Below, piece by piece: positions 1 through 64,000 of a DNA stretch of 64,000 nucleotides. Below the pieces are notes generated by a model that was given only the letters and a program-made list of their open reading frames with translations, was not told the origin of the DNA and did no database searches. The position numbers and the translations under genes are program-made. Each line of letters starts with the position of its first letter. Positions within the stretch are counted from its first letter, which is position 1. Source of the DNA: Hyphomonadaceae bacterium. GTDB lineage: Bacteria > Pseudomonadota > Alphaproteobacteria > Caulobacterales > Aquidulcibacteraceae. The stretch spans positions 186,001 to 250,000 of the forward strand of contig JAHBYF010000001.1 in NCBI GenBank assembly GCA_019636095.1, in the 5' to 3' direction.

Positions 1-41
1 CTGGGCGTGGCTCCGGCTTTTGCGGCCGGTGCGCGTTTCAT
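1..41 (-). CDS. Start of a partial gene, possibly ribosome silencing factor RsfS
   Basis: An ATG at 39-41 on the minus strand opens a frame (M-K-R-A-P-A-A-K-A-G...) that runs off the left edge after about 13 codons. Too little protein is visible to identify a family. The suggestion of rsfS rests only on context: in many alphaproteobacteria rsfS follows nadD, and this frame starts 54 bases after the nadD stop on the same strand. Confidence 0.35.
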   Translation of the reverse strand, partial: MKRAPAAKAGATP

Positions 42-95
42 TTCAGGCGACAGGGTCTGTGATCCTTCTTCGGCTCAAGGTAGAGGGAAACGCTA

Positions 96-647
96 TCACT
101 TCCGTTTGGGTTTCGCCAACGCCGCACGCTTGTCGGAGCGGATTGCCGTGGAAGATTCCCAGTGGAGTCTAGCGTTTAGGTGGGTCCACTGGCGCGGTGC
201 GCCAAGCCTATGTGCAATCCGTGCGCCTGGCCGGGACACAATTACCACCGGGACGGCGTTGGCCACTTCGCGCCAATTCCGCCATTTGCGGAAATTCGCG
301 AGATTGTCCGCGCCCATGATCAAAGTGAATGACACACCGGGGTAACGGCGTTTGAGCGCGCGTAACGTTTGGTAGGTGAACGCGCAGCCAAGCCGCTGTT
401 CGAGGTCCGTTACAATCATGTTTCGGCCGTGCGCGTGACGCTCCGCGGAGGTAATGCGCCCGGCGATGGGACTTGATTTCGGCTTCAGCGGATTCTGTGG
501 CGAGACGAGCCACCAAACACGGTCGAGACCCAAACGTTTCAGCGCTGTTTCGGCAACGTGCGCGTGGCCTTCGTGCGCGGGATCGAAGCTGCCGCCGAAG
601 AGGCCGATCTTCATACCGGGATAGGCGAGAGGCAGGTCGCGCTTCAT
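96..647 (-). CDS. nadD: Nicotinate-nucleotide adenylyltransferase NadD
   Basis: Cytosolic enzyme of NAD biosynthesis that transfers AMP from ATP to nicotinate mononucleotide, giving deamido-NAD. The N-terminal half shows the nucleotidyltransferase signature [11 protein letters not shown] (HxGH type). Further along are the family segments [18 protein letters not shown] and SSTAIR near the C-terminus. The length (183 aa) is slightly short but normal. The ATG at 647 overlaps the proA stop as ATGA, supporting this start; an internal ATG (MKIGLFGG, 11 codons in) is the alternative. It is the last complete gene of the obgE-proB-proA-nadD run and is probably translationally coupled to proA. Confidence 0.93.
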
Positions 648-1903
648 GGTCTGATCTGACCATTACCGTGAATGACGTACTTGAAAGTCGTCAATTGCTC
701 AGCGCCAACTGGACCGCGCGCATGCAAGCGGCCGGTGGCGATCCCGATCTCGCCGCCAAAGCCGAACTCGCCGCCGTCTGCAAATTGTGTGGAGGCGTTG
801 TGCAGCACGATAGCACTGTCGACTTCGCGCAAGAACTGAGCTGCGGCGCCCTGGTCTTCTGTGATGATCGACTCGGTGTGTTGCGAACCATAACGCGCAA
901 TGTGTGCGATGGCGTCGCCAATGCCATCGATGACGTGCACGGACAGGATTGGCGCCAGATATTCCGTGCTCCAATCGGTGTCGGTTGCGGCCTCCATTGC
1001 CGTGATGCTGCAAGCTGCGTCATCGCCGCGAAGTTCGCAGCCTGCATCGCGAAGTTGCTGCGCGATCCGCGGCAGCAGCGTGGGCGCGATGGCGCGATCC
1101 ATGAGCAACGTCTCGGTCGCGCCGCACACCGAGACGCGACGCATCTTTGCGTTGAGCACGATCGCCGCCGCTTTTGCCGGGTCGGCCGCAGCATGAACGT
1201 AGGTGTGGCAAATGCCTTCGAGGTGCGCGAACACCGGCACGCGCGCTTCGTTCTGGACGCGCGCCACCAAGCTCTTGCCGCCGCGCGGCACGATCACGTC
1301 GATGGAGCCGCGGAGGCCGGCGAGCATCATGCCGACGGCGTCGCGATCCTGGGTGGGGACGTGCTGGATAGCATCTTCGGGCAATCCGCTGGTCGGCAGC
1401 GCCGCGCGCAACTCGGCGACGATGGCGGCAGTGGTTTCGGCGCTCTCTGAGCCGCCACGCAGAATGATGGTGTTGCCGGCACGAAGCGCGAGAGCGCCGG
1501 CGTCAGCGGCAACGTTTGGCCGGCTCTCGAAGATCATGCCGATGACGCCGATCGGCGTTCGCACACGCTGAATGCGCAGCCCGTTCGGTCGCACCCACTC
1601 GGCTGACACGGCGCCGATTGGATCGGGCTGCTTCGCGATCGTCTCGACGCCATCTGCGACAGCCCGCACGCGATCGGCGTCAAGACGGAGGCGGTCGATG
1701 TACGCCTCCGTCAGGCCTTTGCCGAGCGCAGCCGCAACGTCGCGCGCGTTCACCTCAGCAATCGCATCCGCCCGGCCGCGTAGGCGCCCCGCCATCGCTT
1801 TGAGCGCTGTCGTGCGCGCCTCGCTTGACGCCAGACGCAGTGCGCTGGCTGCAGCGCGGGCGCGGCGACCGATCTCCAGCATTTCCCGTTCAAGCGCACT
1901 CAT
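644..1903 (-). CDS. proA: Gamma-glutamyl phosphate reductase (glutamate-5-semialdehyde dehydrogenase)
   Basis: Second step of proline synthesis: NADPH-dependent reduction of gamma-glutamyl phosphate to glutamate-5-semialdehyde. The 419-aa protein has the usual family length and an aldehyde-dehydrogenase fold. Recognisable parts are [28 protein letters not shown], the catalytic-Cys segment ([16 protein letters not shown]) and the C-terminal [21 protein letters not shown]. It lies 3 bases downstream of proB and overlaps nadD by 4 bases, so the genes form one transcription unit. ProA acts directly on the unstable product of ProB, which fits the adjacency. Confidence 0.96.
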
Positions 1904-1906
1904 GGT

Positions 1907-4053
<2,147 letters not shown>

Positions 4054-4079
4054 CTATATGGCGAACGCACCCGCACCCC

Positions 4080-7000
4080 TCAATCGGTTTCGCGCCGCCA
4101 ACGCAGCGAAACGCGCTGGTCGCCGTTGGTCAGGAAACTGGTGATCAGGACGAGGCGCGGGCGGATGGTCCATTCCATCCGTGTCTGTGCTTGGCCCAGC
4201 CCCGTACGGGCGACTTCAACATAAACGTCGCGCGTCAGGTAGACGCCGCCAGCGACCAAGAAGCCGCCATTTTCATCCTGACGGACGTTGAAGCGATCGA
4301 GACCCGCGGCCGCCCTTGCGGCGTCAACGAGATCAAGCGAGGCGCGGCCAGAAAGGGCGGCCAGACTCGCGGCCAGCTGCGCCGCTTCAAGCGCAGACAA
4401 ATCTTCCACAGAGCGCCCGAACAGGACCTGCGGGAGGATTTCGTCTTCCGGTAGCGCAGGATCGGAGGAAAAGGTGATCTCTGGATCGCGCGCAGTGCCG
4501 GTCAGGCGGATGCGCGCCGTGAGATCTGCAGTATCGCGAACGGCAGTGAGATTGACGCGCGCGTCGAGCGGATCGCCGTTGAACTCAATAACGGCGTCTT
4601 CGATCTCGAAAGGTTGACCCGAGAGGGCGAGTGTGCCGCGCTGCGCACGTGCGGTCCCGAAGACAAGCGGATGCGCCGAGGCGCCGCCGAGGCGCATGTC
4701 CAGCGACCATTCCGCGTCAACGCCGCGCCCGCGGGTGAAGATCCGCCCCGGCGCATTGATGTTGACGTTGAGTGTAGTAGCGCCGTTGCGGCGCGCAGTC
4801 TGATCTTCGTCGAGAGGTTCGTCCTCTTCTCCGGGACGATTGATCTCAATGACATCGAGTGTGGGAATGCCGGCTTGCGGATTGGATGCAATGTCAATGT
4901 TGGCTTCGGCAATGTTGAGGTCGCCGGTGAGCGAAGAGGTAAGTCCGTTCCACGCAAGGGTGAGTTCACCACTGGCGACGGCGCGCGCGTCGGGCCGATC
5001 GGCGACGCGCATACCGTCGACATTGACCGTGATGCTGCCCTGGCGATCGTTGACGCTGCCGCCGGTTGCGGTGAGTCGGCCTCCACGTGGGCCAGACGCG
5101 GTGAAGGTCTCGATGGTGACGCCGCGCTGATCGAGCGCCATGCGCGCATTGAGATCGACCAGGCGTATGCCGGTTAGCTTGTCTTCGAAGCGGCCATCGA
5201 CGATCTCGATTTGGCCATCACCTGAAAGGTAGCCTGCGCCAAACTCGATTGTGCCTTCACCGTTCAGCGCGCCTGAAAGGGATTGGTCGGGCAGCCGCGC
5301 AACGGCCCATAGCGATTCGGCGGGCCCGTGTACCGACCACGAGGCGCGACCGCGGCGTTCATGCGCCAGTGCGATGCGCAACGGTGCAGCGCTGGTTTCA
5401 ACGGGCGCGTTCGCCTCAAAGTGTGCGACGAGGCCGCCCGTCGACGTGGCGTCCACTGTAGATGTCAGGCGGTTTTGCGCGAGATTGCCGACGATGTGCA
5501 TGTCCAAAGGGTTGCGCTGACGGCCTGATACGCGCGCATCGTCCAGGCGCACGTCGGCGTTACCGCTCAACCCTCGGCCGCTGCTTGTGAGCGAAATGCG
5601 GCCATCGATACGGCCAGTAGCGCGTTCGCCCCAGATCGCGGCAAGCGGTGCAAGTGGCGCGTCCTCGATTTGCGCCGAGCCGGTCAGAGCCCGCCCGCGT
5701 TCCTCCCAATTCGCGTGAACGACACCGTCGCCGACGGCGACGTTTACGGCAGCATGCGTGCGCCGCTCGCTCCAATCGATGAGGATCGGCGCACGCGAGT
5801 AGATTGGCTCATCAGCGAGCGCGCCGCGGCCCTCCACACGTACGGCCTGTTCGTGCAAATTGACGGTCGCTGTTCCCGCGAATGTTAGCGGCGCTTGGCG
5901 AAGACGTCCGCGCAAGTCGAACGTTGTTGCGATCGCTTCGAGCGGACCTTGCGCGTGAAGCGTCGCTGCGCGCACGCGCAACTCGCCAGCGCGAGCGTCG
6001 GCGATGTGGGCGTCGACAAGGATTGTTTCTGGGGTGAGAGAGAAATCGCCGGCGAGGCGGCCAGTGAGGCCCGGGACCAGACCGTCGACGGCGCCGTTGA
6101 TGTTGAGTTGTGCTGAGACGCCGCGGCTTGCGAATTGCGCCGAACCTTGCGCGGCGAGCGCGCCCCATTGTGCATCGAGGCTGTTTAGCGCGAGCGCACC
6201 GCCGCCAATGGCGACATCGGAACGCGCGGTGAGCGCGTGGTCAGACGCCGTGCCGGTGACGTCTGCATGGCCAACGTAGCGGGCGCCGTTTGGCGCGAGC
6301 GTAAAGTTGAGAACCGGCTGTTCCACTACGACGCCGCCCGCCGCAAAGCTCGACATCGCGCCCCGCATCGAAAGCGTTGGACGCACGATGCGACCAGTCA
6401 GGCGCCCTGTCGCGTCGATGGCCCCGTCGATTGCGGCGCCACCGAGATCGAGCGGACCGCGCGCGCTGGCCTCCAGTGAGAGGTCCGCGTTCCCATGCGC
6501 GATGCGCCCCGTGGCGCCAGCGCGCAGATGTTCGCCCTCAACGCGGGCGAAGGTGACAGTAATCCCGTCATTTTCGTAGCGCATCCGCGTGTCGAGCGTC
6601 GGCGATGCGCCGAGAAGCTGTGGAACGACTGTGGGCGCACCATCGATGTGCGCACCCTGACCGGCTGCGGTGATTGTCCACGCTCGTTGTGCGCCTTCGC
6701 CGTCGCGGAAAGCGCGCCAAGGGCCGCCGGCTTCACCGCGTAGGTCCGAGGCGAGCGCTTCGAGTTTCCGAGCGCGCCATTCGCCGGAAAATTCGCCGTC
6801 GTCACCGTTCACCCATCCTTGCGCGCGGACCGAAACGGCGTCGCCAACCAGCTCGGAGCGATTGAGCTGGAAGCGGTGACGGCGGCGGTCATACTCAAGC
6901 GACGTCTGCAAGCGGGCGTTGACGAACAGTGGCGCGGTTTGCTGCGGCGCACGCAGATCGCCACTCAATGTGAAAGCGCGCTCCGTGAGCGCCGCTTCTA

Positions 7001-8150
7001 CTGGACCTGTGAGACGCGTGGTTTGGCCAAGCGCATCGATCTGTTGAGCGTCGAGATTGGCGTGGATTGCCGTTGTGCCGCGCGCTCTGCGGAGCTCGCC
7101 TTCAAGCCGTGCTGCACCGAGCGGGAAGGGCGACTCTCGGGCGATGTCTGATAGCTGATTGGTGGTCGCGGCGATGTGCGCAGGGCCGGCGAGTTCTCCA
7201 TCTTCGTCAAGCGTGCCGTTTAGGCTGACAGTGACGAAGGGTGATTCCCCGTGTGCGTCGAACGTGTGTTCATGCACGCGGCCCGTAATATTGAAGCGAA
7301 GACTTGGACCGATGCGTTGAGCAAGCGTTTCCAACGCGGGCAGCGCGTCAAGCTGTGCTTCTCCTTGCATCGACCAATCTGTCGGCGTCCAGACGCTGCT
7401 GCCGATGAGAAGCTGTGTTTCTCCGGCGACCGCCTCGAAATGCGCGTTGCCGCGGCTCGCGTCGCCGTGTCCGAGAGCGGTTGCGGTCACGCCACGGTCG
7501 CCGACGCCGAGCGCCCGCGCGATGACAGCGCCAGGCGCGCTATAGAGATCGAGGCTCAGGGCATAGCTCTCACCGCCATGATAGAGCGCGATAAGACGAT
7601 CATCTTCCGAGTCGAGACGGTGAACCACAAGATCGACGCCGCGCAACGTCTCGTCTCGAATGTCGAGCGACAATTGCGCCGAGAACTCCGCTGCTTGGCC
7701 GACGACAGGCTCGGCCAGCAGGAGGTGCTCAATCTCCAAGCCGTCAATATCGATGTCGAATGATTTGCCCGAAGATGGTTGCGGGTCGAGCAGCGCCGGT
7801 TGGCGTGCAACGGCGATCGAATCGGCATGGGCTGCGCGGAGGCGCACTTTGCCGAACAGGATTTCCAGCGGCGACCAGTTCAGGTCGACGTTGTGGGCTT
7901 CAAGCCAGACGCCGTCTCCATCGGCGATGGTGATCGTTCCGGCGCGCAGGTCGCCAAGCCAGGGGCCTGTTACGTCGTCTACTTTGATCCGGCCGAGGCG
8001 CCACACGCGCACGCCGTCGACAACATGATCGACAACAAGGTGCGCCGCTGGCCCGACACCGATTGCGACCGCGGAGCTAAACAGGACACCGCCGCCGACG
8101 AGGGCCCATAAGCGCTTGCGCCGGCGCGGTCTGGGCGTTTCTTCGGTCAA
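4080..8150 (-). CDS. tamB: Translocation and assembly module inner-membrane component TamB
   Basis: Large (1356 aa) AsmA-like protein that spans the periplasm and works with the outer-membrane partner TamA in inserting beta-barrel proteins or moving lipids between membranes. One N-terminal transmembrane anchor (about residues 16-36, LWALVGGGVLFSSAVAIGVG) is followed by a very long repetitive beta-rich region. The C-terminal DUF490-type domain includes EDEILPQVLFGRSVEDLSALEAAQLAASLA and ends in LRWRRETD, typical of the family. It overlaps the tamA stop by 4 bases, as in most tamAB operons. Confidence 0.92.
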   Translation of the reverse strand: MTEETPRPRRRKRLWALVGGGVLFSSAVAIGVGPAAHLVVDHVVDGVRVWRLGRIKVDDVTGPWLGDLRAGTITIADGDGVWLEAHNVDLNWSPLEILFGKVRLRAAHADSIAVARQPALLDPQPSSGKSFDIDIDGLEIEHLLLAEPVVGQAAEFSAQLSLDIRDETLRGVDLVVHRLDSEDDRLIALYHGGESYALSLDLYSAPGAVIARALGVGDRGVTATALGHGDASRGNAHFEAVAGETQLLIGSSVWTPTDWSMQGEAQLDALPALETLAQRIGPSLRFNITGRVHEHTFDAHGESPFVTVSLNGTLDEDGELAGPAHIAATTNQLSDIARESPFPLGAARLEGELRRARGTTAIHANLDAQQIDALGQTTRLTGPVEAALTERAFTLSGDLRAPQQTAPLFVNARLQTSLEYDRRRHRFQLNRSELVGDAVSVRAQGWVNGDDGEFSGEWRARKLEALASDLRGEAGGPWRAFRDGEGAQRAWTITAAGQGAHIDGAPTVVPQLLGASPTLDTRMRYENDGITVTFARVEGEHLRAGATGRIAHGNADLSLEASARGPLDLGGAAIDGAIDATGRLTGRIVRPTLSMRGAMSSFAAGGVVVEQPVLNFTLAPNGARYVGHADVTGTASDHALTARSDVAIGGGALALNSLDAQWGALAAQGSAQFASRGVSAQLNINGAVDGLVPGLTGRLAGDFSLTPETILVDAHIADARAGELRVRAATLHAQGPLEAIATTFDLRGRLRQAPLTFAGTATVNLHEQAVRVEGRGALADEPIYSRAPILIDWSERRTHAAVNVAVGDGVVHANWEERGRALTGSAQIEDAPLAPLAAIWGERATGRIDGRISLTSSGRGLSGNADVRLDDARVSGRQRNPLDMHIVGNLAQNRLTSTVDATSTGGLVAHFEANAPVETSAAPLRIALAHERRGRASWSVHGPAESLWAVARLPDQSLSGALNGEGTIEFGAGYLSGDGQIEIVDGRFEDKLTGIRLVDLNARMALDQRGVTIETFTASGPRGGRLTATGGSVNDRQGSITVNVDGMRVADRPDARAVASGELTLAWNGLTSSLTGDLNIAEANIDIASNPQAGIPTLDVIEINRPGEEDEPLDEDQTARRNGATTLNVNINAPGRIFTRGRGVDAEWSLDMRLGGASAHPLVFGTARAQRGTLALSGQPFEIEDAVIEFNGDPLDARVNLTAVRDTADLTARIRLTGTARDPEITFSSDPALPEDEILPQVLFGRSVEDLSALEAAQLAASLAALSGRASLDLVDAARAAAGLDRFNVRQDENGGFLVAGGVYLTRDVYVEVARTGLGQAQTRMEWTIRPRLVLITSFLTNGDQRVSLRWRRETD

Positions 8151-9970
8151 AACGCCTGACCCAGACTGATGTAGAGCGCGAAATCGGCCGTGCTCTCATC
8201 CTCATCGAGAGGAAAGGCTAGATCGACACGCAGTGGCGCAAAGCCAAGATTGTAGCGTGCGCCGATACCGACGCCCCAACTCAGATCTGTCGCTTCGCTC
8301 CAATCATCGAATGCAGTGCCGGCGTCGACGAAAGCTGCCGCGCCCCATCGCTCGTCAAACCGCCAACGCGCCTCGACGGAGCCTTCGAGCAGGCCTTGGC
8401 CGCCGGGCGTCAGTCCCAGCGCGTCACGTTCCTTGGGATAGATTGAATTGTATTGGTAGCCGCGCACCGAGCCGCCGCCGCCTGCGTAGAAGCGACGGTC
8501 CGGCGGCACGTCGTCAGGACTGCCTGTCACCGCCTCGAGCCAACCCACGCGTCCGCGAGCGGCGAGCGTGAGGCGATCGTTGGAACTGAATGTCTCGTAG
8601 ACCCGCCCCTCGGCGGTGGCGCGTAAGAAGCCGAGAGTTTCGTCGCCGGTCGAGACGGAAGGCTCCAACCGCAATTCAGTGATCGAGCCGTGCAGCGGAT
8701 CCAGCGTAAATTGCGTGGTGTCGCGACGCCAGTCGCCGAACGCTGACAACACGATGGCGTCGCGCACCGTTCCGACGACGTCATCGTATTCGTCTGCGGA
8801 AAGACGAGCGCCGTAGCTTGTGGCGCTGCGCAGATGCGTTGATGCGTCTACGGATGCGAACAGCGCCACGCCTTGGCGTGTGTACGCTTCAAGTTGTTCG
8901 CGGTCAGCGGAAGCGCCCCACGTGACTGCGTGACCCAATCCTGCTGCGTGCGGGCGCGTGAGTGATGCGGTCAAGCCTTGCTGCATTTCCGCCAGTGTGC
9001 CGCTCACAGTGAGCGAGTCGGCGCGGCCGGTAAGATTGCGCCGCGTCCACTCAGCCTGAACACCTGCGCCTTCGGTTGTGGAGTAGCTGACGCCGAGTTC
9101 GTAGGCGTTTCGTTTCGCCGGTTCGATGGCGACGACGACCTCGCGCAAGCCGTCTGAATCTGGCGGCGCCAGACTGGTTGTGGCGAGTGAGACGGCGCCG
9201 GTGGAGACAAGGTCACGGCGAAGCCGCGCGAGGGCTTGCGGTGAGTAGATGTCGCCAGTTCGCCAGTTCTGAAGATCGTCGACAAATCCCTGGCGTAGGA
9301 CGCTGCCAGGCTCAGCCCGCACGCCGCCTAGCCGCACCAAGTCGCCGGCATTGAAGCGGAATCGAGCCGCCATCTCAGCGCTCGCGTGATCAACGACGAC
9401 TTGCCGGTCGAGCGCGGTCGCATCTGCGTAGCCGTTGGCCTGCAATGCCGCTAGCGCGTCGCTTTCAGCTTGCAACACGACAGCCGCGCGCGCGGGCTCG
9501 CGGCGACGAATGGTGGCGATGGCTTCATCTGCAGCGCGCGCGGCGTCGGCGTTTGGCGCTTCGGCGTCGTAAGCGATTTGCGGCTCGGAAAAAGTAAAAC
9601 GTGGTCCGAGTTCAATGACCAAGCGCGCGGAGGGCGGGTTATCAGAGGCCTCCGGCGTAACGGTTGCTGCGTAATAACCTTCCGAGCGCAGCCATGCCAA
9701 AGCGCGCGCGGCTGCTTCCTCCGCAATGCGCTCGGCATCGAACAGACTCTCCGGCGCCTCACGGTCCGGCAGAAGCTCAAGAATAGCGCGGCGTGAATCG
9801 TGGTCAGCGCCCTCTATCACAACCGGCGAGTCCGCCCAGGCGGGCGCTACGGCGGGCAAGCCGATGGCCGCGCAAAGCGCGGCAGGGAGGATCGGGAGAC
9901 GGCGCATCGCGAGTCGTAGAAACCTGACCAGCAAAGTTCGCCGCGGGGCGGTTAAGAGGTCATAAACCAT
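8147..9970 (-). CDS. tamA: Outer-membrane assembly protein TamA (Omp85/BamA superfamily)
   Basis: Outer-membrane barrel with periplasmic POTRA domains, partner of TamB. The protein has a cleavable signal peptide (MRRLPILPAALCAAIGLPAVAPAWA). POTRA-like repeats come next, including TGDIYSPQALARLRRDLVSTG, and then a C-terminal 16-strand-type barrel. Its surface-antigen motif is RRFYAGGGGSVRGYQYNSIYPKE, and it ends in the aromatic-terminated strand ALYISLGQAF. The frame opens at 9970, but the ATG at 9907 places the signal peptide at the very N-terminus and is the likelier start. It is first in the tamA-tamB unit. Confidence 0.9.
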   Translation of the reverse strand: MVYDLLTAPRRTLLVRFLRLAMRRLPILPAALCAAIGLPAVAPAWADSPVVIEGADHDSRRAILELLPDREAPESLFDAERIAEEAAARALAWLRSEGYYAATVTPEASDNPPSARLVIELGPRFTFSEPQIAYDAEAPNADAARAADEAIATIRRREPARAAVVLQAESDALAALQANGYADATALDRQVVVDHASAEMAARFRFNAGDLVRLGGVRAEPGSVLRQGFVDDLQNWRTGDIYSPQALARLRRDLVSTGAVSLATTSLAPPDSDGLREVVVAIEPAKRNAYELGVSYSTTEGAGVQAEWTRRNLTGRADSLTVSGTLAEMQQGLTASLTRPHAAGLGHAVTWGASADREQLEAYTRQGVALFASVDASTHLRSATSYGARLSADEYDDVVGTVRDAIVLSAFGDWRRDTTQFTLDPLHGSITELRLEPSVSTGDETLGFLRATAEGRVYETFSSNDRLTLAARGRVGWLEAVTGSPDDVPPDRRFYAGGGGSVRGYQYNSIYPKERDALGLTPGGQGLLEGSVEARWRFDERWGAAAFVDAGTAFDDWSEATDLSWGVGIGARYNLGFAPLRVDLAFPLDEDESTADFALYISLGQAF

Positions 9971-10182
9971 AAGCGCGTGTCCGTACCCCGCGCCCGCTCA
10001 AAAACATGTGTCAAATCAATGCAAAAGCAAGGGGGTATGGCGCCTTTCCGAAGCTTAACCCCAAGGCCGGCCCCTTCTGGCGTGGCTGCGCTCCATTGTG
10101 CTGTCCGATCTGACGCTCGTTAGGCGGCCGAAATCTCTGGTAGTGAGAGAGGATATCGCTAGCCCCAAGGTCGAGGTTCAGG

Positions 10183-10368
10183 ATGGCAGATGACCAACCG
10201 CCACCACGCATGCTGACGCCGGAGGCGCAGCGCGCCCTTGCTGAAGCTCAAGAACGGCGCGCAGCCGCAGCTGCGCCGCAGGATGTGAAAGAAGTTGGTG
10301 GGCCGAGCGGACCCGAGCCCACACGCTACGGCGACTGGGAGCGCAAGGGCATCGCCAGCGACTTCTGA
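10183..10368 (+). CDS. DUF1674 / SdhAF4-like succinate dehydrogenase assembly factor
   Basis: A 61-aa protein whose C-terminal half, [23 protein letters not shown], is the signature of the DUF1674 family related to mitochondrial SDHAF4. Known members help protect and assemble the flavinated SdhA subunit of complex II. The N-terminal half is low-complexity and rich in Ala and Pro. It is monocistronic here, between tamA (divergent) and a secreted Gly-rich protein. A GAGG-like ribosome site precedes the ATG. Family assignment is firm; function in this organism is inferred. Confidence 0.8.
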
Positions 10369-10474
10369 TTAACAGAATTCGCGTTCGCGCGAACTTCGCG
10401 CGCGCGTGGCGAAGGACCTTCACGTCAACGCGCACGTGCGCAAGACTGCCGCGTTAGATTTCGGAGGAATCCTC

Positions 10475-10867
10475 ATGCGCGCCCGCGCGATCTTTGCGGC
10501 ATTAATGCTTATCGCCGCGCCGGCCACATTCGCGCCGAGCATTGCGTTTGCTGACGGTATCGAGCGCCCGCGTCCGCCTCGTCATCGTCCGCCGCACCGG
10601 CGTCCGCCTCCGCCGCCATCGGCGCCGGTTCTTCCTCCCGTGATCGAAACGGGACCCGAGGTGGTGACATTGAATAACTCATTCTTCGCTGGCGGCGGCG
10701 GTGTTGGCGCTGACATCGGCCTCGGCGGCTCCTATTCGAGCACCACCGTCATCGTTCGCGGCGGCTCCGCTTCCGCTTCGGCCTTTGCCTTTGCTTCGGC
10801 GCGCGCAGGCGCCAGCTCGCGGGGCGGTGGTCGCGGGGGACATAGCGGTGGCTGCGGATGCCACTGA
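10475..10867 (+). CDS. Small secreted Pro/Gly/Ala-rich protein of unknown function
   Basis: A 130-aa protein starting at the ATG at 10475, preceded by the ribosome site GGAGGAAT. It has an N-terminal signal peptide (MRARAIFAALMLIAAPATFAPSIAFA), a Pro/Arg/His-rich stretch (RPRPPRHRPPHRRPPPPPSAP) and a Gly- and Ala/Ser-rich remainder. The tail GGHSGGCGCH has two Cys and two His. No domain family is recognised. It may be a cell-envelope or metal-binding protein, but that is a guess from composition. The frame extends upstream to 10406 without a convincing start. Confidence 0.6.
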   Translation: MRARAIFAALMLIAAPATFAPSIAFADGIERPRPPRHRPPHRRPPPPPSAPVLPPVIETGPEVVTLNNSFFAGGGGVGADIGLGGSYSSTTVIVRGGSASASAFAFASARAGASSRGGGRGGHSGGCGCH

Positions 10868-10992
10868 GGTAACCAAACCACAACGTCCCCGGTCCATGAA
10901 AGATGGCGCGCAGGTATTTGCGCCGCCAGGTCAAAAGGCGTAAACGCGCGGCCCACCGGGCTTAACGTTTTCGCCCGAAGGGGATTTTTCTT

Positions 10993-13005
10993 ATGGCGCA
11001 GGCCCCGGCCGAAGCGCCCCAACCAAGCAACTCAGCGAACGGCGCCGGTGGCGGCGGCCGTGCGCGTGCAGCCGCACATGGTGGTTTCTGGGCGTTGGTG
11101 TTGGGGTCGATTGGTGTCGTCTATGGCGACATCGGCACGAGCCCGCTCTATGCGTTCAAGGAATCTCTCCATCACGTCCTGCAAGACGGCACGCTCGCCA
11201 CGCGCGAAGAAGTGCTCGGCATCGTCTCGCTGATCTTCTGGGCGCTGATGATCGTGGTGACGCTGAAGTACGTCGTCATCGTCATGCAGATGGACAACAA
11301 GGGCGAGGGCGGCACGCTCTCTCTCATGGCGCTAGCGCAACGCGCCTTAGGACGGCGAACGCCGCTTCTGTTCCTGATCGGCGTTGCCGGCGCCTCAATG
11401 TTTTACGGCGATGCGCTCATCACGCCTGCCATCTCCGTTATCTCCTCGGTTGAAGGCTTGAAGGCCGTGCCTGGCCTCGACGGCAAGATAGATCCCTTCA
11501 TTCTTCCAATAGCCATCGGCATTCTCGTTGGCCTGTTCGCGATCCAATCGCGCGGCACCGGAGTGATGGGCCGCTTCTTTGGGCCAATCACGGCGATCTG
11601 GTTCGTGACGATGGGGGCGCTCGGCGCAATCCAGATTGCGTCGAATCCAACGATCTTTCAGGCCCTGTCACCGATTCATGCCGTGGGTTTCATGATCGAC
11701 CACCACTTCCTGACGTTTATCGTGTTGGGTTCAGTGTTCTTGGCGGTCACTGGTGCAGAGGCGCTCTACGCCGATATGGGCCACTTTGGCCGGCGTCCAA
11801 TCCGAACGGCCTGGGTTGGACTGATCTTGCCGGCGCTGACGCTGAACTATCTCGGGCAGGGCGCGTTCGTGATCGCCAATCTGGATCGGCTGAACGAAGA
11901 GTACCGGACCGCAGCCGATGCAGCGCGCGCCGTCGGCGCAAACACGGTTCAGTTCGATTTCAGCCCGTTCTTCGAAATGGCGCCGGACATGCTCCGATTG
12001 CCGCTCGTGATTTTGGCGACTGCCGCGACGGTGATTGCGAGCCAAGCCGTCATCTCCGGGGCTTTCTCGCTCACTCAGCAGGCGATCCAACTCGGACTGT
12101 TGCCGCGCATGGAAATCCGACGGACGTCGGAGACCCAGGCGGGGCAGATTTACATGCCGCAGATCAATTGGTTGCTGCTCGCTGGCGTCTTGGTGCTCAC
12201 CCTTGCCTTCGGCTCATCGACGCGATTGGCGGCGGCGTACGGCATCTCGATCACCGGCGAAATGCTGATGAGCACCTGCATGATGTTCATCGTCATCTGG
12301 AAGCTTTGGAAGCGTCCAATATTGCTGGCCGCCGCTGTCATCACGCCGTTCGTGATTATCGAAGGGATTTTCCTCGCTTCGAACCTGCAGCGCGTTTGGT
12401 CCGGCGGTTTCGTTCCGTTGCTGTTGGCGGGCGGTCTCATTCTTGTCATGTGGACATGGGTGCGCGGCACGCGGCTGCTGGCGGAGACGACACGGCGTGA
12501 CGAGCCGCTCGCGAAGCTCTTTGAAACGCTCTCGCATCATCCGCCGCACCGTGTGCGCGGCGCGGCGATATTCCTGACGGGCGATCCCGATGTCGCACCC
12601 GCCGCCCTCATGCACAATTTGAAGCACAATCAAGTGCTGCACGAGCAGCTTATTATTCTGACTGTCAGAACCGTGAACGCGCCGCGTGCGCCCGAGAGCG
12701 AACGGGTGAAAGTCGAAGACTATATGCCCGACGTGAAGCGGGTGTTGCTCACATTCGGATTCATGGAGACGCCGAACGTGGTGAAAGCGCTCACCGAGGC
12801 GCGCAAGCATGGGCTCAAGTTCGATATCATGAAGACGAGCTTTTTCCTTTCGCGCCGAACAATTGTGCCGAGCGAAAGAAGCGGCATGCCGCTTTGGCAG
12901 GATCACCTGTTCATTTTCCTAGCGCGCAACGCCACCAACGCGACGGACTTCTTTCACATTCCGTCGGGCAGAGCGGTGGAGTTGGGCAATCAGGTGATGG
13001 TGTGA
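10993..13005 (+). CDS. kup: Kup-type potassium uptake transporter
   Basis: Low-affinity K+/H+ symporter of the inner membrane (KUP/HAK/KT family). The 670-aa protein has the conserved start LVLGSIGVVYGDIGTSPLYAFKE. About 12 transmembrane segments follow, with GASMFYGDALITPAISV, VTGAEALYADMGHFGRRPIR and NYLGQGA. A cytoplasmic C-terminal domain carries GAAIFLTGDPDVAP and ends near FFLSRRTIVP. The first 30 residues are low-complexity. It is preceded by AAGGGGAT as ribosome site and stands alone, convergent with the MpaB-type gene downstream. Confidence 0.96.
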   Translation: MAQAPAEAPQPSNSANGAGGGGRARAAAHGGFWALVLGSIGVVYGDIGTSPLYAFKESLHHVLQDGTLATREEVLGIVSLIFWALMIVVTLKYVVIVMQMDNKGEGGTLSLMALAQRALGRRTPLLFLIGVAGASMFYGDALITPAISVISSVEGLKAVPGLDGKIDPFILPIAIGILVGLFAIQSRGTGVMGRFFGPITAIWFVTMGALGAIQIASNPTIFQALSPIHAVGFMIDHHFLTFIVLGSVFLAVTGAEALYADMGHFGRRPIRTAWVGLILPALTLNYLGQGAFVIANLDRLNEEYRTAADAARAVGANTVQFDFSPFFEMAPDMLRLPLVILATAATVIASQAVISGAFSLTQQAIQLGLLPRMEIRRTSETQAGQIYMPQINWLLLAGVLVLTLAFGSSTRLAAAYGISITGEMLMSTCMMFIVIWKLWKRPILLAAAVITPFVIIEGIFLASNLQRVWSGGFVPLLLAGGLILVMWTWVRGTRLLAETTRRDEPLAKLFETLSHHPPHRVRGAAIFLTGDPDVAPAALMHNLKHNQVLHEQLIILTVRTVNAPRAPESERVKVEDYMPDVKRVLLTFGFMETPNVVKALTEARKHGLKFDIMKTSFFLSRRTIVPSERSGMPLWQDHLFIFLARNATNATDFFHIPSGRAVELGNQVMV

Positions 13006-13024
13006 GGCGTAGGCAACCCAAAGC

Positions 13025-13903
13025 CTAACGATAGAGATAGTTCGAAGGCAGACCGAGGCGCTTGCAGCTTTGTGCCGGCGGCGCGTCCTCGATGACGAAG
13101 CGCTCTGCCGCCGCGCCGATAGCGCGCAGCAATGTATGCTCTCCGCGGCGCAAACCAAATTCGTTTCCAAGCCCGAGAATCTCGCGCGCCCAAGCGGGCG
13201 TGATGCTGACGGCGCCACGCACCATGAGGCGCTGCACCGCTTTCAGCGGCAAAATCGGTGCGGCGCGAACAATCTTGAAAAAGTCGAACAAAATGTCTGA
13301 CGCCTCAAGCTTCGGGGCCATTGACGCAAAGATGAGGTCGAGCGCGGCCCGTGAATTGGGCGGAGCGTTGGCGCCGTACAGCGCCGCTACAGGCGCGCCC
13401 TCTGCGTAGAAGCTGTCCACATCGTCAGCGGACAGAGCGCGAACGTATCGGTTGTAGGCTTCGGAGAAGCCGTAGGCTGCTGTGGCATGCACCCATGTCA
13501 GTAGCTCGGGATCGTTGGCGCTGTAGGTGACGCCAGATGGCGTTTCCCCCTCTATCCGATCATGCGCACGCACCACGCCGGCAATCATGCGACGGGCCTG
13601 AGCTTCGGGGGCATAGATCGTGACCCAGGCTGCGAAGCCGGTCCGCCGCATCCGCGTTTCTGGATCGCGGCGGAATGTGGTGTGCTCCCACACGCCGGTA
13701 CGAACGCGCGGTTCGGCCAACTCAAGGATGACAGCCGCAAGGCCGCCGACGATAAGCGCAACTGGGTTCTTCATGACGCGCCAGCTCACGGAATTCGGCG
13801 TAAACAACGCCGACGCGCCGGCAGGCGAGGCGAAATCCACTGGCTGCATCCCAGGTGGAGGCGCGACATAGTCGCGTAGCAGCCGATCCAAGTTGCGAGC
13901 CAT
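13025..13903 (-). CDS. DUF2236 / MpaB-type oxygenase family protein
   Basis: 292-aa protein of the DUF2236 family (ER-bound oxygenase mpaB and rubber-oxygenase/Lcp catalytic domain). The typical segments include NSVSWRVMKNPVALIVGGLAAVILELAEPRVRTGVWEHTTFRRDPETRMRRT (in two parts), GVTYSANDPELLTWVHATAAYGF and the C-terminal helical region. Characterised relatives bind b-type haem and cleave polyisoprene or similar chains, but most bacterial members have no known substrate. It sits alone, convergent with kup and divergent from the two hydroxylase paralogues. Confidence 0.78.
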   Translation of the reverse strand: MARNLDRLLRDYVAPPPGMQPVDFASPAGASALFTPNSVSWRVMKNPVALIVGGLAAVILELAEPRVRTGVWEHTTFRRDPETRMRRTGFAAWVTIYAPEAQARRMIAGVVRAHDRIEGETPSGVTYSANDPELLTWVHATAAYGFSEAYNRYVRALSADDVDSFYAEGAPVAALYGANAPPNSRAALDLIFASMAPKLEASDILFDFFKIVRAAPILPLKAVQRLMVRGAVSITPAWAREILGLGNEFGLRRGEHTLLRAIGAAAERFVIEDAPPAQSCKRLGLPSNYLYR

Positions 13904-13942
13904 CGTGCAAACTCTAGCATAGGCGACGAATGAGGAGGTGTC

Positions 13943-14878
13943 TTGACGCCTGGCGCAGACCTTACGTCATTGCAGCAGCGAGCAAGAGCTGGCGACGCGC
14001 GCGCGCAGTTTGAACTCGGGCGGCGGCTGCTGGTGGGACGCAACGCGCCATTTGCGCCCGACGACGCGGCAAAGCTGATCGAGGCGGCAGCGAAGCAGAA
14101 TGACACCGGCGCGCTGCAGTTATCCGCGGTGCTCGCCGCGGCTGGAATCGGTCGCCGGCAAGACTGGGACGCCGCATTTCATCTTGTGCGGCGCGCGGCT
14201 GAATCCGGCGACGACGCAGCGCGTGGGCAACTCGCGATTGTCGGCGAGCGTTTTGCGGATCAACTCAAGGTCCCGGAGGCCGCCAAACATTTCGATGCGC
14301 CGCGCGTGCTGACTTTCGAGCGTTTCCTGTCTGACGCAGAGTGCGCTTGGATCATCGATCGTGCGCGGCCAAGTCTTGATGTCGCTCGCATAAAAAATGC
14401 CGATCGCGGCGGTGTTAATGTCGATGCTATTCGCACGAACACCGGTATGGGATTTTCGCTCATAGACACGGACCTTGTCCTTCAGATCACCCACGCCCGT
14501 ATCGCCGCAGCGATTGGCCAGCCAGTGTTGCACCAGGAGCCGACCAACATTCTCCATTACACGCCGGGCCAAGAATATCGGCCGCATTTCGACTTCATCG
14601 ATCCGGGGGTGGCGCATTTCGCGCGGGAGCTTCAGACCGTCGGTCAGAGAACCACAACGTTCTTGATTTATCTGAACGACGACTACGATGGTGGCGCGAC
14701 TGCGTTTCCGCGTCTCGACTGGAGTTTCAAAGGGAGGGCAGGCGACGCCCTGGCATTCTGGAACATTACCGAGGGTAAGCCCGACCCGCTGACGCTGCAT
14801 GCAGGGACGCCAACCACCAAGGGTGTGAAGTGGTTGTTCTCAAAGTGGGTGCGTAACCGTCCGTTGCCGCTAGTATGA
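13943..14878 (+). CDS. Sel1-repeat 2OG-Fe(II) dioxygenase, prolyl 4-hydroxylase type (copy 1)
   Basis: A 311-aa protein beginning at a TTG preceded by a strong GAGGAGG site. The N-terminal 90 residues contain Sel1/TPR-like helices (ARAGDARAQFELGRRLL, AAESGDDAARGQLA). The C-terminal 190 residues form a prolyl-4-hydroxylase-like dioxygenase. Its iron ligands are visible as H and D in YRPHFDFI and a distal His in LHAGTPTTKGVKWLFSKWVR, where the Lys is likely to bind 2-oxoglutarate. A natural substrate is not known. The next gene is a full-length paralogue 78 bases downstream. Confidence 0.8.
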   Translation: MTPGADLTSLQQRARAGDARAQFELGRRLLVGRNAPFAPDDAAKLIEAAAKQNDTGALQLSAVLAAAGIGRRQDWDAAFHLVRRAAESGDDAARGQLAIVGERFADQLKVPEAAKHFDAPRVLTFERFLSDAECAWIIDRARPSLDVARIKNADRGGVNVDAIRTNTGMGFSLIDTDLVLQITHARIAAAIGQPVLHQEPTNILHYTPGQEYRPHFDFIDPGVAHFARELQTVGQRTTTFLIYLNDDYDGGATAFPRLDWSFKGRAGDALAFWNITEGKPDPLTLHAGTPTTKGVKWLFSKWVRNRPLPLV

Positions 14879-14956
14879 CCCAGTGTACTTGCAGCCCGAT
14901 CCGCGTTCTCAACACCACTTTGTCTGCTTTGTATTGACGGAGCGGGGTGCACAACG

Positions 14957-15895
14957 ATGAATCATGTGGCCGAGCTTCGCTTGCGAACGTCCAAGGGTGA
15001 TCTCCTGGCGCGCCAGGAATTGGTGCAATGGCTGGTTACCTCTGACTCGCTAGCGGAACGCGAGGAGGCGATGCGAATATTGCTGTCCGCCTGCGATCGG
15101 GACGACGCGGATGCGTTATTGTTACATGCAGCGCTCGCTGCACGCGGTGTCGGCAGAAAGCAGAATTTCGAGGATGCGGTTGCGCTCGTCGCAAAGGCCG
15201 CAGCCCTGGGTGACGAGAGGGCGCGGGGGCAATTTGCCGTTCTCGGCGGGAAGTTCGATCGCGAACTCTGGTTCAGGCCGATGCAGTTGCGACAACACCA
15301 CGAGGCGCCGCGCATCTTCACTGTAGAGAGCTTTATTCCGCCACACATATGCGCTTGGTTTGTCGAGTATGCGAAGACGCAGACCCTGCAACCGAGCACG
15401 GTCCGCGATGGCGCCAGCGGCGTCGATATAATTTCGCGGGGTCGCAGCGCAACAGGTGTTGGAGCAGGTGCTTTAGCTCCTGATCTCGTGATCCAACTAA
15501 CTAATCTTCGCATTGCCGGTGCGGTGCAAGTTCATGTTGCTCATCAAGAGCCGACGACGATCCTTCATTACGCGCCGGGCCAAGAGTATCAGGCGCACTA
15601 TGATCTTATCCGACCGCAGGAAGAGGCTGCCGCTGCGGAAGAACTGCGTGTGCTAGGCCAACGCGCGGCCACGGTGCTGGTTTACCTGAACGACGGATAT
15701 GAAGGCGGAGAGACCTACTTTCCTCATCTTGATTGGGGGTTCAAAGGCAAACCCGGCGACGCGCTGATCTTTTGGAATATGTCCGCCGCTGGTGAACGAG
15801 AGCGGCTTTCGCTCCATGCCGGATTGCCGGTGACAAGGGGAGAAAAATGGCTCCTTTCAAAATGGGTTCGCCAAAAGCCGGTGCCGTTGATCTAG
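14957..15895 (+). CDS. Sel1-repeat 2OG-Fe(II) dioxygenase, prolyl 4-hydroxylase type (copy 2)
   Basis: 312-aa paralogue of the preceding gene with the same architecture: helical Sel1-like repeats (residues 1-95), then the dioxygenase domain. Iron ligands are H and D in YQAHYDLI and the distal His in [20 protein letters not shown]. The two copies share blocks such as HQEPT-ILHY-PGQEY and [10 protein letters not shown] versus IYLNDDYDGG. They are clearly diverged rather than a recent duplicate. Both may be transcribed together. The function is presumably hydroxylation of a protein proline or a small molecule. Confidence 0.8.
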
Positions 15896-15956
15896 CCGCT
15901 ACGCTGTGAAAGAAGGCGCGCCATCCGGTTCAGGCGGGAACCTCAGGAAACTCGAA

Positions 15957-17204
15957 ATGTCGCAGCCCAAAGTCAAGAAAGTCGTGCTCGCCTATTCGGG
16001 TGGTCTCGACACGTCCATTATTTTGAAGTGGCTGGAAGAGACGTACGGCTGCGAGGTCGTCACGTTCACGGCGGATCTCGGCCAGGGCGAAGAACTGGCG
16101 CCGGCGCGCGACAAGGCGCTGAAGATGGGCGTTCAGCCCGAGAACATTTTCATCGACGATCTGCGCGAAGAATTTGTCAAAGACTTTGTCTGGCCGATGT
16201 TTCGCGCCAACACGCTCTATGAAGGCCAATATTTGCTCGGCACCTCGATCGCGCGTCCTCTGATCGCGAAGCGGCAGATCGAAATTGCCAATCTCGTCGG
16301 CGCGGACGCCGTCTGTCATGGCGCGACCGGCAAAGGCAACGATCAGGTTCGCTTCGAGGTAAGTTATTACGCCTTGAAGCCCGATGTGAAAGTCATCGCG
16401 CCGTGGCGTGAGTGGGAGTTCGAAGGACGCCCGGCGTTGCTCGACTATGCGCGCAAGCATGGAATTCCGATCGCCAAGGGCAAAGAGCAGGCTGCGCCGT
16501 TTTCGATTGATGCAAACTTGCTGCACACGTCGAGCGAGGGGCTGGCGCTCGAAGATCCTGATGTTGAGGTCCCGGATATTGTCACCAAGCGCGAAGACAG
16601 GCGCACAATCACGCCGGAAGAGGCGCCCGATCAAGCGGAGACTGTCGCGCTTACCTTTGAGCGCGGCGATCTCGTAGCCATCAATGGCAAGGCCATGAAG
16701 GCTCACGAGCTGCTCGCCGAGCTCAATCGTCTTGGCTCGAAACACGGCATTGGCGGGTTGGATCTCGTTGAGAATCGCTATGTCGGCATGAAGTCGCGCG
16801 GCTTCTACGAAACGCCGGGCGGCACGATCCTATGGTACGGCCATCGCGCGATTGAATCGATCACGCTGGATCGTGGCGCTATGCATCTCAAAGACGAACT
16901 CATGCCGCGATACGCAGGCCTTGTTTACAATGGTTTCTGGTGGACGCCTGAGCGGAAGATGCTGCAAGCGGCGATCGACGCCAGCCAAGATAGCGTCAGC
17001 GGCGATGTGAAGTTGAAACTCTACAAGGGCGGCGTTCGTACAATCGGCCGCTCCTCGCCGAACTCGCTCTATTCTAAGAAGCTTGTCGGGTTCGATGAAG
17101 CGGGCGGCTACAACCAGGCCGACGCCGAGGGCTTCATCAAGTTGAACGCGCTGCGTTTGCGCATACTGGCTGAGCGCGACAAGAAGCGCGGTAAGAACGA
17201 GTAG
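15957..17204 (+). CDS. argG: Argininosuccinate synthase
   Basis: Condenses citrulline and aspartate with ATP to argininosuccinate in arginine synthesis; cytosolic tetramer. The N-terminal P-loop-like AYSGGLDTS is followed by [25 protein letters not shown] and later YNGFWWTPE, all diagnostic of ArgG. From the ATG at 15957 (MSQPKVKK) the product is 415 aa, close to the usual 400-410. An in-frame start 17 codons upstream would add a non-conserved tail and is less likely. It is monocistronic and convergent with the peptidase gene; the hairpin at 17207 may terminate both. Confidence 0.97.
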
Positions 17205-17206
17205 GT

Positions 17207-17221
17207 GCGAACCTAGTTCGC
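17207..17221. terminator. Short hairpin between convergent argG and peptidase gene
   Basis: Perfect 6-base inverted repeat GCGAAC-CTA-GTTCGC located 3 bases after the argG stop and overlapping the stop end of the opposing gene. There is no U-run, so it would be a weak or factor-assisted terminator at best. Confidence 0.3.
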
Positions 17222-18712
17222 GCGTGATCCGGCCAATTCCGCTTCGGCCTCCGCCAACAAGCGCTGAGTCGTTTCGGCGCCGCTACCCGCGTGGGGGTCA
17301 TATGCGAGCGCGCGCAAAATCGGAATCGCTTCGCGGACACGATGCGCGCGCAACAATACATGTGCAGCGTTTAAGCTGATTTCGCCCACCTGTGGCGCGA
17401 GCTGTCGCGCCAGCAGCAGGATGTTGACGTAGTTTTCGTACGTCGCGTCATCCATGGGTTCTCCCGCATAGGTTTCGGCGTATCGCACAAGCGTTGGCAC
17501 ATGATTGCCGTCTAGCCGGTAGCCGCGTCCAAGATAACGTCGTGCCTGACTCAGCAAAGCAGTTCTTGGTTCCCCATGAGCATCGTCCGCTTCGCGAAGA
17601 TAGGCGAGGCCCATCAAATAGAGGCCGTCGCGACTGTCGGTATGTATGGCGAGGTAAGGCTCAAGCAGCGAGCGCGCTGTTTCTGTCGAGCCGAGCCGGA
17701 TTTCTGCGCGCGCGACCGTAAGAAGCGCGAAGTCGTCATAGGGCTCCGGTCCGGCGAGCTGGCGGATGCGCGCCAACAATGTTGCTTTGTCGTCGTCGCG
17801 GATAAAGCCGCTGAACAGGCGCCCCGAGATCGCCATGAGTCGGTCAGCGCTCGGCGGCAGCGTGCTCACATCCATCTGCGGTGTCGCGACGTGCGCGGGC
17901 CGGCCCAGCGCAATGGCGTTCGGATTTCCGCGCAGGTAGAGGCTTAATGTGCTCTGCATTTGCTCCGGCGTGACGCCAAAGCCCTCCTGGAAGGCTTCCA
18001 TCGGATCCCGCCCGGTGCGTAACGCCCGCACATACGTTAGAAACTGCGTGTTGGCGCCAGGTGTGAGCAATAGGTAGTGAGCAAACAGCCAAGCCTGCGC
18101 GTAGTACATTGATCGGTCACTACCGTCGATTTGGAATGGCGTTGCTGTCAACAAGCGCTCCATCGGAATCCATGCGCCGCCACGCAGGTCACGCACGCGG
18201 CCTTCATTGGCGCGACCGATAACGACGCGTTGTGTGCCGAGCGCGGCGGTGGATACGACTTCCGCAAAGCCTTCGATGTACCAAGCTGGATAGGCGTTGT
18301 TGAAGTACTGGTACATGAAGTGATGGGCATACTCGTGAAAGAGCGTGTCCTGCGAACCTAGGCCGCTGTTTGGGCTGAAGATCGAGTAGGCGGCGATACG
18401 CTCGGATCGCGCGACATAGACCCCGGCGATATTGTTGCCGAGGTAGGAAAAGGCTTCTTCGAATTGCCCCGTACTGAACAAATATACTTGAAGCTTCGTG
18501 GGGGAACGCTCGGCGGGGGCGCCCGTCATTCGGCGGAGCAGTGAATCAAATTCTTCCAGATTGTCTGCGACTTCGACGGCGCGCCGCTCCGATCCCTCTG
18601 CGAAGACGGTGAACCCCGTCGTTTCGACGGAATGCCATCGTTGCGCCTGGGCCTCTGCGGCGAGTGTGAGCCAACCGCATATTATCGCGATTACCACGAG
18701 AATGCTGCGCAT
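17213..18712 (-). CDS. Secreted HEXXH metallopeptidase (peptidase MA-like) with C-terminal helical repeats
   Basis: A 499-aa protein from the ATG at 18712, which has a GAGGGGAG ribosome site and opens directly into a signal peptide (MRSILVVIAIICGWLTLAAEAQA). The frame extends further upstream but without conserved sequence. The catalytic region reads TLFHEYAHHFMYQY...WYIEGFAEVVSTA. This is an HEXXH zinc motif followed about 20 residues later by a GFAE glutamate, the gluzincin or peptidase-MA arrangement. The C-terminal 200 residues look like TPR helices (LLTVARAEIRLGSTETARSLLEPYL). Substrate unknown; a periplasmic location is expected. Confidence 0.75.
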   Translation of the reverse strand: MRSILVVIAIICGWLTLAAEAQAQRWHSVETTGFTVFAEGSERRAVEVADNLEEFDSLLRRMTGAPAERSPTKLQVYLFSTGQFEEAFSYLGNNIAGVYVARSERIAAYSIFSPNSGLGSQDTLFHEYAHHFMYQYFNNAYPAWYIEGFAEVVSTAALGTQRVVIGRANEGRVRDLRGGAWIPMERLLTATPFQIDGSDRSMYYAQAWLFAHYLLLTPGANTQFLTYVRALRTGRDPMEAFQEGFGVTPEQMQSTLSLYLRGNPNAIALGRPAHVATPQMDVSTLPPSADRLMAISGRLFSGFIRDDDKATLLARIRQLAGPEPYDDFALLTVARAEIRLGSTETARSLLEPYLAIHTDSRDGLYLMGLAYLREADDAHGEPRTALLSQARRYLGRGYRLDGNHVPTLVRYAETYAGEPMDDATYENYVNILLLARQLAPQVGEISLNAAHVLLRAHRVREAIPILRALAYDPHAGSGAETTQRLLAEAEAELAGSRAN

Positions 18713-18927
18713 GGAGAACTCCCCTCGGGGTAGGCTATGTCCGAGAAAGGGAGCCCGCAAGCGTGCGGATTTTCGCATGTTGCTCCCAGCGTCGAGCGCC
18801 AAATCGGTGCAGCACATTGCGATTGGCGGCCGTTCGACCGTTAGGATCGCGCAATCCACCCGTGCACGACACGTCATGACACCTATCGTGTCGGCCTGCC
18901 CGTAAGGCATATCGCAAGTGCGTTCAC

Positions 18928-19608
18928 TTAGCTGAGGACGAGCCCGATCATCACCGCAGCATAATGTCCGGCAGCGCCAAGGATGACGCACGCGTGCCAG
19001 AGTGCGCGGCGAAACGGGATGGCGTGATTGAGGTACAACAGCACTCCACCGGAATAGGTAACTCCGGCTACGACCAGCATCGCGATGGCGAGAGGCGGCA
19101 GTGACGGCACCACCGGGCCAAGAACCAGAACCGCAAGCCAACCGAAGGCGAGGTAGATGAAGCACCAGGCGCGATCGGAGAGGTTTGGATAAAAGACCTT
19201 CCCTGTGGCGCCTGCGAGCGCCGCCACCCAAATCGCCACCGTTACGGCGACAGCAAATTCAGGCGGCAGCAACTTGATTGTGAACGGCGTGTAAGAACCC
19301 GCGATCATTAGGAAGATCGCGGCCTCGTCAATGCGGCGCAGAACGCGGCGATACCGAGATGGGCGTGTGAGGTTGTAGACGGCTGACGCGGCGAGCATCG
19401 CCATGAGGCACATCGCGTAGATCGCGCCAGCGGTCGCCATAGGCACGCCGCGATTAACCAACGCAACTGCTACAAGAAGTCCGCCACCGACAAGCGCCGC
19501 AAGAATCCCGATCGCATGCACAATCCCATCGGCCGCGTGCTCGGCCCGGTTTGGGTAGTGCTCTGCGAGTTCTTCCTCGTCAGCGGTCAGTAGTTCCGAA
19601 AATGCCAT
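18928..19608 (-). CDS. Hemolysin III / PAQR family membrane protein
   Basis: A 226-aa seven-helix membrane protein of the HlyIII (YqfA/AdipoR-like) family. Visible features are the N-terminal NRAEHAADGIVHAIGI (family-conserved H), MLAASAVYNLTRPSRYRRVLRRIDEAAIFLMIAGSYTPF (in parts) and the C-terminal HAIPFRRALWHACVILGAAGHY with the paired conserved His residues that bind metal in PAQR proteins. The family has been linked to membrane-lipid homeostasis; the hemolysin name is historical. Single gene; the 215 bases between it and the peptidase gene show no other coding signal. Confidence 0.88.
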   Translation of the reverse strand: MAFSELLTADEEELAEHYPNRAEHAADGIVHAIGILAALVGGGLLVAVALVNRGVPMATAGAIYAMCLMAMLAASAVYNLTRPSRYRRVLRRIDEAAIFLMIAGSYTPFTIKLLPPEFAVAVTVAIWVAALAGATGKVFYPNLSDRAWCFIYLAFGWLAVLVLGPVVPSLPPLAIAMLVVAGVTYSGGVLLYLNHAIPFRRALWHACVILGAAGHYAAVMIGLVLS

Positions 19609-19802
19609 ACCAGCGCGTCTTCTTGCTTTCTGCGTGAGTTGGACGCCTCACATGTAGTTATAGTTCCTCCGCCTTAACGTTAGATGATGGAAAGCGCGTT
19701 TTTCGTGCAACACAATCGGTTGAGCTTGCGACGCGCGCGCAACGCAAATGTTGCTCCCGCTGGGTGTTTCGCGAGTGGCGCGATTTTCGCACGTGGCTGG
19801 AT

Positions 19803-20054
19803 ATGGCCGCCAACCGTCCCAATCCCGCTGCGCTTCGTGCTGAAGCAAGATTGTTGACCATCGCCGGGTCCTTCCTCCTCGGCATTGGGTTTCCGCTAAC
19901 CTTGATCATGACGGCGATTGCGCTCGGCTCCGGCGACAGCTCACCGTTCGTGCCCGCCGCCATCGGCGCGCCGCCGATTGTCCTGGGGTATCTTGCGTGC
20001 CACTTCGCGTCACAGCGCATGGTCAAGGCGAAAGCAATCGAGCAGCGACTCTGA
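19803..20054 (+). CDS. Small two-helix membrane protein, unknown function
   Basis: 83 aa from the ATG at 19803 (MAANRPNPAALRAEARLL). Two hydrophobic segments are visible (AGSFLLGIGFPLTLIMTAIAL and FVPAAIGAPPIVLGYLACHFA), ending in a charged tail. A GTG at 19764 would add 13 residues; no good ribosome site distinguishes the two. No family recognised. It lies between hlyIII (divergent) and usg. Confidence 0.5.
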   Translation: MAANRPNPAALRAEARLLTIAGSFLLGIGFPLTLIMTAIALGSGDSSPFVPAAIGAPPIVLGYLACHFASQRMVKAKAIEQRL

Positions 20055-20187
20055 GCAGCCGCGCGCGGAGGGTGCTAATCTCAGCGCCAGCGGTTGTGCT
20101 TCGTTGACCGCGGAACCGCATCACTTCAGCCTCGATTAAGCAAACCAGCAGCACACTTTCGCTGCGAGTGGCGCTTTCGGAGGCCTC

Positions 20188-20454
20188 ATGGAGACGGATG
20201 AGTTCGCCTTACGGCTGAAGGGCTGGCGCTTGGCGACGGCCGAAGTGCTCTACTACATGCCCGATCATCCGGTGCTGCTGCAGAGCTTCATTTGGCAGAC
20301 CCTTGACCTCGCCCCCACATATCCGCGCATCCATAAATTCCTCGATTTCTGGCGGGCGGAGATTCAGGCGGTCATCCATTCCGTACGCCTGGCCGGCGGC
20401 GAGCAGCTTGCGCCTGCCAACATCCAGAACGTGGCGACGATCCTTCATCACTAG
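20188..20454 (+). CDS. usg: Usg family protein
   Basis: 88-aa protein matching the alphaproteobacterial Usg family (first noted upstream of trpF in Caulobacter; biochemical role unknown). The conserved core LKGWRLATAEVLYYMPDHPVLLQSFIWQ and the following DLAPTYPRIHKFLDFW and HSVRLA are present. A GGAGG site lies 4 bases before the ATG. Here it is not next to trp genes but sits between a small membrane protein and a lipoprotein. Confidence 0.8.
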   Translation: METDEFALRLKGWRLATAEVLYYMPDHPVLLQSFIWQTLDLAPTYPRIHKFLDFWRAEIQAVIHSVRLAGGEQLAPANIQNVATILHH

Positions 20455-20524
20455 ATTGAGATTGGGCGTTCGCTCGCATCGGTCTAGATAGGGTGGTGAG
20501 AGATTGATACTGGAGAAGCGCCGC

Positions 20525-21046
20525 ATGCGTATGCTCGCACTTGCCGCTGTCGCTGGCCTGCTGGCCGCCTGCGCGACTGCCACGCCGTATCAGCCGTCCG
20601 AAAGCGTCGGCTATGGCTTCCACGAACAGACGATCGAGAATAACCGCGTCCGCATAACCTTTCGGGGCAACACGCTGACAGATCGGGAAACTGTTGAGAC
20701 CTATCTGCTCTATCGGGCAGCCGAACTGACGCTTCAGAGCGGTCACGATTACTTTGTCGTCGCCAGCCGCGACACTGAAGAGCATTCGCGGTTGCAAAGC
20801 GATGGCTTTGGGCCAAGCCGGTACGGCTTCTCCTATTGGGCCTATCGGCCTTACAGAGGGTGGTCGCCTTGGTACGACCCCTTCTGGGACGAGCCTGGCC
20901 GCTATCGCGAAGTCACCCGCTACGAAGCGATAGCCGAGATTGCGATGTTCAACGGCCCCAAGCCAGCAAATGATCCGAACGCGTTCGACGCCCGAGAAGT
21001 TCAGGCCAACCTTCAGGGTCGCGTGGTTCGTCCGCCGCCCGGGTAG
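20525..21046 (+). CDS. Predicted lipoprotein of the CC0125/CC1285 type
   Basis: 173 aa from the ATG at 20525, preceded by GGAGAAG. The signal peptide MRMLALAAVAGLLAACAT ends in a clear lipobox (LAAC), so the mature protein should be a lipoprotein. The mature part starts ATPYQPSESVGYGFHEQTIENNRVRITFRGN and includes TYLLYRAAELTLQSGHDYFVV. This pattern is common in alphaproteobacterial proteins annotated CC0125/CC1285 family, of unknown function. It is the last chromosomal gene before the tRNA. Confidence 0.72.
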   Translation: MRMLALAAVAGLLAACATATPYQPSESVGYGFHEQTIENNRVRITFRGNTLTDRETVETYLLYRAAELTLQSGHDYFVVASRDTEEHSRLQSDGFGPSRYGFSYWAYRPYRGWSPWYDPFWDEPGRYREVTRYEAIAEIAMFNGPKPANDPNAFDAREVQANLQGRVVRPPPG

Positions 21047-21115
21047 GGCTCGCGTTTGCGAGAAAGCTCGGCTAGAGGTGTCGCCCGCTTGGGGTTGGAG
21101 CCCCTAGGCCGGTCA

Positions 21116-21192
<77 letters not shown>

Positions 21193-21365
21193 GTTCAGCT
21201 CTGATTTCAGGGTCTTTTTTATCGGTGCCGTGCGCGCCTATGTCGTGAAGAGTGTTCGGGCTACCGCCGGGCTACCAGCCACCGATCTAGATGTTGTGGT
21301 CCGCGATATCCGGAAACACGCGCCAAGCAACGGACACGAGTGGAAACAGTGGTGGCGCTACGGGG

Positions 21366-22565
21366 TCATCGCCCGAGCAGTCCTCTTGCAATCCGTTCGA
21401 TCGAGGGCGAAGGCGTGCGCGCCGCCGATCTCTCGAGAACGATCCGCTTACGAATATCGAGATGCAGCTCCATCGCTTTCAGGCGGTCATGCCAGTCCGC
21501 TTGAAACGCCAGCACGTTGCGCCGCGTCTCGCGCGCCAGCCCCATGCGCTCCAATTCGCGGGCGCGCTGTTTTAGCGCCCGCGTCGTGTCTGGGTCGCCG
21601 GTCGGCGAGGCGATATTCGCCAAGCCAAGCTCGCCGCCGGCGCCAATTTGAAATGCGAGCATGCGGTCGAGCCGGGTCGGGCCATGCCGCGCCACGTCCC
21701 GGCCCAAAGCCAGCCGCTCGTCGGCGGGGGTGCGCGCGCCCAGCCAGTCGGTCGCCACGTCGCGGGCGACGCCGGCGAAACCGTATTTGATGAAGTCGCG
21801 CGGCAGCACCAGGTCTTGGCCGTTGGCGCGTCGCCCGCGGATGATCAGATGGGTATGCGGGTTGTCGGTATCGTGGTGATCCACGGCCACCCACTGCAGC
21901 TTGGTCCCGAGCGCGGCTTCCGCCCGCGCCATCACCTCGCGCGTATAGGCGGGCAGGTCATGCAGCCGGTCGCCGTTCTCCGCGCTCAAGATGACGCGGA
22001 AGTGCCGCTTGTCTGACCGCGCCCAGGCCTCCGCCCGTGCCGCGCCGTCCACACCCTCGGCCTTGTGGTCGTAGAACACTGAGCGCTCAGAAGCGCCTTC
22101 CCGGGCAAGATAGGCGGCATGAGCTCGCGTCGGCGCTGCTTGATCACGGGCCTGCCGTCTTGTCTCCTCTTGCGCGAGCGCCTGCGGGTCGTCACGGGTC
22201 GCGGCGTCACGCGCGACGTAGCGCACGTGCGCCTTGAGCGCACTGCCGCCGCCGCCGGCATGGTTGAAGTAGTGCACCTTCACGATGGCGCGTTGGCGCT
22301 GGTCGAACCCCATGCCGGCGCCTAGCGCGCCGCCGTCGAAGGTGCGCGCCGATGCGCGCTTGGCGATCTTGGCGGAGAGGGAGGTCAGACGCGTCGAACC
22401 GCCGGACCCTGATCTCGACCGCCCGCCCTTGACCTTTCCTTCGAGTCGATCGCGATCTGGACGTGTCAAACGGATCGAACGATCAGCGCGTAAATCGTCG
22501 TCGCCGATCGCGGGCATGGCGAGTCGTGAGGCCTTCAGCAGGGAATCGAAACTGGTCGCCGTCAT
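21366..22565 (-). CDS. Conjugative relaxase (VirD2/DUF3363-like), apparently C-terminally short
   Basis: Nicks DNA at oriT and pilots the strand during conjugation. The nuclease core is present: VKVHYFNHAGGGGSALKAHVRYVARD, RHFRVILSAENGDRLHDLPAYTREVM and the histidine triad DHHDTDNPHTHLIIRG. It ends soon after LERMGLARETRRNVLAFQADWHDRLKAME, ERIARGLLGR being the last residues. Relatives of this type are usually considerably longer (roughly 550-700 aa against about 400 here), so the C-terminal domain seems lost next to the island edge. The ATG at 22565 is chosen; an in-frame start at 22634 adds a basic tail. It is last in the leftward module. Confidence 0.82.
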   Translation of the reverse strand: MTATSFDSLLKASRLAMPAIGDDDLRADRSIRLTRPDRDRLEGKVKGGRSRSGSGGSTRLTSLSAKIAKRASARTFDGGALGAGMGFDQRQRAIVKVHYFNHAGGGGSALKAHVRYVARDAATRDDPQALAQEETRRQARDQAAPTRAHAAYLAREGASERSVFYDHKAEGVDGAARAEAWARSDKRHFRVILSAENGDRLHDLPAYTREVMARAEAALGTKLQWVAVDHHDTDNPHTHLIIRGRRANGQDLVLPRDFIKYGFAGVARDVATDWLGARTPADERLALGRDVARHGPTRLDRMLAFQIGAGGELGLANIASPTGDPDTTRALKQRARELERMGLARETRRNVLAFQADWHDRLKAMELHLDIRKRIVLERSAARTPSPSIERIARGLLGR

Positions 22566-22604
22566 GTGCTTTGCTCGCGAGGGGAGAATGGCGATCTCTC
22601 GGCG

Positions 22605-22733
22605 ACGCAGGTCGTGATGCGACCTGCGTTGCAATGCATGACCTGCGAAAACGTCTTTGCGCGCAAGCGTTTTGCGTGACCGCAGGTCACGCCTTTAACT
22701 TGCCCTCCGACCTTTCTGTGACCTGTCATGCAT
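22605..22733. other. Candidate origin of transfer: nested inverted and direct repeats
   Basis: The stretch just upstream of the relaxase start holds several perfect inverted repeats. ACGCAGGTC/GACCTGCGT lies at 22605-22613 and 22621-22629 with a 7-base spacer. ATGCATGAC/GTCATGCAT lies at 22634-22642 and 22725-22733. GCGTGACC/GGTCACGC lies at 22674-22681 and 22685-22692. GACCTGCG occurs twice as a direct repeat (22621 and 22640). Position next to the relaxase and repeat density fit an oriT or an autoregulatory operator. No nick-site consensus was matched. Confidence 0.45.
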
Positions 22734-22777
22734 CGATCCTAACGACAGATGCAAAACCGCGCTGTTGCATACGTCTG

Positions 22778-23173
22778 TCAGGGGCGCCGCTGCAGGGCGT
22801 TTTGGTTGCGCCAATTGAGCGCGATGCCGAACCCAAACAGAGCCGCAATCGCGCTCGCGAGCGCACGTTGCGCCGGATCGGCATGGCCCTGAAGCGCAAA
22901 TGCAATGATGGCGGCAACCCCAAGCGCTCTCGCAAACCCCTCAAGGCCAACGCCGATCCGGCGAACCGTCCCTGAGCTTGAGGCTGCGGCAAGATCCGTG
23001 ATCGCCGCGGCGATGCAGAGCACGAGCCAGGCGCCGCCGCAGGTCGCCAGCAGGTCGTGCGTTGTGGTCCAGATCAATACGGCGGCGCCCGCCGCTAGTG
23101 CGAACGCCAATGCGCGCCGCAGCATGGCGACGCCCAGAAACGCCAGCGCTGGTAAGATGAACAGCATGCTCAT
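22778..23173 (-). CDS. Small multi-helix membrane protein of the conjugation module
   Basis: 131 aa from the ATG at 23173 (MSMLFILPALAFLGVAMLRR); a TTG at 23212 abutting the traF stop is possible. Four or so hydrophobic segments are visible (ALAFALAAGAAVLIW, GAWLVLCIAAAITDLAA, GVAAIIAFALQG, ALASAIAALFGFGIAL). The family is not recognised. Its position directly after the signal peptidase traF and before the relaxase implies a role in, or passive travel with, the transfer module. Confidence 0.6.
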   Translation of the reverse strand: MSMLFILPALAFLGVAMLRRALAFALAAGAAVLIWTTTHDLLATCGGAWLVLCIAAAITDLAAASSSGTVRRIGVGLEGFARALGVAAIIAFALQGHADPAQRALASAIAALFGFGIALNWRNQNALQRRP

Positions 23174-23212
23174 GGGTGCCCGACTTTGCGGCGGACGATT
23201 CGCCCGCGTCAA

Positions 23213-23716
23213 TCAGTGTTCGCGGGCGAGCGGCCGCCACACGCCCTCGATCAAGCGGCGCGAAATCGGACCCCAATAGCGTCCGTCAAAACTGTCGGCG
23301 GTGTCGCCCTGGAGCAGAATCTGGTCGCCGGAGAGTGTGGCGCAGCCCGACCATGACGGCAGCGCACGCCCCACTGCGTCGTGTGTTTGGCGCTCGATGG
23401 CGACACCGCCATTGATGGTCACCTGCCGGTCGGAGGCACAGACTTCGTCGCCGGCGGTTGCGGCGACCCGCTTGATGAAGCGGTCGCCCGGGTCGGTGAA
23501 GTCTCGGAGCGCGGCGTAGCCGGGCGCGACATCGGTCGCGCGGACGGTCACGAACGCGCCTCGCCCAGCGACGCCCTGGGTTCTGAGATAAAGCCCAGCT
23601 GGCACCGACGAACTTTGATTGTAGAGCATCGCGTCCCGGGTGTTGAACCAAGCGGCGAAGCAGAAGGCCGAACCAGCCAGCATGATCAGCGCGATGGTGC
23701 GATGGGACATGGCCAT
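23213..23716 (-). CDS. traF: TraF-like S26 signal peptidase (conjugation-associated)
   Basis: Membrane-anchored serine peptidase that in RP4/Ti-type systems processes the pilin TrbC. It has an N-terminal transmembrane helix (ALIMLAGSAFCFAAWF). The S26 catalytic Ser lies in QSSSVPAGLYL and the general-base Lys in DRFIKRVAATAGDEVC. The box GDQILLQGDTADSFDGRYWGPI follows. The length of 167 aa is typical. It lies between ardC and a small membrane protein in the leftward module. The likely substrate, the TrbC-like pilin, is encoded 36 kb away at 59323. Confidence 0.88.
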   Translation of the reverse strand: MAMSHRTIALIMLAGSAFCFAAWFNTRDAMLYNQSSSVPAGLYLRTQGVAGRGAFVTVRATDVAPGYAALRDFTDPGDRFIKRVAATAGDEVCASDRQVTINGGVAIERQTHDAVGRALPSWSGCATLSGDQILLQGDTADSFDGRYWGPISRRLIEGVWRPLAREH

Positions 23717-23787
23717 GGCGTTGGCCTAGCAAACACTGCGCCAGAAGAGCCACGACCTGCGTCCAGGTCGTGGCTCTTCATATCGGC

Positions 23788-24732
23788 TCAGGCGGCGCGA
23801 TCGCCGGCGTCCAGGTCCGTTGGCAACCCGGCGCGCGTGATCAGCCAGTCGACCGCGGCTTGCGCCTTGGCCGCGGCCGTGAAGAAGGCCCGTGGTTCAT
23901 CGCGAACCAGTTCAAGCCAGGACGAGATGTAGGCGGCGTGGCTTTCCAGATGATCGGGGCGGAAACCGACCATGGCGCCCAGCACCGCCGATCCGATTTC
24001 GGCAATCAGTTCTTCGCGGGCGCGCGCCTTACGATCTGTTGCGTAGTCTTGCAGGCGATCAAGCCGCGAGCGATGGCCGGTGAAGTGGACGGCCTCGTGG
24101 CTGAGCGTGGCGTTCCACTGCTCGGGATCGGCGAAAGCTTCGATGGGCGGAATCTGGATCGTATCGGTCGCCGGCGCGTAAAACGCCGAGGTCCCGCCGA
24201 TGCGAACCCGCGCCCCGGCGCGGTCAGCCCAGGCTTCAAACGCGAGCGGCGCGCGCGGGGCAGGGGCCAGGGGTTCAATGGCGAAGTCTTCGGGAAGCCC
24301 TTCGATCTGGTCGGCGTTGAAGACGTGAAACACTTTCAAGAAGCGATAGGTTTTGGCGATGTCGGCGGCGACATCAGTTGCGTTGTGTTCTGCATCGTTC
24401 TGAGCGGCGGCTTGGCCGTAATAGATGACAGGACAGGCTTTCTCACCTTTGCGGACGTGCGCACCGACCGCCAACGCTTGGCGAAAGGTGATCCAGGTGC
24501 GTTTGGCATAGCCGCGGGCGATCTGCGCGGCCCAAAGCAAGACGACATTGGCGCCGCGATAGGGCTGGCCGGTCGAGCGTAACGGCAAGCCCGGCGTGGC
24601 GGCCAGCGCGATTGTTTGATTCCACGGCGCGCGCCAGGGCATGACCCCCTGTTCGAGCAGCCGGCTGATTTCTCCGGTGACGTGTGCAAGCGCATCGGCG
24701 GCAGAGCGATTTGATGCTGATCGATGAGTCAT
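23788..24732 (-). CDS. ardC: ArdC-like antirestriction protein (N-terminal ssDNA-binding, C-terminal zincin)
   Basis: 314 aa from the ATG at 24732, which has a well-placed AGGAG. The N-terminal ArdC domain (LEQGVMPWRAPWNQT, RGANVVLLWAAQIARGYAKRTWITFRQA) binds single-stranded DNA in characterised relatives. The C-terminal metallopeptidase-like part contains NATLSHEAVHFTGHRSRLDR, an HEXXH motif, followed by EELIAEIGSAVLGAM. Such proteins protect incoming plasmid DNA from restriction in the recipient. It lies between the SSB-like gene and traF on the same strand. The frame extends upstream to 24900 without conserved sequence. Confidence 0.88.
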   Translation of the reverse strand: MTHRSASNRSAADALAHVTGEISRLLEQGVMPWRAPWNQTIALAATPGLPLRSTGQPYRGANVVLLWAAQIARGYAKRTWITFRQALAVGAHVRKGEKACPVIYYGQAAAQNDAEHNATDVAADIAKTYRFLKVFHVFNADQIEGLPEDFAIEPLAPAPRAPLAFEAWADRAGARVRIGGTSAFYAPATDTIQIPPIEAFADPEQWNATLSHEAVHFTGHRSRLDRLQDYATDRKARAREELIAEIGSAVLGAMVGFRPDHLESHAAYISSWLELVRDEPRAFFTAAAKAQAAVDWLITRAGLPTDLDAGDRAA

Positions 24733-24832
24733 GTTCGTGCTCCTGCGTACGCGCCCGTTTCGGTCGCGCACGCCAAGTTCGAGAGAGGAAGGGAAGCGGC
24801 CGCGCTCGCGAGGAGCGCGGCCGCTGGTTGGG

Positions 24833-25189
24833 TCAGGCCGATGCTTCGGCAGGTTCCGGCGCGGCTTTGGTTTTGCCGTTGGCTTTCGCCTTGGCCCCAC
24901 GCTGGAAACCGGTGATCTCGAAGGTTTGGTCGTAGAGCTTTCGGCCGTCGCGCTCGCGCATGCGCGGGACGATGCGGCCTTCGAGCGTCACCGATTGACC
25001 TTTCTCCAGCTCGGTCAGCATTTTCGTGTTGAGCGCTTGGTCGAACGAAACCGCGCCCAGCCATTCGGTCTTGGTCCAGGTGTCGGACTGGCCTTCGACA
25101 ATGCGGTCGGCGGCCAGCGAAATCCGAAGCGTGTTGTTCTTGAGTTCTTCGATGCGGCCGATGCGGCCCTGAAGCGTGAAGCGGAACAT
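24833..25189 (-). CDS. SSB-like / OB-fold DNA-binding protein of mobile elements
   Basis: 118-aa protein from the ATG at 25189 with GGAGAAA as ribosome site. It begins MFRFTLQGRIGRIEELKNNTLRISLAAD, contains TKTEWLGAVSFDQ and GQSVTLEGRIVPR, and ends in a low-complexity Lys/Ala/Glu tail (KAKANGKTKAAPEPAEASA). The beta-rich core with a disordered tail is typical of short SSB-type proteins on alphaproteobacterial conjugative elements. It would coat transferred single strands and sits directly upstream of ardC, which also handles ssDNA. Confidence 0.72.
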   Translation of the reverse strand: MFRFTLQGRIGRIEELKNNTLRISLAADRIVEGQSDTWTKTEWLGAVSFDQALNTKMLTELEKGQSVTLEGRIVPRMRERDGRKLYDQTFEITGFQRGAKAKANGKTKAAPEPAEASA

Positions 25190-25467
25190 GTTGTTTCTCC
25201 CGTGATGCCGGAGCTCCGGCGTCTCGCGGGACCATTCCCGCGATGGGAATGCGGACGCATGGGTGTGAAGCGATCCGCGCAAGGGTCGTGGACCCACGAC
25301 CGGCAGGCTTGCCCTTGCGCGGATCGCGGCCCATGCGATGAGCCATGACCAGAAAGCGGAATGGACGCCGTCGAGCGTATGGAAGTGACAAGCGGGGAGA
25401 GGCAGAGCGCGTGCGCTTCGGGGCCAAGCGCCCAACGAAGGGATCGGACCTTCGCTGGGCTTGACGT

Positions 25468-27327
25468 TTATTCCGCTGCGATGGCTTGCGGCTCTGTCTG
25501 CGCCGCTGAATGGGGGCGCAATGGTGCTGGCAGCCAGGCGCTCTTCTTGAAGCTGCGTTTGGCGCGGGAGAGGAGTTCGCTCTTGGGCGCTTTCTCGAGC
25601 GTTGCGCGGTCAAGCGCCGGAGCGACTTCGAGCAACGCCTCGATGATCACGTCCTTGCGCACATGGGCAAAGAAGCTCTCCGGCGTCGCCGTCCACCAAG
25701 CGCTCATGTCGAGACCGGCGGCTTCGGTGAGCAAGGCCCCCAGACGCTTGCGCGCGTCTGCATTCGGTGCGTGTGCGCCAACGCGAAGATCGATTCCAGC
25801 CGCCAAGACGACTGCCATCAAGTCGAGCAATGTCTGCTGATCGGCGCCGAGCACGAATGCCCAGAGCGCCTCCGGATCGGCCGATAGCTGATCGCGCCAT
25901 GCGCTGGCGTGCTCAGCGCAACGCGTCACTGACTTTGCTTCGCTGTGGTTGATCGATCGGGCGACATCGTGCTCCTCAAGCGCGAGATCGAGACAGGAGA
26001 CGGACGGACAGCCGACAAAGGACGCCGCGAGTGTGAACGCAACCAGACGCAGGGCGAGGTCCGGCTTGCTCGCAAGTTCGGCGCGAAGCGCGAGCGTCTT
26101 GTGGGCCATAAGCTCATCGATCAGCTTTGCCGGGAGCGAGGGGCGCGGCGTTGCGGCCGCCGGCGCTTCATCATTTTGGTCGCCTCCGTTCGTTGGTTTT
26201 GCGAGCTTCCGCCGCAGGGTCTTGAACGCTTTCACATCACGGGCTTTGACCAAACCGCGCTCGATTTTGGGTTCGCCATCGTGGCTCAAGCAAATGATCG
26301 ATCCGGCGAGCGCGACTTCTTCCGGGTTCCAATCCGAGGTGGCGAGGGCATCGATCGCCGCTTCGATCTCGGCGATCTCGATCTCATCTTCGGTCGCGTC
26401 CAGCCTGGCGAACAGGCGCTCTTGCTCCGTCCGCTCAGCTTCACTGAGGTCGCGGCGATGTTCGCGGACCCGTTCTGGAAATTGCGTCCACGCCACGCCA
26501 TCCAAGCCGATCTCCACCCACGCCCATCCTTCGCTGCGGACATCCGCAACGATCGGTTCTAGCTTTTGGACGGCGAGACGGATCAGCAGATCGCGATCGG
26601 CGAGATAACGGGTGTCATCGTCATTGGCCTCGGCGAAGAGGTCGCAGACGATAGCGCCGCCTTCGGCTTGATAAGCGTCGATGCCGACGAAACGCGCCAG
26701 CTTGTCGGTCTCCGGAATATGCGCTTGCGTGACTTGCGCTCGCAGCCGTTCGGGCGTGCGCGCCCAATCGGGCGCGTCGAAGAAGGCCTTTTCTTGAGCG
26801 GCGTGATCGTCGGTGAAGGCGAGCGCGGCAAGCTGATCGAGCGTCGCCTGTTCGTGTTTGAGCGCCTCGATCAGGCGGGGGCTGACGCGGGCAAGCCTTA
26901 ATCTGCGTGCGACATGGGTCGGTGAAACACCGAACCGCGCGGCAATAGCTTCCGGTCCTTCACCGTTGTCGATCAGCCGCCTGTAGGCGGCGAGCTCCTC
27001 CCAGGCCAACAGATCTTGGCGCGTGATGTTTTCGGCAAGCGACAGGTCGGTGGGATTGTCGTCGCCTGACGCGACGCGGCAGGGGATCGGCGCGTTCTTT
27101 TCAATGTCGCCTGCCTTCGCCAACATGCGCAGCGCGCGCAGACGTCGCCCGCCCGCGATGACGGCGAATTTGCCTGTGTCGGTTGCGCGCACGACAATGG
27201 ATTGCAGCAAACCCAGATTGCGTATTGAGGCGGCTAACTCAGCGATGCCGCCCTTGCATTTGCTGCGGCGAACATTGTCTTCGCTCTCCACCAATTTGCT
27301 GAGCGGGATCATGATGATGTCGGTCAT
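25468..27327 (-). CDS. ParB/RepB/Spo0J family partition-like protein (plasmid type)
   Basis: 619-aa protein. Residues 1-110 form the ParB nuclease-fold domain (IPLSKLVESEDNVRRSK, AVIAGGRRLRALRMLAKAG, DLSLAENITRQDLLAWEE). A helix-turn-helix follows around residues 130-150 (PEAIAARFGVSPTHVARRLRLARV). The long C-terminal region, including DKLARFVGIDAYQAEGGAIVCDLFAEAND, is characteristic of large ParB-like proteins on conjugative elements. The arginine pair in GGRRLRA fits the CTP/DNA-binding box. No parA is adjacent; the ParA-like gene at 50.7 kb is distant. It is first in the leftward conjugation module. Confidence 0.88.
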   Translation of the reverse strand: MTDIIMIPLSKLVESEDNVRRSKCKGGIAELAASIRNLGLLQSIVVRATDTGKFAVIAGGRRLRALRMLAKAGDIEKNAPIPCRVASGDDNPTDLSLAENITRQDLLAWEELAAYRRLIDNGEGPEAIAARFGVSPTHVARRLRLARVSPRLIEALKHEQATLDQLAALAFTDDHAAQEKAFFDAPDWARTPERLRAQVTQAHIPETDKLARFVGIDAYQAEGGAIVCDLFAEANDDDTRYLADRDLLIRLAVQKLEPIVADVRSEGWAWVEIGLDGVAWTQFPERVREHRRDLSEAERTEQERLFARLDATEDEIEIAEIEAAIDALATSDWNPEEVALAGSIICLSHDGEPKIERGLVKARDVKAFKTLRRKLAKPTNGGDQNDEAPAAATPRPSLPAKLIDELMAHKTLALRAELASKPDLALRLVAFTLAASFVGCPSVSCLDLALEEHDVARSINHSEAKSVTRCAEHASAWRDQLSADPEALWAFVLGADQQTLLDLMAVVLAAGIDLRVGAHAPNADARKRLGALLTEAAGLDMSAWWTATPESFFAHVRKDVIIEALLEVAPALDRATLEKAPKSELLSRAKRSFKKSAWLPAPLRPHSAAQTEPQAIAAE

Positions 27328-27395
27328 GGACGATACTCCGAATCGCCCGTACGCGCCTATCGCGCCGGGCGTGATCGCCCAGCACGGCCGCCGGC

Positions 27396-27422
27396 GAGGT
27401 CAAGGCCTTGCGCCTTGACCTC
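27396..27422. promoter_or_regulatory. 11-base perfect inverted repeat upstream of the parB-like gene
   Basis: GAGGTCAAGGC and GCCTTGACCTC are separated by five bases (CTTGC), 69 bases before the parB-like ATG. No U-run follows on either strand, so an operator or centromere-like binding site is more likely than a terminator. Confidence 0.45.
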
Positions 27423-27562
27423 AGCAGCCGCGCGCGCCGTGCAATCTATTGGCCGCCCGGTGCGTGTTGGCGTTCGCGATTTAGAACCCGCGCAGGGGAT
27501 GACCGATTTCCACGAAGGACTGAAACACGCGGCGCTCAGCGGTTCGTCCGCTGTTGAAGGAG

Positions 27563-27715
27563 ATGCAAACCACGGAGACACGCGGTGAATTTGGCGTGCG
27601 CGGCTCTCACGATGAAAGACGTCTGGTCCACTCGAGCACGGAGCTACGCAAACGCGTGCGGGATCTTGCGCTGTTTAACCTCGCGATCGACAGCAAGCTG
27701 CGCGCCTGCGGCTCA
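27563..27715 (+). pseudogene. N-terminal scrap of a tyrosine site-specific integrase
   Basis: The plus-strand frame from the ATG at 27563 reads ...STELRKRVRDLALFNLAIDSKLRAC, the sequence typical of integrases annotated with RDLALFNLAIDSKLRxCDLVxL. Homology ends abruptly after RAC; the following residues are unrelated, and a shifted frame (LTIADTGR) gives only a few more plausible residues. The catalytic Arg/His/Tyr region is absent, so this cannot be functional. It lies between the parB-like gene and a methyltransferase. Confidence 0.6.
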
Positions 27716-27769
27716 CGATCGCCGACACTGGACGTTCGACTTGCCGCTCCGAGCCGCACGCGCGGGGGA

Positions 27770-28495
27770 TCAGTTGGCAGCTTCTACAGGCTTCTCCGCC
27801 AGCGCCATAAGTGTCCATCCGAACCCGGCCGCCGCCAGTCTGCGCTCCACAGCCTTGCCCGCGATTGCGCGCATCACTCGCTTGGCGCTGCGGCCCGCGA
27901 TGAGCCGCATGACGCCCTTGTTTGCATTGGGGGTGATCGTGAGTACTTGGCGCACTTGGAAATGGCGTTTCAGCAACGCTTCGAGTTCGGGTTTGTCGAC
28001 CCAGCGGCGTAACTGACCCGGCTCCGGTGCTGGAATGTTGTTATGGTTTTGCAACACGGGCCGGTTCTGCGTGCCCAGCATCAGCACGCCCCCGGGCTTC
28101 AGCATGCGGGCAAGCTTGGCGATGAAAGCATCTTGGTCCGCGACGTGCGAAAGCATTTCGAGCGTAACCACGACGTCGTACTTCGCTGCATCAAAATCGA
28201 GCGCCATGAAGTCCCCGGCAACAAACGCAACCTCCGGCAAGCGCGCGCGGGCGCGCGATAGTACATCGGCGCATAGGTCGGTGGCCGTCGTCCGACCAAA
28301 CTGCACTAGCGTCGGGCAAAGCCAGCCAGCGCCGCAGCCAACTTCGATTATGTTGAGATCGGTCTTGCCGAGGGACGTCAGCCAACCAAGCACCACCTCA
28401 AGTTGGTCGCGCGATATGTCGGAAAGGCGATGTTCGCGTCCTTCGGCGTTCCACTTGGTCCAGTACGCCTGTTGCGTCTCTATGGGTTGGTTCAT
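27770..28495 (-). CDS. Class I SAM-dependent methyltransferase
   Basis: 241 aa from the ATG at 28495 (MNQPIETQQAYWTKWNAEGREHRLS). The SAM-binding motif I is NIIEVGCGAGWLCPTLVQFG. The acidic residue after it is in ATDLCADVL, motif II is DVVVTLEMLSHVAD, and motif III is KLARMLKPGGVLMLGTQNR. This is a UbiG/Methyltransf_11-like fold with an additional C-terminal helical part. The substrate cannot be told. It lies alone on the island, after the integrase scrap and before a degenerate receiver region. Confidence 0.82.
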   Translation of the reverse strand: MNQPIETQQAYWTKWNAEGREHRLSDISRDQLEVVLGWLTSLGKTDLNIIEVGCGAGWLCPTLVQFGRTTATDLCADVLSRARARLPEVAFVAGDFMALDFDAAKYDVVVTLEMLSHVADQDAFIAKLARMLKPGGVLMLGTQNRPVLQNHNNIPAPEPGQLRRWVDKPELEALLKRHFQVRQVLTITPNANKGVMRLIAGRSAKRVMRAIAGKAVERRLAAAGFGWTLMALAEKPVEAAN

Positions 28496-28519
28496 CGCTC
28501 GCACCCCAATCTGCCTAAT

Positions 28520-28819
28520 CTAAAGGCGTCCACTCTCTCGATGGGCGAGATACACGCACCCTGCGAACAGAGTCTTTTCTGTTCGCCAATTGAGAGAACG
28601 ACGAACTGACCTGTTCAGCTGCGCGCGCCGAATGCGCCGCCGCAGATCGGCAGCGAAGCCGAGATCGATGAAGGCGATGTCGATGCGCGCTGATTCTAGC
28701 ACCTCGGCTGCGGCGCAGGTGGTCTCGCAATGCAAGAGAACCGGCCGCTCGAGTTCTTCCAAGAGCGGGCGCAGCGTCGAGCGGGGGCAAGACCGAGGTT
28801 CAAGAACAAGGAGGTTGTC
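28520..28819 (-). pseudogene. Degenerate receiver-like fragment without a clear start
   Basis: The minus frame reads DNLLVLEPRSCPRS, TLRPLLEELERPVLLHCE, TTCAAAEVLESARIDIAFIDLGFAADLRRRI, resembling the first two-thirds of a response-regulator receiver (hydrophobic strand, helix, then AFIDLGF where the phospho-Asp should be). A TAG precedes it and no ATG or GTG exists in frame before the conserved part; only a TTG at 28762 inside it. It is probably a decayed gene. The ATG at about 28835 is in another frame, so a frameshift near the start is possible. Confidence 0.35.
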
Positions 28820-28983
28820 CGCATCGCCTGATGGTTCCGACTTGTGCGCCTCCCTGCCATGGGCCTGGGCGCCAAAGCGCTAACATCGCCGCGCATGGCG
28901 ACCCATTTTGGGCAGGGTGGGCGACCTACAAGGCTTGCCGGCGTAGCCGGCGTGCGTGGTCGAACACTTGTGCCAGCGGCGCG

Positions 28984-29363
28984 TCAGGCGGAACCAGGCG
29001 CGCCGCTGACCGCCGTCTCCAGCGTCTCGACCAGTTGAACGCGGCCGAATGGGCGCACCAGCAGGGCGCCTGGGCCCAGTGCCGCAGCTTTTCACGCGCG
29101 TGCGGGCGCATAAGCTCAGGCCAAGTGGCGACGACGACGATCTTGAGATTCGGTGAGAGCCGCCGAGTCGAAGCAATCAGCGTGTGGCCTTCAGTTTCGG
29201 ATGTGCCGAGGCCCAGGATCAAGACGTCAATGGGCTCGCGCCCGTGGCGATGCAGCCCGGCGCTGGCATTGTCGGCGGTTGCGATCCGATGGCCGGCGCT
29301 GACCAACTCCTGGCACAAGACCTGGTTGAACGCTTCATCCCGCTCGACAACCGACACCCGCAT
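28984..29363 (-). pseudogene. Frameshifted paralogue of the pseudo-receiver at 49615
   Basis: The frame from the ATG at 29363 (MRVSVVERDEAFNQVLCQELVSAGHRIATADNASAGLHR) is closely similar to the intact protein at 49615-49992 up to AREKLRH. The similarity then jumps to another frame (GPGALLVRPFGRVQLVETLETAVSGAPGSA, stop at 28984-28986). One base seems missing in the CTGCGGCACTGGGCC stretch around 29075. As read, the protein continues to 28926 in an unrelated frame. Like its paralogue it has Gly where the phosphorylated Asp is expected (DVLILGLG). Confidence 0.7.
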
Positions 29364-29533
29364 GCGCGGCGCCCTTCGCAGTTATGGATTGCAAGCAAGC
29401 GGAGCATGGGCGTCCGCGTCAAGGGTATGTGTCCGCCTTCACGCTCTTCTGCAGGACTGGTTCCGCCGCGGTTGCGCACCGCGGGCGTTTCGGCGAGCAT
29501 GGCGGCCATTGGGGACGCGAAGACGGGGACGGC

Positions 29534-30592
29534 ATGGCGCAGCGCTCGAAAAGCGCCCAAACGGGAGAAGCGGCGTTCTGGGCCGACCAGCGTGTGCTGG
29601 TGACCGGCGCGGCCGGCTCCGTTGGGGCCGCCTTATGCCGGCGTTTGGCGCAGATCGGATGTCGGCGTTTGGGGCTCTTGGATCATTTTGACCACGGCTT
29701 GCTGGCGGCCGCGGAGCAAGTCTCGCGCCTCAACCCCGATCTCGACATTGTCGACCTGCTTGGGGATGTGCGCGACCGCGCCCGCTTGAGCGCCCATATG
29801 CAGCGCTTCGCGCCCAATGTCGTGATCCATGCGGCGGCGCTGAAGCACGTGCACTTGGGCGAGCGTCATCCAGGCGAATGCGTGCTCACCAATCTGGTGG
29901 GCGCGCGCAATGCGCTTGCGGCGGCGTGCGAAGCAGGGGCGTCGGACTTTCTGCTGGTGTCGTCGGACAAGGCGGCGGCGCCGGTCTGTGTCATGGGCGC
30001 CGCCAAGCGCCTGGCCGAACTGCACTTGCGTGGATTTGTGATGGAGCGCGCCACCGCGATGCGATTGAAGGCGGTGCGGTTCGGCAATGTGCTGGGCTCG
30101 CAAGGCTCGGTCGAGCCGCGCTTCGCCGCCCAGATCGCGGTGGGCGGTCCGGTAGAACTGACCCATCCCGACATGGAGCGCTTTTTCATGTCGTCGGATC
30201 AGGCGGTGGAGCTGATCTTGCGCGTGGTGGCCCATCGGGGCGGCGCGCAAGCGGGCGCCTACGTCATGGACATGGGCGAGCCGACCTCGATCTTGGCGCT
30301 GAGCCGGGCCATGATCGCCGCCTCGGGACGCAACATCGATATCGCGATCACCGGTCTTCGTCCTGGCGAGAAGCTGAGGGAAGAGTTGTTCGACGCGTCT
30401 GAGAGCGTTTGCGAGAGCGGACTGGCGGGGGTCTACGAAGTCGCGCCCGCTTCGCCGGACGCTTATCTCACTTCGGGCGATGTCGGCGTCTTGGAGGAGA
30501 TTGCGCGCGGCATGGATGACGAGATCGTGCGCCGTCGTGTATTTGCCTTTGTCGACGCATGCCTTGGCCGCGCCGCGCGTCGCGCCGGGTAA
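29534..30592 (+). CDS. CapD/FlaA1-like nucleotide-sugar epimerase/dehydratase, soluble form
   Basis: 352 aa from the ATG at 29534 (MAQRSKSAQTGEAAFWADQ). NAD-binding Rossmann motif VLVTGAAGSVGAALCRRL, then VVIHAAALKHVHLGE, the catalytic segment LVSSDKAAAPVCVMGAAKRLAEL and GNVLGSQGSVEPRF. The C-terminal ITGLRPGEKLREELF is typical of Polysacc_synt_2 proteins such as UDP-GlcNAc 4,6-dehydratase. The Tyr of the usual YxxxK is replaced by Met (VMGAAK), as in that subfamily. The N-terminal membrane part of long CapD/WbpM proteins is absent. Probable role in surface-polysaccharide or glycan precursor synthesis. Confidence 0.82.
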   Translation: MAQRSKSAQTGEAAFWADQRVLVTGAAGSVGAALCRRLAQIGCRRLGLLDHFDHGLLAAAEQVSRLNPDLDIVDLLGDVRDRARLSAHMQRFAPNVVIHAAALKHVHLGERHPGECVLTNLVGARNALAAACEAGASDFLLVSSDKAAAPVCVMGAAKRLAELHLRGFVMERATAMRLKAVRFGNVLGSQGSVEPRFAAQIAVGGPVELTHPDMERFFMSSDQAVELILRVVAHRGGAQAGAYVMDMGEPTSILALSRAMIAASGRNIDIAITGLRPGEKLREELFDASESVCESGLAGVYEVAPASPDAYLTSGDVGVLEEIARGMDDEIVRRRVFAFVDACLGRAARRAG

Positions 30593-30711
30593 GGATTGCC
30601 GGCAAATAATGGCCGCAGCGCGCGGGGGGCTCTATTGTGCTCGCCGCGGCCAACCCCTCAGTCCCATTTGATAGATACCAAGAGTCGCTCGCGCCTCGCC
30701 CTTACTCTCGT

Positions 30712-30963
30712 TCAAGCGCGCGCGCGCAGGAATGCGGCGATCTCGTTGATTTCAACATCGGTCAGCGAGATGGGGCCGGCTTGCCCAGCGGGCGAATTGT
30801 TGACGGCGGGCGTGTTGTAGAACGCTACGGCCTCCTCGATCGTAGCGAGCGCATTGTTGTGGAAGAAAGGCCCTGTATCGACCGCCTCAACCAGCGGCAG
30901 TGTGTTGAACGCGCGAGGCTGAGGTTCGATGCTAGCCTGCGCTGTTCGCCCAATCATCGACAT
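30712..30963 (-). pseudogene. C-terminal fragment of a di-haem cytochrome c peroxidase (CcpA/MauG family)
   Basis: 83 codons reading RAFNTLPLVEAVDTGPFFHNNALATIEEAVAFYNTPAVNN, then SLTDVEINEIAAFLRARA. This matches the C-terminal end of CCP/MauG-type enzymes (PSLRNV...PYFHDG...LEEVVxFY). Neither CxxCH haem site is present, so only about a fifth of the gene remains. Its upstream end runs into the csbD-like gene, which suggests a deletion junction near 30950. Confidence 0.55.
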
Positions 30964-31132
30964 GGCGCGCCGCGACGTCGGCTTCGACGCGGTAGCGTTT
31001 GAGAACGCAGCCGACGAGCTTGTCGCGTCCCCCGCGTGCGGCGGCCAAATCTTCCTCGGTTAGACGGCCCCAGCGGTCCTTGAGCTGCGGACCATAATGG
31101 TCCCATTGCGCTTCGATCTCAGCCCACCTCAT
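30932..31132 (-). CDS. CsbD-like stress protein
   Basis: 66 aa from the ATG at 31132: MRWAEIEAQWDHYGPQLKDRWGRLTEEDLAAARGGRDKLVGCVLKRY..., ending HVDDWANSAG. The pattern W-x-I-E-x-x-W...K-x-R/K-W-G-x-L-T-x-x-D-L...G-x-R-D-x-L-V-G is that of the CsbD family, small stress-induced proteins of unknown mechanism. Its last 32 bases overlap the peroxidase fragment frame, so the extreme C-terminus may be altered by the deletion junction. Confidence 0.7.
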   Translation of the reverse strand: MRWAEIEAQWDHYGPQLKDRWGRLTEEDLAAARGGRDKLVGCVLKRYRVEADVAARHVDDWANSAG

Positions 31133-31650
31133 CGTTGGCCTCCGGTGGCGACGCGTTCTTGCGTCCAAGCCAGAATAACGAAACGCGCCTCGGCGTCTCG
31201 TGACGATGAGATCATGTTGTGGACATCCTGGCCGCCGACGCTGCGAGAAACACCAACCCGCGATCACGCTGAAGACCAGCTGCTATCGTGCGATGCATAC
31301 CCGACATAATCGTGTAGGCGCGCGGCGCAACAACGCGCAAGTCGGGCCAACGGCGGGCGCGTCCGCATGTCGCCCACGCGTCATAGCGCACATTCTCGGC
31401 GTGATCATCGTACCAGCTCACGCACGACGACCCGTCGTGCGAAGGCAACAATCGGGGCTCGCCATGAGCCCCAGCGTCACGGAAGCTTGCCTCGCCGGAA
31501 GATCGGCGCCAGCCAGCACTGACATAGCGATGGACAGGAATGGAAGGGTGGTAAGAATGCGGACCCGCCGGGCATTTTGTCGGGTTCCGACCAAGGCCTG
31601 CAGGATCGGACCTCTAAGTTTCCACCGCGTAAGTTCCGAGGCGTGAGGCT
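31133..31650. other. 518-base stretch without a confident gene
   Basis: No frame on either strand shows a recognisable domain. One minus-strand frame from a TTG near 31600 reads a signal-peptide-like ILTTLPFLSIAMSVLAGADLPARQASVTLG and stops after GRRA; this might be a short secreted peptide or chance. Together with the peroxidase fragment it looks like a worn stretch of the island. Confidence 0.3.
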
Positions 31651-31962
31651 GTGGCCCATGGTCGAGAGAAGCCTGTGTTTATTTCGGTACGAGGGTGGGT
31701 GCGCGAGCGCCTATTGGCCAGGCTGCGGAGCGTGGACCAAAGCGTCGTCAGCGACGCGGCGCTCAAGGCCCTGGCCGATACGGCCGCGCGGCGCTTGACG
31801 GAAACGGGCATGGCCTACGGAGCGGTGACCCAGGCGATGTTCAGCATCGACCAAATGTTCAAAGCGCTCGACGAAGCCGGAGCAACAGCGCCAATCAATG
31901 CAGCGGGGTTGAAGCGATTGCGTCAGTCGGGAGTTCTGCCCGATCTGTTCCCGTGGTTCTAA
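31651..31962 (+). CDS. Hypothetical 103-aa protein
   Basis: Frame from the ATG at 31651, MAHGREKPVFISVRGWVRERLLARLRSVDQSVVSDAALKALADTAARRLTETG and on to LPDLFPWF. It is mostly helical in appearance, with no signal peptide, membrane segment or recognised domain. Amino-acid composition is protein-like rather than shadow-like. It lies about 180 bases upstream of the bufferin promoter on the same strand; any functional link is unknown. Confidence 0.4.
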   Translation: MAHGREKPVFISVRGWVRERLLARLRSVDQSVVSDAALKALADTAARRLTETGMAYGAVTQAMFSIDQMFKALDEAGATAPINAAGLKRLRQSGVLPDLFPWF

Positions 31963-32146
31963 GCAATCCGATCGGCGCATACGCCGCGGGTTGTGAGAGC
32001 GGCGTCAGGGCGTCGACCGCGGTTGGCGCAATCTGCGGACCTGACAGTTGGCGCTGCGCCGCGCCGGCTGCGGCGCGCGCCGTCAACATTGACCCCTGTG
32101 TAATCGCGGTTGCAGCGGCGCCTGGTGAACCCGTCTGCTCGCCAAA

Positions 32147-32172
32147 GTAACCAGGCGCTGGTCTAGAGCGAA
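32147..32172 (+). promoter_or_regulatory. ECF SigF-type promoter of the bufferin operon
   Basis: GTAACC (32147-32152) and CGAA (32169-32172) are separated by exactly 16 bases, matching the GTAACC-N16-CGAA element reported for Caulobacter SigF, an ECF sigma factor that answers heavy-metal stress. It lies 39 bases before the bufA1-like ATG. In Caulobacter, SigF controls DUF2282/DUF692 operons, so the match is in the expected place. No sigF gene is seen in the window. Confidence 0.75.
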
Positions 32173-32211
32173 CAGAACAATGGGCTCAACACAAAGATTG
32201 GAGCAAGGCTC

Positions 32212-32571
32212 ATGCGTACATCTTCCGCCGCTGCGGCGCTTATTCTCGGCCTTTCGCTGGCGACGCCAAGCGCCCTCGCCAAGCCGAACGATCAGCTCAG
32301 GATTTCCGAGAGCGCCTCCGCGGAAGCGCGTGCTGCGTTTGCGAACTGGGTCGAAAACGACCGCATCCGCGGTCAACGCGAGCGCTGCTATGGCATTGCG
32401 CTCGCCGGCGAAAACGACTGCCGCGCCGGCGCTGGCACCACCTGCGCGGGCACTTCGACCGTGAACTTCCAAGGCAACGCCTGGACCTATGCGCCGGCCG
32501 GAACCTGCGCGCACATCGTGACGCCGGCGGGTGAAGCATCGCTCAACGAACTTGACCGCAACAATCCGTAA
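32212..32571 (+). CDS. bufA1: Bufferin precursor, DUF2282 family (BufA1-like)
   Basis: 119-aa secreted peptide precursor. Signal peptide residues 1-23 ([23 protein letters not shown]). The mature core has four cysteines at positions 59, 70, 78 and 99 in [19 protein letters not shown] and WTYAPAGTC, the spacing typical of DUF2282. Characterised relatives are modified on Cys by an MNIO enzyme and bind copper in the periplasm. A GGAG site and SigF-like promoter precede it, and the MNIO, HvfC/BufC-like and DoxX genes follow, the classical order. The tail after Cys99 ([11 protein letters not shown]) is longer and more polar than usual. Confidence 0.88.
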
Positions 32572-32587
32572 GCGGTCAGGGGGTCGC

Positions 32588-33430
32588 GTGGACGCTGCGA
32601 CGTTGCCCCCGTGCGCTGGCGTCGGGCTCAAGCCCGAACACTACCGCGCGGCCCTCGACTGCGATGCAGAAGGACTTTGGTTCGAGGTCCACCCCGAAAA
32701 CTACATGATCGCCGGCGGCCCGCGCCACGCTTGGCTTGAGGCCATTGGCGCGCGCCGCCCGCTTTCATTCCATGGGGTAGGCGCTTCGCTGGCGGGTCCC
32801 GATCCGCTGGACGAAGAGCACCTTTTGCAATTGCGTGCGCTCATCGATCGCTATCATCCGGCCCAGGTCTCCGAACACGTCGCCTGGTCCGCCGCGGGCG
32901 GCGCCTATTTCGCCGATCTGTTCCCGTTGCCTTACACACAGGAGGCGGTTCGCCATCTCGCCGAGCGGGTCGACGCTTTTCAGAACGCAATCGGCCAGCG
33001 CATCCTGATCGAAAATCCTTCAGCCTATGTGGCGCTGCGCTCGGACATGAGCGAGCCGGAATTTCTGGCTGAGATCTGCACGCGCAGCGGCTGCGGGCTC
33101 TTGCTCGACGTCAACAACGTCTATGTCTCCGCCAACAATCTCCGCTTCGACGCGGCCGCTTATCTCGACGCCATCCCCGGCGCACTGATCGGCGAGATCC
33201 ACCTCGCCGGTCACGCCGCCGATCCCGTGCTTGGGGCGGCGCTTTTGATCGACTCTCACGCAGCGCCCGTCGCTGCGCCGGTTTGGGCGCTTTACCAGCG
33301 TCTCATCGCGCGCGTTGGCCCGCGTCCAACGCTGATTGAGCGCGACGCAGCGTTGCCGCCGTTCGCAGAGCTGATGCTTGAGCGCGAACGCGCCGGCGGC
33401 GTGCTCGCCGGCGCATTGGAGGCGGCGTGA
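32588..33430 (+). CDS. bufB1: MNIO family enzyme (DUF692), bufferin maturase BufB-like
   Basis: Multinuclear non-haem iron-dependent oxidase with a TIM-barrel fold, which in characterised systems converts Cys of the precursor into a copper-binding heterocycle. 280 aa from the GTG at 32588 preceded by AGGGGG; an upstream start at 32531 would overlap bufA1. Metal-site segments: EVHPENYMIAGG, LSFHGVGASLAG, SEHVAWS, ILIENPSAY, GLLLDVNNVYVSANN, GEIHLAGH and TLIERDAALPP. The usual Trp of EWD is Arg here (ERD). Overlaps the next gene as TGATG. Confidence 0.9.
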   Translation: MDAATLPPCAGVGLKPEHYRAALDCDAEGLWFEVHPENYMIAGGPRHAWLEAIGARRPLSFHGVGASLAGPDPLDEEHLLQLRALIDRYHPAQVSEHVAWSAAGGAYFADLFPLPYTQEAVRHLAERVDAFQNAIGQRILIENPSAYVALRSDMSEPEFLAEICTRSGCGLLLDVNNVYVSANNLRFDAAAYLDAIPGALIGEIHLAGHAADPVLGAALLIDSHAAPVAAPVWALYQRLIARVGPRPTLIERDAALPPFAELMLERERAGGVLAGALEAA

Positions 33431-34203
33431 TGACAAGCCTCTCCGACTTCCATGCTGCGTTCGCCGCCGCGGTAAGCTCCGGCAAGACTGCCGCGTTGGC
33501 GCCGTTTCTGATTGATCAAGACCAGGGCGCGCGGGTCTATCGCAACAATGTGCTGAGCGCTGTCGCGGGGGCCTTGGCGTCGAGCTTCCCGGCGGTGCGC
33601 CGGCTGGTGGGCGAGGATTTCTTCAACGCCGCCGCCGCTGCTTACTTTGCAGCGGCGCCGCCACGTTTGCGCACGCTGGTGGCCTACGGCGAAAGCTTCC
33701 CGCGCTTTTTGGAGACGATGCCCTCAGCCATGGCGACGCCATACCTTGGCGACGTCGCCCGGCTCGACCGCGCCTGGCTCGAGGCCCACATCGCCGCCGA
33801 GGCGCCGGCGCTCGCACCGGGCGACCTGGCGCACTTGGATGCGGACGCGTTGGCCGCAGCGCACGTGACGCTACATCCGAGCGCGCGGCTCGTGCATTGC
33901 GGCTGGCGCATCCATGACATTTGGGTCGCCAACCGAGCGGACGGGCCCGCCGCGCAGGCCCAGCACACGCTCACGCGTGGCGCGCAAGCAGTGCTGGTGT
34001 GGCGCCATGGCGGAGAGGTTCAGCACCGCGTACTGAGCGTGGGTGAGGCTGGCTTTCTAAGCGCACTGGATCAAGGCGCAACGCTCGCCGCCGCCGCCGG
34101 CGCAGCCTTGGCTGCTGAGCCGGACGCCGATGTGAGCGTACTATTCGCAGGCGCGCTGGCTGGCGGCGTGCTCGGGCGCAGGCAAGGGGAGGACAGAATA
34201 TGA
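33430..34203 (+). CDS. bufC1: DUF2063 / HvfC-BufC-like bufferin partner protein
   Basis: 257-aa protein whose N-terminal half is the DUF2063 putative DNA-binding domain: FLIDQDQGARVYRNNVLSAVAGALASSFPAVRRLVGEDFFNAAAAAYF, with the conserved PRFLE and YLGDVARLDRAW. Members pair with MNIO enzymes and are thought to deliver the precursor peptide, not to regulate DNA. The C-terminal half (LTRGAQAVLVWRHGGEVQHRVLSVGEAGFLSAL) resembles a RiPP recognition-type partner. It is translationally coupled on both sides (TGATG upstream, ATGA downstream). Confidence 0.85.
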   Translation: MTSLSDFHAAFAAAVSSGKTAALAPFLIDQDQGARVYRNNVLSAVAGALASSFPAVRRLVGEDFFNAAAAAYFAAAPPRLRTLVAYGESFPRFLETMPSAMATPYLGDVARLDRAWLEAHIAAEAPALAPGDLAHLDADALAAAHVTLHPSARLVHCGWRIHDIWVANRADGPAAQAQHTLTRGAQAVLVWRHGGEVQHRVLSVGEAGFLSALDQGATLAAAAGAALAAEPDADVSVLFAGALAGGVLGRRQGEDRI

Positions 34204-34685
34204 CAAGCGAAGCGGCGCCGGGCGGCGCCATGCTGAAGCGTGCAGGTACGCTCTATGTTGCCGGGGCGGGCTTTGCCGACGCCTGGCTGCGCCCCATCGC
34301 CTTGCTGGGCGCGCGCTTGCTAGTGGCGCGCGTGTTTTTCTTGTCCGGGATGACGAAATGGAACGGCCTCACCATTCGCGATGACGCCTCTTATCTTTTC
34401 GCCGACGAATACTTCGCCAAATACGCATTGCCTTCCGGACTGACGAACACGTTCACGGTGATGGCGGCGATCGGCGAGATCGCGCTGCCGGTTCTGTTGG
34501 CGCTGGGCTTGTTCTCGCGGTTCGCCGCCGCCGGTCTGCTGGTGATGACGGCGGTGATCCAGATTTTCGTTTATCCGCAGGAATGGTGGACCGTGCACGC
34601 CTGGTGGATGGCGGTGCTTGCGGTGCTAGTCACGGTTGGGCCGGGCGGCTGGTCGTTGGATCGAGCGCTCAAGCTTGAGCGGTGA
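34200..34685 (+). CDS. bufD1: DoxX-family membrane protein (BufD-like)
   Basis: 161-aa protein with four hydrophobic helices: LLVARVFFLSGMTKW, AAIGEIALPVLLALGLFSRFAAAGLLVMTAVIQIFVYP and AWWMAVLAVLVTVGPGGWSLDRAL. The opening GARLLVARVFFLSGMTKWNG and final GGWSLDRAL are standard DoxX features. DoxX genes are the usual last member of bufferin operons; their task there is not settled. It shares an ATGA overlap with the preceding gene. Confidence 0.85.
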   Translation: MTSEAAPGGAMLKRAGTLYVAGAGFADAWLRPIALLGARLLVARVFFLSGMTKWNGLTIRDDASYLFADEYFAKYALPSGLTNTFTVMAAIGEIALPVLLALGLFSRFAAAGLLVMTAVIQIFVYPQEWWTVHAWWMAVLAVLVTVGPGGWSLDRALKLER

Positions 34686-34700
34686 CATGGGGAGGATGCG

Positions 34701-35165
34701 ATGAAGCTTGAACGCATAGCCAGTTGGATATTGGCGCTCGGATTTGCCGCGGCGCTCGTCTTCATGGTCGGGCTGCCGAAATTCATCGGCCCTGCGCCCA
34801 ATCCGATCTTCGCGCTGATCGAAGGCCGCTCGGGCATCGCCCTGTTCGAGCCCGAGCTCCGATACCTGACCGGCGCCGGCGAGTTTGCCGCCGCGTTGCT
34901 CCTCATCGTTCCGCGCACGCGCTTCTACGGGGCGGCGCTAGCTGGCCTGATCACGTTGAGCGCGATTGGTTTTCATCTGTCGCCGTGGCTCGGCGTGGAG
35001 ATTCCGGAAATGGGTCAGCTGGCGGCGCTGCTGCAAGAGGGACGATCGGTGGCGGAGATCGACGCCATGAACTTGCCGACCGATGGCGGTGCGCTTTTCT
35101 ATACGGCGCTTCTGTTCCTCGCCGCGTCGGCGGCGCTACTCTGGCTGGAGCGCAAACGCCGCTGA
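34701..35165 (+). CDS. Second DoxX-like four-helix membrane protein
   Basis: 154 aa starting at 34701 with GGGGAGG upstream. Four hydrophobic segments: ILALGFAAALVFMVGLPKFIG, GAGEFAAALLLIVP, YGAALAGLITLSAIGFHLSPWL and FYTALLFLAASAALLWLE. The arrangement resembles DoxX-like proteins, but the loop GVEIPEMGQLAALLQEGRSVAEIDAMNLPTDGG is unusual. It is 15 bases after bufD1 and so belongs to the same transcription unit. Function unknown; a respiratory or redox role is possible given the following genes. Confidence 0.6.
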   Translation: MKLERIASWILALGFAAALVFMVGLPKFIGPAPNPIFALIEGRSGIALFEPELRYLTGAGEFAAALLLIVPRTRFYGAALAGLITLSAIGFHLSPWLGVEIPEMGQLAALLQEGRSVAEIDAMNLPTDGGALFYTALLFLAASAALLWLERKRR

Positions 35166-35242
35166 CCGCGTCCTCTGCCGCGACCATCACACTGGCGGAG
35201 AGGGGAGAGGCCAGGCGCCAATGGAGAACATGAGGTCTCGCG

Positions 35243-35470
35243 ATGACGGAGCGCGTTGCTGAACTGATCTGGCTCTGCCTTGGCGCTTACGCAGCCATCG
35301 GCGTGTTGGTGTCCCTCGCGCTGCTCTTGGGCGGCTTGCGGCGCATCGATGCCGCCATGGCCGCCGCGCCGCTGCGCGTGAAGGCGCTGATCGCGCCGGG
35401 CATCGTCATGTTGTGGCCGTTGCTCTTGCTGCGGTACTTCGGCGTCAAGCCGCGCGAGGATCGATTATGA
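35243..35470 (+). CDS. 75-aa two-helix membrane protein in the redox operon
   Basis: MTERVAELIWLCLGAYAAIGVLVSLALLLGGLRRIDAAMAAAPLRVKALIAPGIVMLWPLLLLRYFGVKPREDRL has two clear transmembrane segments joined by a short basic/alanine loop. It is separated by 77 bases from the preceding gene and overlaps the next by ATGA. The family is not recognised; the tight coupling suggests a subunit or assembly helper for the ferric-reductase-like/Rieske protein. Confidence 0.65.
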   Translation: MTERVAELIWLCLGAYAAIGVLVSLALLLGGLRRIDAAMAAAPLRVKALIAPGIVMLWPLLLLRYFGVKPREDRL

Positions 35471-35604
35471 ACCGCCGTCAGCGGCGCGGCCATGCTCGGC
35501 TTTGGCCGTTGCTGGCGCTCATCATGCTCGCGGTGATCGGAGCGGGCATCTACGCCAAATACCGCCTCGCTGACGCTGTGGCCGCCGCTGCGGAGGTTCG
35601 GTGA
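35467..35604 (+). CDS. 45-aa single-helix membrane peptide between redox genes
   Basis: The frame MNRRQRRGHARLWPLLALIM..., ending AAAAEVR, starts in the ATGA overlap with the 75-aa gene and its TGA overlaps the ATG of the next gene. It has a very basic N-terminus (five Arg in the first ten or so residues) and one hydrophobic helix (LWPLLALIMLAVIGAGIYA). The double coupling argues that it is a real gene. No homologue is recognised. Confidence 0.6.
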   Translation: MNRRQRRGHARLWPLLALIMLAVIGAGIYAKYRLADAVAAAAEVR

Positions 35605-36659
35605 TGGCGCATGGCTATCGCGTCGTTCAGTGGACGCCGTTCAAACGGGCCTTCGATAGCGTCCTTCTCTTGAGCGTGGCGGCGTTCCTGATCGCTTTTA
35701 TCGCCGCATCGCTTGCAGCGTTTCCTGGCGAACGCGCCGTTAGCGCAATACAGCTCTTGATCCGCGCCTTCGGCGCGTGCGCTTTCGCATTGCTGACGTT
35801 GATCTTGATGATCGGTCCGCTGGCGCGTATGTCGCCGCGCTTCCTGCCGCTGCTCTACAACCGCCGCCATTTAGGCGTGACGTGCTTTCTGTTGGCGCTC
35901 GCGCACGCCGGGCTCGTTTTAGTCTGGTATCACGGTTTCGGCGCGATCAATCCGCTGGTGTCGCTCTTGGTGTCCAATCCGCGCTATGCTGCGATTGTCG
36001 GCTTTCCGTTCGAAAGCCTTGGCCTCGTCGCGCTTTTGATCCTCTTCGTGATGGCCGCGACCAGCCATGACTTCTGGAACGCCGTACTGGGGCCGCGCCT
36101 GTGGAAGGCGCTGCACATGGGCGTTTACTGGGCCTACGCGCTCATCGTCGCTCATATCGTGCTGGGCGCGGTGCAAGGCGAGAAAGGCCCAATCTACGCA
36201 ATCGTGGTTGGTGTAGGCGCCGCCCTTGTTGTTGGCCTGCACTGGCTTGCGGGCGCTCGCGAGGTGCGCGCGGATGCGACGCTGGCGCCGGAGGAGGAGG
36301 GCTGGCTGCGTGTCGGGCCGGCGCTTGAGATACCCGATCAGCGCGCGCGGATCGTAACGCCGGCGGCCGGCGAACGCATCGCGGTGTTTCGTGACGGGGC
36401 CAAGATCTACGCCGTCTCTAATGTGTGCCGTCACCAGGGCGGCCCGCTCGGCGAGGGACGCATCGTCGACGGGTGCGTAACCTGTCCCTGGCACGGCTTT
36501 CAGTATCGGCCGCAGGATGGCTGTGCGCCATCGCCGTTCACCGAGAAGATCGCCACCTATCGCACCCGTATCGAAGCCGGCGTGGTCTTTGTGCATCCCA
36601 CGCCGGAGGCGCCGGGCACGTCGATCGCACCGTCATTGGTTGAAGTGAGCACGCCATGA
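35604..36659 (+). CDS. Ferric-reductase-like transmembrane domain fused to a Rieske [2Fe-2S] domain
   Basis: 351-aa membrane redox protein. Residues about 20-210 have six to seven helices of the ferric-reductase-like (MsrQ/NOX-type) domain with His pairs expected to bind b haem (RHLGVTCFLLALAHAGLVLVWYHG; KALHMGVYWAYALIVAHIVLG). Residues about 230-340 form a Rieske domain with C275-x-H277 (VCRHQGGPLGEG) and C294-x-x-H297 (CPWHGFQY). This would carry electrons between a [2Fe-2S] centre and membrane haem; the direction is unknown. It overlaps neighbours on both sides. Confidence 0.85.
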   Translation: MAHGYRVVQWTPFKRAFDSVLLLSVAAFLIAFIAASLAAFPGERAVSAIQLLIRAFGACAFALLTLILMIGPLARMSPRFLPLLYNRRHLGVTCFLLALAHAGLVLVWYHGFGAINPLVSLLVSNPRYAAIVGFPFESLGLVALLILFVMAATSHDFWNAVLGPRLWKALHMGVYWAYALIVAHIVLGAVQGEKGPIYAIVVGVGAALVVGLHWLAGAREVRADATLAPEEEGWLRVGPALEIPDQRARIVTPAAGERIAVFRDGAKIYAVSNVCRHQGGPLGEGRIVDGCVTCPWHGFQYRPQDGCAPSPFTEKIATYRTRIEAGVVFVHPTPEAPGTSIAPSLVEVSTP

Positions 36660-37408
36660 GCAAGGAGGACTTTTTCATCGGCTGGAGCGCGCAGACGCCG
36701 CGCGTCGATCGGCGCTTCATGCTGGCGGCGAGCGCCGGCCTCATTGCGAGCGCGGCCGGCGCGGGCGCTCTTATGGCGTCGGCGCACGACAGCGCCGTCG
36801 GCGGACGCTGGGATGGCGTTGTGCGCGACTGGACTGGCTTGTTGCTGAGCGAGCCTTATCCGCTGTTGCGCACGCTTGACCTCGATGGAACGCCGCGCAC
36901 GGCGTTTCTGGCTACGTCCCGCAAGACCGCCGTTCGTGCGCCAGCGCATTTAGACGGCGCTTTCGTGCGCGTGCGCGCCGGTCTGATCGCGCGCGACAAT
37001 CACGCCATGCTGGCGGTGGCCGACGGCGAGGCAGGGATCGTGGCCGACGCAGCGGCGGCGCCCGCGTCGTTGCTTGATTGGCCCGCCGTGGCGGCGGGCG
37101 ATGTGATGCTTACCGGCGAAATTCTCGACGCCAAGTGCTGGTTCGGCGCCATGCGCCCAGGGTTTGGCAGAACCCACAAGGCCTGCGCTGCGTTGTGCAC
37201 CCGCGGCGGCTTGCCGCTCGCGTTCTGCGTCGGCAGTGTTTGCTCGCTGGGCGGGGAGGCGCCGCTCTTGCTCGATGCTGGCGGACGCCCGCACGGGCGC
37301 GCGATTCTGCCGCTGGTGGCCGATCCGGTTGTGCTGCGCGGGCGTCTCGTCCAAGTCGGCGACGTTCAACAGATTCGCGCTGACCTTGGAGCGATCCACA
37401 GATTGTAG
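36656..37408 (+). CDS. Tat-signal-like protein with conserved Cys motif, partner of the Rieske proteins
   Basis: 250 aa. The N-terminus has RVDRRFMLAASAGLIASAAGAGAL, a twin-arginine-type signal or anchor. The middle has few marks. Residues about 155-190 contain GEILDAKCWFGAMRPGFGRTHKACAALCTRGGLPLAFC, with four Cys and a His, suggestive of a metal or haem site. I know similar DAKCxFGAM...HKxCAxxC segments from proteins next to Rieske/ferric-reductase-like genes, but no function is established. It is coupled to the gene upstream by ATGA. Confidence 0.6.
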   Translation: MSKEDFFIGWSAQTPRVDRRFMLAASAGLIASAAGAGALMASAHDSAVGGRWDGVVRDWTGLLLSEPYPLLRTLDLDGTPRTAFLATSRKTAVRAPAHLDGAFVRVRAGLIARDNHAMLAVADGEAGIVADAAAAPASLLDWPAVAAGDVMLTGEILDAKCWFGAMRPGFGRTHKACAALCTRGGLPLAFCVGSVCSLGGEAPLLLDAGGRPHGRAILPLVADPVVLRGRLVQVGDVQQIRADLGAIHRL

Positions 37409-37432
37409 GATCGCCGGCGATTGGAGACCGGC

Positions 37433-39415
37433 ATGGCCAAGAACGAACCCGAGCTGGTTTGGCACAAGGTCGCCGAACTGAACGAGTTGGCCGAGGGGCG
37501 TGTCAAATCAGCGTCCGCTGGGGCGCGGTCGTTGGCGATCACACACTTCCAAGGCCGCTACGCGGCAATGGACAATCGTTGTCCACATCAGGGCGGACCG
37601 CTCGGCGAGGGGTCGATCGAGAAGGGCGCTGACGGCAAATGTTGGTTGCGCTGTCCGTGGCACGGCTGGGATTTCGATCCGCTGACCGGAAAGGCGCCCG
37701 GCGGCCACGACGATGACGGACAAAAGATGTTTCCGATCGAGATGCGCGCGGACGGACTTTATGTCGGCGTGCCCGCCGCGCCGCCGCGCCAGCGCACCGT
37801 CTCAGACCTCATGGTCGAGACCATGATCCATTGGGAAGTGACCACCGTGTTTGGCATGGTGGGGCATTCCAATCTCGGGCTCGCCGATGCGCTCCGTGTG
37901 CAGGCCGAGGCCGGCAAGCTCAATTATTACGGCGTTCGCCATGAAGGGGCTGCGGCGTTCGCGGTCTCGGGCTACGGCAAGCTCACCGGCATGCCGGCGG
38001 CGGCGCTGACCATCGCCGGTCCCGGCGCAACCAATCTGCTGACCGGGCTATGGGACGCCAAGGTCGACAGCGCGCCGGCCTTGGCGCTGACCGGGCAGGT
38101 GCAGGAGCAAGTGCTCGGCGTGCACGCGTTTCAGGACATCGATCTTGAAGCGGCGTTCGAAGCGGTGGCGGGTTTCTCGCAGACCGTGCACCCGAGCTCC
38201 AACCATGCCGCTTTGATGGCGCAAGCGATCAAGACCGCGCGGGTCGAGCGCGGGGTCAGCCATCTGGTGTTTCCCGATAACGTGCAGCCGCGCCCTGCCG
38301 ACGATGACGCCAAAGCGTTGACCCCGCATGGCCGGCTCGCCAACCGTGCTGTAGGTCCCCCGGCCGGCGCTTTGCAGGACGCGCTCGCACTTGCGGCCCA
38401 GGCCAAGCGGCCGATGATCATCGCCGGCTATGGCGCGTTGGGCGGCATGGGCGCAGTGATCGCGCTTGCGGAAAAGATCGGCGCGCCGGTCGCCACCACG
38501 TTCAAGGCCAAAGGCCAGATCGCCGACGCCCATCCGCTGGCCGCGGGCGTGCTTGGCCGTTCGGGCACGCCGATCGCCTCCTGGTTCATGAATGAAGCCG
38601 ATCTGTTGATCGTGTTTGGCTCGTCTTTCTCCGATCACACCGGCATCTATCCGGACGCTAAGATCATCCAGGTCGACACCGACCCGATGCGCATCGCCAA
38701 GCGTCACCCGGTGACGGCGCCGGTATTGGGCGATGTGGCGGTGACCGCCGATCTGATGCGCGATGCCCTTAGCGGCTACCAAGATCAACGCGCGGAGATC
38801 GCTGAGCGTTGGCGGCTGTGGCGCGCGGAGAAGGCGGCGCGCCTGGATGAGGATCGCGGCAAGGGCGTCTCCGCAGCGGCGCTGTTCGAGGCGTTGACGC
38901 GGTACGCGCCGGAGGATGCGATCCTCCCCGTTGACGTCGGCAACAACACTTATTCGTTCGGTCGCTATTTTGAGCCCTCCGGCAAGCAGCGCGTGCTGAT
39001 GTCGGGCTATTTGGGGTCGATCGGATTCAGCTTTCCAGCGGCCATGGGCGCGTGGGCGGCGACGCAGGACCGGCCTGAGTATCGCGACCGCAAGATCATC
39101 TCTGTCTCGGGCGACGGCGGCTTTGGTCAATACGCGATGGAGTTCACCACCGCGGTCAAATACGGCATGAATATCTGTCACGTGCTGATGAACAACGCCC
39201 AGCTCGGCAAGATCTCGAAGGAGCAGCGCGCGGGCGCGTTCCCGGTCTGGCAGACCGATCTCGTCAACCCGTCCTTTGCCGGCTTTGCCCGCAGTTGCGG
39301 CGGCATGGGCCATCTCGTGCGTTCGCGCGCCGAACTGGACGCGGCGCTGAAGGCGGCCATTGCGCACAACGGTCCAGCGTTGCTTGAAGTCCTGACCGAT
39401 CCGGAACTGATTTAG
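37433..39415 (+). CDS. Rieske [2Fe-2S] domain fused to a thiamine-diphosphate enzyme (pyruvate oxidase/acetolactate synthase-like)
   Basis: 660 aa. Residues 1-115 are a Rieske domain with C50-x-H52 (CPHQGGPLGEG) and C74-x-x-H77 (CPWHGWDF). From about residue 120 a complete ThDP enzyme follows: catalytic Glu in YGVRHEGAAAFAVSGYGKLTG, TIAGPGATNLLTG, a central domain (AKRPMIIAGYGALGGMG) and the ThDP/Mg motif GDGGFGQYAMEF...VLMNNAQLG. No FAD-specific motif was recognised. It could pass electrons from an alpha-keto-acid oxidation directly to the Rieske centre. The ATG at 37433 is chosen over the TTG at 37421. It ends the operon. Confidence 0.85.
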   Translation: MAKNEPELVWHKVAELNELAEGRVKSASAGARSLAITHFQGRYAAMDNRCPHQGGPLGEGSIEKGADGKCWLRCPWHGWDFDPLTGKAPGGHDDDGQKMFPIEMRADGLYVGVPAAPPRQRTVSDLMVETMIHWEVTTVFGMVGHSNLGLADALRVQAEAGKLNYYGVRHEGAAAFAVSGYGKLTGMPAAALTIAGPGATNLLTGLWDAKVDSAPALALTGQVQEQVLGVHAFQDIDLEAAFEAVAGFSQTVHPSSNHAALMAQAIKTARVERGVSHLVFPDNVQPRPADDDAKALTPHGRLANRAVGPPAGALQDALALAAQAKRPMIIAGYGALGGMGAVIALAEKIGAPVATTFKAKGQIADAHPLAAGVLGRSGTPIASWFMNEADLLIVFGSSFSDHTGIYPDAKIIQVDTDPMRIAKRHPVTAPVLGDVAVTADLMRDALSGYQDQRAEIAERWRLWRAEKAARLDEDRGKGVSAAALFEALTRYAPEDAILPVDVGNNTYSFGRYFEPSGKQRVLMSGYLGSIGFSFPAAMGAWAATQDRPEYRDRKIISVSGDGGFGQYAMEFTTAVKYGMNICHVLMNNAQLGKISKEQRAGAFPVWQTDLVNPSFAGFARSCGGMGHLVRSRAELDAALKAAIAHNGPALLEVLTDPELI

Positions 39416-39584
39416 GATTGTGGGCGCGGAGTAATTCACGCCTGCCGCGCAGCTGGACAGCAACGCAATTTGGGCGTTGCTTGGGACTGCCGACGAAATG
39501 TGTCCCTATGGGGATATCAGCGCCTCTATTGCGGCGGCGGACTCCAGTCACGGCTGGATGGGAAACGGAATGACGTCAGTGGCG

Positions 39585-40667
39585 ATGAACCGTAGACATT
39601 TCTCCGGCTTGGCTCTTGGCGCGGTCGCGCTAGGCTGTAGCGGCAAACCCGACAGGTTGTCCTTGCAGTCATTTCAAGCCCCCGCCGAAGACGCGCCACA
39701 TGCGCGGACTTGGATGTGTTGGCCGTCGACGCCCTCCCTCTACGGCGGTCGAGGCGCTTATTATGAGAGCGTGCAGGAGTCGATCGGGCGCCTCGCTGCG
39801 GCGATTGCTGAGCACGAGCCGGTCACCATGCTGGCCGATACGTCAGTTCATCTGCTTGCGACGCGCCTATGCGGGCCGCGCGTACAAATGCTTGACGTGG
39901 CGACGGATGATATGTGGGCGCGAGACAGCGGTCCGGTCTTTGTGCGTTCCGCAACGGGCGCCAAGGCCGCTGTGGACTTCAACTTCAACGCCTGGGGCGA
40001 CAAGCAAAGACACGCGAGGGATGGTCTAGTCGCGCGCGCCATCGCGGCGAGGGCAGGCTGCGATAGGGTCGAAACGCATCTCGTGGGCGAAGGCGGCGGG
40101 CTGGAGTATGATGGCGACGGCACTCTGATCCTGACTGAGAGCTGTTGGGTGAACGACAACCGCAATCCTGGGCTCTCGCGCGATGAGATCGAGATGGAAC
40201 TGAAGCGCCTGCTGGGCATCGAAACGGTGATCTGGATCCCGGGCGTCCGCGGCCTCGACATCACCGACGGTCACATTGATGGCTCAGTTCGCATAGTGCG
40301 CCCCGGCGTACTGATGATGGCCTTCAACCCGGAAGACACGACCGAAAATGCTGACGCCCAGGCAGAAGCCAAGAACATTCTGTCACGAGCGCGCGATGCG
40401 CGGGGCCGTGCGTTTGAAATCGTCGAGATTGAAGATGCTCTTCGGACGCGCTCACGGCGCGCGGACTTCTTCTCCGGCTACGCCAACTACTATGTCGGCA
40501 ATGGCGCGCTCTACTCGCCAGAGTTTGGTGATGCTCGCGCCGATAGCCTCGCTCGCGTCGCTTTCGAGCGGCTCTATCCTGGCCGCCGGATCGTTACGCT
40601 TGATCTGGACAGGGTTTATGAGAACGGCGGCGGGGTTCACTGCGTGACGCAACAAGAGCCGGCGTGA
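39585..40667 (+). CDS. Agmatine deiminase / peptidyl-arginine deiminase family protein, exported
   Basis: Guanidino-group hydrolase (PPAD/AguA fold) that would turn agmatine into N-carbamoylputrescine and ammonia. 360 aa from MNRRHFSGLALGAVALGC; this N-terminus has an RR and a marginal lipobox, so export or lipidation is plausible and unusual for AguA. Catalytic residues are visible: DDMWARDSGPVF, GEGGGLEYDGDGT, DGHIDGSVRI (His/Asp) and the C-terminal nucleophile in ENGGGVHCVTQQ. An ATG at 39570 is an alternative start. It is a single gene, 169 bases after the Rieske-ThDP gene. Confidence 0.85.
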   Translation: MNRRHFSGLALGAVALGCSGKPDRLSLQSFQAPAEDAPHARTWMCWPSTPSLYGGRGAYYESVQESIGRLAAAIAEHEPVTMLADTSVHLLATRLCGPRVQMLDVATDDMWARDSGPVFVRSATGAKAAVDFNFNAWGDKQRHARDGLVARAIAARAGCDRVETHLVGEGGGLEYDGDGTLILTESCWVNDNRNPGLSRDEIEMELKRLLGIETVIWIPGVRGLDITDGHIDGSVRIVRPGVLMMAFNPEDTTENADAQAEAKNILSRARDARGRAFEIVEIEDALRTRSRRADFFSGYANYYVGNGALYSPEFGDARADSLARVAFERLYPGRRIVTLDLDRVYENGGGVHCVTQQEPA

Positions 40668-40795
40668 GAGGTAACAGTGCCTTGCTACTGCTTGGGCTTG
40701 ATCAATTTGTGCGCACGGCGGAGGAGTCCGACGGTGATGTCAGCCCGGCCACGATCAACGGCACGCTGCGGGCTACGATGTTCCTCGGTATGTCC

Positions 40796-42061
40796 CTAGG
40801 TTTCGCTCTTGGCCGCCGCGCCACGCCGTTTGCGCGCGCCGCCTAGCCATGGCGTCAGCGTAACGACAATCGTGTTTGAACTCGTCGCCCGTTGACCCCT
40901 CTCGACGAAGCTTTGGTAGGAACCGTCGCGCGCAAGTAGTCGCGCTTCGTGCTCAAAACGCTGCGCGCGCGCGTCAAGCAGGGCCTGATAGTTGGCCAGG
41001 CAACGGTCGCGGTCCTCCGGATGTATTCGGTCCAGCCATTCGCTGATCTCATCGGAGACCTCCGCGCCACTATAGCCAAGAAGGCCGCGCCAAGCCTCGG
41101 TGAAGGCGACCTTGGCGGTGTCCAGGTCCCAGGTGACAAGGCCGACTCCTGCCAACGCCAGCGCTTCAGATCGGACCGCGGCGTGCGTCTCCGTTTGCAG
41201 AAATTGCCGCTCCAGCCGCCGCCACAGAAAGCGGCGCCGCAGCACGACTGCGCCGATCAAGGCGAGCGCGGGCGTAAGCATGAGCGCCCAAAGCGGCGCG
41301 ACGGCGGCGGCGATCGCCTCCAGAGAAGGTCGCGCCGTAGCCACCACAACCGAGAATGATCGATCGGCGCTGACGGCGGCGGCGCTTAGCGGATTGCGCG
41401 GAGCGACGCCGCCAGCGTCTTCGCCCAAAGGGACCAGCTCAACCCAGGGCGCGCCAGCATCCGGCGCGCCCATGCGAAGCTGCAGAGCGTCCGGAAGCGT
41501 GTCGCTGCTTGCTAGCCACGCGCGTACGAAATCCGCTGGAATGGCGGCGGAGACGCCGCGCACGCCGGTGCGGCTTCGAAGCGCTTCCGACGCACGCCTG
41601 GAGTTGACGACCAGTGTCTGCACGCGGCCGGCGTTTGAGCTCCCGAGCAACGCGATTCGCGCGGGGGACGCCCCGCCTACGGCGTGGCCAGCAGAGGGCG
41701 CGAAAGACTGCAGACGTACGGCGGCGGCGTGCGCGGCGCCCACTTCAAGGATCAATGCGCCGTCTTCGTCATAGGCGGTGAGACCTGAGAAGGGTGTTCG
41801 TGCAAGCGCCTCGCTCAAGTGTTGCCGGGTGGCGGCGCCGGGATCGACCTCCATCGATCGTTCCGCAACGGTCGCCAGCGTCTCCGCGTCACCGATCAGC
41901 GCGTCCATGCGTGTGACGATAAGCTGGGCGCGGTCAACCAGGGCCGCCTGGCGCGAGGCCGTGAGGCGCGCATTCTCGAGCGCCACGATGAAGAGCGTGG
42001 AGATCGCCAGACCAATTGCGGCGGCGATGGTCAAGGTGCGCGAAAGTGTGTCTGCGATCAC
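40796..42061 (-). CDS. Membrane PAS sensor protein without an output domain, in the bcs operon
   Basis: 421 aa. Transmembrane helix 1 near residues 9-28 (LTIAAAIGLAISTLFIVALEN) and helix 2 near 255-275 (LWALMLTPALALIGAVVL) enclose a periplasmic sensing region. A cytoplasmic PAS domain follows (LALAGVGLVTWDLDTAKVAFTEAWRGLLGYSGAEV, DRIHPEDRDRCLANYQAL, RLLARDGSYQSFVERG). The chain then stops at GGARKRRGAAAKSET; no kinase, GGDEF or EAL domain is present. Its start overlaps the bcsC stop (ATGA), so it is the last gene of the cellulose operon. Confidence 0.75.
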   Translation of the reverse strand: MIADTLSRTLTIAAAIGLAISTLFIVALENARLTASRQAALVDRAQLIVTRMDALIGDAETLATVAERSMEVDPGAATRQHLSEALARTPFSGLTAYDEDGALILEVGAAHAAAVRLQSFAPSAGHAVGGASPARIALLGSSNAGRVQTLVVNSRRASEALRSRTGVRGVSAAIPADFVRAWLASSDTLPDALQLRMGAPDAGAPWVELVPLGEDAGGVAPRNPLSAAAVSADRSFSVVVATARPSLEAIAAAVAPLWALMLTPALALIGAVVLRRRFLWRRLERQFLQTETHAAVRSEALALAGVGLVTWDLDTAKVAFTEAWRGLLGYSGAEVSDEISEWLDRIHPEDRDRCLANYQALLDARAQRFEHEARLLARDGSYQSFVERGQRATSSNTIVVTLTPWLGGARKRRGAAAKSET

Positions 42062-44139
42062 GGCGTCAGGCCCAGCGGCGTTTGCGCGAGGTCGCGGCTG
42101 GTGACGCTGGCGCGGTCGCCGAACGCATAGCGAAGCGCCACGCCCACTTGCACGCTGTCAAATTCAGCCGATCGGATAGCGGAGATTTCGCCGACGATGG
42201 AGACGCGCTCGCTAATGCGGCCGGCCGCAGAAACGCTGAGCGCCCCGCTGAGGCCATTGCTGCGCGATGAGGGTCCGACGCCGAATGGATCGATGCTGCT
42301 GAAAGGCAGGACGTCCAGCCCGTCTTGCTCAACGACCTCATAGGCGATGACCGCGTCGGCGCGCACGATCACGCGGCGCGCCTCTTCCGTTTGCAGGTTC
42401 AGGCTCAAACCTAGGCGGTGGAATTGTTGCGGACTGAAATAGCCGCCGTTGCCAAATGTATAGCCGTTGCGATTGTCGGCGTAGGATTCGAAACCGTAGA
42501 AGGGACCGGCGGAAAAGTACTCGAAACCATCCAGGCGCCAATTGCGCGACGCGCCCACGTTCAAGCGCAAGCGCCGGTTGGATGCGGTTCGCGCGCCGTC
42601 CAGGGTCGAAATAGCGGCCAGCGCAGAAATGCTGAACTGATTGTCGAAGTCCCGCCGCGCGGAGGCTTCGCCGCCATACTCGATGATGCGGCCCCAGGCG
42701 GCGCCCGTCGCGGGATCGCGTAGACCGGACGCGGCGAGCAGGCTATCGCCGCGCGCGCGCGCAAACAGGCTGATGCTTGCCTGGCCGCGCCGCAGCGCTT
42801 GTCGAAGTGAAATCGCGCCGATGGGCGCGGCGTGCACCGCCCCGCCAACGGGCGAGGCGCCGAGCGCGACCGATGGGCTAAGGGCGCCTTCGCGGCGCCA
42901 GGAAATGAGCGGCGCCCAGGTTTCGGCGCTTGTCGTGATCGGAAAGGCCTGCGCCAAGCCTGGCGTGCCGATATCCGCCGCCGTGGCTGGGCGTCCGGCC
43001 TCGCCGCGCGCAAATGCGAAATCGGCTTGGAGAAGGTCTCTTCCGCGCGAGCCGCCGACAGACCAGATCGCCTGCGTGACGTCGAATTGGTCTTGGCCTG
43101 GATCGCCGTTGCGGCGGCTGGCGCGCGCCGTCAGCTGCACCCAGGGATCTGTTGAGCCGGCCAGACGCTCGCGATAGGCGTCGCTGTGCGCAGCCGAGTT
43201 GAAATCGTCGCGCGCGAAGGCGAGTTCGGCGCCGCGGCGTTCATACAGATCGTAGAGTGGACCGGGTGCGCTCATGGCCAACGCGCGCAGAGCCGGCGCG
43301 CGCACGTCGCCGTCATAGGCAAGCATCAGGCCTTGCGCGTATTCCGCGGTCGGTGTCCGACGATAGAGATCGGCAAACATGCGTCGGGCGTGACGGTCTC
43401 CCTCTCGCAACGCGGCCCAGGCCTCGATCCCACTCGCGGCCAGGGTCAGTTGCGGTTCCTCCGCCGCGGCGCGGGCCAGCACGCGCGCGCGCCCATAGTC
43501 GCCGTCGGCGTAGGCGGTTTGCGCCTCGCGCATGTCGGCCGAGGCGAGCATCAAGCGCGCCTCGCCCGCGGCGTGTGGGGCGCGCGCGGCGGCTGCGCGG
43601 GCGTAACGGCGGGCGGCGGCGGCGTCGTTGGCGCCAAGCGCGTTGGCGCCGCGGCGCAAGGCTATGCGGGCTGCCAACTCGTCGATGCTGGCGGCGAGTT
43701 CGGCGTCACTTGGCGGAGGCTCGGGAAGGGCGGTCTCGGCGCCGTCCAAGTCGTTCAGCGCCAGAGCAGCCAGCGCCGCGCCATAGCCGGCTTCGGGAGA
43801 GTGTTCGATGTCGACCGAGCGGAGGAACCAATCGCGCGCCGATGCGGCTCGACCGGCGTTGAAATGTATCCAACCCAGATTGCGCGCCATCGTGGCGTCA
43901 TCGGCTCGTGCAGCGATATCAGTGGCGCGGCTGATATCGCCAGCGGCGACGGCGGACGCAAACAATTGCTGCGAACTGGCGCGCGGCGAACGCTGCGTGA
44001 TCGGGGCGTCGGCGTCGTTGGATTCAGGAAGGCCAAGAGTGCGGATGGTGACTTGCCAGGGGTCAGCGTGGCTGGCGGCGATGGCCGCCAACTCTGCGAG
44101 GCAGAGCGCCGTTAAAATCAGCCGTTGCGGCAGGCTCAT
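42058..44139 (-). CDS. bcsC: Cellulose synthase outer-membrane/TPR subunit BcsC-like
   Basis: 693 aa from the ATG at 44139 (MSLPQRLILTALCLAELAAIAASHA, a signal peptide). The N-terminal part has TPR helices (ISRATDIAARADDATMARNLGWIHFNAGRAASARDWFLRS in pieces). The C-terminal 300 residues form an outer-membrane barrel with the BcsC-like FYGFESYADNRNGYTFGNGGYFSPQQFHRLGLSLNL and final VGVALRYAFGDR. It would export the glucan through the outer membrane. It is much shorter than E. coli BcsC (about 1150 aa), with fewer TPRs. Overlaps bcsB and the PAS gene by 4 bases each. Confidence 0.8.
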   Translation of the reverse strand: MSLPQRLILTALCLAELAAIAASHADPWQVTIRTLGLPESNDADAPITQRSPRASSQQLFASAVAAGDISRATDIAARADDATMARNLGWIHFNAGRAASARDWFLRSVDIEHSPEAGYGAALAALALNDLDGAETALPEPPPSDAELAASIDELAARIALRRGANALGANDAAAARRYARAAAARAPHAAGEARLMLASADMREAQTAYADGDYGRARVLARAAAEEPQLTLAASGIEAWAALREGDRHARRMFADLYRRTPTAEYAQGLMLAYDGDVRAPALRALAMSAPGPLYDLYERRGAELAFARDDFNSAAHSDAYRERLAGSTDPWVQLTARASRRNGDPGQDQFDVTQAIWSVGGSRGRDLLQADFAFARGEAGRPATAADIGTPGLAQAFPITTSAETWAPLISWRREGALSPSVALGASPVGGAVHAAPIGAISLRQALRRGQASISLFARARGDSLLAASGLRDPATGAAWGRIIEYGGEASARRDFDNQFSISALAAISTLDGARTASNRRLRLNVGASRNWRLDGFEYFSAGPFYGFESYADNRNGYTFGNGGYFSPQQFHRLGLSLNLQTEEARRVIVRADAVIAYEVVEQDGLDVLPFSSIDPFGVGPSSRSNGLSGALSVSAAGRISERVSIVGEISAIRSAEFDSVQVGVALRYAFGDRASVTSRDLAQTPLGLTP

Positions 44140-46373
44140 GTCGGCGGATGCTTGGTCTGGCGCGGGTCGGCGCGGCGCAGGCGTCGGGAGAGATACGTCA
44201 ATCCGCCCGCGAGCGCGGCCAACACAGCGGTGATGCCGCCGATCCAACCAACGGCGTTGCTGGAGAACACATAAGACGCACGCTGAGCGCGATCGAGATC
44301 GCCGGCGTGGAAGGTTTCGCCGACGGGCTGCGTCGCGACCGCATCCGCATCTGGCCTCCAGACGGCGGCGCGCCCGTCCAGCTGCGACCAGCGCGATGGC
44401 GCGACCAGATCGCGCGTCGCCTCCAGCAAGGCGTGGGGGCTCTGCGCGGTGAGCACGGCGAGGAGACGTCGGTGCGAGCGCGTGGATTCGCCACTGATCA
44501 GCAGGCCGTTGCCGCCCAGCGCGGAAAGATCGACACGCGACTGCACTGGGCTCCCGCGCGATGTGGAGGACACCTGAATGAAGCCAGCGTTGGTGAGATC
44601 ATTGGCCTCATCGCCTGCAGCGGCCAGCTCAGGGCGCGCGCCAATGACGAGCGTGTGCAGCCCACGAGGGGCCTCGCCAAAACCGAAATCGGCGGTCAAG
44701 GCGAGCGAGCGATGAATTTGCCCAAGCCGCGCCATCATTGTCCAGGCAGCAGCGACGGTCTCAGGCGCATCATCGGTCAAACGCACCGCAAACGGTTGGC
44801 CGTTAGCGCCCGCGAACGGAAACCCGGTCTCGCCCAACAGGCGTAAATTCGGCAGTTCCACAAATCGTGACGCCGGCGGAAACGAAATCGTGGAGCTGTC
44901 ACGCAGCGAGAACAACAGGTTGCGGTCATTCTCGAAGGCGCACTCGCCAGTTTGACGCGCCGCCAGTGCGATTTCGAACGAAACCCGGTTGCGGCCAGGG
45001 CGGAAGGCGCGCGCGGGCAAACGCAGTTCGTAGTTGTTGACCAATCCGCCCGCCGCCTCGGACAGGCTAAGCGCCCGTTGGAAGAGGCCATTGACGGTGA
45101 CATTGACGACAGAGTCTTCTCGCATCCCCGCCCCGTAGGCGAAGTCGAGCTGCAGAACGACTTCGCTTTCCTCCGCCACCCAGAAGTCGGCGGGCGCATC
45201 GAAGACGAGTTCAATGGGATTGGGTGTGAGGCCGGCGCGCGTCGTCGTCGCCAGCCCAAAATCGGCGAAACTGTAAGTCTGCTCGGGGTGCACGATATTG
45301 TCCATCGCCGGCACATAGCCATCGGGAATGTCGAGCGCGCCGATATGCGCGGAGGCGGCGTTGGCGAACGGGAAGTTGATGAGGCCGAGTGCGGTCGCCG
45401 CGCGCATCACCTCGGCGGGCGTTTCACCGGCGATCAGCAGCAGGAAGCGCGTGTGGTCGGCGGGGGAGGGGCCGATCTCGATATAGGCGCCGCGCTGCGC
45501 GTTGGCGGCAGGGGCCATGAACGGCCGCAATTGCGCGAACGTTCCCACCAGCACGACGTCAGATCCAGCGAGCCCGCTCGGATCGAGCATCGGCGCCGGC
45601 GAAGCGTACGCCGCGGGCCGCGCCGCGCGGCGCGCCGCAACGTGCGAAATTTCCGGCAACCGGTAGCGCATGCGGTTGGCCAGGCCCTGCACAACCAGTG
45701 CGCCCCATCGCAATTGGTCGGCGCTGACGCTTTCGCCCGCTGTTAACACCGCCAAGGATTCGGCGCCGCCGAGTCCGGGCGCCATCAGCTGATCGAGATC
45801 GGAGAGCCGCCCGCTAAACGCTCGGCGGCGATAGACCAGCTCAACCTCGGAGGCGAGCGTGTCGACCTCGGTCCATAGTTCGGCAGCGTTGGGATCCTGG
45901 CACGCGTCAGTGTAACGCTGGATCGCCTCGAACGTCAGGCTGTTATAGCCGCCGCGCAGGCGTGAGGGATCAAAACCAAGTTCGTGTGCGGTTGTGGTGG
46001 CGGCGCGCGGTGTCTGCAATTGCGCAAGCAAGCTGTCGTTCAGCGAAATGCGCAGATGCGGGCGGGCGTCCATCATGCCGAGCGAGCCGGTGTGACGAAG
46101 ACGCAGCCGCGCGGATTCGATGCTGACCCCCGGTGCCACCGGAACAGAAATCGTCTCACTCGCGCGCGCGCCGCGCAGGTGCAGTGGGCCGGCCGCGGCG
46201 CGGAGTTCGCTGAGGGGCGCGACGACGCGGTAGCGATCGCCGCCGAGCGCTGTCGACGTTATTTGAGGCCGCTGTACGCGTTGGGCGCTGTCAATGTCCT
46301 GTGCCGACGAGGCGCCGATCAAGAACAAGGAGGCACCTGCGGCCAAAGCCAGCGGCGCGCTTCTCCATTGCAT
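44136..46373 (-). CDS. bcsB: Cellulose synthase periplasmic regulatory subunit BcsB
   Basis: 745-aa periplasmic protein held by one C-terminal membrane helix (about residues 708-730, VGWIGGITAVLAALAGGLTYL). It has a signal peptide (MQWRSAPLALAAGASLFLIGASSAQ). The family blocks include LHLRGARASETISVPV, LRLRHTGS, LRISLNDSLLAQLQTP, GYNSLTFEAIQRYTDACQDPNAAELWTEVD and VLVGTFAQLRPFM. BcsB stabilises BcsA and guides the glucan. The start has a GAGAGG site and lies inside bcsA, giving an 83-base overlap. Confidence 0.92.
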   Translation of the reverse strand: MQWRSAPLALAAGASLFLIGASSAQDIDSAQRVQRPQITSTALGGDRYRVVAPLSELRAAAGPLHLRGARASETISVPVAPGVSIESARLRLRHTGSLGMMDARPHLRISLNDSLLAQLQTPRAATTTAHELGFDPSRLRGGYNSLTFEAIQRYTDACQDPNAAELWTEVDTLASEVELVYRRRAFSGRLSDLDQLMAPGLGGAESLAVLTAGESVSADQLRWGALVVQGLANRMRYRLPEISHVAARRAARPAAYASPAPMLDPSGLAGSDVVLVGTFAQLRPFMAPAANAQRGAYIEIGPSPADHTRFLLLIAGETPAEVMRAATALGLINFPFANAASAHIGALDIPDGYVPAMDNIVHPEQTYSFADFGLATTTRAGLTPNPIELVFDAPADFWVAEESEVVLQLDFAYGAGMREDSVVNVTVNGLFQRALSLSEAAGGLVNNYELRLPARAFRPGRNRVSFEIALAARQTGECAFENDRNLLFSLRDSSTISFPPASRFVELPNLRLLGETGFPFAGANGQPFAVRLTDDAPETVAAAWTMMARLGQIHRSLALTADFGFGEAPRGLHTLVIGARPELAAAGDEANDLTNAGFIQVSSTSRGSPVQSRVDLSALGGNGLLISGESTRSHRRLLAVLTAQSPHALLEATRDLVAPSRWSQLDGRAAVWRPDADAVATQPVGETFHAGDLDRAQRASYVFSSNAVGWIGGITAVLAALAGGLTYLSRRLRRADPRQTKHPPT

Positions 46374-48540
46374 CTTTAGGCCCTCTCAGCAGCGCCTTCA
46401 TGTGAGCCACGGCATTCGTGACGCTTTGGCCGAAGAGGAATGGGATTTGGTTAAGAATTGCTGTACTGTTTGAGCGTGAGAGTTGGTGCTCGGACCAGAC
46501 CTCGCCGCGTGTGTAGGCGAAGGCCAGCGCGGCGCGCCATTGGTCATTGGTTTCTTTAACAAAAGAGGCGCCGACGCTGACCCCGTCCGGAGTCTCCCAG
46601 ATGGATTCGATTAGCACAGACAGCCGGGCGCATTCGCGCCGTCCGACCCGTGAGCCGTCTAGCACCAGCAGCTGGTCGACCGCCAGCTCCTCAAGCGCCT
46701 CTCGCGGAGCGTTAAAGCGAAGGCCGCTGGCGGAAACATCTGAGGTCGCGGCCAGGTAGTTGGTGCCGCCGAGATCGAAAGAAATCGGCACGGCGCGGCG
46801 CAGGCGCGGGTTGGAGCGCCGCTGCGTGCGCTCGTAGACCGCGCCGAGCGCGCCCAGCAGCAGCGCCAAGTGGAAGGTGTTCCATACCAACAGGATGCTC
46901 ATCATGCCCGCCTGCGTCGGGTCTTGAACCAGCCGGACCGCGCCAACGACTTCGCCGAGCAGCACCAGGCTGGTGAGCCAATAGAACGGCAGCGCCAGTT
47001 TGGAGATGTAGGTCTCCTCCAACCGCTCGCCCTTCGGCGTCACGACAAATTGCGGTGTGCGCGGGTTGCGAAACACCTGGAAGATCGCCGCCGTGCAGTG
47101 CACCGATTGCACCAGTTCGTAGAGTTCGGACGCGAACAGCCAACGCACGCGCCCGAACAGCGTCGCCGAAAGAAGCAAGGCGCCGACGACGTGCGGCACG
47201 CCATAGGCGATGAACTCGCCGGCATTCGCGTTCACCAGCTGTACGCCAAGCAGAATATAGAGCAGCGGCGCCAGCACGAACACCAGCCGCGCCATCGGGA
47301 AGAACCAGTAGAAGCAGGAGTTCAGATAGCAAAGCCGTTGCGGCAGCGTCAGACCCCGCTTTAGCAGCGGATTCTTCAGCAGCATGATCTGCGTCATCCC
47401 CTGAGCCCAGCGCATACGCTGATCGATGAAGCCGGCGAACGTTTCCGGCGCCAGGCCCGCCACCATCGGGCGCGGCACATAGGCGCTGCGATAGCCGCGG
47501 GAATGCAACTCCAGCGCCGTTTCGGCGTCTTCAGTGATCGAATCACCAAGAACGCCGCCGACTTCCTCCAGGCACTTTCGCCGCAGCACGGCGGCGGAAC
47601 CGCAGAAGAATGAACCGTTCAGGGCGTCCAGACCGCGCTGGATCACCGAGTAGAACATTTCGTTCTCACCCGGCATGCGCTCAAACGTACCCAGGTTGCG
47701 CTCGACCGGATCGGGGTTGAGGAAGAAGTGCGGTGTCTGCACCAGGAAGAGTTTGGGGTCGTCGACAAAATAGCCGACCGTGCGACGAAGAAATTCTCGC
47801 GAAGGCACATGATCGGCGTCGAGAATGAGGATTAAATCGCCATCGGTGTCGGGCAGGGCGGCGTTGATGTTGCCGGCTTTGGCGTGCGTGTTCTGGGCGC
47901 GCGTTCGGTAGGTCGCGCCAGTTTGAGCGCAGAGCGCCTGCAGCGCCTTTCGCCGCGCCAACGCGGCGGCGCGCTTCTCGGGGTTGGCGTCATTGCATTT
48001 TTGGTCGGTCCCGCCGTCATCGAGCACATGAACGCTGAGGCGAGAAGGCGGATAGTCCATGGCCCGCGCAGCGCGAATAGTAATTTCGAGCAGGTCTTCG
48101 TCTTCATTGTAGGTTGGAATGAAAACGTCCACGCTCGGAAGTCGGTCTGCGGGCAGCGGCGCGATCGCGGGCTTGCGGTCGATGACGTCCGTGCAGAGAA
48201 ACACCGAAAGCAAAAGGATGACGTAGCCGTAGATCTCCGCGCCAAACAATGTCAGTCCGAACACGGCGTTGACGGGGGTGTCGAACGGCACAGTTTCCTG
48301 GACGCGCCAAAACATGTAGCGTGTGCTCGTGAACACCGTGAGCAACACGGCGAAAACGCGGATGTAGCCGTAGCCGCCGCCGAAATACGCCGCGAGCGCA
48401 AAACAGATGATCGTCACCGAGGCGAGCATCCCCTGGGCGCGCAGCTCCACGGGCATTGCGGCCATCGCCGCGAGGACCGCAAACGCGGCCACCGCGCTCA
48501 GGAAACGCTGTCGAAATAGGTCAAAGTGGCCAGGCGGCAT
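46291..48540 (-). CDS. bcsA: Cellulose synthase catalytic subunit BcsA with PilZ domain
   Basis: 749-aa inner-membrane processive glycosyltransferase (GT2) that polymerises UDP-glucose to beta-1,4-glucan. Catalytic motifs in order: VFIPTYNEDEDLLE, DDGGTDQKC, LDADHV, FFCGSAAVLRR, TEDAETALELH and QRMRWAQGM (QxxRW). Multiple membrane helices flank the catalytic domain. The PilZ domain near residues 570-670 has the RSNPR and DVSASG (D-x-S-x-x-G) residues that bind cyclic di-GMP. It heads bcsA-bcsB-bcsC; bcsZ and bcsD are not seen. Confidence 0.95.
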   Translation of the reverse strand: MPPGHFDLFRQRFLSAVAAFAVLAAMAAMPVELRAQGMLASVTIICFALAAYFGGGYGYIRVFAVLLTVFTSTRYMFWRVQETVPFDTPVNAVFGLTLFGAEIYGYVILLLSVFLCTDVIDRKPAIAPLPADRLPSVDVFIPTYNEDEDLLEITIRAARAMDYPPSRLSVHVLDDGGTDQKCNDANPEKRAAALARRKALQALCAQTGATYRTRAQNTHAKAGNINAALPDTDGDLILILDADHVPSREFLRRTVGYFVDDPKLFLVQTPHFFLNPDPVERNLGTFERMPGENEMFYSVIQRGLDALNGSFFCGSAAVLRRKCLEEVGGVLGDSITEDAETALELHSRGYRSAYVPRPMVAGLAPETFAGFIDQRMRWAQGMTQIMLLKNPLLKRGLTLPQRLCYLNSCFYWFFPMARLVFVLAPLLYILLGVQLVNANAGEFIAYGVPHVVGALLLSATLFGRVRWLFASELYELVQSVHCTAAIFQVFRNPRTPQFVVTPKGERLEETYISKLALPFYWLTSLVLLGEVVGAVRLVQDPTQAGMMSILLVWNTFHLALLLGALGAVYERTQRRSNPRLRRAVPISFDLGGTNYLAATSDVSASGLRFNAPREALEELAVDQLLVLDGSRVGRRECARLSVLIESIWETPDGVSVGASFVKETNDQWRAALAFAYTRGEVWSEHQLSRSNSTAILNQIPFLFGQSVTNAVAHMKALLRGPKDAMEKRAAGFGRRCLLVLDRRLVGTGH

Positions 48541-48611
48541 GCGGCGCTCGGTTAGGAGATGGCTAACCTATCGCGGCATGCTTAAGGAATCGGCGTAGAT
48601 GCGCCGCCGAT

Positions 48612-48764
48612 CTACATCGGCATCATCAAGCCAAGCAGGAATTGCGCACTCTCCGAGAAGCCAAACATGACGCCAAAGATGGCCGTCACCACCGCCAAAA
48701 TCTTGGCGGTGGAGATGATATCGATCGCGGTCGTTCGCACGGCGCTGGCTGCGGCCTCAACCAT
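48612..48764 (-). CDS. 50-aa membrane peptide upstream of bcsA
   Basis: The frame starts MVEAAASAVRTTAIDIISTA and ends LLGLMMPM. It has one or two hydrophobic segments (AKILAVVTAIFGVMFGF; AQFLLGLMM) after an amphipathic start. AGGA lies seven bases before the ATG. It ends 71 bases before bcsA on the same strand and so may be the first gene of the cellulose operon. No family recognised. Confidence 0.45.
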   Translation of the reverse strand: MVEAAASAVRTTAIDIISTAKILAVVTAIFGVMFGFSESAQFLLGLMMPM

Positions 48765-49016
48765 CTCGGCATCCTGTGTGTGCTGCCGCGGGTGCGCGAC
48801 AGCTTTGGCGCGGGGACGCTAGCATGCTTGCCTTCACGGATTATTCAAAAACGCCGTAAACCAGCGTTAGCCATGCACTTGTCATGTTAGCGCGTACCAG
48901 GCTTCGCGCGGCCGCCGCGCCCTAGAACGCGAGCGACCGCCGTTAACGCCGTTTATCCGTTAGGCTAAAGGCGGTGGTTACCAGCGTCATGCTAGGAATG
49001 CGGACTTTCGGGGAGG

Positions 49017-49385
49017 GTGCTGGTGCGCTGGATTGAACTGCGGTCGTACGTCGGGCCTGATCGCCGGCGCATCAAGAAATTCAGGCTGTTTGAGCGGCGC
49101 AAGAAAGACCTTTCGAGCAATCTTCCAGCCGTGGAGGTTCTGCTCCGGCAACTTCACCTGCGCGTGCTCGACGTAGCCACAGCGCGCGAGGCGATCGCCC
49201 AATTTCACCTCCGCCTTACGGTGGCCACGGCCGCCGCGCGCAGCAATGACCAGCGGGAGGCTGCCGCCCAGTTGGCGCTCGTCCAAACCAAGCTGACGCA
49301 GAGCCAGGCCAAGGGCGGCTTGTGCTCGAAAGATGTCGAAGAAATGCAGGAACTGACGGCCAGCGCTCTGACGGCTTTGCGGTGA
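49017..49385 (+). CDS. Hypothetical 122-aa protein
   Basis: Begins MLVRWIELRSYVGPDRRRIKKFRLFERRKKDLS, a strongly basic stretch, then a helical remainder (REAIAQFHLRLTVATAAARSNDQREAAAQLALVQTKLTQSQ, in parts) ending in TASALTALR. The alanine/glutamine helix could be a coiled coil. Two Cys are absent from any known motif. No family recognised. A possible terminator lies 156 bases after its stop. It faces the pseudo-receiver gene. Confidence 0.45.
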   Translation: MLVRWIELRSYVGPDRRRIKKFRLFERRKKDLSSNLPAVEVLLRQLHLRVLDVATAREAIAQFHLRLTVATAAARSNDQREAAAQLALVQTKLTQSQAKGGLCSKDVEEMQELTASALTALR

Positions 49386-49540
49386 CAGCCGCGCGTTGGC
49401 GCGGCGCCGGCGCGCCTTCGGCGATCGACCCACACGGTGGAACCTGGGACCTGCCTCGTCGAACATGCGCGCTTGCTGCATGAAGCGCTGACCGATAGCG
49501 TTGTGTAGCCGCTGTCCCCGAGCGGTCACCCGTTGACTTG

Positions 49541-49570
49541 GCGGTCCCCTCAGGCGGACCGCAATTTTTT
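49541..49570 (+). terminator. Intrinsic terminator hairpin with U-run
   Basis: GCGGTCC (49541-49547) pairs with GGACCGC (49556-49562) over an 8-base loop, followed by AATTTTTT. Orientation suits plus-strand transcripts. It could end the hypothetical gene at 49017-49385, or an untranslated RNA from the intervening 49386-49540 region. Confidence 0.6.
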
Positions 49571-49614
49571 GTACACAAGCTTCGCGCTTGGGCAGTTGCT
49601 CTCCCTGCTTTGCG

Positions 49615-49992
49615 CTAGCCGGCGTCAGGCATGCCGGCGACCGCGCTCTGCAATGTTTCGATAAGTTGCGCGCCGTCGAAAGGGCGCAAGAGCAGCGCGT
49701 CGGCCCCCAGTTCGCTCAGGCGTTCGCGAGCGCTCGACTGCATTAGCTCGGGCACACTGGCGACGATGATGATCTTGAGTTCCGGGTAGACCTGACGGAT
49801 CCACGCCGTGATGCTATTGCCGCTGGTGTGGGAGGCGCTGATGCCCAAGACCAGCGCGTCGAACACGTCCGTGCCGAGGCGGTGCAATCCGGCATTGGCG
49901 TTGTAAGCAGTGGCGACCCGATGGCCGGCGTTGGCCAGTTGGCATAGGATCTGATTGAACGCCTCGTCCCGCTCGACAACACACACCCGCAT
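49615..49992 (-). CDS. Stand-alone pseudo-receiver (atypical response-regulator) protein
   Basis: 125-aa single receiver-like domain: MRVCVVERDEAFNQILCQLANAGHRVATAYNANAGLHR. The acidic pocket (ERDE) is present, but the expected phospho-Asp position reads DALVLGIS (Gly instead of Asp) and the conserved Lys before Pro is Arg (LLLRPFDGAQLIETL). It therefore probably works without phosphorylation, for instance as a binding partner. It lies 70 bases after the winged-helix gene on the same strand. A frameshifted copy is at 28984-29363. Confidence 0.75.
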   Translation of the reverse strand: MRVCVVERDEAFNQILCQLANAGHRVATAYNANAGLHRLGTDVFDALVLGISASHTSGNSITAWIRQVYPELKIIIVASVPELMQSSARERLSELGADALLLRPFDGAQLIETLQSAVAGMPDAG

Positions 49993-50062
49993 GTAAGCGA
50001 CTCCCTTCGTCTGTCCCGACGGCGCGCCAGAGGCGTCCTAGAGCGGCGGCGGCGCGGCGGCG

Positions 50063-50518
50063 TCATTTTTCGTTTGCTTCTGCGCCCAGTTCAATCAAGC
50101 GGGTCCGATAGCGCTCAACGGCCGCGTGGGCGTCATGCGCCGCCTTCTGCACGTTGGCATCGCCCAAATTGCGGGTGGTGCGAACGCGTCCGTCGGAATC
50201 TTCGGTCAACAGGCCTGTCTTCACCAAGGCGTTGGTCTTGCGTCGCACGGTTTCGCGCGCCAGACCGGTGCGGTCGGCAATCTGCAATCGAGAAATCGAG
50301 CCGCGCAGCGACTCCGGCGGCTCAACCAAGCGCATGGTTTGGGGCGGGTGTTTGCCGAGGACGAGCGGGCGCATGGTCGCTTCGGCCACGCAGAAATAGA
50401 TCGCGGTTGAATCGAGGTCGCCGCCCACAAGGTCGCGGGTGATGAAATTTAAATCCAGGAATAATTCGATCGCCGCGAACACACGCGGGCGCAGTTCTGG
50501 CGGCAACACTTCAGGCAT
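50063..50518 (-). CDS. Winged-helix transcriptional regulator
   Basis: 151 aa. The helix-turn-helix is SISRLQIADRTGLARETVRRKTNALVKTGLLTEDSDGRVRTTRNLGD (read in parts), a MarR/Crp-like winged helix with a beta wing. The N-terminal part (VFAAIELFLDLNFITRDLVGGDLDSTAIYFCVAEATMRPL) is helical and has no known sensor domain. It is divergent from the parA-like gene 200 bases away and probably co-transcribed with the pseudo-receiver. Confidence 0.7.
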   Translation of the reverse strand: MPEVLPPELRPRVFAAIELFLDLNFITRDLVGGDLDSTAIYFCVAEATMRPLVLGKHPPQTMRLVEPPESLRGSISRLQIADRTGLARETVRRKTNALVKTGLLTEDSDGRVRTTRNLGDANVQKAAHDAHAAVERYRTRLIELGAEANEK

Positions 50519-50582
50519 GACGCCAACTCCTTAGTCTCCCAAAGCTTTGCGCAAACCTGCCGGGCTGATTTGCGTCACCGCC

Positions 50583-50595
50583 ACCCAATTTGGGT
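50583..50595. promoter_or_regulatory. Possible operator in the divergent regulator/parA region
   Basis: Small inverted repeat ACCCAA-T-TTGGGT in the 200-base interval between the winged-helix gene and the parA-like gene. Position fits an operator for the regulator. A related CCACCC/GGGTGG repeat lies at 55116-55132. Evidence is limited to symmetry. Confidence 0.3.
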
Positions 50596-50718
50596 ATCGC
50601 CCGGGCCGAGCTGGAGATGCACCTCGCCAAATGACAATCCGTCAAACTGTGGATAGATTCGCGATGAGGTCAATTCGGCGGGTTCAGAGAGAGCGCGCTG
50701 TTGCCGTCGGGGCTGAAC

Positions 50719-51612
50719 ATGGCTGCCAAAATCATTTGCGTCGCCAACATGAAGGGCGGTGTTGGTAAGACCACGATGTCAGTGGCGCTCGCGCAGACGC
50801 TAGCCGGCGTTGGCAAGCGGGCCAAGGTCCTTCTGATTGACCTCGACGCGCAAGCCAACGCGTCGTTTTGGCTTTGCGGCTACGCAAACCTCACCGCCGC
50901 CATCGATAGCGGGCGCACGGTCGATTGTTTTCTTGAGGACGCAATCGTGTTCGGGAAAGAGGTCAATCTGAAAGAGCGCGTGCGCCCGGCCAAAGCTATG
51001 GCCGAGCAACTCTTCGTCATTCCGTCCAGCCCAAACCTACGCATCGTCGAGCGCGAACTCATCGTCTTTCTGTCGCGGCGCCATCGCAATCTGCTCGAAG
51101 TGGAGCGCGTAGCCAGCGACTTGTTGGAACAACAGCTGGACACTCTACGGAACGACTACGACGCGATCATCTTCGATACCGCGCCGGGCATTTCAGCCAT
51201 GACCGAAGCAGCGCTGCGTCTATCGAACGTCTTGATCGTTCCGACAGTCCCGGACTACGTGTCCAATCTTGGCCTCTTGGCCTTTTGCAGGAGCGTCAGT
51301 TGGAGCAGCAACGATCGCGCGGCGACCGCCAAGCGTCTCCCTTGGGTGGCCGCCAACAAGGTGAAGCAAACCAAGCACCATCAGCAGATGCTGAGGCAAA
51401 TGCGCGAGGCCGCGAGCGGCGACGGCCGCGAGTTCAACATGTTTCGCACCGAAATCCCTAGCTCATCGCGGATCGATGAAATTGCTTCGGATTTGGACAT
51501 GGACGGCGAACTTGGTTTCGATGCCGAGGGCGCCGCTGTCTTCGCCGAACTTGCCCGCGAAGTGGGCGAGATCGCGGAACGCGACGCAGTTTCGGTCGCG
51601 GCTACCGCTTGA
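50719..51612 (+). CDS. ParA/MinD-family ATPase
   Basis: 297 aa from the ATG at 50719 (MAAKIICVANMKGGVGKTTMSVALAQTL). The deviant Walker A KGGVGKTT, the A' motif VLLIDLDAQANAS and the switch DAIIFDTAPG are all intact. ParA proteins form ATP-dependent dimers on DNA or membranes to place cargo such as plasmids or protein complexes. No parB is adjacent. Its position near the cellulose operon invites comparison with BcsQ, a ParA-like protein that helps polar cellulose secretion; that link is speculative. A TTG at 50701 would add 6 residues. Confidence 0.85.
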   Translation: MAAKIICVANMKGGVGKTTMSVALAQTLAGVGKRAKVLLIDLDAQANASFWLCGYANLTAAIDSGRTVDCFLEDAIVFGKEVNLKERVRPAKAMAEQLFVIPSSPNLRIVERELIVFLSRRHRNLLEVERVASDLLEQQLDTLRNDYDAIIFDTAPGISAMTEAALRLSNVLIVPTVPDYVSNLGLLAFCRSVSWSSNDRAATAKRLPWVAANKVKQTKHHQQMLRQMREAASGDGREFNMFRTEIPSSSRIDEIASDLDMDGELGFDAEGAAVFAELAREVGEIAERDAVSVAATA

Positions 51613-51634
51613 AACTGGACGGCTCGATCAGCCG

Positions 51635-52729
51635 CTATGCGGCGGTGCGGTTGCTTTCCTCCTCTGTAGTGACGCGATCTCGCCCGCCACGCTTGGCAGA
51701 ATAGAGGCACGCGTCGGCTCGGCCGATCAAGTCTGATACGCTTTCGCCTAAACGATACTGGGCAATGCCGATTGAAACTGTGACCTGGCCAAGGCTCTCG
51801 CCAGTTGAGCGCCGGGTCAGAACTTTCGCCTTCACTTTGCGATTGAAGGCCTCGCCAAACGTGCTTGCCTCGCGAAGCGTCTTCCTAGGCATGATGACTG
51901 TGAATTCTTCGCCGCCATAGCGCGCACACAAGCAGTCGCCTTGCGCCATTTGTTGCATCTGGTTTGCGATGAAGCGAATGACCTGGTCGCCGACCAGATG
52001 CCCCCAAGTGTCGTTGACGCGCTTGAAGTGGTCGATGTCGCACATCATCAGACAAAGCTGGCTGCCGCCCGAATTCGCCTCCTCAATCCGTCGCCGCAGG
52101 GCCGCGTCGAATTGTTTGCGGTTGGCCAGCCCAGTCAGACTGTCGGTGAGGGCCTCCACTTTCACGCTTTGCAGCGCGGCTTGCAGCGTATCCACCTGGC
52201 GTGAGGACGCGGCCATCTGTTCGGCCAGCTCTTTGTTGCGCGCTGCCATGTCGCGACTGGCGACGGCGAGCTGAGTGACCACCGCGCGAAATGTCTTTGG
52301 GTCTATTCCCTGCTCAAACTGGCTGGCTGCGGTGTCGAGGGCGTTGGAGTAGGCGCCAGCTTCACTGCCTGCGTCCTTCAAAGTCGCCGCCACATCGGTG
52401 AGTTCGCGCGCAATGCTTTCACCAGCCTCGATCAGCTGCAGGGAGAGGCGCGTATTTGCAAAGTAGCGTTCGAACAAGTCCTCCAAGAATGCGGCGGAGA
52501 GCGGTTCGCCCCGCGCTATGCGCGCCTGTAGTTCACGGCTGAGGTCGGGATGGCGCCCGAGCTGATGGGTCACCCAGATTTCATAATTGGCGGGCGTGGT
52601 TGGAAGCGTCTGCGCCCCCAGCGCGTCGATAGCGGAGTGCCCGAGCGCCAGCCCTGGGGGACCGTCAAAGGCTTCATCAAACAGACTCATGGACGCTGCG
52701 CTCGCTAGACCAAAGAAGCGCGCGAACAT
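51635..52729 (-). CDS. GGDEF diguanylate cyclase with N-terminal helical region
   Basis: Makes cyclic di-GMP from two GTP. The N-terminal 180 residues are soluble and helical (PANYEIWVTHQLGRHPDLSRELQARI; coiled coil MAARNKELAEQMAASSRQVDTLQAALQSVKVEA in pieces). The GGDEF domain follows: TDSLTGLANRKQFD, MMCDIDHFKRVNDTWGHLVGD, ARYGGEEFTVIMPR, VTVSIGIAQY and ADACLYSAKRGGRDRV. The active site GGEEF is intact. The inhibitory RxxD before it reads AQGD, so product inhibition may be lost. It is near the PilZ-containing bcsA and could supply its activator. Confidence 0.9.
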   Translation of the reverse strand: MFARFFGLASAASMSLFDEAFDGPPGLALGHSAIDALGAQTLPTTPANYEIWVTHQLGRHPDLSRELQARIARGEPLSAAFLEDLFERYFANTRLSLQLIEAGESIARELTDVAATLKDAGSEAGAYSNALDTAASQFEQGIDPKTFRAVVTQLAVASRDMAARNKELAEQMAASSRQVDTLQAALQSVKVEALTDSLTGLANRKQFDAALRRRIEEANSGGSQLCLMMCDIDHFKRVNDTWGHLVGDQVIRFIANQMQQMAQGDCLCARYGGEEFTVIMPRKTLREASTFGEAFNRKVKAKVLTRRSTGESLGQVTVSIGIAQYRLGESVSDLIGRADACLYSAKRGGRDRVTTEEESNRTAA

Positions 52730-52753
52730 GGCCGGCAAAATGGTAAAGAATTG

Positions 52754-52903
52754 TTAGTGACCCTGTGCGCCGCCAGCCCAAACTGGGTAGCGGACAGCGA
52801 GCCAGCGCGTGCCGTCGCCGTCGGCCTCGGCGTACAGATCGGAGACCACCGCACCGCCTTCGTCCTGATAGGCGTCGATACCGGCGAAGCGGGCTAGCTT
52901 GAC
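52754..52903 (-). pseudogene. Fragment of a second, divergent ParB-like gene
   Basis: The minus-strand frame reads VKLARFAGIDAYQDEGGAVVSDLYAEADGDGTRWLA, aligning with DKLARFVGIDAYQAEGGAIVCDLFAEANDDDTRYLA inside the ParB-like protein at 25468-27327. Both ends are lost: upstream is unrelated sequence, and a TAA follows soon after. The difference between copies suggests it derives from another element, not a recent duplication. Confidence 0.65.
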
Positions 52904-53143
52904 CGCACAAGCCGGACGGCGTGCGATGGAGGGAGGCCCGGCGCGGTGTGCAGGTCGGCCGCATGGCGCGAGGTTGGCCTAAGAAGGATGCGGGCGTGCC
53001 GCGGGATGCCGCCCCGGTCGCGTCATTTGTCTGGGCTATAACGGTCGTCTTAGGTCGCGATGGTTAGTGCGCCGACGCGCCCGCTTAACGAATCGCGTCT
53101 ACATCGGTGGTCTTCCCGCGTTCTGCGGTTCGGATCGATTGCC

Positions 53144-53524
53144 ATGTCAACGCCACGTCGAATTGTATTGATCGATGATGATCCGCTGGTGCGGGACGCG
53201 ACGCAATTTGCGCTAATGGATCTCGGCTTCGTGGTTGATGCAGCCGCCGATTGGGCCGCCGCCGAGGCTCAGCTTGAGGCGCCAGCCGACCTTGTTGTCA
53301 CGGACCTGCAGATGCCGGGGCTGGCGGACGCTGTGATTGTCGAGCGCTTGCGAACACGAGCCCCGCATACGCCGATCATCGCGTTATCAGCCGGGGGCGA
53401 CGCCATCGGTAGCGCGGCCTTGGCGTTCGGCGCCGATGCATTCCTTGTCAAGCCCGCGACATTTCCGATTTTGGCGCGCGCTATCACGGCCGCGCTCGCC
53501 GGCGTGCGCGCAGAGGCGGCGTAG
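53144..53524 (+). CDS. Single-domain response regulator
   Basis: 126 aa from the ATG at 53144 (MSTPRRIVLIDDDPLVRDATQFALMDLGF). Canonical receiver: acidic pair in LIDDDP, phospho-Asp in DLVVTDLQMPG, Ser in IIALSAGGD and Lys in AFLVKPA. There is no output domain, so it works as a phospho-relay or interaction partner. It converges with the histidine kinase gene 63 bases away, which is its probable partner. The frame runs upstream to 53060 with no conserved sequence. Confidence 0.85.
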   Translation: MSTPRRIVLIDDDPLVRDATQFALMDLGFVVDAAADWAAAEAQLEAPADLVVTDLQMPGLADAVIVERLRTRAPHTPIIALSAGGDAIGSAALAFGADAFLVKPATFPILARAITAALAGVRAEAA

Positions 53525-53587
53525 AATCGAGCGTCAAATGCGCAAGGCCCCCTTATCGAGCGCCGCCGTTTTCGCCAGCGGGCGCTG

Positions 53588-54973
53588 CTAAGCGGCGCGC
53601 GCCGCCGCGTCCACGGCGTCATCGGCGCGGTTTGTGTCGGCTTCGGTGGCGGGAATGCGCAATACGAAGGTGGAGCCCTTTCCCGGCGCGCTGGCAAAAC
53701 TCACGTCGCCGCCCATTCCGCGCGCGAGATGGCGGGTGATCGCAAGCCCCAACCCTGCGCCCTGTTGTGCGCGAGTCGCCGAGGAATCGACCAGGCCGAA
53801 GGGTCGAAACAGCCGCTCCCAATCGATTTCAGCAATGCCGACGCCCGTGTCCGCCACCGCAACACATAGCCACGTCCGCTCAACGTCGCGCTCCAAAGAG
53901 GGGGTGACGACGACGGAACCATCCTTAGTAAACTTGCACGCGTTGTCGATGAGATGACGTAGGCATTCCTCAATCTTGCCGCCGTCGCAGTGCCACACGC
54001 CCGCTGCGCTGCTGGCATTGGTAAGAGAATTGGAGTTGTGCGCCGCGACCGTTTGCATCGCGCGCACAGTCTCAGAGACCAGCGCATCAACGTCGCAGGC
54101 GAATGGCGCCTCGGAGGCGGCTTCTGCGCCGGACAAGCGGAGCACGCCCTTCACCATGAGCTGTAGTCTTGCTGCGGCGGCGAGCACGCGATGGGCGTCG
54201 GCGGCGTCCTCATCGCGCTGGTCCGCTTCGGCATTTTCAAGCAACATTTCGCTATAGCCAAGGATCGCGTTGAGCGGAGTGCGAAACTCATGGCTGACAT
54301 TGGCGATGAACTCCGACTTTGCGAGCGCCAGTTCTTCAGCCACCAGCCGCTGTTGCTCCGCTACAAGCGAGGCTTGGTCGGCCTGATGCGCCAATTCGCT
54401 CGCGCGCTGGATGGCGCGCCGAAAGATGACCACGGAGAATGCGAGCGCGCCGGCGACCAGCGAGAGCGTCAAGGCATTCCAACGCGAGATCTCTGCGGCA
54501 TTGAGTGCATACGTTGGCGCGGGCAACATCTCCTGAGCGAAGTAAAAGCCGGCGTAGCTGATGAGGACCGCCGCCAGCCATGCCGCGCCGGCGCGCGCGC
54601 CGATCAATAAGGTCGCGAGCGTCGGCACGAGCACCAGGAAGAACGATGTCGTCGATACCGCGCCGCCTACTGAGGCGGCGACAAACACGATCAGGACGAA
54701 AAGAACGAGAAGAAAGGCGTGCGCCAACACATCGAAATTGCCCCAACTTCTCCAAGCCATGACTGGAAAGACAACCAAGAAGAGCGGCGCAGCCGTACAA
54801 AACAATAGAAACAATGGCCGATCGGAGCCGATCGTGCCGATGGAGAGGCTCACCCAGGCCGCCGCGACCACGAATGTTAAAGAGGAGATGAGGAGCAGCA
54901 ATTGACGGCGCGCGGCCGTCAGCGGGCTCGATCGCTCCGGGACGTGCGGAAATGGCGAGCGCAAAATGCGCAT
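53588..54973 (-). CDS. Membrane-bound sensor histidine kinase
   Basis: 461 aa from the ATG at 54973 (MRILRSPFPHVPERS). The N-terminal 190 residues contain about six membrane helices with no large periplasmic loop (LLLLISSLTFVVAAAWVSL; LFLLFCTAAPLFLVVFPVMAW; and more). After a linker comes the HisKA domain (KSEFIANVSHEFRTPLNAILGYSEMLL, phospho-His in SHEFRTP). The ATPase domain has N box DNACKFTKDG, G1 DTGVGIA and G2 GAGLGLAITRHLARGMGG. It is likely to sense a membrane or small hydrophobic signal and pairs with the convergent receiver protein. Confidence 0.9.
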   Translation of the reverse strand: MRILRSPFPHVPERSSPLTAARRQLLLLISSLTFVVAAAWVSLSIGTIGSDRPLFLLFCTAAPLFLVVFPVMAWRSWGNFDVLAHAFLLVLFVLIVFVAASVGGAVSTTSFFLVLVPTLATLLIGARAGAAWLAAVLISYAGFYFAQEMLPAPTYALNAAEISRWNALTLSLVAGALAFSVVIFRRAIQRASELAHQADQASLVAEQQRLVAEELALAKSEFIANVSHEFRTPLNAILGYSEMLLENAEADQRDEDAADAHRVLAAAARLQLMVKGVLRLSGAEAASEAPFACDVDALVSETVRAMQTVAAHNSNSLTNASSAAGVWHCDGGKIEECLRHLIDNACKFTKDGSVVVTPSLERDVERTWLCVAVADTGVGIAEIDWERLFRPFGLVDSSATRAQQGAGLGLAITRHLARGMGGDVSFASAPGKGSTFVLRIPATEADTNRADDAVDAAARAA

Positions 54974-55310
54974 GGGAAGCCCTAAGATGGAAAGACCTCT
55001 GCCTAGCAATTTCTGCTTAAGCCTTCGCGAACACGACGGCGATTGGCTGGGGAAGCCGTGCGCCAAATTGGGACACGACCGAAGCTTACCGTGGCTGAGG
55101 CGCAGCTTCCACGCTCCACCCATTTCGGGTGGCCGATAGCCGGCATAGGATCGCTACCCGCACATTAGACCTTCCGCGCGCGCGTGAATCACTGCCGATT
55201 GGGGCTGCAGTCGCGAAAGACGAGGGCTGGAGGCGCTGGCTGCGAGGGCAAAGCGCGATTCCGCACGATCGCGCGCTCTTTGAACGTCCTCTCGTCCTTG
55301 GGAGGCGCAT
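54974..55310. promoter_or_regulatory. Divergent intergenic region with an inverted repeat at 55116-55132
   Basis: 337 bases between the kinase and the Lrp gene, which diverge. CCACCC-ATTTC-GGGTGG at 55116-55132 is the only clear symmetric element; it may be an operator for Lrp or the kinase pathway. No confident gene is seen; the upstream extension of the kinase frame to 55123 lacks conserved sequence. Confidence 0.35.
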
Positions 55311-55802
55311 TTGCAGCTAGACAATGTCGACTGTCAGATCCTGGACACCCTACAGAAGGACGGCCGGATCAAAAACAAAGACCTTGCTGTGCAAGTTGGC
55401 CTCTCTGCGTCCGCCTGCCACGAACGAGTCAGGCGATTGGAGAGCGCTGGGATTGTTCGCGGCTATCGGGCGCTTGTTGACGCAAGTGCGCTTGGTGCAC
55501 GTTTCGACGCCTGGATAGACGTCGAAGTCAGAGAGCACACCGGGCGGGATGTCGATGATTTCCTTGCACGTCTCCATACTGCGGAGCAGGTGTTGTCAGC
55601 CCACAGAGTCGCAGGACCGCAGGACTTCATGCTGCACGTGCTGGCTCGGTCGCAGACGGCGTGGAGCGCGTTCATGAGAGAGGCGCGCGACGCTGGTCTC
55701 GATGTGGTCGTCAAACATATGTCGGTGGTTACCGACTGCGTAAAGGTGCGCCAGCCGTTCCGCCCCAACCGATCGACATCGACGGGCCCTGAGCCAATCT
55801 GA
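55311..55802 (+). CDS. Lrp/AsnC-family transcriptional regulator
   Basis: 163 aa beginning at a TTG with a well-placed GGAGG. The N-terminal helix-turn-helix (LDNVDCQILDTLQKDGRIKNKDLAVQVGLSASACHERVRRLESAGIVRGYRALVD, in parts) is textbook Lrp. The C-terminal half is the RAM ligand-binding and oligomerisation domain (WIDVEVREHTGRDVDDFLARLHTAEQVLSAHRVAGPQDFMLHVLA). A tail of about 20 residues (RPNRSTSTGPEPI) is extra. Likely target genes are not evident; it is divergent from the kinase gene. Confidence 0.88.
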   Translation: MQLDNVDCQILDTLQKDGRIKNKDLAVQVGLSASACHERVRRLESAGIVRGYRALVDASALGARFDAWIDVEVREHTGRDVDDFLARLHTAEQVLSAHRVAGPQDFMLHVLARSQTAWSAFMREARDAGLDVVVKHMSVVTDCVKVRQPFRPNRSTSTGPEPI

Positions 55803-55839
55803 GACGGCTAGAGAGCATCACGCCAAGTTTGAAACACCG

Positions 55840-55900
55840 CGCCGAATGTTCTTCGGCCAGACCCGAATAAGCGGCGGCAGGCGCCGAAGAAGATTCGGCG
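55840..55900. repeat. 17-base inverted repeat between the Lrp gene and traG
   Basis: Arms 55840-55856 (CGCCGAATGTTCTTCGG) and 55884-55900 (CCGAAGAAGATTCGGCG) match in 16 of 17 positions with a 27-base spacer. It may end the Lrp transcript, regulate traG or be a remnant of an element end. No U-run follows. Confidence 0.55.
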
Positions 55901-55959
55901 GGCGTGGGCGCCGCCATTGCTCCGGCTGACCAAGGTGAAGAAGACGTGGGCGGCTCCTC

Positions 55960-57919
55960 GTGTCCCTTGGTGCGAAACTTCCGGTGCTTGCAATTGCCGC
56001 TCTCGGGGCGTTGCTAAGCCTCGCTGCGGCGACGCAATTCATCGCCGGCGTGTTCGACGGCCAAGCCGCGCTCGGGTCGCCGCTGGTGGTGTGGGGCGAG
56101 ACGCGTATCTACGCGCCCTGGGCGCTGATCGAATGGTCGCGGCATTGGACGGAAACCTATCCAAAGCCGTTCGCCATCGCGCATCTCATCGTGTTCATGG
56201 GCTTTGCAGGCGGCGTGCTGATCGCCGTCCTGAGCGCGCGTCAAGGTCTTGAGATCAAGCCGTTCGGCGTACGCGCCTGGGCGTCGCAAGAAGACGCGAG
56301 CGCGGCCAACCTCTTTGCTGAGCGCGGAACGATCCTTGGCAAGCTCGACGGCGAAGTGCTGGCCTATGACGGCCCCGAACATCAGCTCCTGATCGGCGCG
56401 TCGCGCTCCGGCAAGGGGCGGGGCCATGTGGTGCCGACCTTGCTGGCATGGCCCGGCTCGGCCGTGGTGCTCGATGTCAAAGGCGAACTCGCCGAAGGCG
56501 ACGGCCGCCACAATTTTCCCGGCACCGCGGGTTTCCGCGCGACGCTGGGCGAGGTGATCTCGTTTGCGCCAACGCGGGCGGACTCTGTGTCTTATAATCC
56601 GCTGTTCGAAGTGCGTCGCGGCGCCAACGAAGTGCGCGACGTCCAAAACATTGTCGAAATCATCGTCGATCCGGCCGGCGACCGCCGCCATCACGATTTC
56701 TGGGACCGTTCGGCCAAGCAAGTTCTGGTTGGCGTCATCTTGCACGTCCTTTATGTCGAACCGCCGCAGCGCAAAACCCTCGCCGTGGTGCGCGAGCGAT
56801 TGGCCGATCTTGGCGCCACCGCCGAAGAGATGCGCACGACCTTGCATCGGCTCAATGCCGAAACGGGGCGGCCGGAAGTGCATCCCGAAGTTCTGCATGC
56901 GGCCGAGAGCTTTCTCGCCGGCGAAGAGCGCCTGCAATCGGGCGTGAAAGCGACAGCGGAATCGTTCTTTGGACTGTTCGCCGATCCGATTGTTGCGGAC
57001 CGCACCGCGCGTTCGGATTTTCGCATTGCCGATCTGATGTGTCGCCAGCGGCCGGTGACGCTCTATCTGCAACCGCCGCCATCGGATGCGCAGCGTCTGA
57101 TGCCGTTGATGCGGCTGATGCTCAATCAGATCGCCCGCCGCCTCATGGAAAGCCAATCCCATGCATGAGGCCAGCGCGCTGCCGAAACGGCACGACCTTC
57201 TGCTTGTGCTTGACGAGTTTCCCCAACTCGGGGCCATGCCGTTCTTCGAGACGGCGATGGGCGCGATGGCTGGCTATCGCATCAAGGCCTATCTCGTCTG
57301 CCAATCGCTCAATCACATCATCCGCGCCTATGGGCGCGACAATGTCATTCTCGACAATTGCGGGATCGTCACGGCCTTCGCCGCCGCTGACGGCGAAACG
57401 GCCAAGCGTATCGCCGAGATGGCGGGTGAAGTCTGGGAGCTGCGCGAGAGCGAAACCCACACCCGGCCGAAATCGTTTCTGGGCTGGCGCAAAGGCTCAA
57501 CCACGATCCGTGAAGAACGCCGCCCGCTCCTCTTGCCAGGCGACGTGCGGGCGCTGCCGCGCGATCAGCAATTGATTTTCGTCTCGGGCGCAAAACCTAT
57601 TCGCGCCAAGAAGCTCAAGTTCGACCAAGAGCCGATCTTCCGCGCGCGGCTGCGTCCGCCCACGCGCGCCACACTCAAGCTGACCACCAGCCATGATTGG
57701 GAAGCGGTGCGCGCATTGGGCCGCTTACCAGCGGAGAAGAAGTTCGCCGTTCGCTCCGAGCGACCGAAACCCACGCGGGCACGATCGCAGGGCGATCTCT
57801 TCGAAGCGCCGATGTCGATCTCGGAGCAGGCGCTGGCTGGTTTCCGCCAACAAACCGATCAGGCGCCGCCGCCCGATGCGTCGTCCAAATCCCGGCGCGC
57901 GCGCCGGACCGGAGTCTAA
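55960..57919 (+). pseudogene. traG: TraG/VirD4 type IV coupling protein, split by a 4-base duplication
   Basis: Coupling protein linking the relaxosome to the mating channel. The first frame (55960-57168, 402 aa) has two N-terminal membrane helices and the Walker A region LLIGASRSGKGRGHVVPTLL. It ends at SQSHA-stop. The second frame (57161-57919, 252 aa) continues with Walker B LLLVLDEFPQLGAMPFFE and AYLVCQSLNHI. Removing one CATG of the tandem CATGCATG at 57160-57167 restores one frame (SQSHEASALPKRHDLL) of about 652 aa, the normal family length. As read, Walker A and B lie on separate polypeptides, so the protein is probably inactive. Confidence 0.85.
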
Positions 57920-57923
57920 GCTG

Positions 57924-58379
57924 ATGAGCGCGACCGGCATCCGCACCTATCTCGAACCCGATCTGGCCCGTGAAGTGGCGCGCGTGGCGCGTGCGCAAGG
58001 CCGGTCGGAATCGAGCCTGATCGCTGAATCGGTGCGGCTGAGACTCGCGTCCGGCGTCGAGGCGGTTCAGGCCAAAGCGGCCGAGACGCAAAAGCGCCAG
58101 CTCAATCGCATCGAGACACGCGTCGACAAGCTGCAGCGCGATTCGATGCTGATGAAGGAATGCCTCCTGGTCTTTGTGCGGGTGTGGCTCGAACACAATC
58201 CGCCGGTCGATGACGCGCTTGCCGAAAGCGTCGCCGCCAGCGCTGAGAACCGGTTCGAACGCTTCCTCGATCTGGTCGAGGGCGGTCTTCAGCCCGGCCG
58301 CTCAATCGCCAATGGCGCGTTGGGCGACGTGATCAGTGTTGAGGGCGAAGAAACAGCAGACGCGGAGGCGGCGCGATGA
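57924..58379 (+). CDS. Ribbon-helix-helix (CopG-like) conjugation protein
   Basis: 151 aa. N-terminal YLEPDLAREVARVARAQGRSESSLIAESVRLRLASG is a ribbon-helix-helix DNA-binding domain. It is followed by a helical region (QKRQLNRIETRVDKLQRDSMLMKECLLVFVRVWLEHNPP) and a polar tail. Such proteins sit between traG and trbB in many Ti/RP4-like alphaproteobacterial elements and are thought to act as relaxosome or regulatory factors. It begins four bases after the traG stop and overlaps trbB by four. Confidence 0.75.
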   Translation: MSATGIRTYLEPDLAREVARVARAQGRSESSLIAESVRLRLASGVEAVQAKAAETQKRQLNRIETRVDKLQRDSMLMKECLLVFVRVWLEHNPPVDDALAESVAASAENRFERFLDLVEGGLQPGRSIANGALGDVISVEGEETADAEAAR

Positions 58380-59326
58380 ACAACGCGCGCGCCATCGGCG
58401 TCGCGCGGCGGCGTTCCGCACTTGATCGCGCGCTTGGGCCTGCGATCGCGGCGGCTTTGCTTGAAGGTGACGTTGTCGAGGCGTTGATCAATGCCGACGG
58501 CGCGGTTTGGCTGGATCGCGTCGGCTGCGGTCTCCAGGACACCGGGGCCCGGGTCAGCGCGGCTGATTGCGAAGCCGCTATTCGTCTGTTGGCGCACGAA
58601 GCTGGCGAAACCGTCGGCCCCGATCGGCCGATGCTGGCGACGATCCTGCCTGACAGCGCCGCGCGGGTGCAGGCGCTGCTGCCGCCGCTGAGCGCCGCGC
58701 CCATCCTGGCGGTGCGCAAACGGCCAGAAACGATTTTCACGCTCGACGATTATGTGCGGGAAGGGGTGGCGACCCCGGCGCAAGCAAACCTGTTGCGCCA
58801 AGCTGTGGCTGAGCGGCGCAACATCGTCGTCGCCGGCGGAACCGGATCGGGCAAGACCACTTTGCTCAACGCGCTTTTGGCCGAACCGGGCTTTGTCCAG
58901 TCGCGCGTGGTCATTCTTGAAGACACCGCTGAGCTGCAGACCGCCAGCGCCAACGCAGTGCAATTGCTGACCAAGCGCACCGCGCCGGCGATCCACATGC
59001 GCGACCTGGTGCAGATGACGCTGCGCCTCCGGCCCGATCGCATCGTGGTCGGTGAAGTGCGCGATGGCGCGGCGCTCGAAGTGCTGAAGGCCTGGAATAC
59101 CGGCCATCCCGGCGGATTGCTGACCCTGCATGCGAACTCGGCCGCCGATGCGTTGGCGCGGCTTGAAGATCTTTGCATGGAGGCGACGCCCACCCCGCCG
59201 ACGCGGCTCATTCAATCGGCCGTCGATCTCATTGTTTTCATCACGCGCAAGGAAGGGCGGGGCGGGCGCGTGATCGCCGACATCGTCGAACAACGCCCTC
59301 GATCGAGAGAAGGAGTGACATCATGA
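58376..59326 (+). CDS. trbB: TrbB conjugal-transfer ATPase (VirB11 family)
   Basis: 316-aa hexameric secretion ATPase at the cytoplasmic face of the mating apparatus. Walker A IVVAGGTGSGKTTLLNALL, the Asp/Glu box VILEDTAELQ, Walker B-like LRLRPDRIVVGEVRDGAALEVLKAWNTGHPGG, and the His box LTLHANSAADALARLEDL are all present and in order. The length is the usual one. Overlaps both neighbours as ATGA. Confidence 0.95.
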   Translation: MNNARAIGVARRRSALDRALGPAIAAALLEGDVVEALINADGAVWLDRVGCGLQDTGARVSAADCEAAIRLLAHEAGETVGPDRPMLATILPDSAARVQALLPPLSAAPILAVRKRPETIFTLDDYVREGVATPAQANLLRQAVAERRNIVVAGGTGSGKTTLLNALLAEPGFVQSRVVILEDTAELQTASANAVQLLTKRTAPAIHMRDLVQMTLRLRPDRIVVGEVRDGAALEVLKAWNTGHPGGLLTLHANSAADALARLEDLCMEATPTPPTRLIQSAVDLIVFITRKEGRGGRVIADIVEQRPRSREGVTS

Positions 59327-59640
59327 GACGGAGTATTGAACTCGCGAAGCTCGCGGGTTGGACGCTTGCTGGGCTTGCCTTCGCGGCGCCGGCCTACGCG
59401 TCAGGATCGGGCATGCCCTGGGAAGGCCCGCTCGAACAAATTGTCGATTCGATCACCGGGCCGGTTGCGCGCGCGGCGGCGGTCATCGCCATCGTCGTCG
59501 CGGGCACAGCGATCATGTTCTCCGAAGGCGGCGGCGGGGTTCGAAAGCTCGCCTTTGTCGGTTTGGGGATCGCGGTCATGTTCGCGGCGGTCTCGTTCTT
59601 CCTCGACTTCTTCGGCTTTGCCGGCGGCGCGCTGATCTAG
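59323..59640 (+). CDS. trbC: TrbC pilin-like protein (VirB2 family)
   Basis: 105 aa from the ATG at 59323. Signal peptide MRRSIELAKLAGWTLAGLAFAAPAYA is followed by two hydrophobic helices (AAAVIAIVVAGTAIMF and LAFVGLGIAVMFAAVSFFLDFF) typical of conjugative pilin subunits. In RP4 the pilin is trimmed and made cyclic by TraF, of which a copy exists at 23213. It is in the trb operon between trbB and trbD. Confidence 0.9.
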   Translation: MRRSIELAKLAGWTLAGLAFAAPAYASGSGMPWEGPLEQIVDSITGPVARAAAVIAIVVAGTAIMFSEGGGGVRKLAFVGLGIAVMFAAVSFFLDFFGFAGGALI

Positions 59641-59654
59641 AGGGAGACCGCGCC

Positions 59655-59918
59655 ATGCTCGAAGAGCCCGAAGGCTATCGCCTGCCGCTGCGCACCTCGC
59701 TCACGCGTCCGATCCTGATGGGCGGCGTGCCGCGCGGGTTTGCGATCATGAACGCCACCATTGGCGCGGCGGTTGGGTTGGGGCTGCAGCAGCCCCTGGT
59801 CGGCTTGCCGCTCTGGCTGGTGTTGCAGGGCGCGGCCGCCTGGGCGGCGGCGCGCGATCCTTGGTTTCTCGACACGTGGCCGCGGCACTTGGCCAAGCCC
59901 GTCTATTTCGCGGTGTAA
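59655..59918 (+). CDS. trbD: TrbD (VirB3-like) membrane protein
   Basis: 87 aa: LEEPEGYRLPLRTSLTRPILMGGVPRGFAIMNATIGAAVGLGLQQPL (read in parts), with two membrane segments. The opening proline/arginine region and PRGFAI are typical of TrbD/VirB3. It is separated from trbE by two bases. VirB3-like proteins connect the ATPase TrbE to the inner-membrane complex. Confidence 0.9.
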   Translation: MLEEPEGYRLPLRTSLTRPILMGGVPRGFAIMNATIGAAVGLGLQQPLVGLPLWLVLQGAAAWAAARDPWFLDTWPRHLAKPVYFAV

Positions 59919-59920
59919 CG

Positions 59921-62389
59921 ATGATCAATCTTCGTCCCTATGCGCAAACCGGCGCCAAGCTTGCGGATTACCTGCCGTGGGCGGCGCTGGTCGCGCCCGG
60001 CATTGTTCTGAACAAGGACGGCGCCTTTCAGCGCACCTTGGCGTTCCGCGGACCTGACCTTGATTCGTCGACGCTTGCCGAACTCGATGGCGCAAGCCGG
60101 CGGGTCAACAATGCGCTGAAGCGGTTTGGGTCAGGCTGGTGTTTACATGTTGAAGCCCGCCGCGCCCGCGCGCCGGGCTATCTCGACGCCTGCTGGCCCG
60201 ATCCCTTGTCATGGCTGATCGATGAAGAACGCCGGCAAATGTTTGAGACAGCCGGGGCGCGGTTTGAAAGCCGGTATTTCCTGACCCTTGCTTGGCTGCC
60301 GCCGGCGGAGCGGCAAGGCAAGCTCGAAAGCGTTTTGTTTGAGGGCGGCGATGCCAAACCGGGCCCGGCGATGGATTATCGCCTTCAGCTTGAGTGTTTC
60401 GTGCAAGAGACCGATCAGTGTCTGGCGCTGTTTGAAACCTTGATGCCGCAAGCGCATTGGCTGTCGGACGAAGCGACGCTCACTTATCTCCACGATTGCA
60501 TCTCGGAGCGGCCGCATCGGGTCGCGGTTCCCGCAACCCCATTTCACCTCGATGCGCTGCTGCCAGATTCGCCGCTCTTGGGCGGCTTGGCGCCGAAACT
60601 CGGCGCCAAGCATCTGCGCGTTATTTCGGTGCGCGCATTCGTGAGTGAGACCGAGCCCGGTCTGCTCGATGGCTTGAACCGTCTGCCGATCGCCTATCGC
60701 TGGGTGACGCGGTTCTTGCCGCTCGACCGCGAGGAGGCGCGGCGCGAACTGGAAAAGATTCGCAAGCGTTGGTTCTCCAAGCGCAAGGGCCTCGCCACCA
60801 TGCTGCGCGAAGCATTGTTCAAAGAAGAATCGGCGCTTCAGGACAATGACGCCGCCAACCAGACCGCTGACGCTGACATCGCCTTGCAGGAGCTCGGCGC
60901 CGACGCTGTCAGTGCGGGCTATGCGACGCTCACCATCATTGTCGCCGAAGACAACGAAGACGCCGCCAACGATGCGGTGCGCCAAATTCAGCAGGTCGCC
61001 GATGGTCTGGGCTTTGTCACCCAGGTCGAAAGCGTCAACGCGGTCGAGGCTTGGTTGGGCTCGTTGCCGGGCTCGGCCTATGCCGATGTGCGCCGGCCGA
61101 TTCTGCTGACGCCGTCGCTTGGCCATCTGTTGCCAACCAGCGCAGTGTGGGCTGGCCCCGAGCGCAACGCCCATTTTGACGCAGCGCCGCTGATGTTGAC
61201 CGCCACCGATGGGGCAACGCCGTTCCGGCTCAACCTCCATGTCGGCGATGTCGGCCACACCATGATCGTGGGGCCGACCGGCGCCGGTAAATCGGTGCTC
61301 TTGGCCACCCTTGCCGCGCAATGGCTGCGTTACGCCGACGCGCAAGTTTATCTGTTCGATAAGGGCCGTTCCGCGCGCGCGACCATTCTGGGGCTTGGCG
61401 GCGATTTCTTCGACCTTGGCGAAGAGGGCGCTCTTGGTCTTCAACCGCTGGAGCGCGTCGACGATGCCGAAGAGCGCGCCTGGGCGCTCGATTGGATCAC
61501 CGGGCTTGTTGCCAACGCTCACGTCGTGGTGACGCCTGAAGTGCGGGCCGAACTGTGGAAGGTGCTCGAGGTTTTGGCCGCGCGTCCGGTCGAGGACCGG
61601 ACGCTGACATTGCTGGCGGCTTTGGTGCAGGACGCTTCGGTCCGCGCCGCGCTCGAACCCTTCACCCATGCCGGGCCGCACGGGCGCTTGATCGATCTTG
61701 AAAAATCCTCGCTCGGCTACGGGCGGGTGCAGGCATTCGAGATGGATGAGCTGATGCGCAGGCCAGCCGCGGCGGGCGCGGTGCTCGCCGCGCTCTTCCA
61801 CGTGTTGGAGAGTCGCTTCACCGGCAAGCCGACTTTGCTGATCCTGGATGAAGCCTGGCTCTTCTTGAAGGATGCGTTCTTTGCTGCGCAAATCCAGGAT
61901 TGGCTGAAGACGCTGCGCAAGCGCAACGTCGCCGTGGTGTTCGCAAGTCAAGAGCTGGCCGACATCGAGACCTCGACCATTGCTTCGACCATCATTGAAG
62001 CATGTCCGACCCGCATCTTCCTGCCCAACGATCGCGCCCGCGAACCGCGTTCGCGCGCCTTCTACGAGCGGCTGGGTCTCAACGCCCGTCAGATCGAGCT
62101 CATCGCCAATGCAACCCCCAAGCGTGATTATTATCTGGTGAGCCGCGACGGCTGCCGTCTGTTCGAACTGGGCCTTGGGCCTGCCGCTTTGGCTTTTGTC
62201 GGCGCCTCCAAGCCCGAGGACCATCAAGTCATTGACGCATTGGTTGAGCGCGGATCAGGCGGCTTCGCCGAAGCCTGGTGCGAAGCGCGCGGCTTGGGCG
62301 ATGCAGCGGAAGCGATGCGCCGCTTCGCGGCCGCCTCTCAGAACCAACTTCAATCCAAGCCGACCGCCGCACTGGTGGCGGCCGAGTAG
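59921..62389 (+). CDS. trbE: TrbE conjugal-transfer ATPase (VirB4 family)
   Basis: 822 aa from the ATG at 59921. N-terminal CagE/TrbE domain (LADYLPWAALVAPGIVLNKDGAFQRTLAFRGPDLDSST in parts). The C-terminal ATPase domain has Walker A MIVGPTGAGKSVLLATLAAQW, LFDKGRSARATILGLGG, Walker B LLILDEAWLFLKD and FASQELADI. It drives pilus assembly and transfer. Full length for the family; no interruption visible. Confidence 0.95.
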   Translation: MINLRPYAQTGAKLADYLPWAALVAPGIVLNKDGAFQRTLAFRGPDLDSSTLAELDGASRRVNNALKRFGSGWCLHVEARRARAPGYLDACWPDPLSWLIDEERRQMFETAGARFESRYFLTLAWLPPAERQGKLESVLFEGGDAKPGPAMDYRLQLECFVQETDQCLALFETLMPQAHWLSDEATLTYLHDCISERPHRVAVPATPFHLDALLPDSPLLGGLAPKLGAKHLRVISVRAFVSETEPGLLDGLNRLPIAYRWVTRFLPLDREEARRELEKIRKRWFSKRKGLATMLREALFKEESALQDNDAANQTADADIALQELGADAVSAGYATLTIIVAEDNEDAANDAVRQIQQVADGLGFVTQVESVNAVEAWLGSLPGSAYADVRRPILLTPSLGHLLPTSAVWAGPERNAHFDAAPLMLTATDGATPFRLNLHVGDVGHTMIVGPTGAGKSVLLATLAAQWLRYADAQVYLFDKGRSARATILGLGGDFFDLGEEGALGLQPLERVDDAEERAWALDWITGLVANAHVVVTPEVRAELWKVLEVLAARPVEDRTLTLLAALVQDASVRAALEPFTHAGPHGRLIDLEKSSLGYGRVQAFEMDELMRRPAAAGAVLAALFHVLESRFTGKPTLLILDEAWLFLKDAFFAAQIQDWLKTLRKRNVAVVFASQELADIETSTIASTIIEACPTRIFLPNDRAREPRSRAFYERLGLNARQIELIANATPKRDYYLVSRDGCRLFELGLGPAALAFVGASKPEDHQVIDALVERGSGGFAEAWCEARGLGDAAEAMRRFAAASQNQLQSKPTAALVAAE

Positions 62390-62401
62390 GGGGACGCTTT
62401 C

Positions 62402-63124
62402 ATGCTTAGACGATGGAAATCCTTGACCCTAAGTACGGCTCTCGCCGCGCTGGTTCTAGCGGCGCCCGCGCCGGCGGGCGCGCAACGGATCGTCTATGAT
62501 CCGACCAATTACGCGCAAAACCTCTTGTCAGCCACACGCGCGCTCGAACAGATCCGCAATCAGATTCGCCAGATCGAGCAGGCGACGGCGATGCTGCGGC
62601 AAAATCCGTTGCAGCTCTCGCCGGAATTGTCGCAATCGATCCAAGAGGCGCGCGCACTGTTTCAAACCGCGCAAGGCATCGCCTTCGATATCGATAGCCT
62701 GAGCGAGGATCTGCGCACGCTCTATCCCGAAACCTGGGAGGCGTTCGATCTCGACCAAATTCTGGGCCAATCCGATCAATGGATGGCAGAGAGCCGGGCC
62801 AGCCTCGAGCGCGCCATGCAAGCTGAAGCGCGCGCGGCGGCTTCGATTGAGCGCGCGCAGGGCCATATCGATCGGGCGCTGCAATCTTCGGCGGGAAGCG
62901 AAGGCCAAACCGGCGCCATTCAGGCCGGCAATCAATTGCTGGGCGTCAGCGCCGCGCAACTCACTGAGATTCACGCGCTGCTGATCGCCCAAGGCCGCGC
63001 GCTGGAAACCGAGCGCATGGAGCGCCTGGCGCGCGAAGAGCGAGCGCGCGAAATCCAGCGCCGCGCCTTCCCAGCCCAATCGAGCGCGGCCACCGCGCCG
63101 GCGCGCTCCGCGTTCGAGGATTGA
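62402..63124 (+). CDS. trbJ: TrbJ conjugal-transfer protein (VirB5-like)
   Basis: 240 aa with signal peptide (MLRRWKSLTLSTALAALVLAAPAPAGA) and the TrbJ opening QRIVYDPTNYAQNLLSATRALEQIRNQIRQIEQ (in parts), DIDSLSEDLRTLYPETWEAFD and ISAAQLTEIH-like GVSAAQLTEIHALLIAQGRALETERMERLAREERARE coiled coil. It is a minor pilus or surface component. There is no obvious trbK entry-exclusion gene between it and trbL, which starts 5 bases on. Confidence 0.92.
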   Translation: MLRRWKSLTLSTALAALVLAAPAPAGAQRIVYDPTNYAQNLLSATRALEQIRNQIRQIEQATAMLRQNPLQLSPELSQSIQEARALFQTAQGIAFDIDSLSEDLRTLYPETWEAFDLDQILGQSDQWMAESRASLERAMQAEARAAASIERAQGHIDRALQSSAGSEGQTGAIQAGNQLLGVSAAQLTEIHALLIAQGRALETERMERLAREERAREIQRRAFPAQSSAATAPARSAFED

Positions 63125-63128
63125 GGCG

Positions 63129-64000
63129 ATGGAAGGCGCCGCCATCAATTCGTTCCTGGATCAATTTCTGGCCGTCGCCAATTCCGGCTTCGGTTTGATC
63201 CAAGGCGATGTGAATTACGTGCTGAATGCGTTGATCGCGATTTCGATCACCTTGGCCGGCGTGCAATGGGCATTGGCGGGCGAAGCGCCAATGGCGCCGT
63301 TTTTTCGCAAAGTGCTGTTTGTCGGCTTGTTCGCCTTCCTGGTGAACAATTGGGCGAGCCTCTCAACCGTCATCGTGCGCTCCGGCGCACAACTTGGTCT
63401 CAACGCCGGCGGCGGCGCCATGAGCATGGCCGATCTGCACAATCCAGGACGCGTCGGCCAGATCGGCGTTGAACTGTTTGGCCGCACTATCGCGCTCGCC
63501 GAGGGCATGAACATTTTCACCGACGCCATTCCCATGGCGCTCATCTTCATCGCCGCTCTGTTTGTGGCGCTGGGCTTTTTCGTGCTGGCGCTGCAGCTCT
63601 TCGTTTCTCTGATCGCCTTCAAGCTCGGCAGCCTGGCGGCGTTCGTGGCTTTGCCCTGGGGCGTGTTCAACGGCACCGCGTGGGTGGCCGAACGTCCGCT
63701 CGGATGGGTCGCCGGCTGCGCCATCCGGCTCTTCGTGTTGGCGCTGGTCGCGTCGGTCTCGGTCACCTTCGTCAATACGCTGCCGGCGACGCTCTCGCTC
63801 GACGCGGGCGGTGCGCTCAACGTGCTCCTGTTCGGACTAACCGTGCTGGCGCTGGCTTGGTTCGGTCCTCAGCTCGCCAGCGAAGTGGTGTCGGGCCAGC
63901 CGCATCTCGCTGGCAATGACGCCTATCGCGCCGGCGTCGGCGGCGCGGTCACCGCCGTCGCCGGCGGCGCTGCGGCCTATTACGCGACCAAAACCATGGT
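63129..64000 (+). CDS. trbL: TrbL conjugal-transfer protein (VirB6-like), right end cut by window
   Basis: At least 290 residues of a polytopic inner-membrane protein from the ATG at 63129 (MEGAAINSFLDQFLAVANSGFGLIQGDVNYVLNALIAIS in parts). Five or six hydrophobic helices are visible, including GFFVLALQLFVSLIAFKLGSLAAFVALPWGVF and the family feature FGGTAWVAE-like FNGTAWVAERPLGWV. The frame is still open at the last base. Confidence 0.92.
   Translation, partial: MEGAAINSFLDQFLAVANSGFGLIQGDVNYVLNALIAISITLAGVQWALAGEAPMAPFFRKVLFVGLFAFLVNNWASLSTVIVRSGAQLGLNAGGGAMSMADLHNPGRVGQIGVELFGRTIALAEGMNIFTDAIPMALIFIAALFVALGFFVLALQLFVSLIAFKLGSLAAFVALPWGVFNGTAWVAERPLGWVAGCAIRLFVLALVASVSVTFVNTLPATLSLDAGGALNVLLFGLTVLALAWFGPQLASEVVSGQPHLAGNDAYRAGVGGAVTAVAGGAAAYYATKTM

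Follow-up and report, generated by a model that had tools for sequence, protein, structure and literature searches.

A bufferin-1 operon and an adjacent, apparently undescribed Rieske redox operon in a Hyphomonadaceae genome are probably two separate modules

The bufferin-1 operon of Caulobacter crescentus, CC3254-CC3257, is under the control of sigma-F and NrsF, and the sigma-F motif of that bacterium is GTAACC-N16-CGAA (PMC3511200). A survey of MNIO enzymes and bufferins found additional conserved genes in bufferin clusters in extremely low proportions only (PMC12452194). Among redox systems the nearest comparisons to the locus described here are MsrPQ (YedYZ) and other FRD systems, in which the partner of a di-heme-type FRD protein is a periplasmic protein that is either exported or anchored in the membrane, and the FRD + Rieske architecture that a 2013 survey of FRD proteins lists as its model M4; the available portion of that survey describes neither an operon, nor Rieske-enzyme partners, nor a function for M4 (PMC3591440).

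The window (the whole 64-kb stretch of DNA that was analysed) contains ten co-directional genes on the + strand at 32212-39415. The original prediction had read them as a bufferin operon extended by an electron-transfer module. Its gene layout was borne out by open reading frame positions and family searches: five pairs of neighbours overlap by 4 bases (at 33427-33430, 34200-34203, 35467-35470, 35601-35604 and 36656-36659), the intergenic gap at 35166-35242 is 77 bp long and that at 37409-37432 is 24 bp long. The gene families support both the bufferin part and the electron-transfer part, and no described system of this full composition was found in the literature searched, as had been stated.

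The first five genes are a standard bufferin-1 operon, bufA-bufB-bufC-doxX followed by a mauE-like gene. The bufferin precursor gene bufA1 (32212-32571, 119 aa, DUF2282; PF10048 77 bits, cutoff 22.4) encodes a hydrophobic N-terminus that by eye resembles a signal peptide, and four cysteines. The maturase gene bufB1 (32588-33430; PF05114 322 bits) is of the BufB type of MNIO enzyme (NCBIfam MNIO_BufB, NF050167, 358 bits against a cutoff of 310); a GTG start at 32588 was assumed for it, and a GTG further upstream at 32531 is possible. The DUF2063 partner gene bufC1 (33427-34203; PF09836 72 bits) and doxX (34200-34685; PF07681 55 bits, with an HvfX-like match below cutoff) follow in the expected order. 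The predicted product of such an operon would be a cysteine-modified periplasmic metal-binding peptide. The order of the DUF2282, MNIO, DUF2063 and DoxX genes and the sigma-F motif are the same as at CC3254-CC3257, but the window has in addition the MauE-like gene and, directly 3', the unrelated redox operon. The MauE/DoxX-like membrane protein (34701-35165; weak MauE match, below cutoff) is probably a member of the bufferin regulon: in a locus of the same genus (L150) a 67% identical MauE-like homologue comes after buf-doxX and has a sigma-F-type site immediately 5' of its gene. The unit bufA-bufB-bufC-doxX recurs in relatives, where it stops at doxX or the mauE-like gene and contains no redox genes.

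The sigma-F (ECF16) promoter-like site lies 39 bp 5' of bufA on the + strand (32147-32172) and matches the C. crescentus motif exactly. It is the only such site in the window, where 0.04 would be expected by chance (the looser form GTAACC-N16-CGWA was counted), and several relatives have similar sites upstream of bufA. The window genome encodes a sigF-nrsF pair, which has a GTAACC-N16-CGTA site of its own upstream.

The remaining five genes make up the redox operon. Its first two encode small membrane proteins, sm75 (35243-35470) and sm45 (35467-35604), neither of which matched a Pfam or NCBIfam family above its cutoff; sm45 has the same position in close relatives, and in distant loci sm75 is fused to a second helix like that of sm45. 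The third gene (35601-36659; PF01794, PF00355) encodes FRD-Rieske, whose structural model (pLDDT 90) has six transmembrane helices forming the di-heme-type domain and a C-terminal Rieske [2Fe-2S] domain. H90, H102, H172 and H185, which are at or in the model helices and are the predicted heme ligands, and the Rieske ligands C276, H278, C295 and H298 are kept in >=97% of 82 sequences. The even number of helices, together with loops whose positive charge was judged by eye, suggests that the Rieske domain is on the cytosolic side.

The fourth gene (36656-37408) encodes a membrane-anchored protein, here called the OB protein, that has no Pfam or NCBIfam match and whose model (pLDDT 89.6) consists of one N-terminal helix and two OB-like beta-barrel domains. 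C161, M166, H174, C177 and C181 are kept in >=97% of 87 sequences. This protein had been called a Tat-type four-Cys protein. It has five cysteines (161, 177, 181, 191 and 196); three of them are kept throughout the family. Near relatives retain the twin arginine but distant homologues have lost it, which rules out Tat as a family feature. OB proteins with the additional C191/C196 pair tend to lack the Cys after K90, and vice versa, a pattern that resembles the relocation of a Cys ligand or disulfide. In a search for a known fold relative, Foldseek had no match at E<=0.001, whereas VIA-align produced a weak fold match, with a best Z of 7.0 that covers one OB domain only.

The last gene (37433-39415; PF00355, PF02776, PF00205, PF02775) encodes the 660 aa Rieske-ThDP protein, a pyruvate oxidase / acetolactate synthase-like protein with an N-terminal Rieske domain (ligands C50/H52/C74/H77), so that the CxH...CxxH Rieske motif is present in both this protein and FRD-Rieske. 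It contains the TPP N, M and C Pfam domains, and E171 (the catalytic Glu) and D561-G562 (of the GDG...NN motif) are conserved, as predicted for a ThDP enzyme. Its closest solved structures are those of E. coli pyruvate dehydrogenase [cytochrome] (PoxB; 3EYA/3EY9); it has the ThDP fold of PoxB and the acetolactate synthase family in common with them over residues 121-656, but differs from 3EYA in its fused N-terminal Rieske domain.

How widely are these redox genes conserved? FRD-Rieske and the OB protein are present in an identical set of 31 of about 150 relatives. A database scan with an OB-protein profile, taking one genome per species, found 153 relatives, and the best 80 of these 153 loci were kept. 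Beside the OB-protein gene in these best 80 loci lie FRD-Rieske in 79, sm75 in 66, Rieske-GltS (a Rieske-glutamate-synthase-like protein) in 35 and Rieske-ThDP in 28, values that are lower bounds because some contigs end near the match. The hosts are mostly Hyphomonadaceae, Parvularculaceae and their relatives, with a few Betaproteobacteria, and Rhizobium plasmids carry a divergent version of the operon, which has an SDR gene at its 5' end. Locus L174 has Rieske-GltS, a small membrane protein, FRD-Rieske, the OB protein and Rieske-ThDP all in one direction; Rieske-GltS is absent from the window genome. Rieske-ThDP and FRD-Rieske occur together in 9 of the roughly 150 relatives, where 2.3 would be expected (p=1e-5, kinship ignored). 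This partnership is not obligate, since in some genomes Rieske-ThDP is present with no FRD module nearby. Judged from this sequence conservation, the redox genes are a conserved operon of their own, and their arrangement at the level of genes is not due to chance; the operon is apparently widely conserved and undescribed in the literature searched, in which nothing relevant on Rieske-ThDP or Rieske-GltS fusions was found.

Variants at the 3' end of the operon were also seen: in ten loci of the same genus or family (L046, L047, L049, L050, L067-L071 and L074) an SDR gene is directly 3' of the OB-protein gene and occupies the slot held by Rieske-ThDP in the window. Up to three proteins, namely FRD, the ThDP enzyme and the glutamate-synthase-like FMN enzyme, have a fused Rieske domain in loci L066-L145 and L172-L175.

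The above observations describe two conserved gene groups, but are they parts of a single system? If they formed one functional unit, the redox chain would serve bufferin maturation or reduce copper for bufferin capture. The two operons do share a strand, a promoter-like sigma-F site lies ahead of the whole run, and they are separated by only the 77-bp gap at 35166-35242, in which no terminator or promoter was detected (a scan for sigma-70 promoters and terminators was at chance level); the separate strong promoter that would have divided them was looked for there and none was detected. For these reasons co-transcription in this genome is plausible. Comparison among genomes nevertheless argues against one unit. 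No buf gene is beside any of the best 80 of 153 redox loci or near the loci of about 30 relatives, buf operons exist that lack the redox module, and among the roughly 150 relatives BufB and FRD-Rieske occur together in 4 genomes against 5.0 expected (kinship ignored), no more often than by chance. In the four genomes that carry both modules (G038, G067, G106 and G118) the two are on separate contigs or tens of kilobases from each other, and the junction was seen in the window genome only. The "extended bufferin operon" is thus a local juxtaposition. Synteny and co-occurrence rule out the bufferin extension as a conserved system, and so the extension claimed in the original prediction is not supported; its own proviso, that genomic data might show the redox genes to be fortuitous neighbours of the buf genes, is largely what the searches found. 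In an empty-site comparison the sole close homologue of the deiminase gene downstream of the redox genes (in G003) proved to be at a contig end, with no other shared synteny. We consider it highly improbable that the two groups are one functional unit, and we are confident that they are functionally separate modules. Their adjacency is most likely due to chance and without a biochemical link, a conclusion that is weakened by the sigma-F-type sites that precede the redox genes of two relatives; these sites would also favour a single unit.

These sites were found as follows: three sigma-F-type sites are 62-78 bp upstream of redox genes in loci L107 (two genes) and L072, where 0.04 would be expected, and decoy patterns in the same type of scan gave 0 or 1 site. 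The count used the published motif with its sixth position left open and with CGTA allowed, on the basis of the S. meliloti RpoE7 promoters and the window genome's own sigF promoter, a choice made after some of the sites had been seen; with the sixth base fixed, one site is left (p=0.02). NrsF is encoded in the genomes of both loci (G042 and G037, respectively), and the two operons may therefore belong to one stress regulon. In one version of this idea the modules are biochemically independent and both belong to the sigma-F/NrsF response to metal and oxidative stress, and in the window genome the bufferin promoter would have captured the redox operon. The 77-bp gap in the window genome contains no sigma-F-type site, so sigma-F control of the redox operon there would need read-through from bufA, and such read-through may express the second module. 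The Rhizobium redox operon points the same way in adjoining ECF sigma and NrsF/DUF1109 genes: in R. leguminosarum WSM1689 (L166, 9794-12264) genes for an ECF sigma factor, DUF1109, a chlorite dismutase-like protein and NrsF come after the divergent operon. Against this, such sites are present at just 2 of about 80 loci, fixing the sixth base reduces them as given above, and several module-carrying genomes lack NrsF. From these sequence patterns one stress sigma factor may control both the bufferin and the redox operon, but we regard this regulatory version as unlikely; it is a refinement of the reading as two separate modules and does not exclude it. The bufferin and redox genes as a single system are not supported, and a shared stress regulon is possible.

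What might the redox module do? The cofactor ligands, the conservation of the operon and the analogy with MsrPQ suggest an electron wire across the membrane. Oxidation of a 2-oxoacid at the ThDP of Rieske-ThDP would deliver electrons to its fused Rieske domain, and this Rieske-tagged cytosolic enzyme (elsewhere also the Rieske-glutamate-synthase-like FMN enzyme) would pass them to the cytosolic Rieske domain of FRD-Rieske. The two hemes of FRD-Rieske would relay them through the membrane, and the OB protein in the periplasm, with its Cys/Met/His/Cys/Cys site, would receive them as a reductase or electron acceptor in an MsrPQ-like layout. The direction of electron flow, the substrate and a metal at the OB site are putative. 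Taken by itself we hold this route tentatively, as somewhat short of an even bet, and the combined statement of two side-by-side modules with a Rieske/di-heme/OB electron route we judge to be evenly balanced.

The comparison with MsrPQ could be carried further: the module would then repair or reduce targets in the periplasm, with the OB protein as the periplasmic reductase of an oxidised substrate. The FRD domain has MsrQ-like similarity, the exported partner carries a site that resembles a metal ligand set, the stress context is of the ECF16 type, and in Brucella an ECF sigma/NrsF-family pair controls MsrQP-like genes (PMC8315932). However, FRD-Rieske scores 39.7 bits against a cutoff of 130 for the MsrQ equivalog and, unlike the FRD protein of MsrPQ, bears a Rieske domain (the combination of M4 in the FRD survey cited above; PMC3591440). 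Its partner is a tandem-OB Cys/His protein with no Pfam match and no similarity to MsrP, which is a molybdoenzyme, so no molybdopterin MsrP partner was found. A repair system of this kind appears quite improbable. A broader proposal would be a widespread undescribed transmembrane electron-transfer system in which several cytosolic enzymes, all Rieske-tagged, feed a new periplasmic tandem-OB metalloprotein through a di-heme FRD-Rieske, and which would act next to bufferins in the sigma-F-type response to metals or oxidants; this seems to us rather doubtful. An attractive but local gene juxtaposition can now be told apart from a genuine conserved operon, and the three different Rieske-fused enzymes that go with one di-heme membrane protein suggest a common transmembrane electron wire. 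If the sigma-F link is true, bufferin-containing stress regulons gain a testable redox arm.

Haloarchaeal plasmids (Halorarius and Salinirubellus; L162 and L167) encode Rieske-ThDP and Rieske-GltS proteins about 60% identical to the bacterial ones, and this suggests transfer between domains of life. The two genes are a few kilobases apart, and within 8 kb neither FRD-Rieske nor the OB protein is encoded. Genes for TauE-like exporters and further redox proteins are close by.

In the window the redox genes are followed by a PAD_porph (peptidyl-arginine/agmatine deiminase) gene at 39585-40667, of which a second copy, 33% identical, is present at G000:C1:349395. The window also contains a ParB-like gene (25471-27327) and a ParA/MipZ-like gene (50701-51612), and the 681-kb contig that carries them is possibly a second replicon.

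Follow-up and report, generated by a model that had tools for sequence, protein, structure and literature searches.

The window analysed here, a 64,000-nucleotide stretch of the genome of a Hyphomonadaceae bacterium, carries on its plus strand a gene that joins a Rieske iron-sulfur domain to a complete thiamine diphosphate (ThDP) enzyme. The fusion protein is encoded by a single open frame (37433..39415) and is 660 amino acids long when read from its ATG, with an in-frame alternative TTG start at 37421. Its N-terminal part is a Rieske [2Fe-2S] domain (37460..37699, residues 10-89; PF00355, 57.1 bits against a cut-off of 20.3) with the ligands Cys50 (37580) and His52 (37586) in a CPH motif and Cys74 (37652) and His77 (37661) in a CPWH motif. 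Three ThDP domains follow on the same strand: TPP_enzyme_N, the PYR domain (37796..38146, residues 122-238; PF02776, 96.7 bits), where the catalytic-type Glu171 (37943) sits in an RHE motif; TPP_enzyme_M (38375..38749, residues 315-439; PF00205, 116.6 bits), which is the FAD/ADP-binding domain in relatives; and TPP_enzyme_C, the PP domain (38933..39391, residues 501-653; PF02775, 110 bits), with GDGG at 560-563 and NN at 587-588 (the second being N588). A sequence-only reading of this DNA had described Rieske Cys-His pairs (50/52 and 74/77) ahead of a whole ThDP enzyme with a catalytic Glu and a GDG...NN motif; the Pfam domains bear this out, the residue numbers are exact and both catalytic elements could be located. 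Pfam finds only Rieske-type and TPP_enzyme_N/M/C domains in the protein, and no POR-type domains, [4Fe-4S] ferredoxin motifs or fused NAD(P)H reductase domain.

High-potential, bc-type Rieske proteins carry two further cysteines, at His+3 and Cys+2, that form a disulfide. In the fusion, the motifs read CPHQGG and CPWHG, with Gly and Trp at these places. Since the extra cysteines are absent, the attached centre is expected to be of the low-potential type.

The fusion gene is the last of a cassette of five, arranged head to tail on the plus strand with overlaps or, at most, a 24-base gap: two small membrane proteins, FRD-Rieske, TM250 and the fusion itself. The first small protein has 75 amino acids (35243..35470); relatives of it precede the FRD-Rieske gene at 30 of 32 loci, versus 0 of 32 random control stretches. 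The second (45 amino acids, 35467..35604) overlaps the FRD-Rieske start and is weakly conserved. FRD-Rieske, two genes upstream of the fusion (35604..36659; start at GTG 35601 or ATG 35604), is a six-TM b cytochrome of the ferric-reductase type with a C-terminal Rieske domain (PF01794 and PF00355). All 18 aligned rows share H90, H102, H156, H172, H185 and H214, in the membrane part or its loops, together with the Rieske residues C276, H278, C295 and H298. The protein resembles the MsrQ/YedZ-type heme b proteins in its Ferric_reduct domain, its six TM-like segments and a weak MsrQ match, but differs from them in its C-terminal Rieske domain and in having TM250, rather than a molybdoenzyme, as gene partner. 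TM250 (36656..37408) has a single TM helix at its N terminus plus another domain and belongs to no Pfam family. Its invariant residues are D158, C161, H174, C177 and C181 (the Cys and His residues in 28/28 rows). The predicted structure has a pLDDT of 88, and a search of its fold against the PDB gave no match at E <=0.001 (best E 0.044).

Upstream of the cassette lies a bufferin-type cluster (32212..35165, plus strand) with a DUF2282 precursor, the MNIO maturase BufB (scoring above its NCBIfam cut-off), DUF2063 and two DoxX/MauE-like membrane proteins. Directly 3' of the fusion, on the same strand, is a PAD_porph/agmatine deiminase-like gene (39477-40667) that stays under the agmatine deiminase cut-offs. 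Elsewhere in the window, two short response-regulator-like ORFs (28926-29363 and 49615-49992, minus strand, about 20 kb apart) look alike by eye and are apparently duplicated.

The fusion recurs well beyond this genome. A scan of named genomes gave at least 570 confirmed relatives among at least 585 stretches, of which we kept the best 80; these are 60-79% identical to the fusion in their best segment and belong to Alpha- and Gammaproteobacteria or to MAGs with the labels Acidobacteriota, Nitrospirales, Polyangia and Thermoleophilia. With relatives this similar in 80 named records, the fusion is a genuine Rieske-ThDP protein and not a chimera. Haloarchaeal plasmids bear it at 59-60% identity and a Mycobacteroides plasmid at 52%, so that the Rieske-ThDP combination is conserved from proteobacteria to haloarchaea. 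In the class, 13 of 289 genomes (the window's own included) carry the fusion at near its full 660-residue length, the other 12 at 55-73% identity. Below these there is a gap down to matches of 36% identity or less that are limited to the ThDP part, and no close unfused relative was seen in the 289 genomes. At an E limit of 1e-90, which hid unfused relatives, 5 of 398 phylum genomes had the fusion and two other searched members of the window's own family gave no match; its distribution is therefore patchy.

An alignment of the best 80 relatives with the window's protein (81 rows, one beginning at a contig edge) shows what has been kept. The four Rieske ligands are conserved in 80/80 of the rows that extend to them; for E171, Phe233, Gln234, D561, N588, Lys593 and Glu597 the figure is 81/81. 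The stretch between the domains (108-124) is 17 residues long in every one of the 80 rows reaching it, and this constant length reads as a Rieske domain rigidly attached to the ThDP part.

In nearest family model, tree position and fold, the ThDP part resembles oxidising enzymes such as pyruvate oxidase and PoxB, in line with the oxidative chemistry proposed in the sequence-only reading. The closest NCBIfam model is the pyruvate oxidase NF006377 (386 bits, next model 294), and the best PDB sequence match is E. coli PoxB (3eya). However, the fusion scores under every pyruvate oxidase cut-off (NF006377, 386 of 742 bits; NF006591, 279 of 792; TIGR02720, 270 of 638). In a tree of 35 ThDP domains, the 15 fusions form a single clade (100/100) that adjoins, but does not fall inside, a group (100/97) whose 14 rows are pyruvate oxidases and unfused kin; fusions and pyruvate oxidases together split from acetolactate synthases (95/97). 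Given this position and the scores below cut-off, the ThDP part is a lineage sister to the pyruvate oxidases that does not score as one of them. The pyruvate oxidases of the best family and adjoining clade (L. plantarum POX, Bacillus-type PRK08611) reach about 36% identity at best, lack a Rieske domain and differ in the FAD-loop motif.

The AlphaFold2 model of the fusion (pLDDT 87, pTM 0.85) is of one chain, whereas two chains together make up a ThDP site. Foldseek matched it to acetohydroxyacid synthase, PoxB, pyruvate oxidase and Corynebacterium pyruvate:quinone oxidoreductase, with a TM score of 0.87 on target for PoxB. VIA-align, whose rows cover residues 118-660 and thus leave out the Rieske part, superposed 506 residues on PoxB (3eya_G) at 2.7 A with a Z of 37.5, level with other ThDP enzymes. 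The fold is shared with PoxB, the ubiquinone-dependent pyruvate dehydrogenase (3eya/3ey9), over residues 119-659. Fusion residues Glu171, Phe233, Gln234, Glu597 and Asp415 correspond to Glu50, Phe112, Gln113, Glu469 and Asp292 of PoxB, and equivalents of PoxB Asp433 and Asn460 are also kept. Unlike PoxB, the fusion has an extra N-terminal Rieske domain, a changed FAD-loop motif, a place in a sister clade and an invariant Lys593 where PoxB has Phe465, a residue that matters for ThDP-to-FAD transfer. It also lacks the C-terminal tail of about 40 residues that forms the membrane-binding and quinone part of PoxB: residue 528 of 572 in PoxB aligns with 656 of 660 in the fusion.

Whether a flavin sits in the middle domain bears on the route that electrons would take. 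The FAD loop of pyruvate oxidases contains a PY (PoxB reads FPY), for which the window's protein and most fusions have S-D/N-H-T-G-I, and FAD is therefore not assured. On the other hand, conservation in the middle domain's nucleotide loops exceeds that of the rest (mean 0.88 vs 0.65), which makes a flavin between ThDP and the Rieske centre at least as likely as direct transfer.

Some members of the family have gained further clusters in the same chain. N-terminal CDGSH domains are present in 5 of the 13 class fusions (G001, G184, G232, G130 and G084), four of which additionally have Fer4_19, ahead of the Rieske domain; the fusion at locus L113 carries CDGSH too. The CDGSH-type fusions sampled in the ThDP tree (L014, L015, L016 and L018) cluster together. 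FRD-Rieske occurs in 7 of the 8 genomes with a Rieske-only fusion and Rieske-GltS in 6 of the 8, as opposed to none of the five with an extra-cluster fusion for either. This pattern fits in-chain clusters standing in for partner proteins, though several of the five CDGSH-type members are related. At two loci, GltS-like flavoproteins beside the fusion (L107:10972-12501 and L049:7229-8845) begin with a CDGSH or Rieske domain. Partners thus swap iron-sulfur modules. CDGSH combined with Rieske, Fer4_19 and Glu_synthase domains has been surveyed (PMC5859297), and the CDGSH proteins with Fer4_19, Glu_synthase or Rieske_2 reported there draw on the same set of modules that is found in and around the fusion family; the main text of that survey contains neither 'thiamine' nor 'TPP' nor 'pyruvate' and does not describe a ThDP fusion.

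Several recurring neighbours of the fusion are redox proteins. Around the best 80 of the at least 570 relatives, we find iron-sulfur-GltS at 49 loci (a cluster that takes in at least one CDGSH-GltS, L107), FRD-Rieske at 32, TM250 at 31, a cation/proton antiporter at 27 and a DUF5996-like gene at 17. For the 46 loci with both flanks at least 8.9 kb long, the respective counts are 35, 23, 22, 21 and 11; at 39 of these loci a GltS, FRD-Rieske, antiporter or DUF5996-like gene is present, alone or with others, and seven have no usual partner. Individual arrangements vary. In Halorarius, a plasmid has a CPA1-type antiporter gene after the fusion and Rieske-GltS nearby, and a Salinirubellus plasmid also has Rieske-GltS near the fusion; neither is among the features annotated on the stretches from Halorubrum and Haloferax. 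The Mycobacteroides plasmid combines the fusion with a CPA2-type antiporter and an FMN_red protein, and at L044 fusion, FMN_red and antiporter are consecutive. At another locus, FRD-Rieske is followed by a Rieske-FMN_red protein (L132:6257-7384), a further Rieske-flavoprotein fusion. Genes resembling ECF sigma factors and zinc-finger anti-sigma factors, named by eye from sequence, occur at 7 of the 80 loci each and may indicate stress control.

Co-occurrence across genomes points the same way for two of these partners. FRD-Rieske is found in 7 of the 13 class genomes with the fusion vs 8 of the 276 without it (13 and 15 of 289, together in 7; Fisher p 3e-7, kinship ignored). Rieske-GltS shares 6 genomes with the fusion (13 and 7 of 289; Fisher p 1.5e-8, kinship ignored); four genomes without the fusion (G202, G022, G211 and G287), in which a GltS relative matches at 67-69% over 129-538 only, were left out of the seven. 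A tree of 46 Rieske domains, for which other Rieske domains were sampled in six genomes (3 of 25 such rows were dropped because the matched stretch was out of frame), places those of the fusion and FRD-Rieske as sisters, apart from the other sampled domains, at 92/95, just under the star limit. The suggestion that the sister Rieske of the FRD gene is the next carrier thus gains ground, and FRD-Rieske is a likely partner. Coupling to partners is not uniform, however: FRD-Rieske occurs without the fusion in 8 of its 15 class genomes and lies apart from it in others, some loci are partnerless as noted above, and the window's own genome has no Rieske-GltS.

Taken together, these observations lead us, with moderate confidence, to view the fusion as a soluble, cytosolic 2-oxo acid oxidase of the pyruvate oxidase type that passes its electrons through the attached Rieske centre to a partner redox protein. 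The ThDP site would oxidise pyruvate or a similar 2-oxo acid in the cytosol, and electrons would travel, probably via FAD in the middle domain, to the rigidly attached low-potential Rieske [2Fe-2S] centre as acceptor, instead of to oxygen or, as in PoxB, directly to membrane quinone. In the window's genome, electrons would most likely move on to the b cytochrome FRD-Rieske, entering at its Rieske domain on the cytosolic side and leaving over its membrane hemes for quinone or TM250. Elsewhere the role of next carrier would fall to a glutamate-synthase-like flavoprotein with an iron-sulfur domain or to a protein resembling FMN reductase. We favour such a Rieske-wired oxidase because of the best family model, the nearest PDB sequence, the fold, the ThDP tree and the residues matched to PoxB; because the fixed linker amounts to rigid wiring; because further clusters have been gained; because redox partners (and the antiporter) lie nearby even on a haloarchaeal plasmid; and because FRD-Rieske accompanies the Rieske-only fusions and has the sister Rieske domain. 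Our analysis shows that the fusion exists and is conserved, that its ThDP part has the fold and family named above and that it is associated with the partners, while FAD content, the substrate, the direction of flow and docking with FRD-Rieske are inferred. The exchange of Phe465 for Lys593, the lost PY and scores far below the pyruvate oxidase cut-offs count against this reading, as do the genomes and loci in which fusion and partners occur apart.

It is also conceivable, though unlikely, that the enzyme is a non-oxidative ThDP lyase or carboligase whose Rieske domain acts as a sensor of redox state or metal, or helps assembly in the manner of the structural FAD of acetohydroxyacid synthase. 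Acetolactate synthases have the same ThDP fold and Phe-Gln pair and come out nearly level with PoxB in VIA-align and Foldseek, and neither Glu171 nor GDG...NN separates oxidase from lyase. The ThDP tree and family scores, however, favour the pyruvate oxidases, and the gained Fe-S domains and surrounding redox proteins suit electron transfer better than sensing.

We consider it improbable that the enzyme is flavin-free and that, as the sequence-only reading proposed, the ThDP enamine gives its electrons singly and directly to the Rieske centre, in the way that the [4Fe-4S] of pyruvate:ferredoxin oxidoreductase is reduced. The short rigid linker, the invariant lysine, the altered FAD loop and the multi-cluster variants (CDGSH, Fer4_19) would suit such a route; the well-kept nucleotide loops speak against it, as does the use of FAD by the closest oxidising relatives. 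A reversed flow, in which the Rieske domain receives electrons from partner flavoproteins or from the cytochrome and the ThDP site performs a reductive step or stays reduced under stress, tied to cation/proton antiport, is very unlikely: FMN_red-type partners (L044 and L144) could donate electrons and antiporters recur near the fusion, but no NAD(P)H reductase domain is fused to it and we know of no enzyme of the pyruvate oxidase branch that runs in reverse. That the fusion belongs to the adjoining bufferin copper system, from which 77 bases on the shared strand separate the FRD-Rieske group (last DoxX-like gene to first small gene), is scarcely credible and was rejected, since the precursor, maturase and DUF2063 genes are near the fusion at none of the best 80 of at least 570 loci, none of 12 FRD-Rieske or Rieske-GltS stretches has bufferin genes, so that the adjacency is taken as local to this window, and the main text of an MNIO survey (PMC12452194) has neither 'Rieske' nor 'thiamine'.

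Plasmid records label the fusion merely 'thiamine pyrophosphate-binding protein', and a literature search conducted outside most subscription journals found no paper on a Rieske-ThDP enzyme. Enzymes of the pyruvate oxidase type are known to have oxygen or quinone as their final electron acceptor. Pyruvate:ferredoxin oxidoreductase is like the fusion in idea, a ThDP enzyme feeding Fe-S clusters within one protein, but it is of another protein family, has [4Fe-4S] clusters and uses ferredoxins. The Rieske-wired oxidase, if true, would be a third solution beside these routes: an enzyme of the POX type that has Rieske and CDGSH clusters within its own chain. It would tie ThDP chemistry to a one-electron wire and offer a single-chain system for following transfer from a ThDP intermediate.

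More broadly, and only tentatively, there may be a widespread, so far undescribed bacterial and archaeal system in which a single chain of ThDP enzyme and Rieske domain (with CDGSH and Fer4_19 in some lineages) hands 2-oxo acid electrons, directly or via a flavin, to GltS-type Fe-S flavoproteins and to a membrane protein with Rieske and heme centres, which takes them into the membrane or across it, coupled to cation/proton antiport. The fusion family is accompanied by a recurring set of uncharacterised redox proteins, and, because its Rieske-ThDP combination is conserved from proteobacteria to haloarchaea, it suggests a little-studied route by which electrons from metabolic acids reach partner iron-sulfur and heme proteins.
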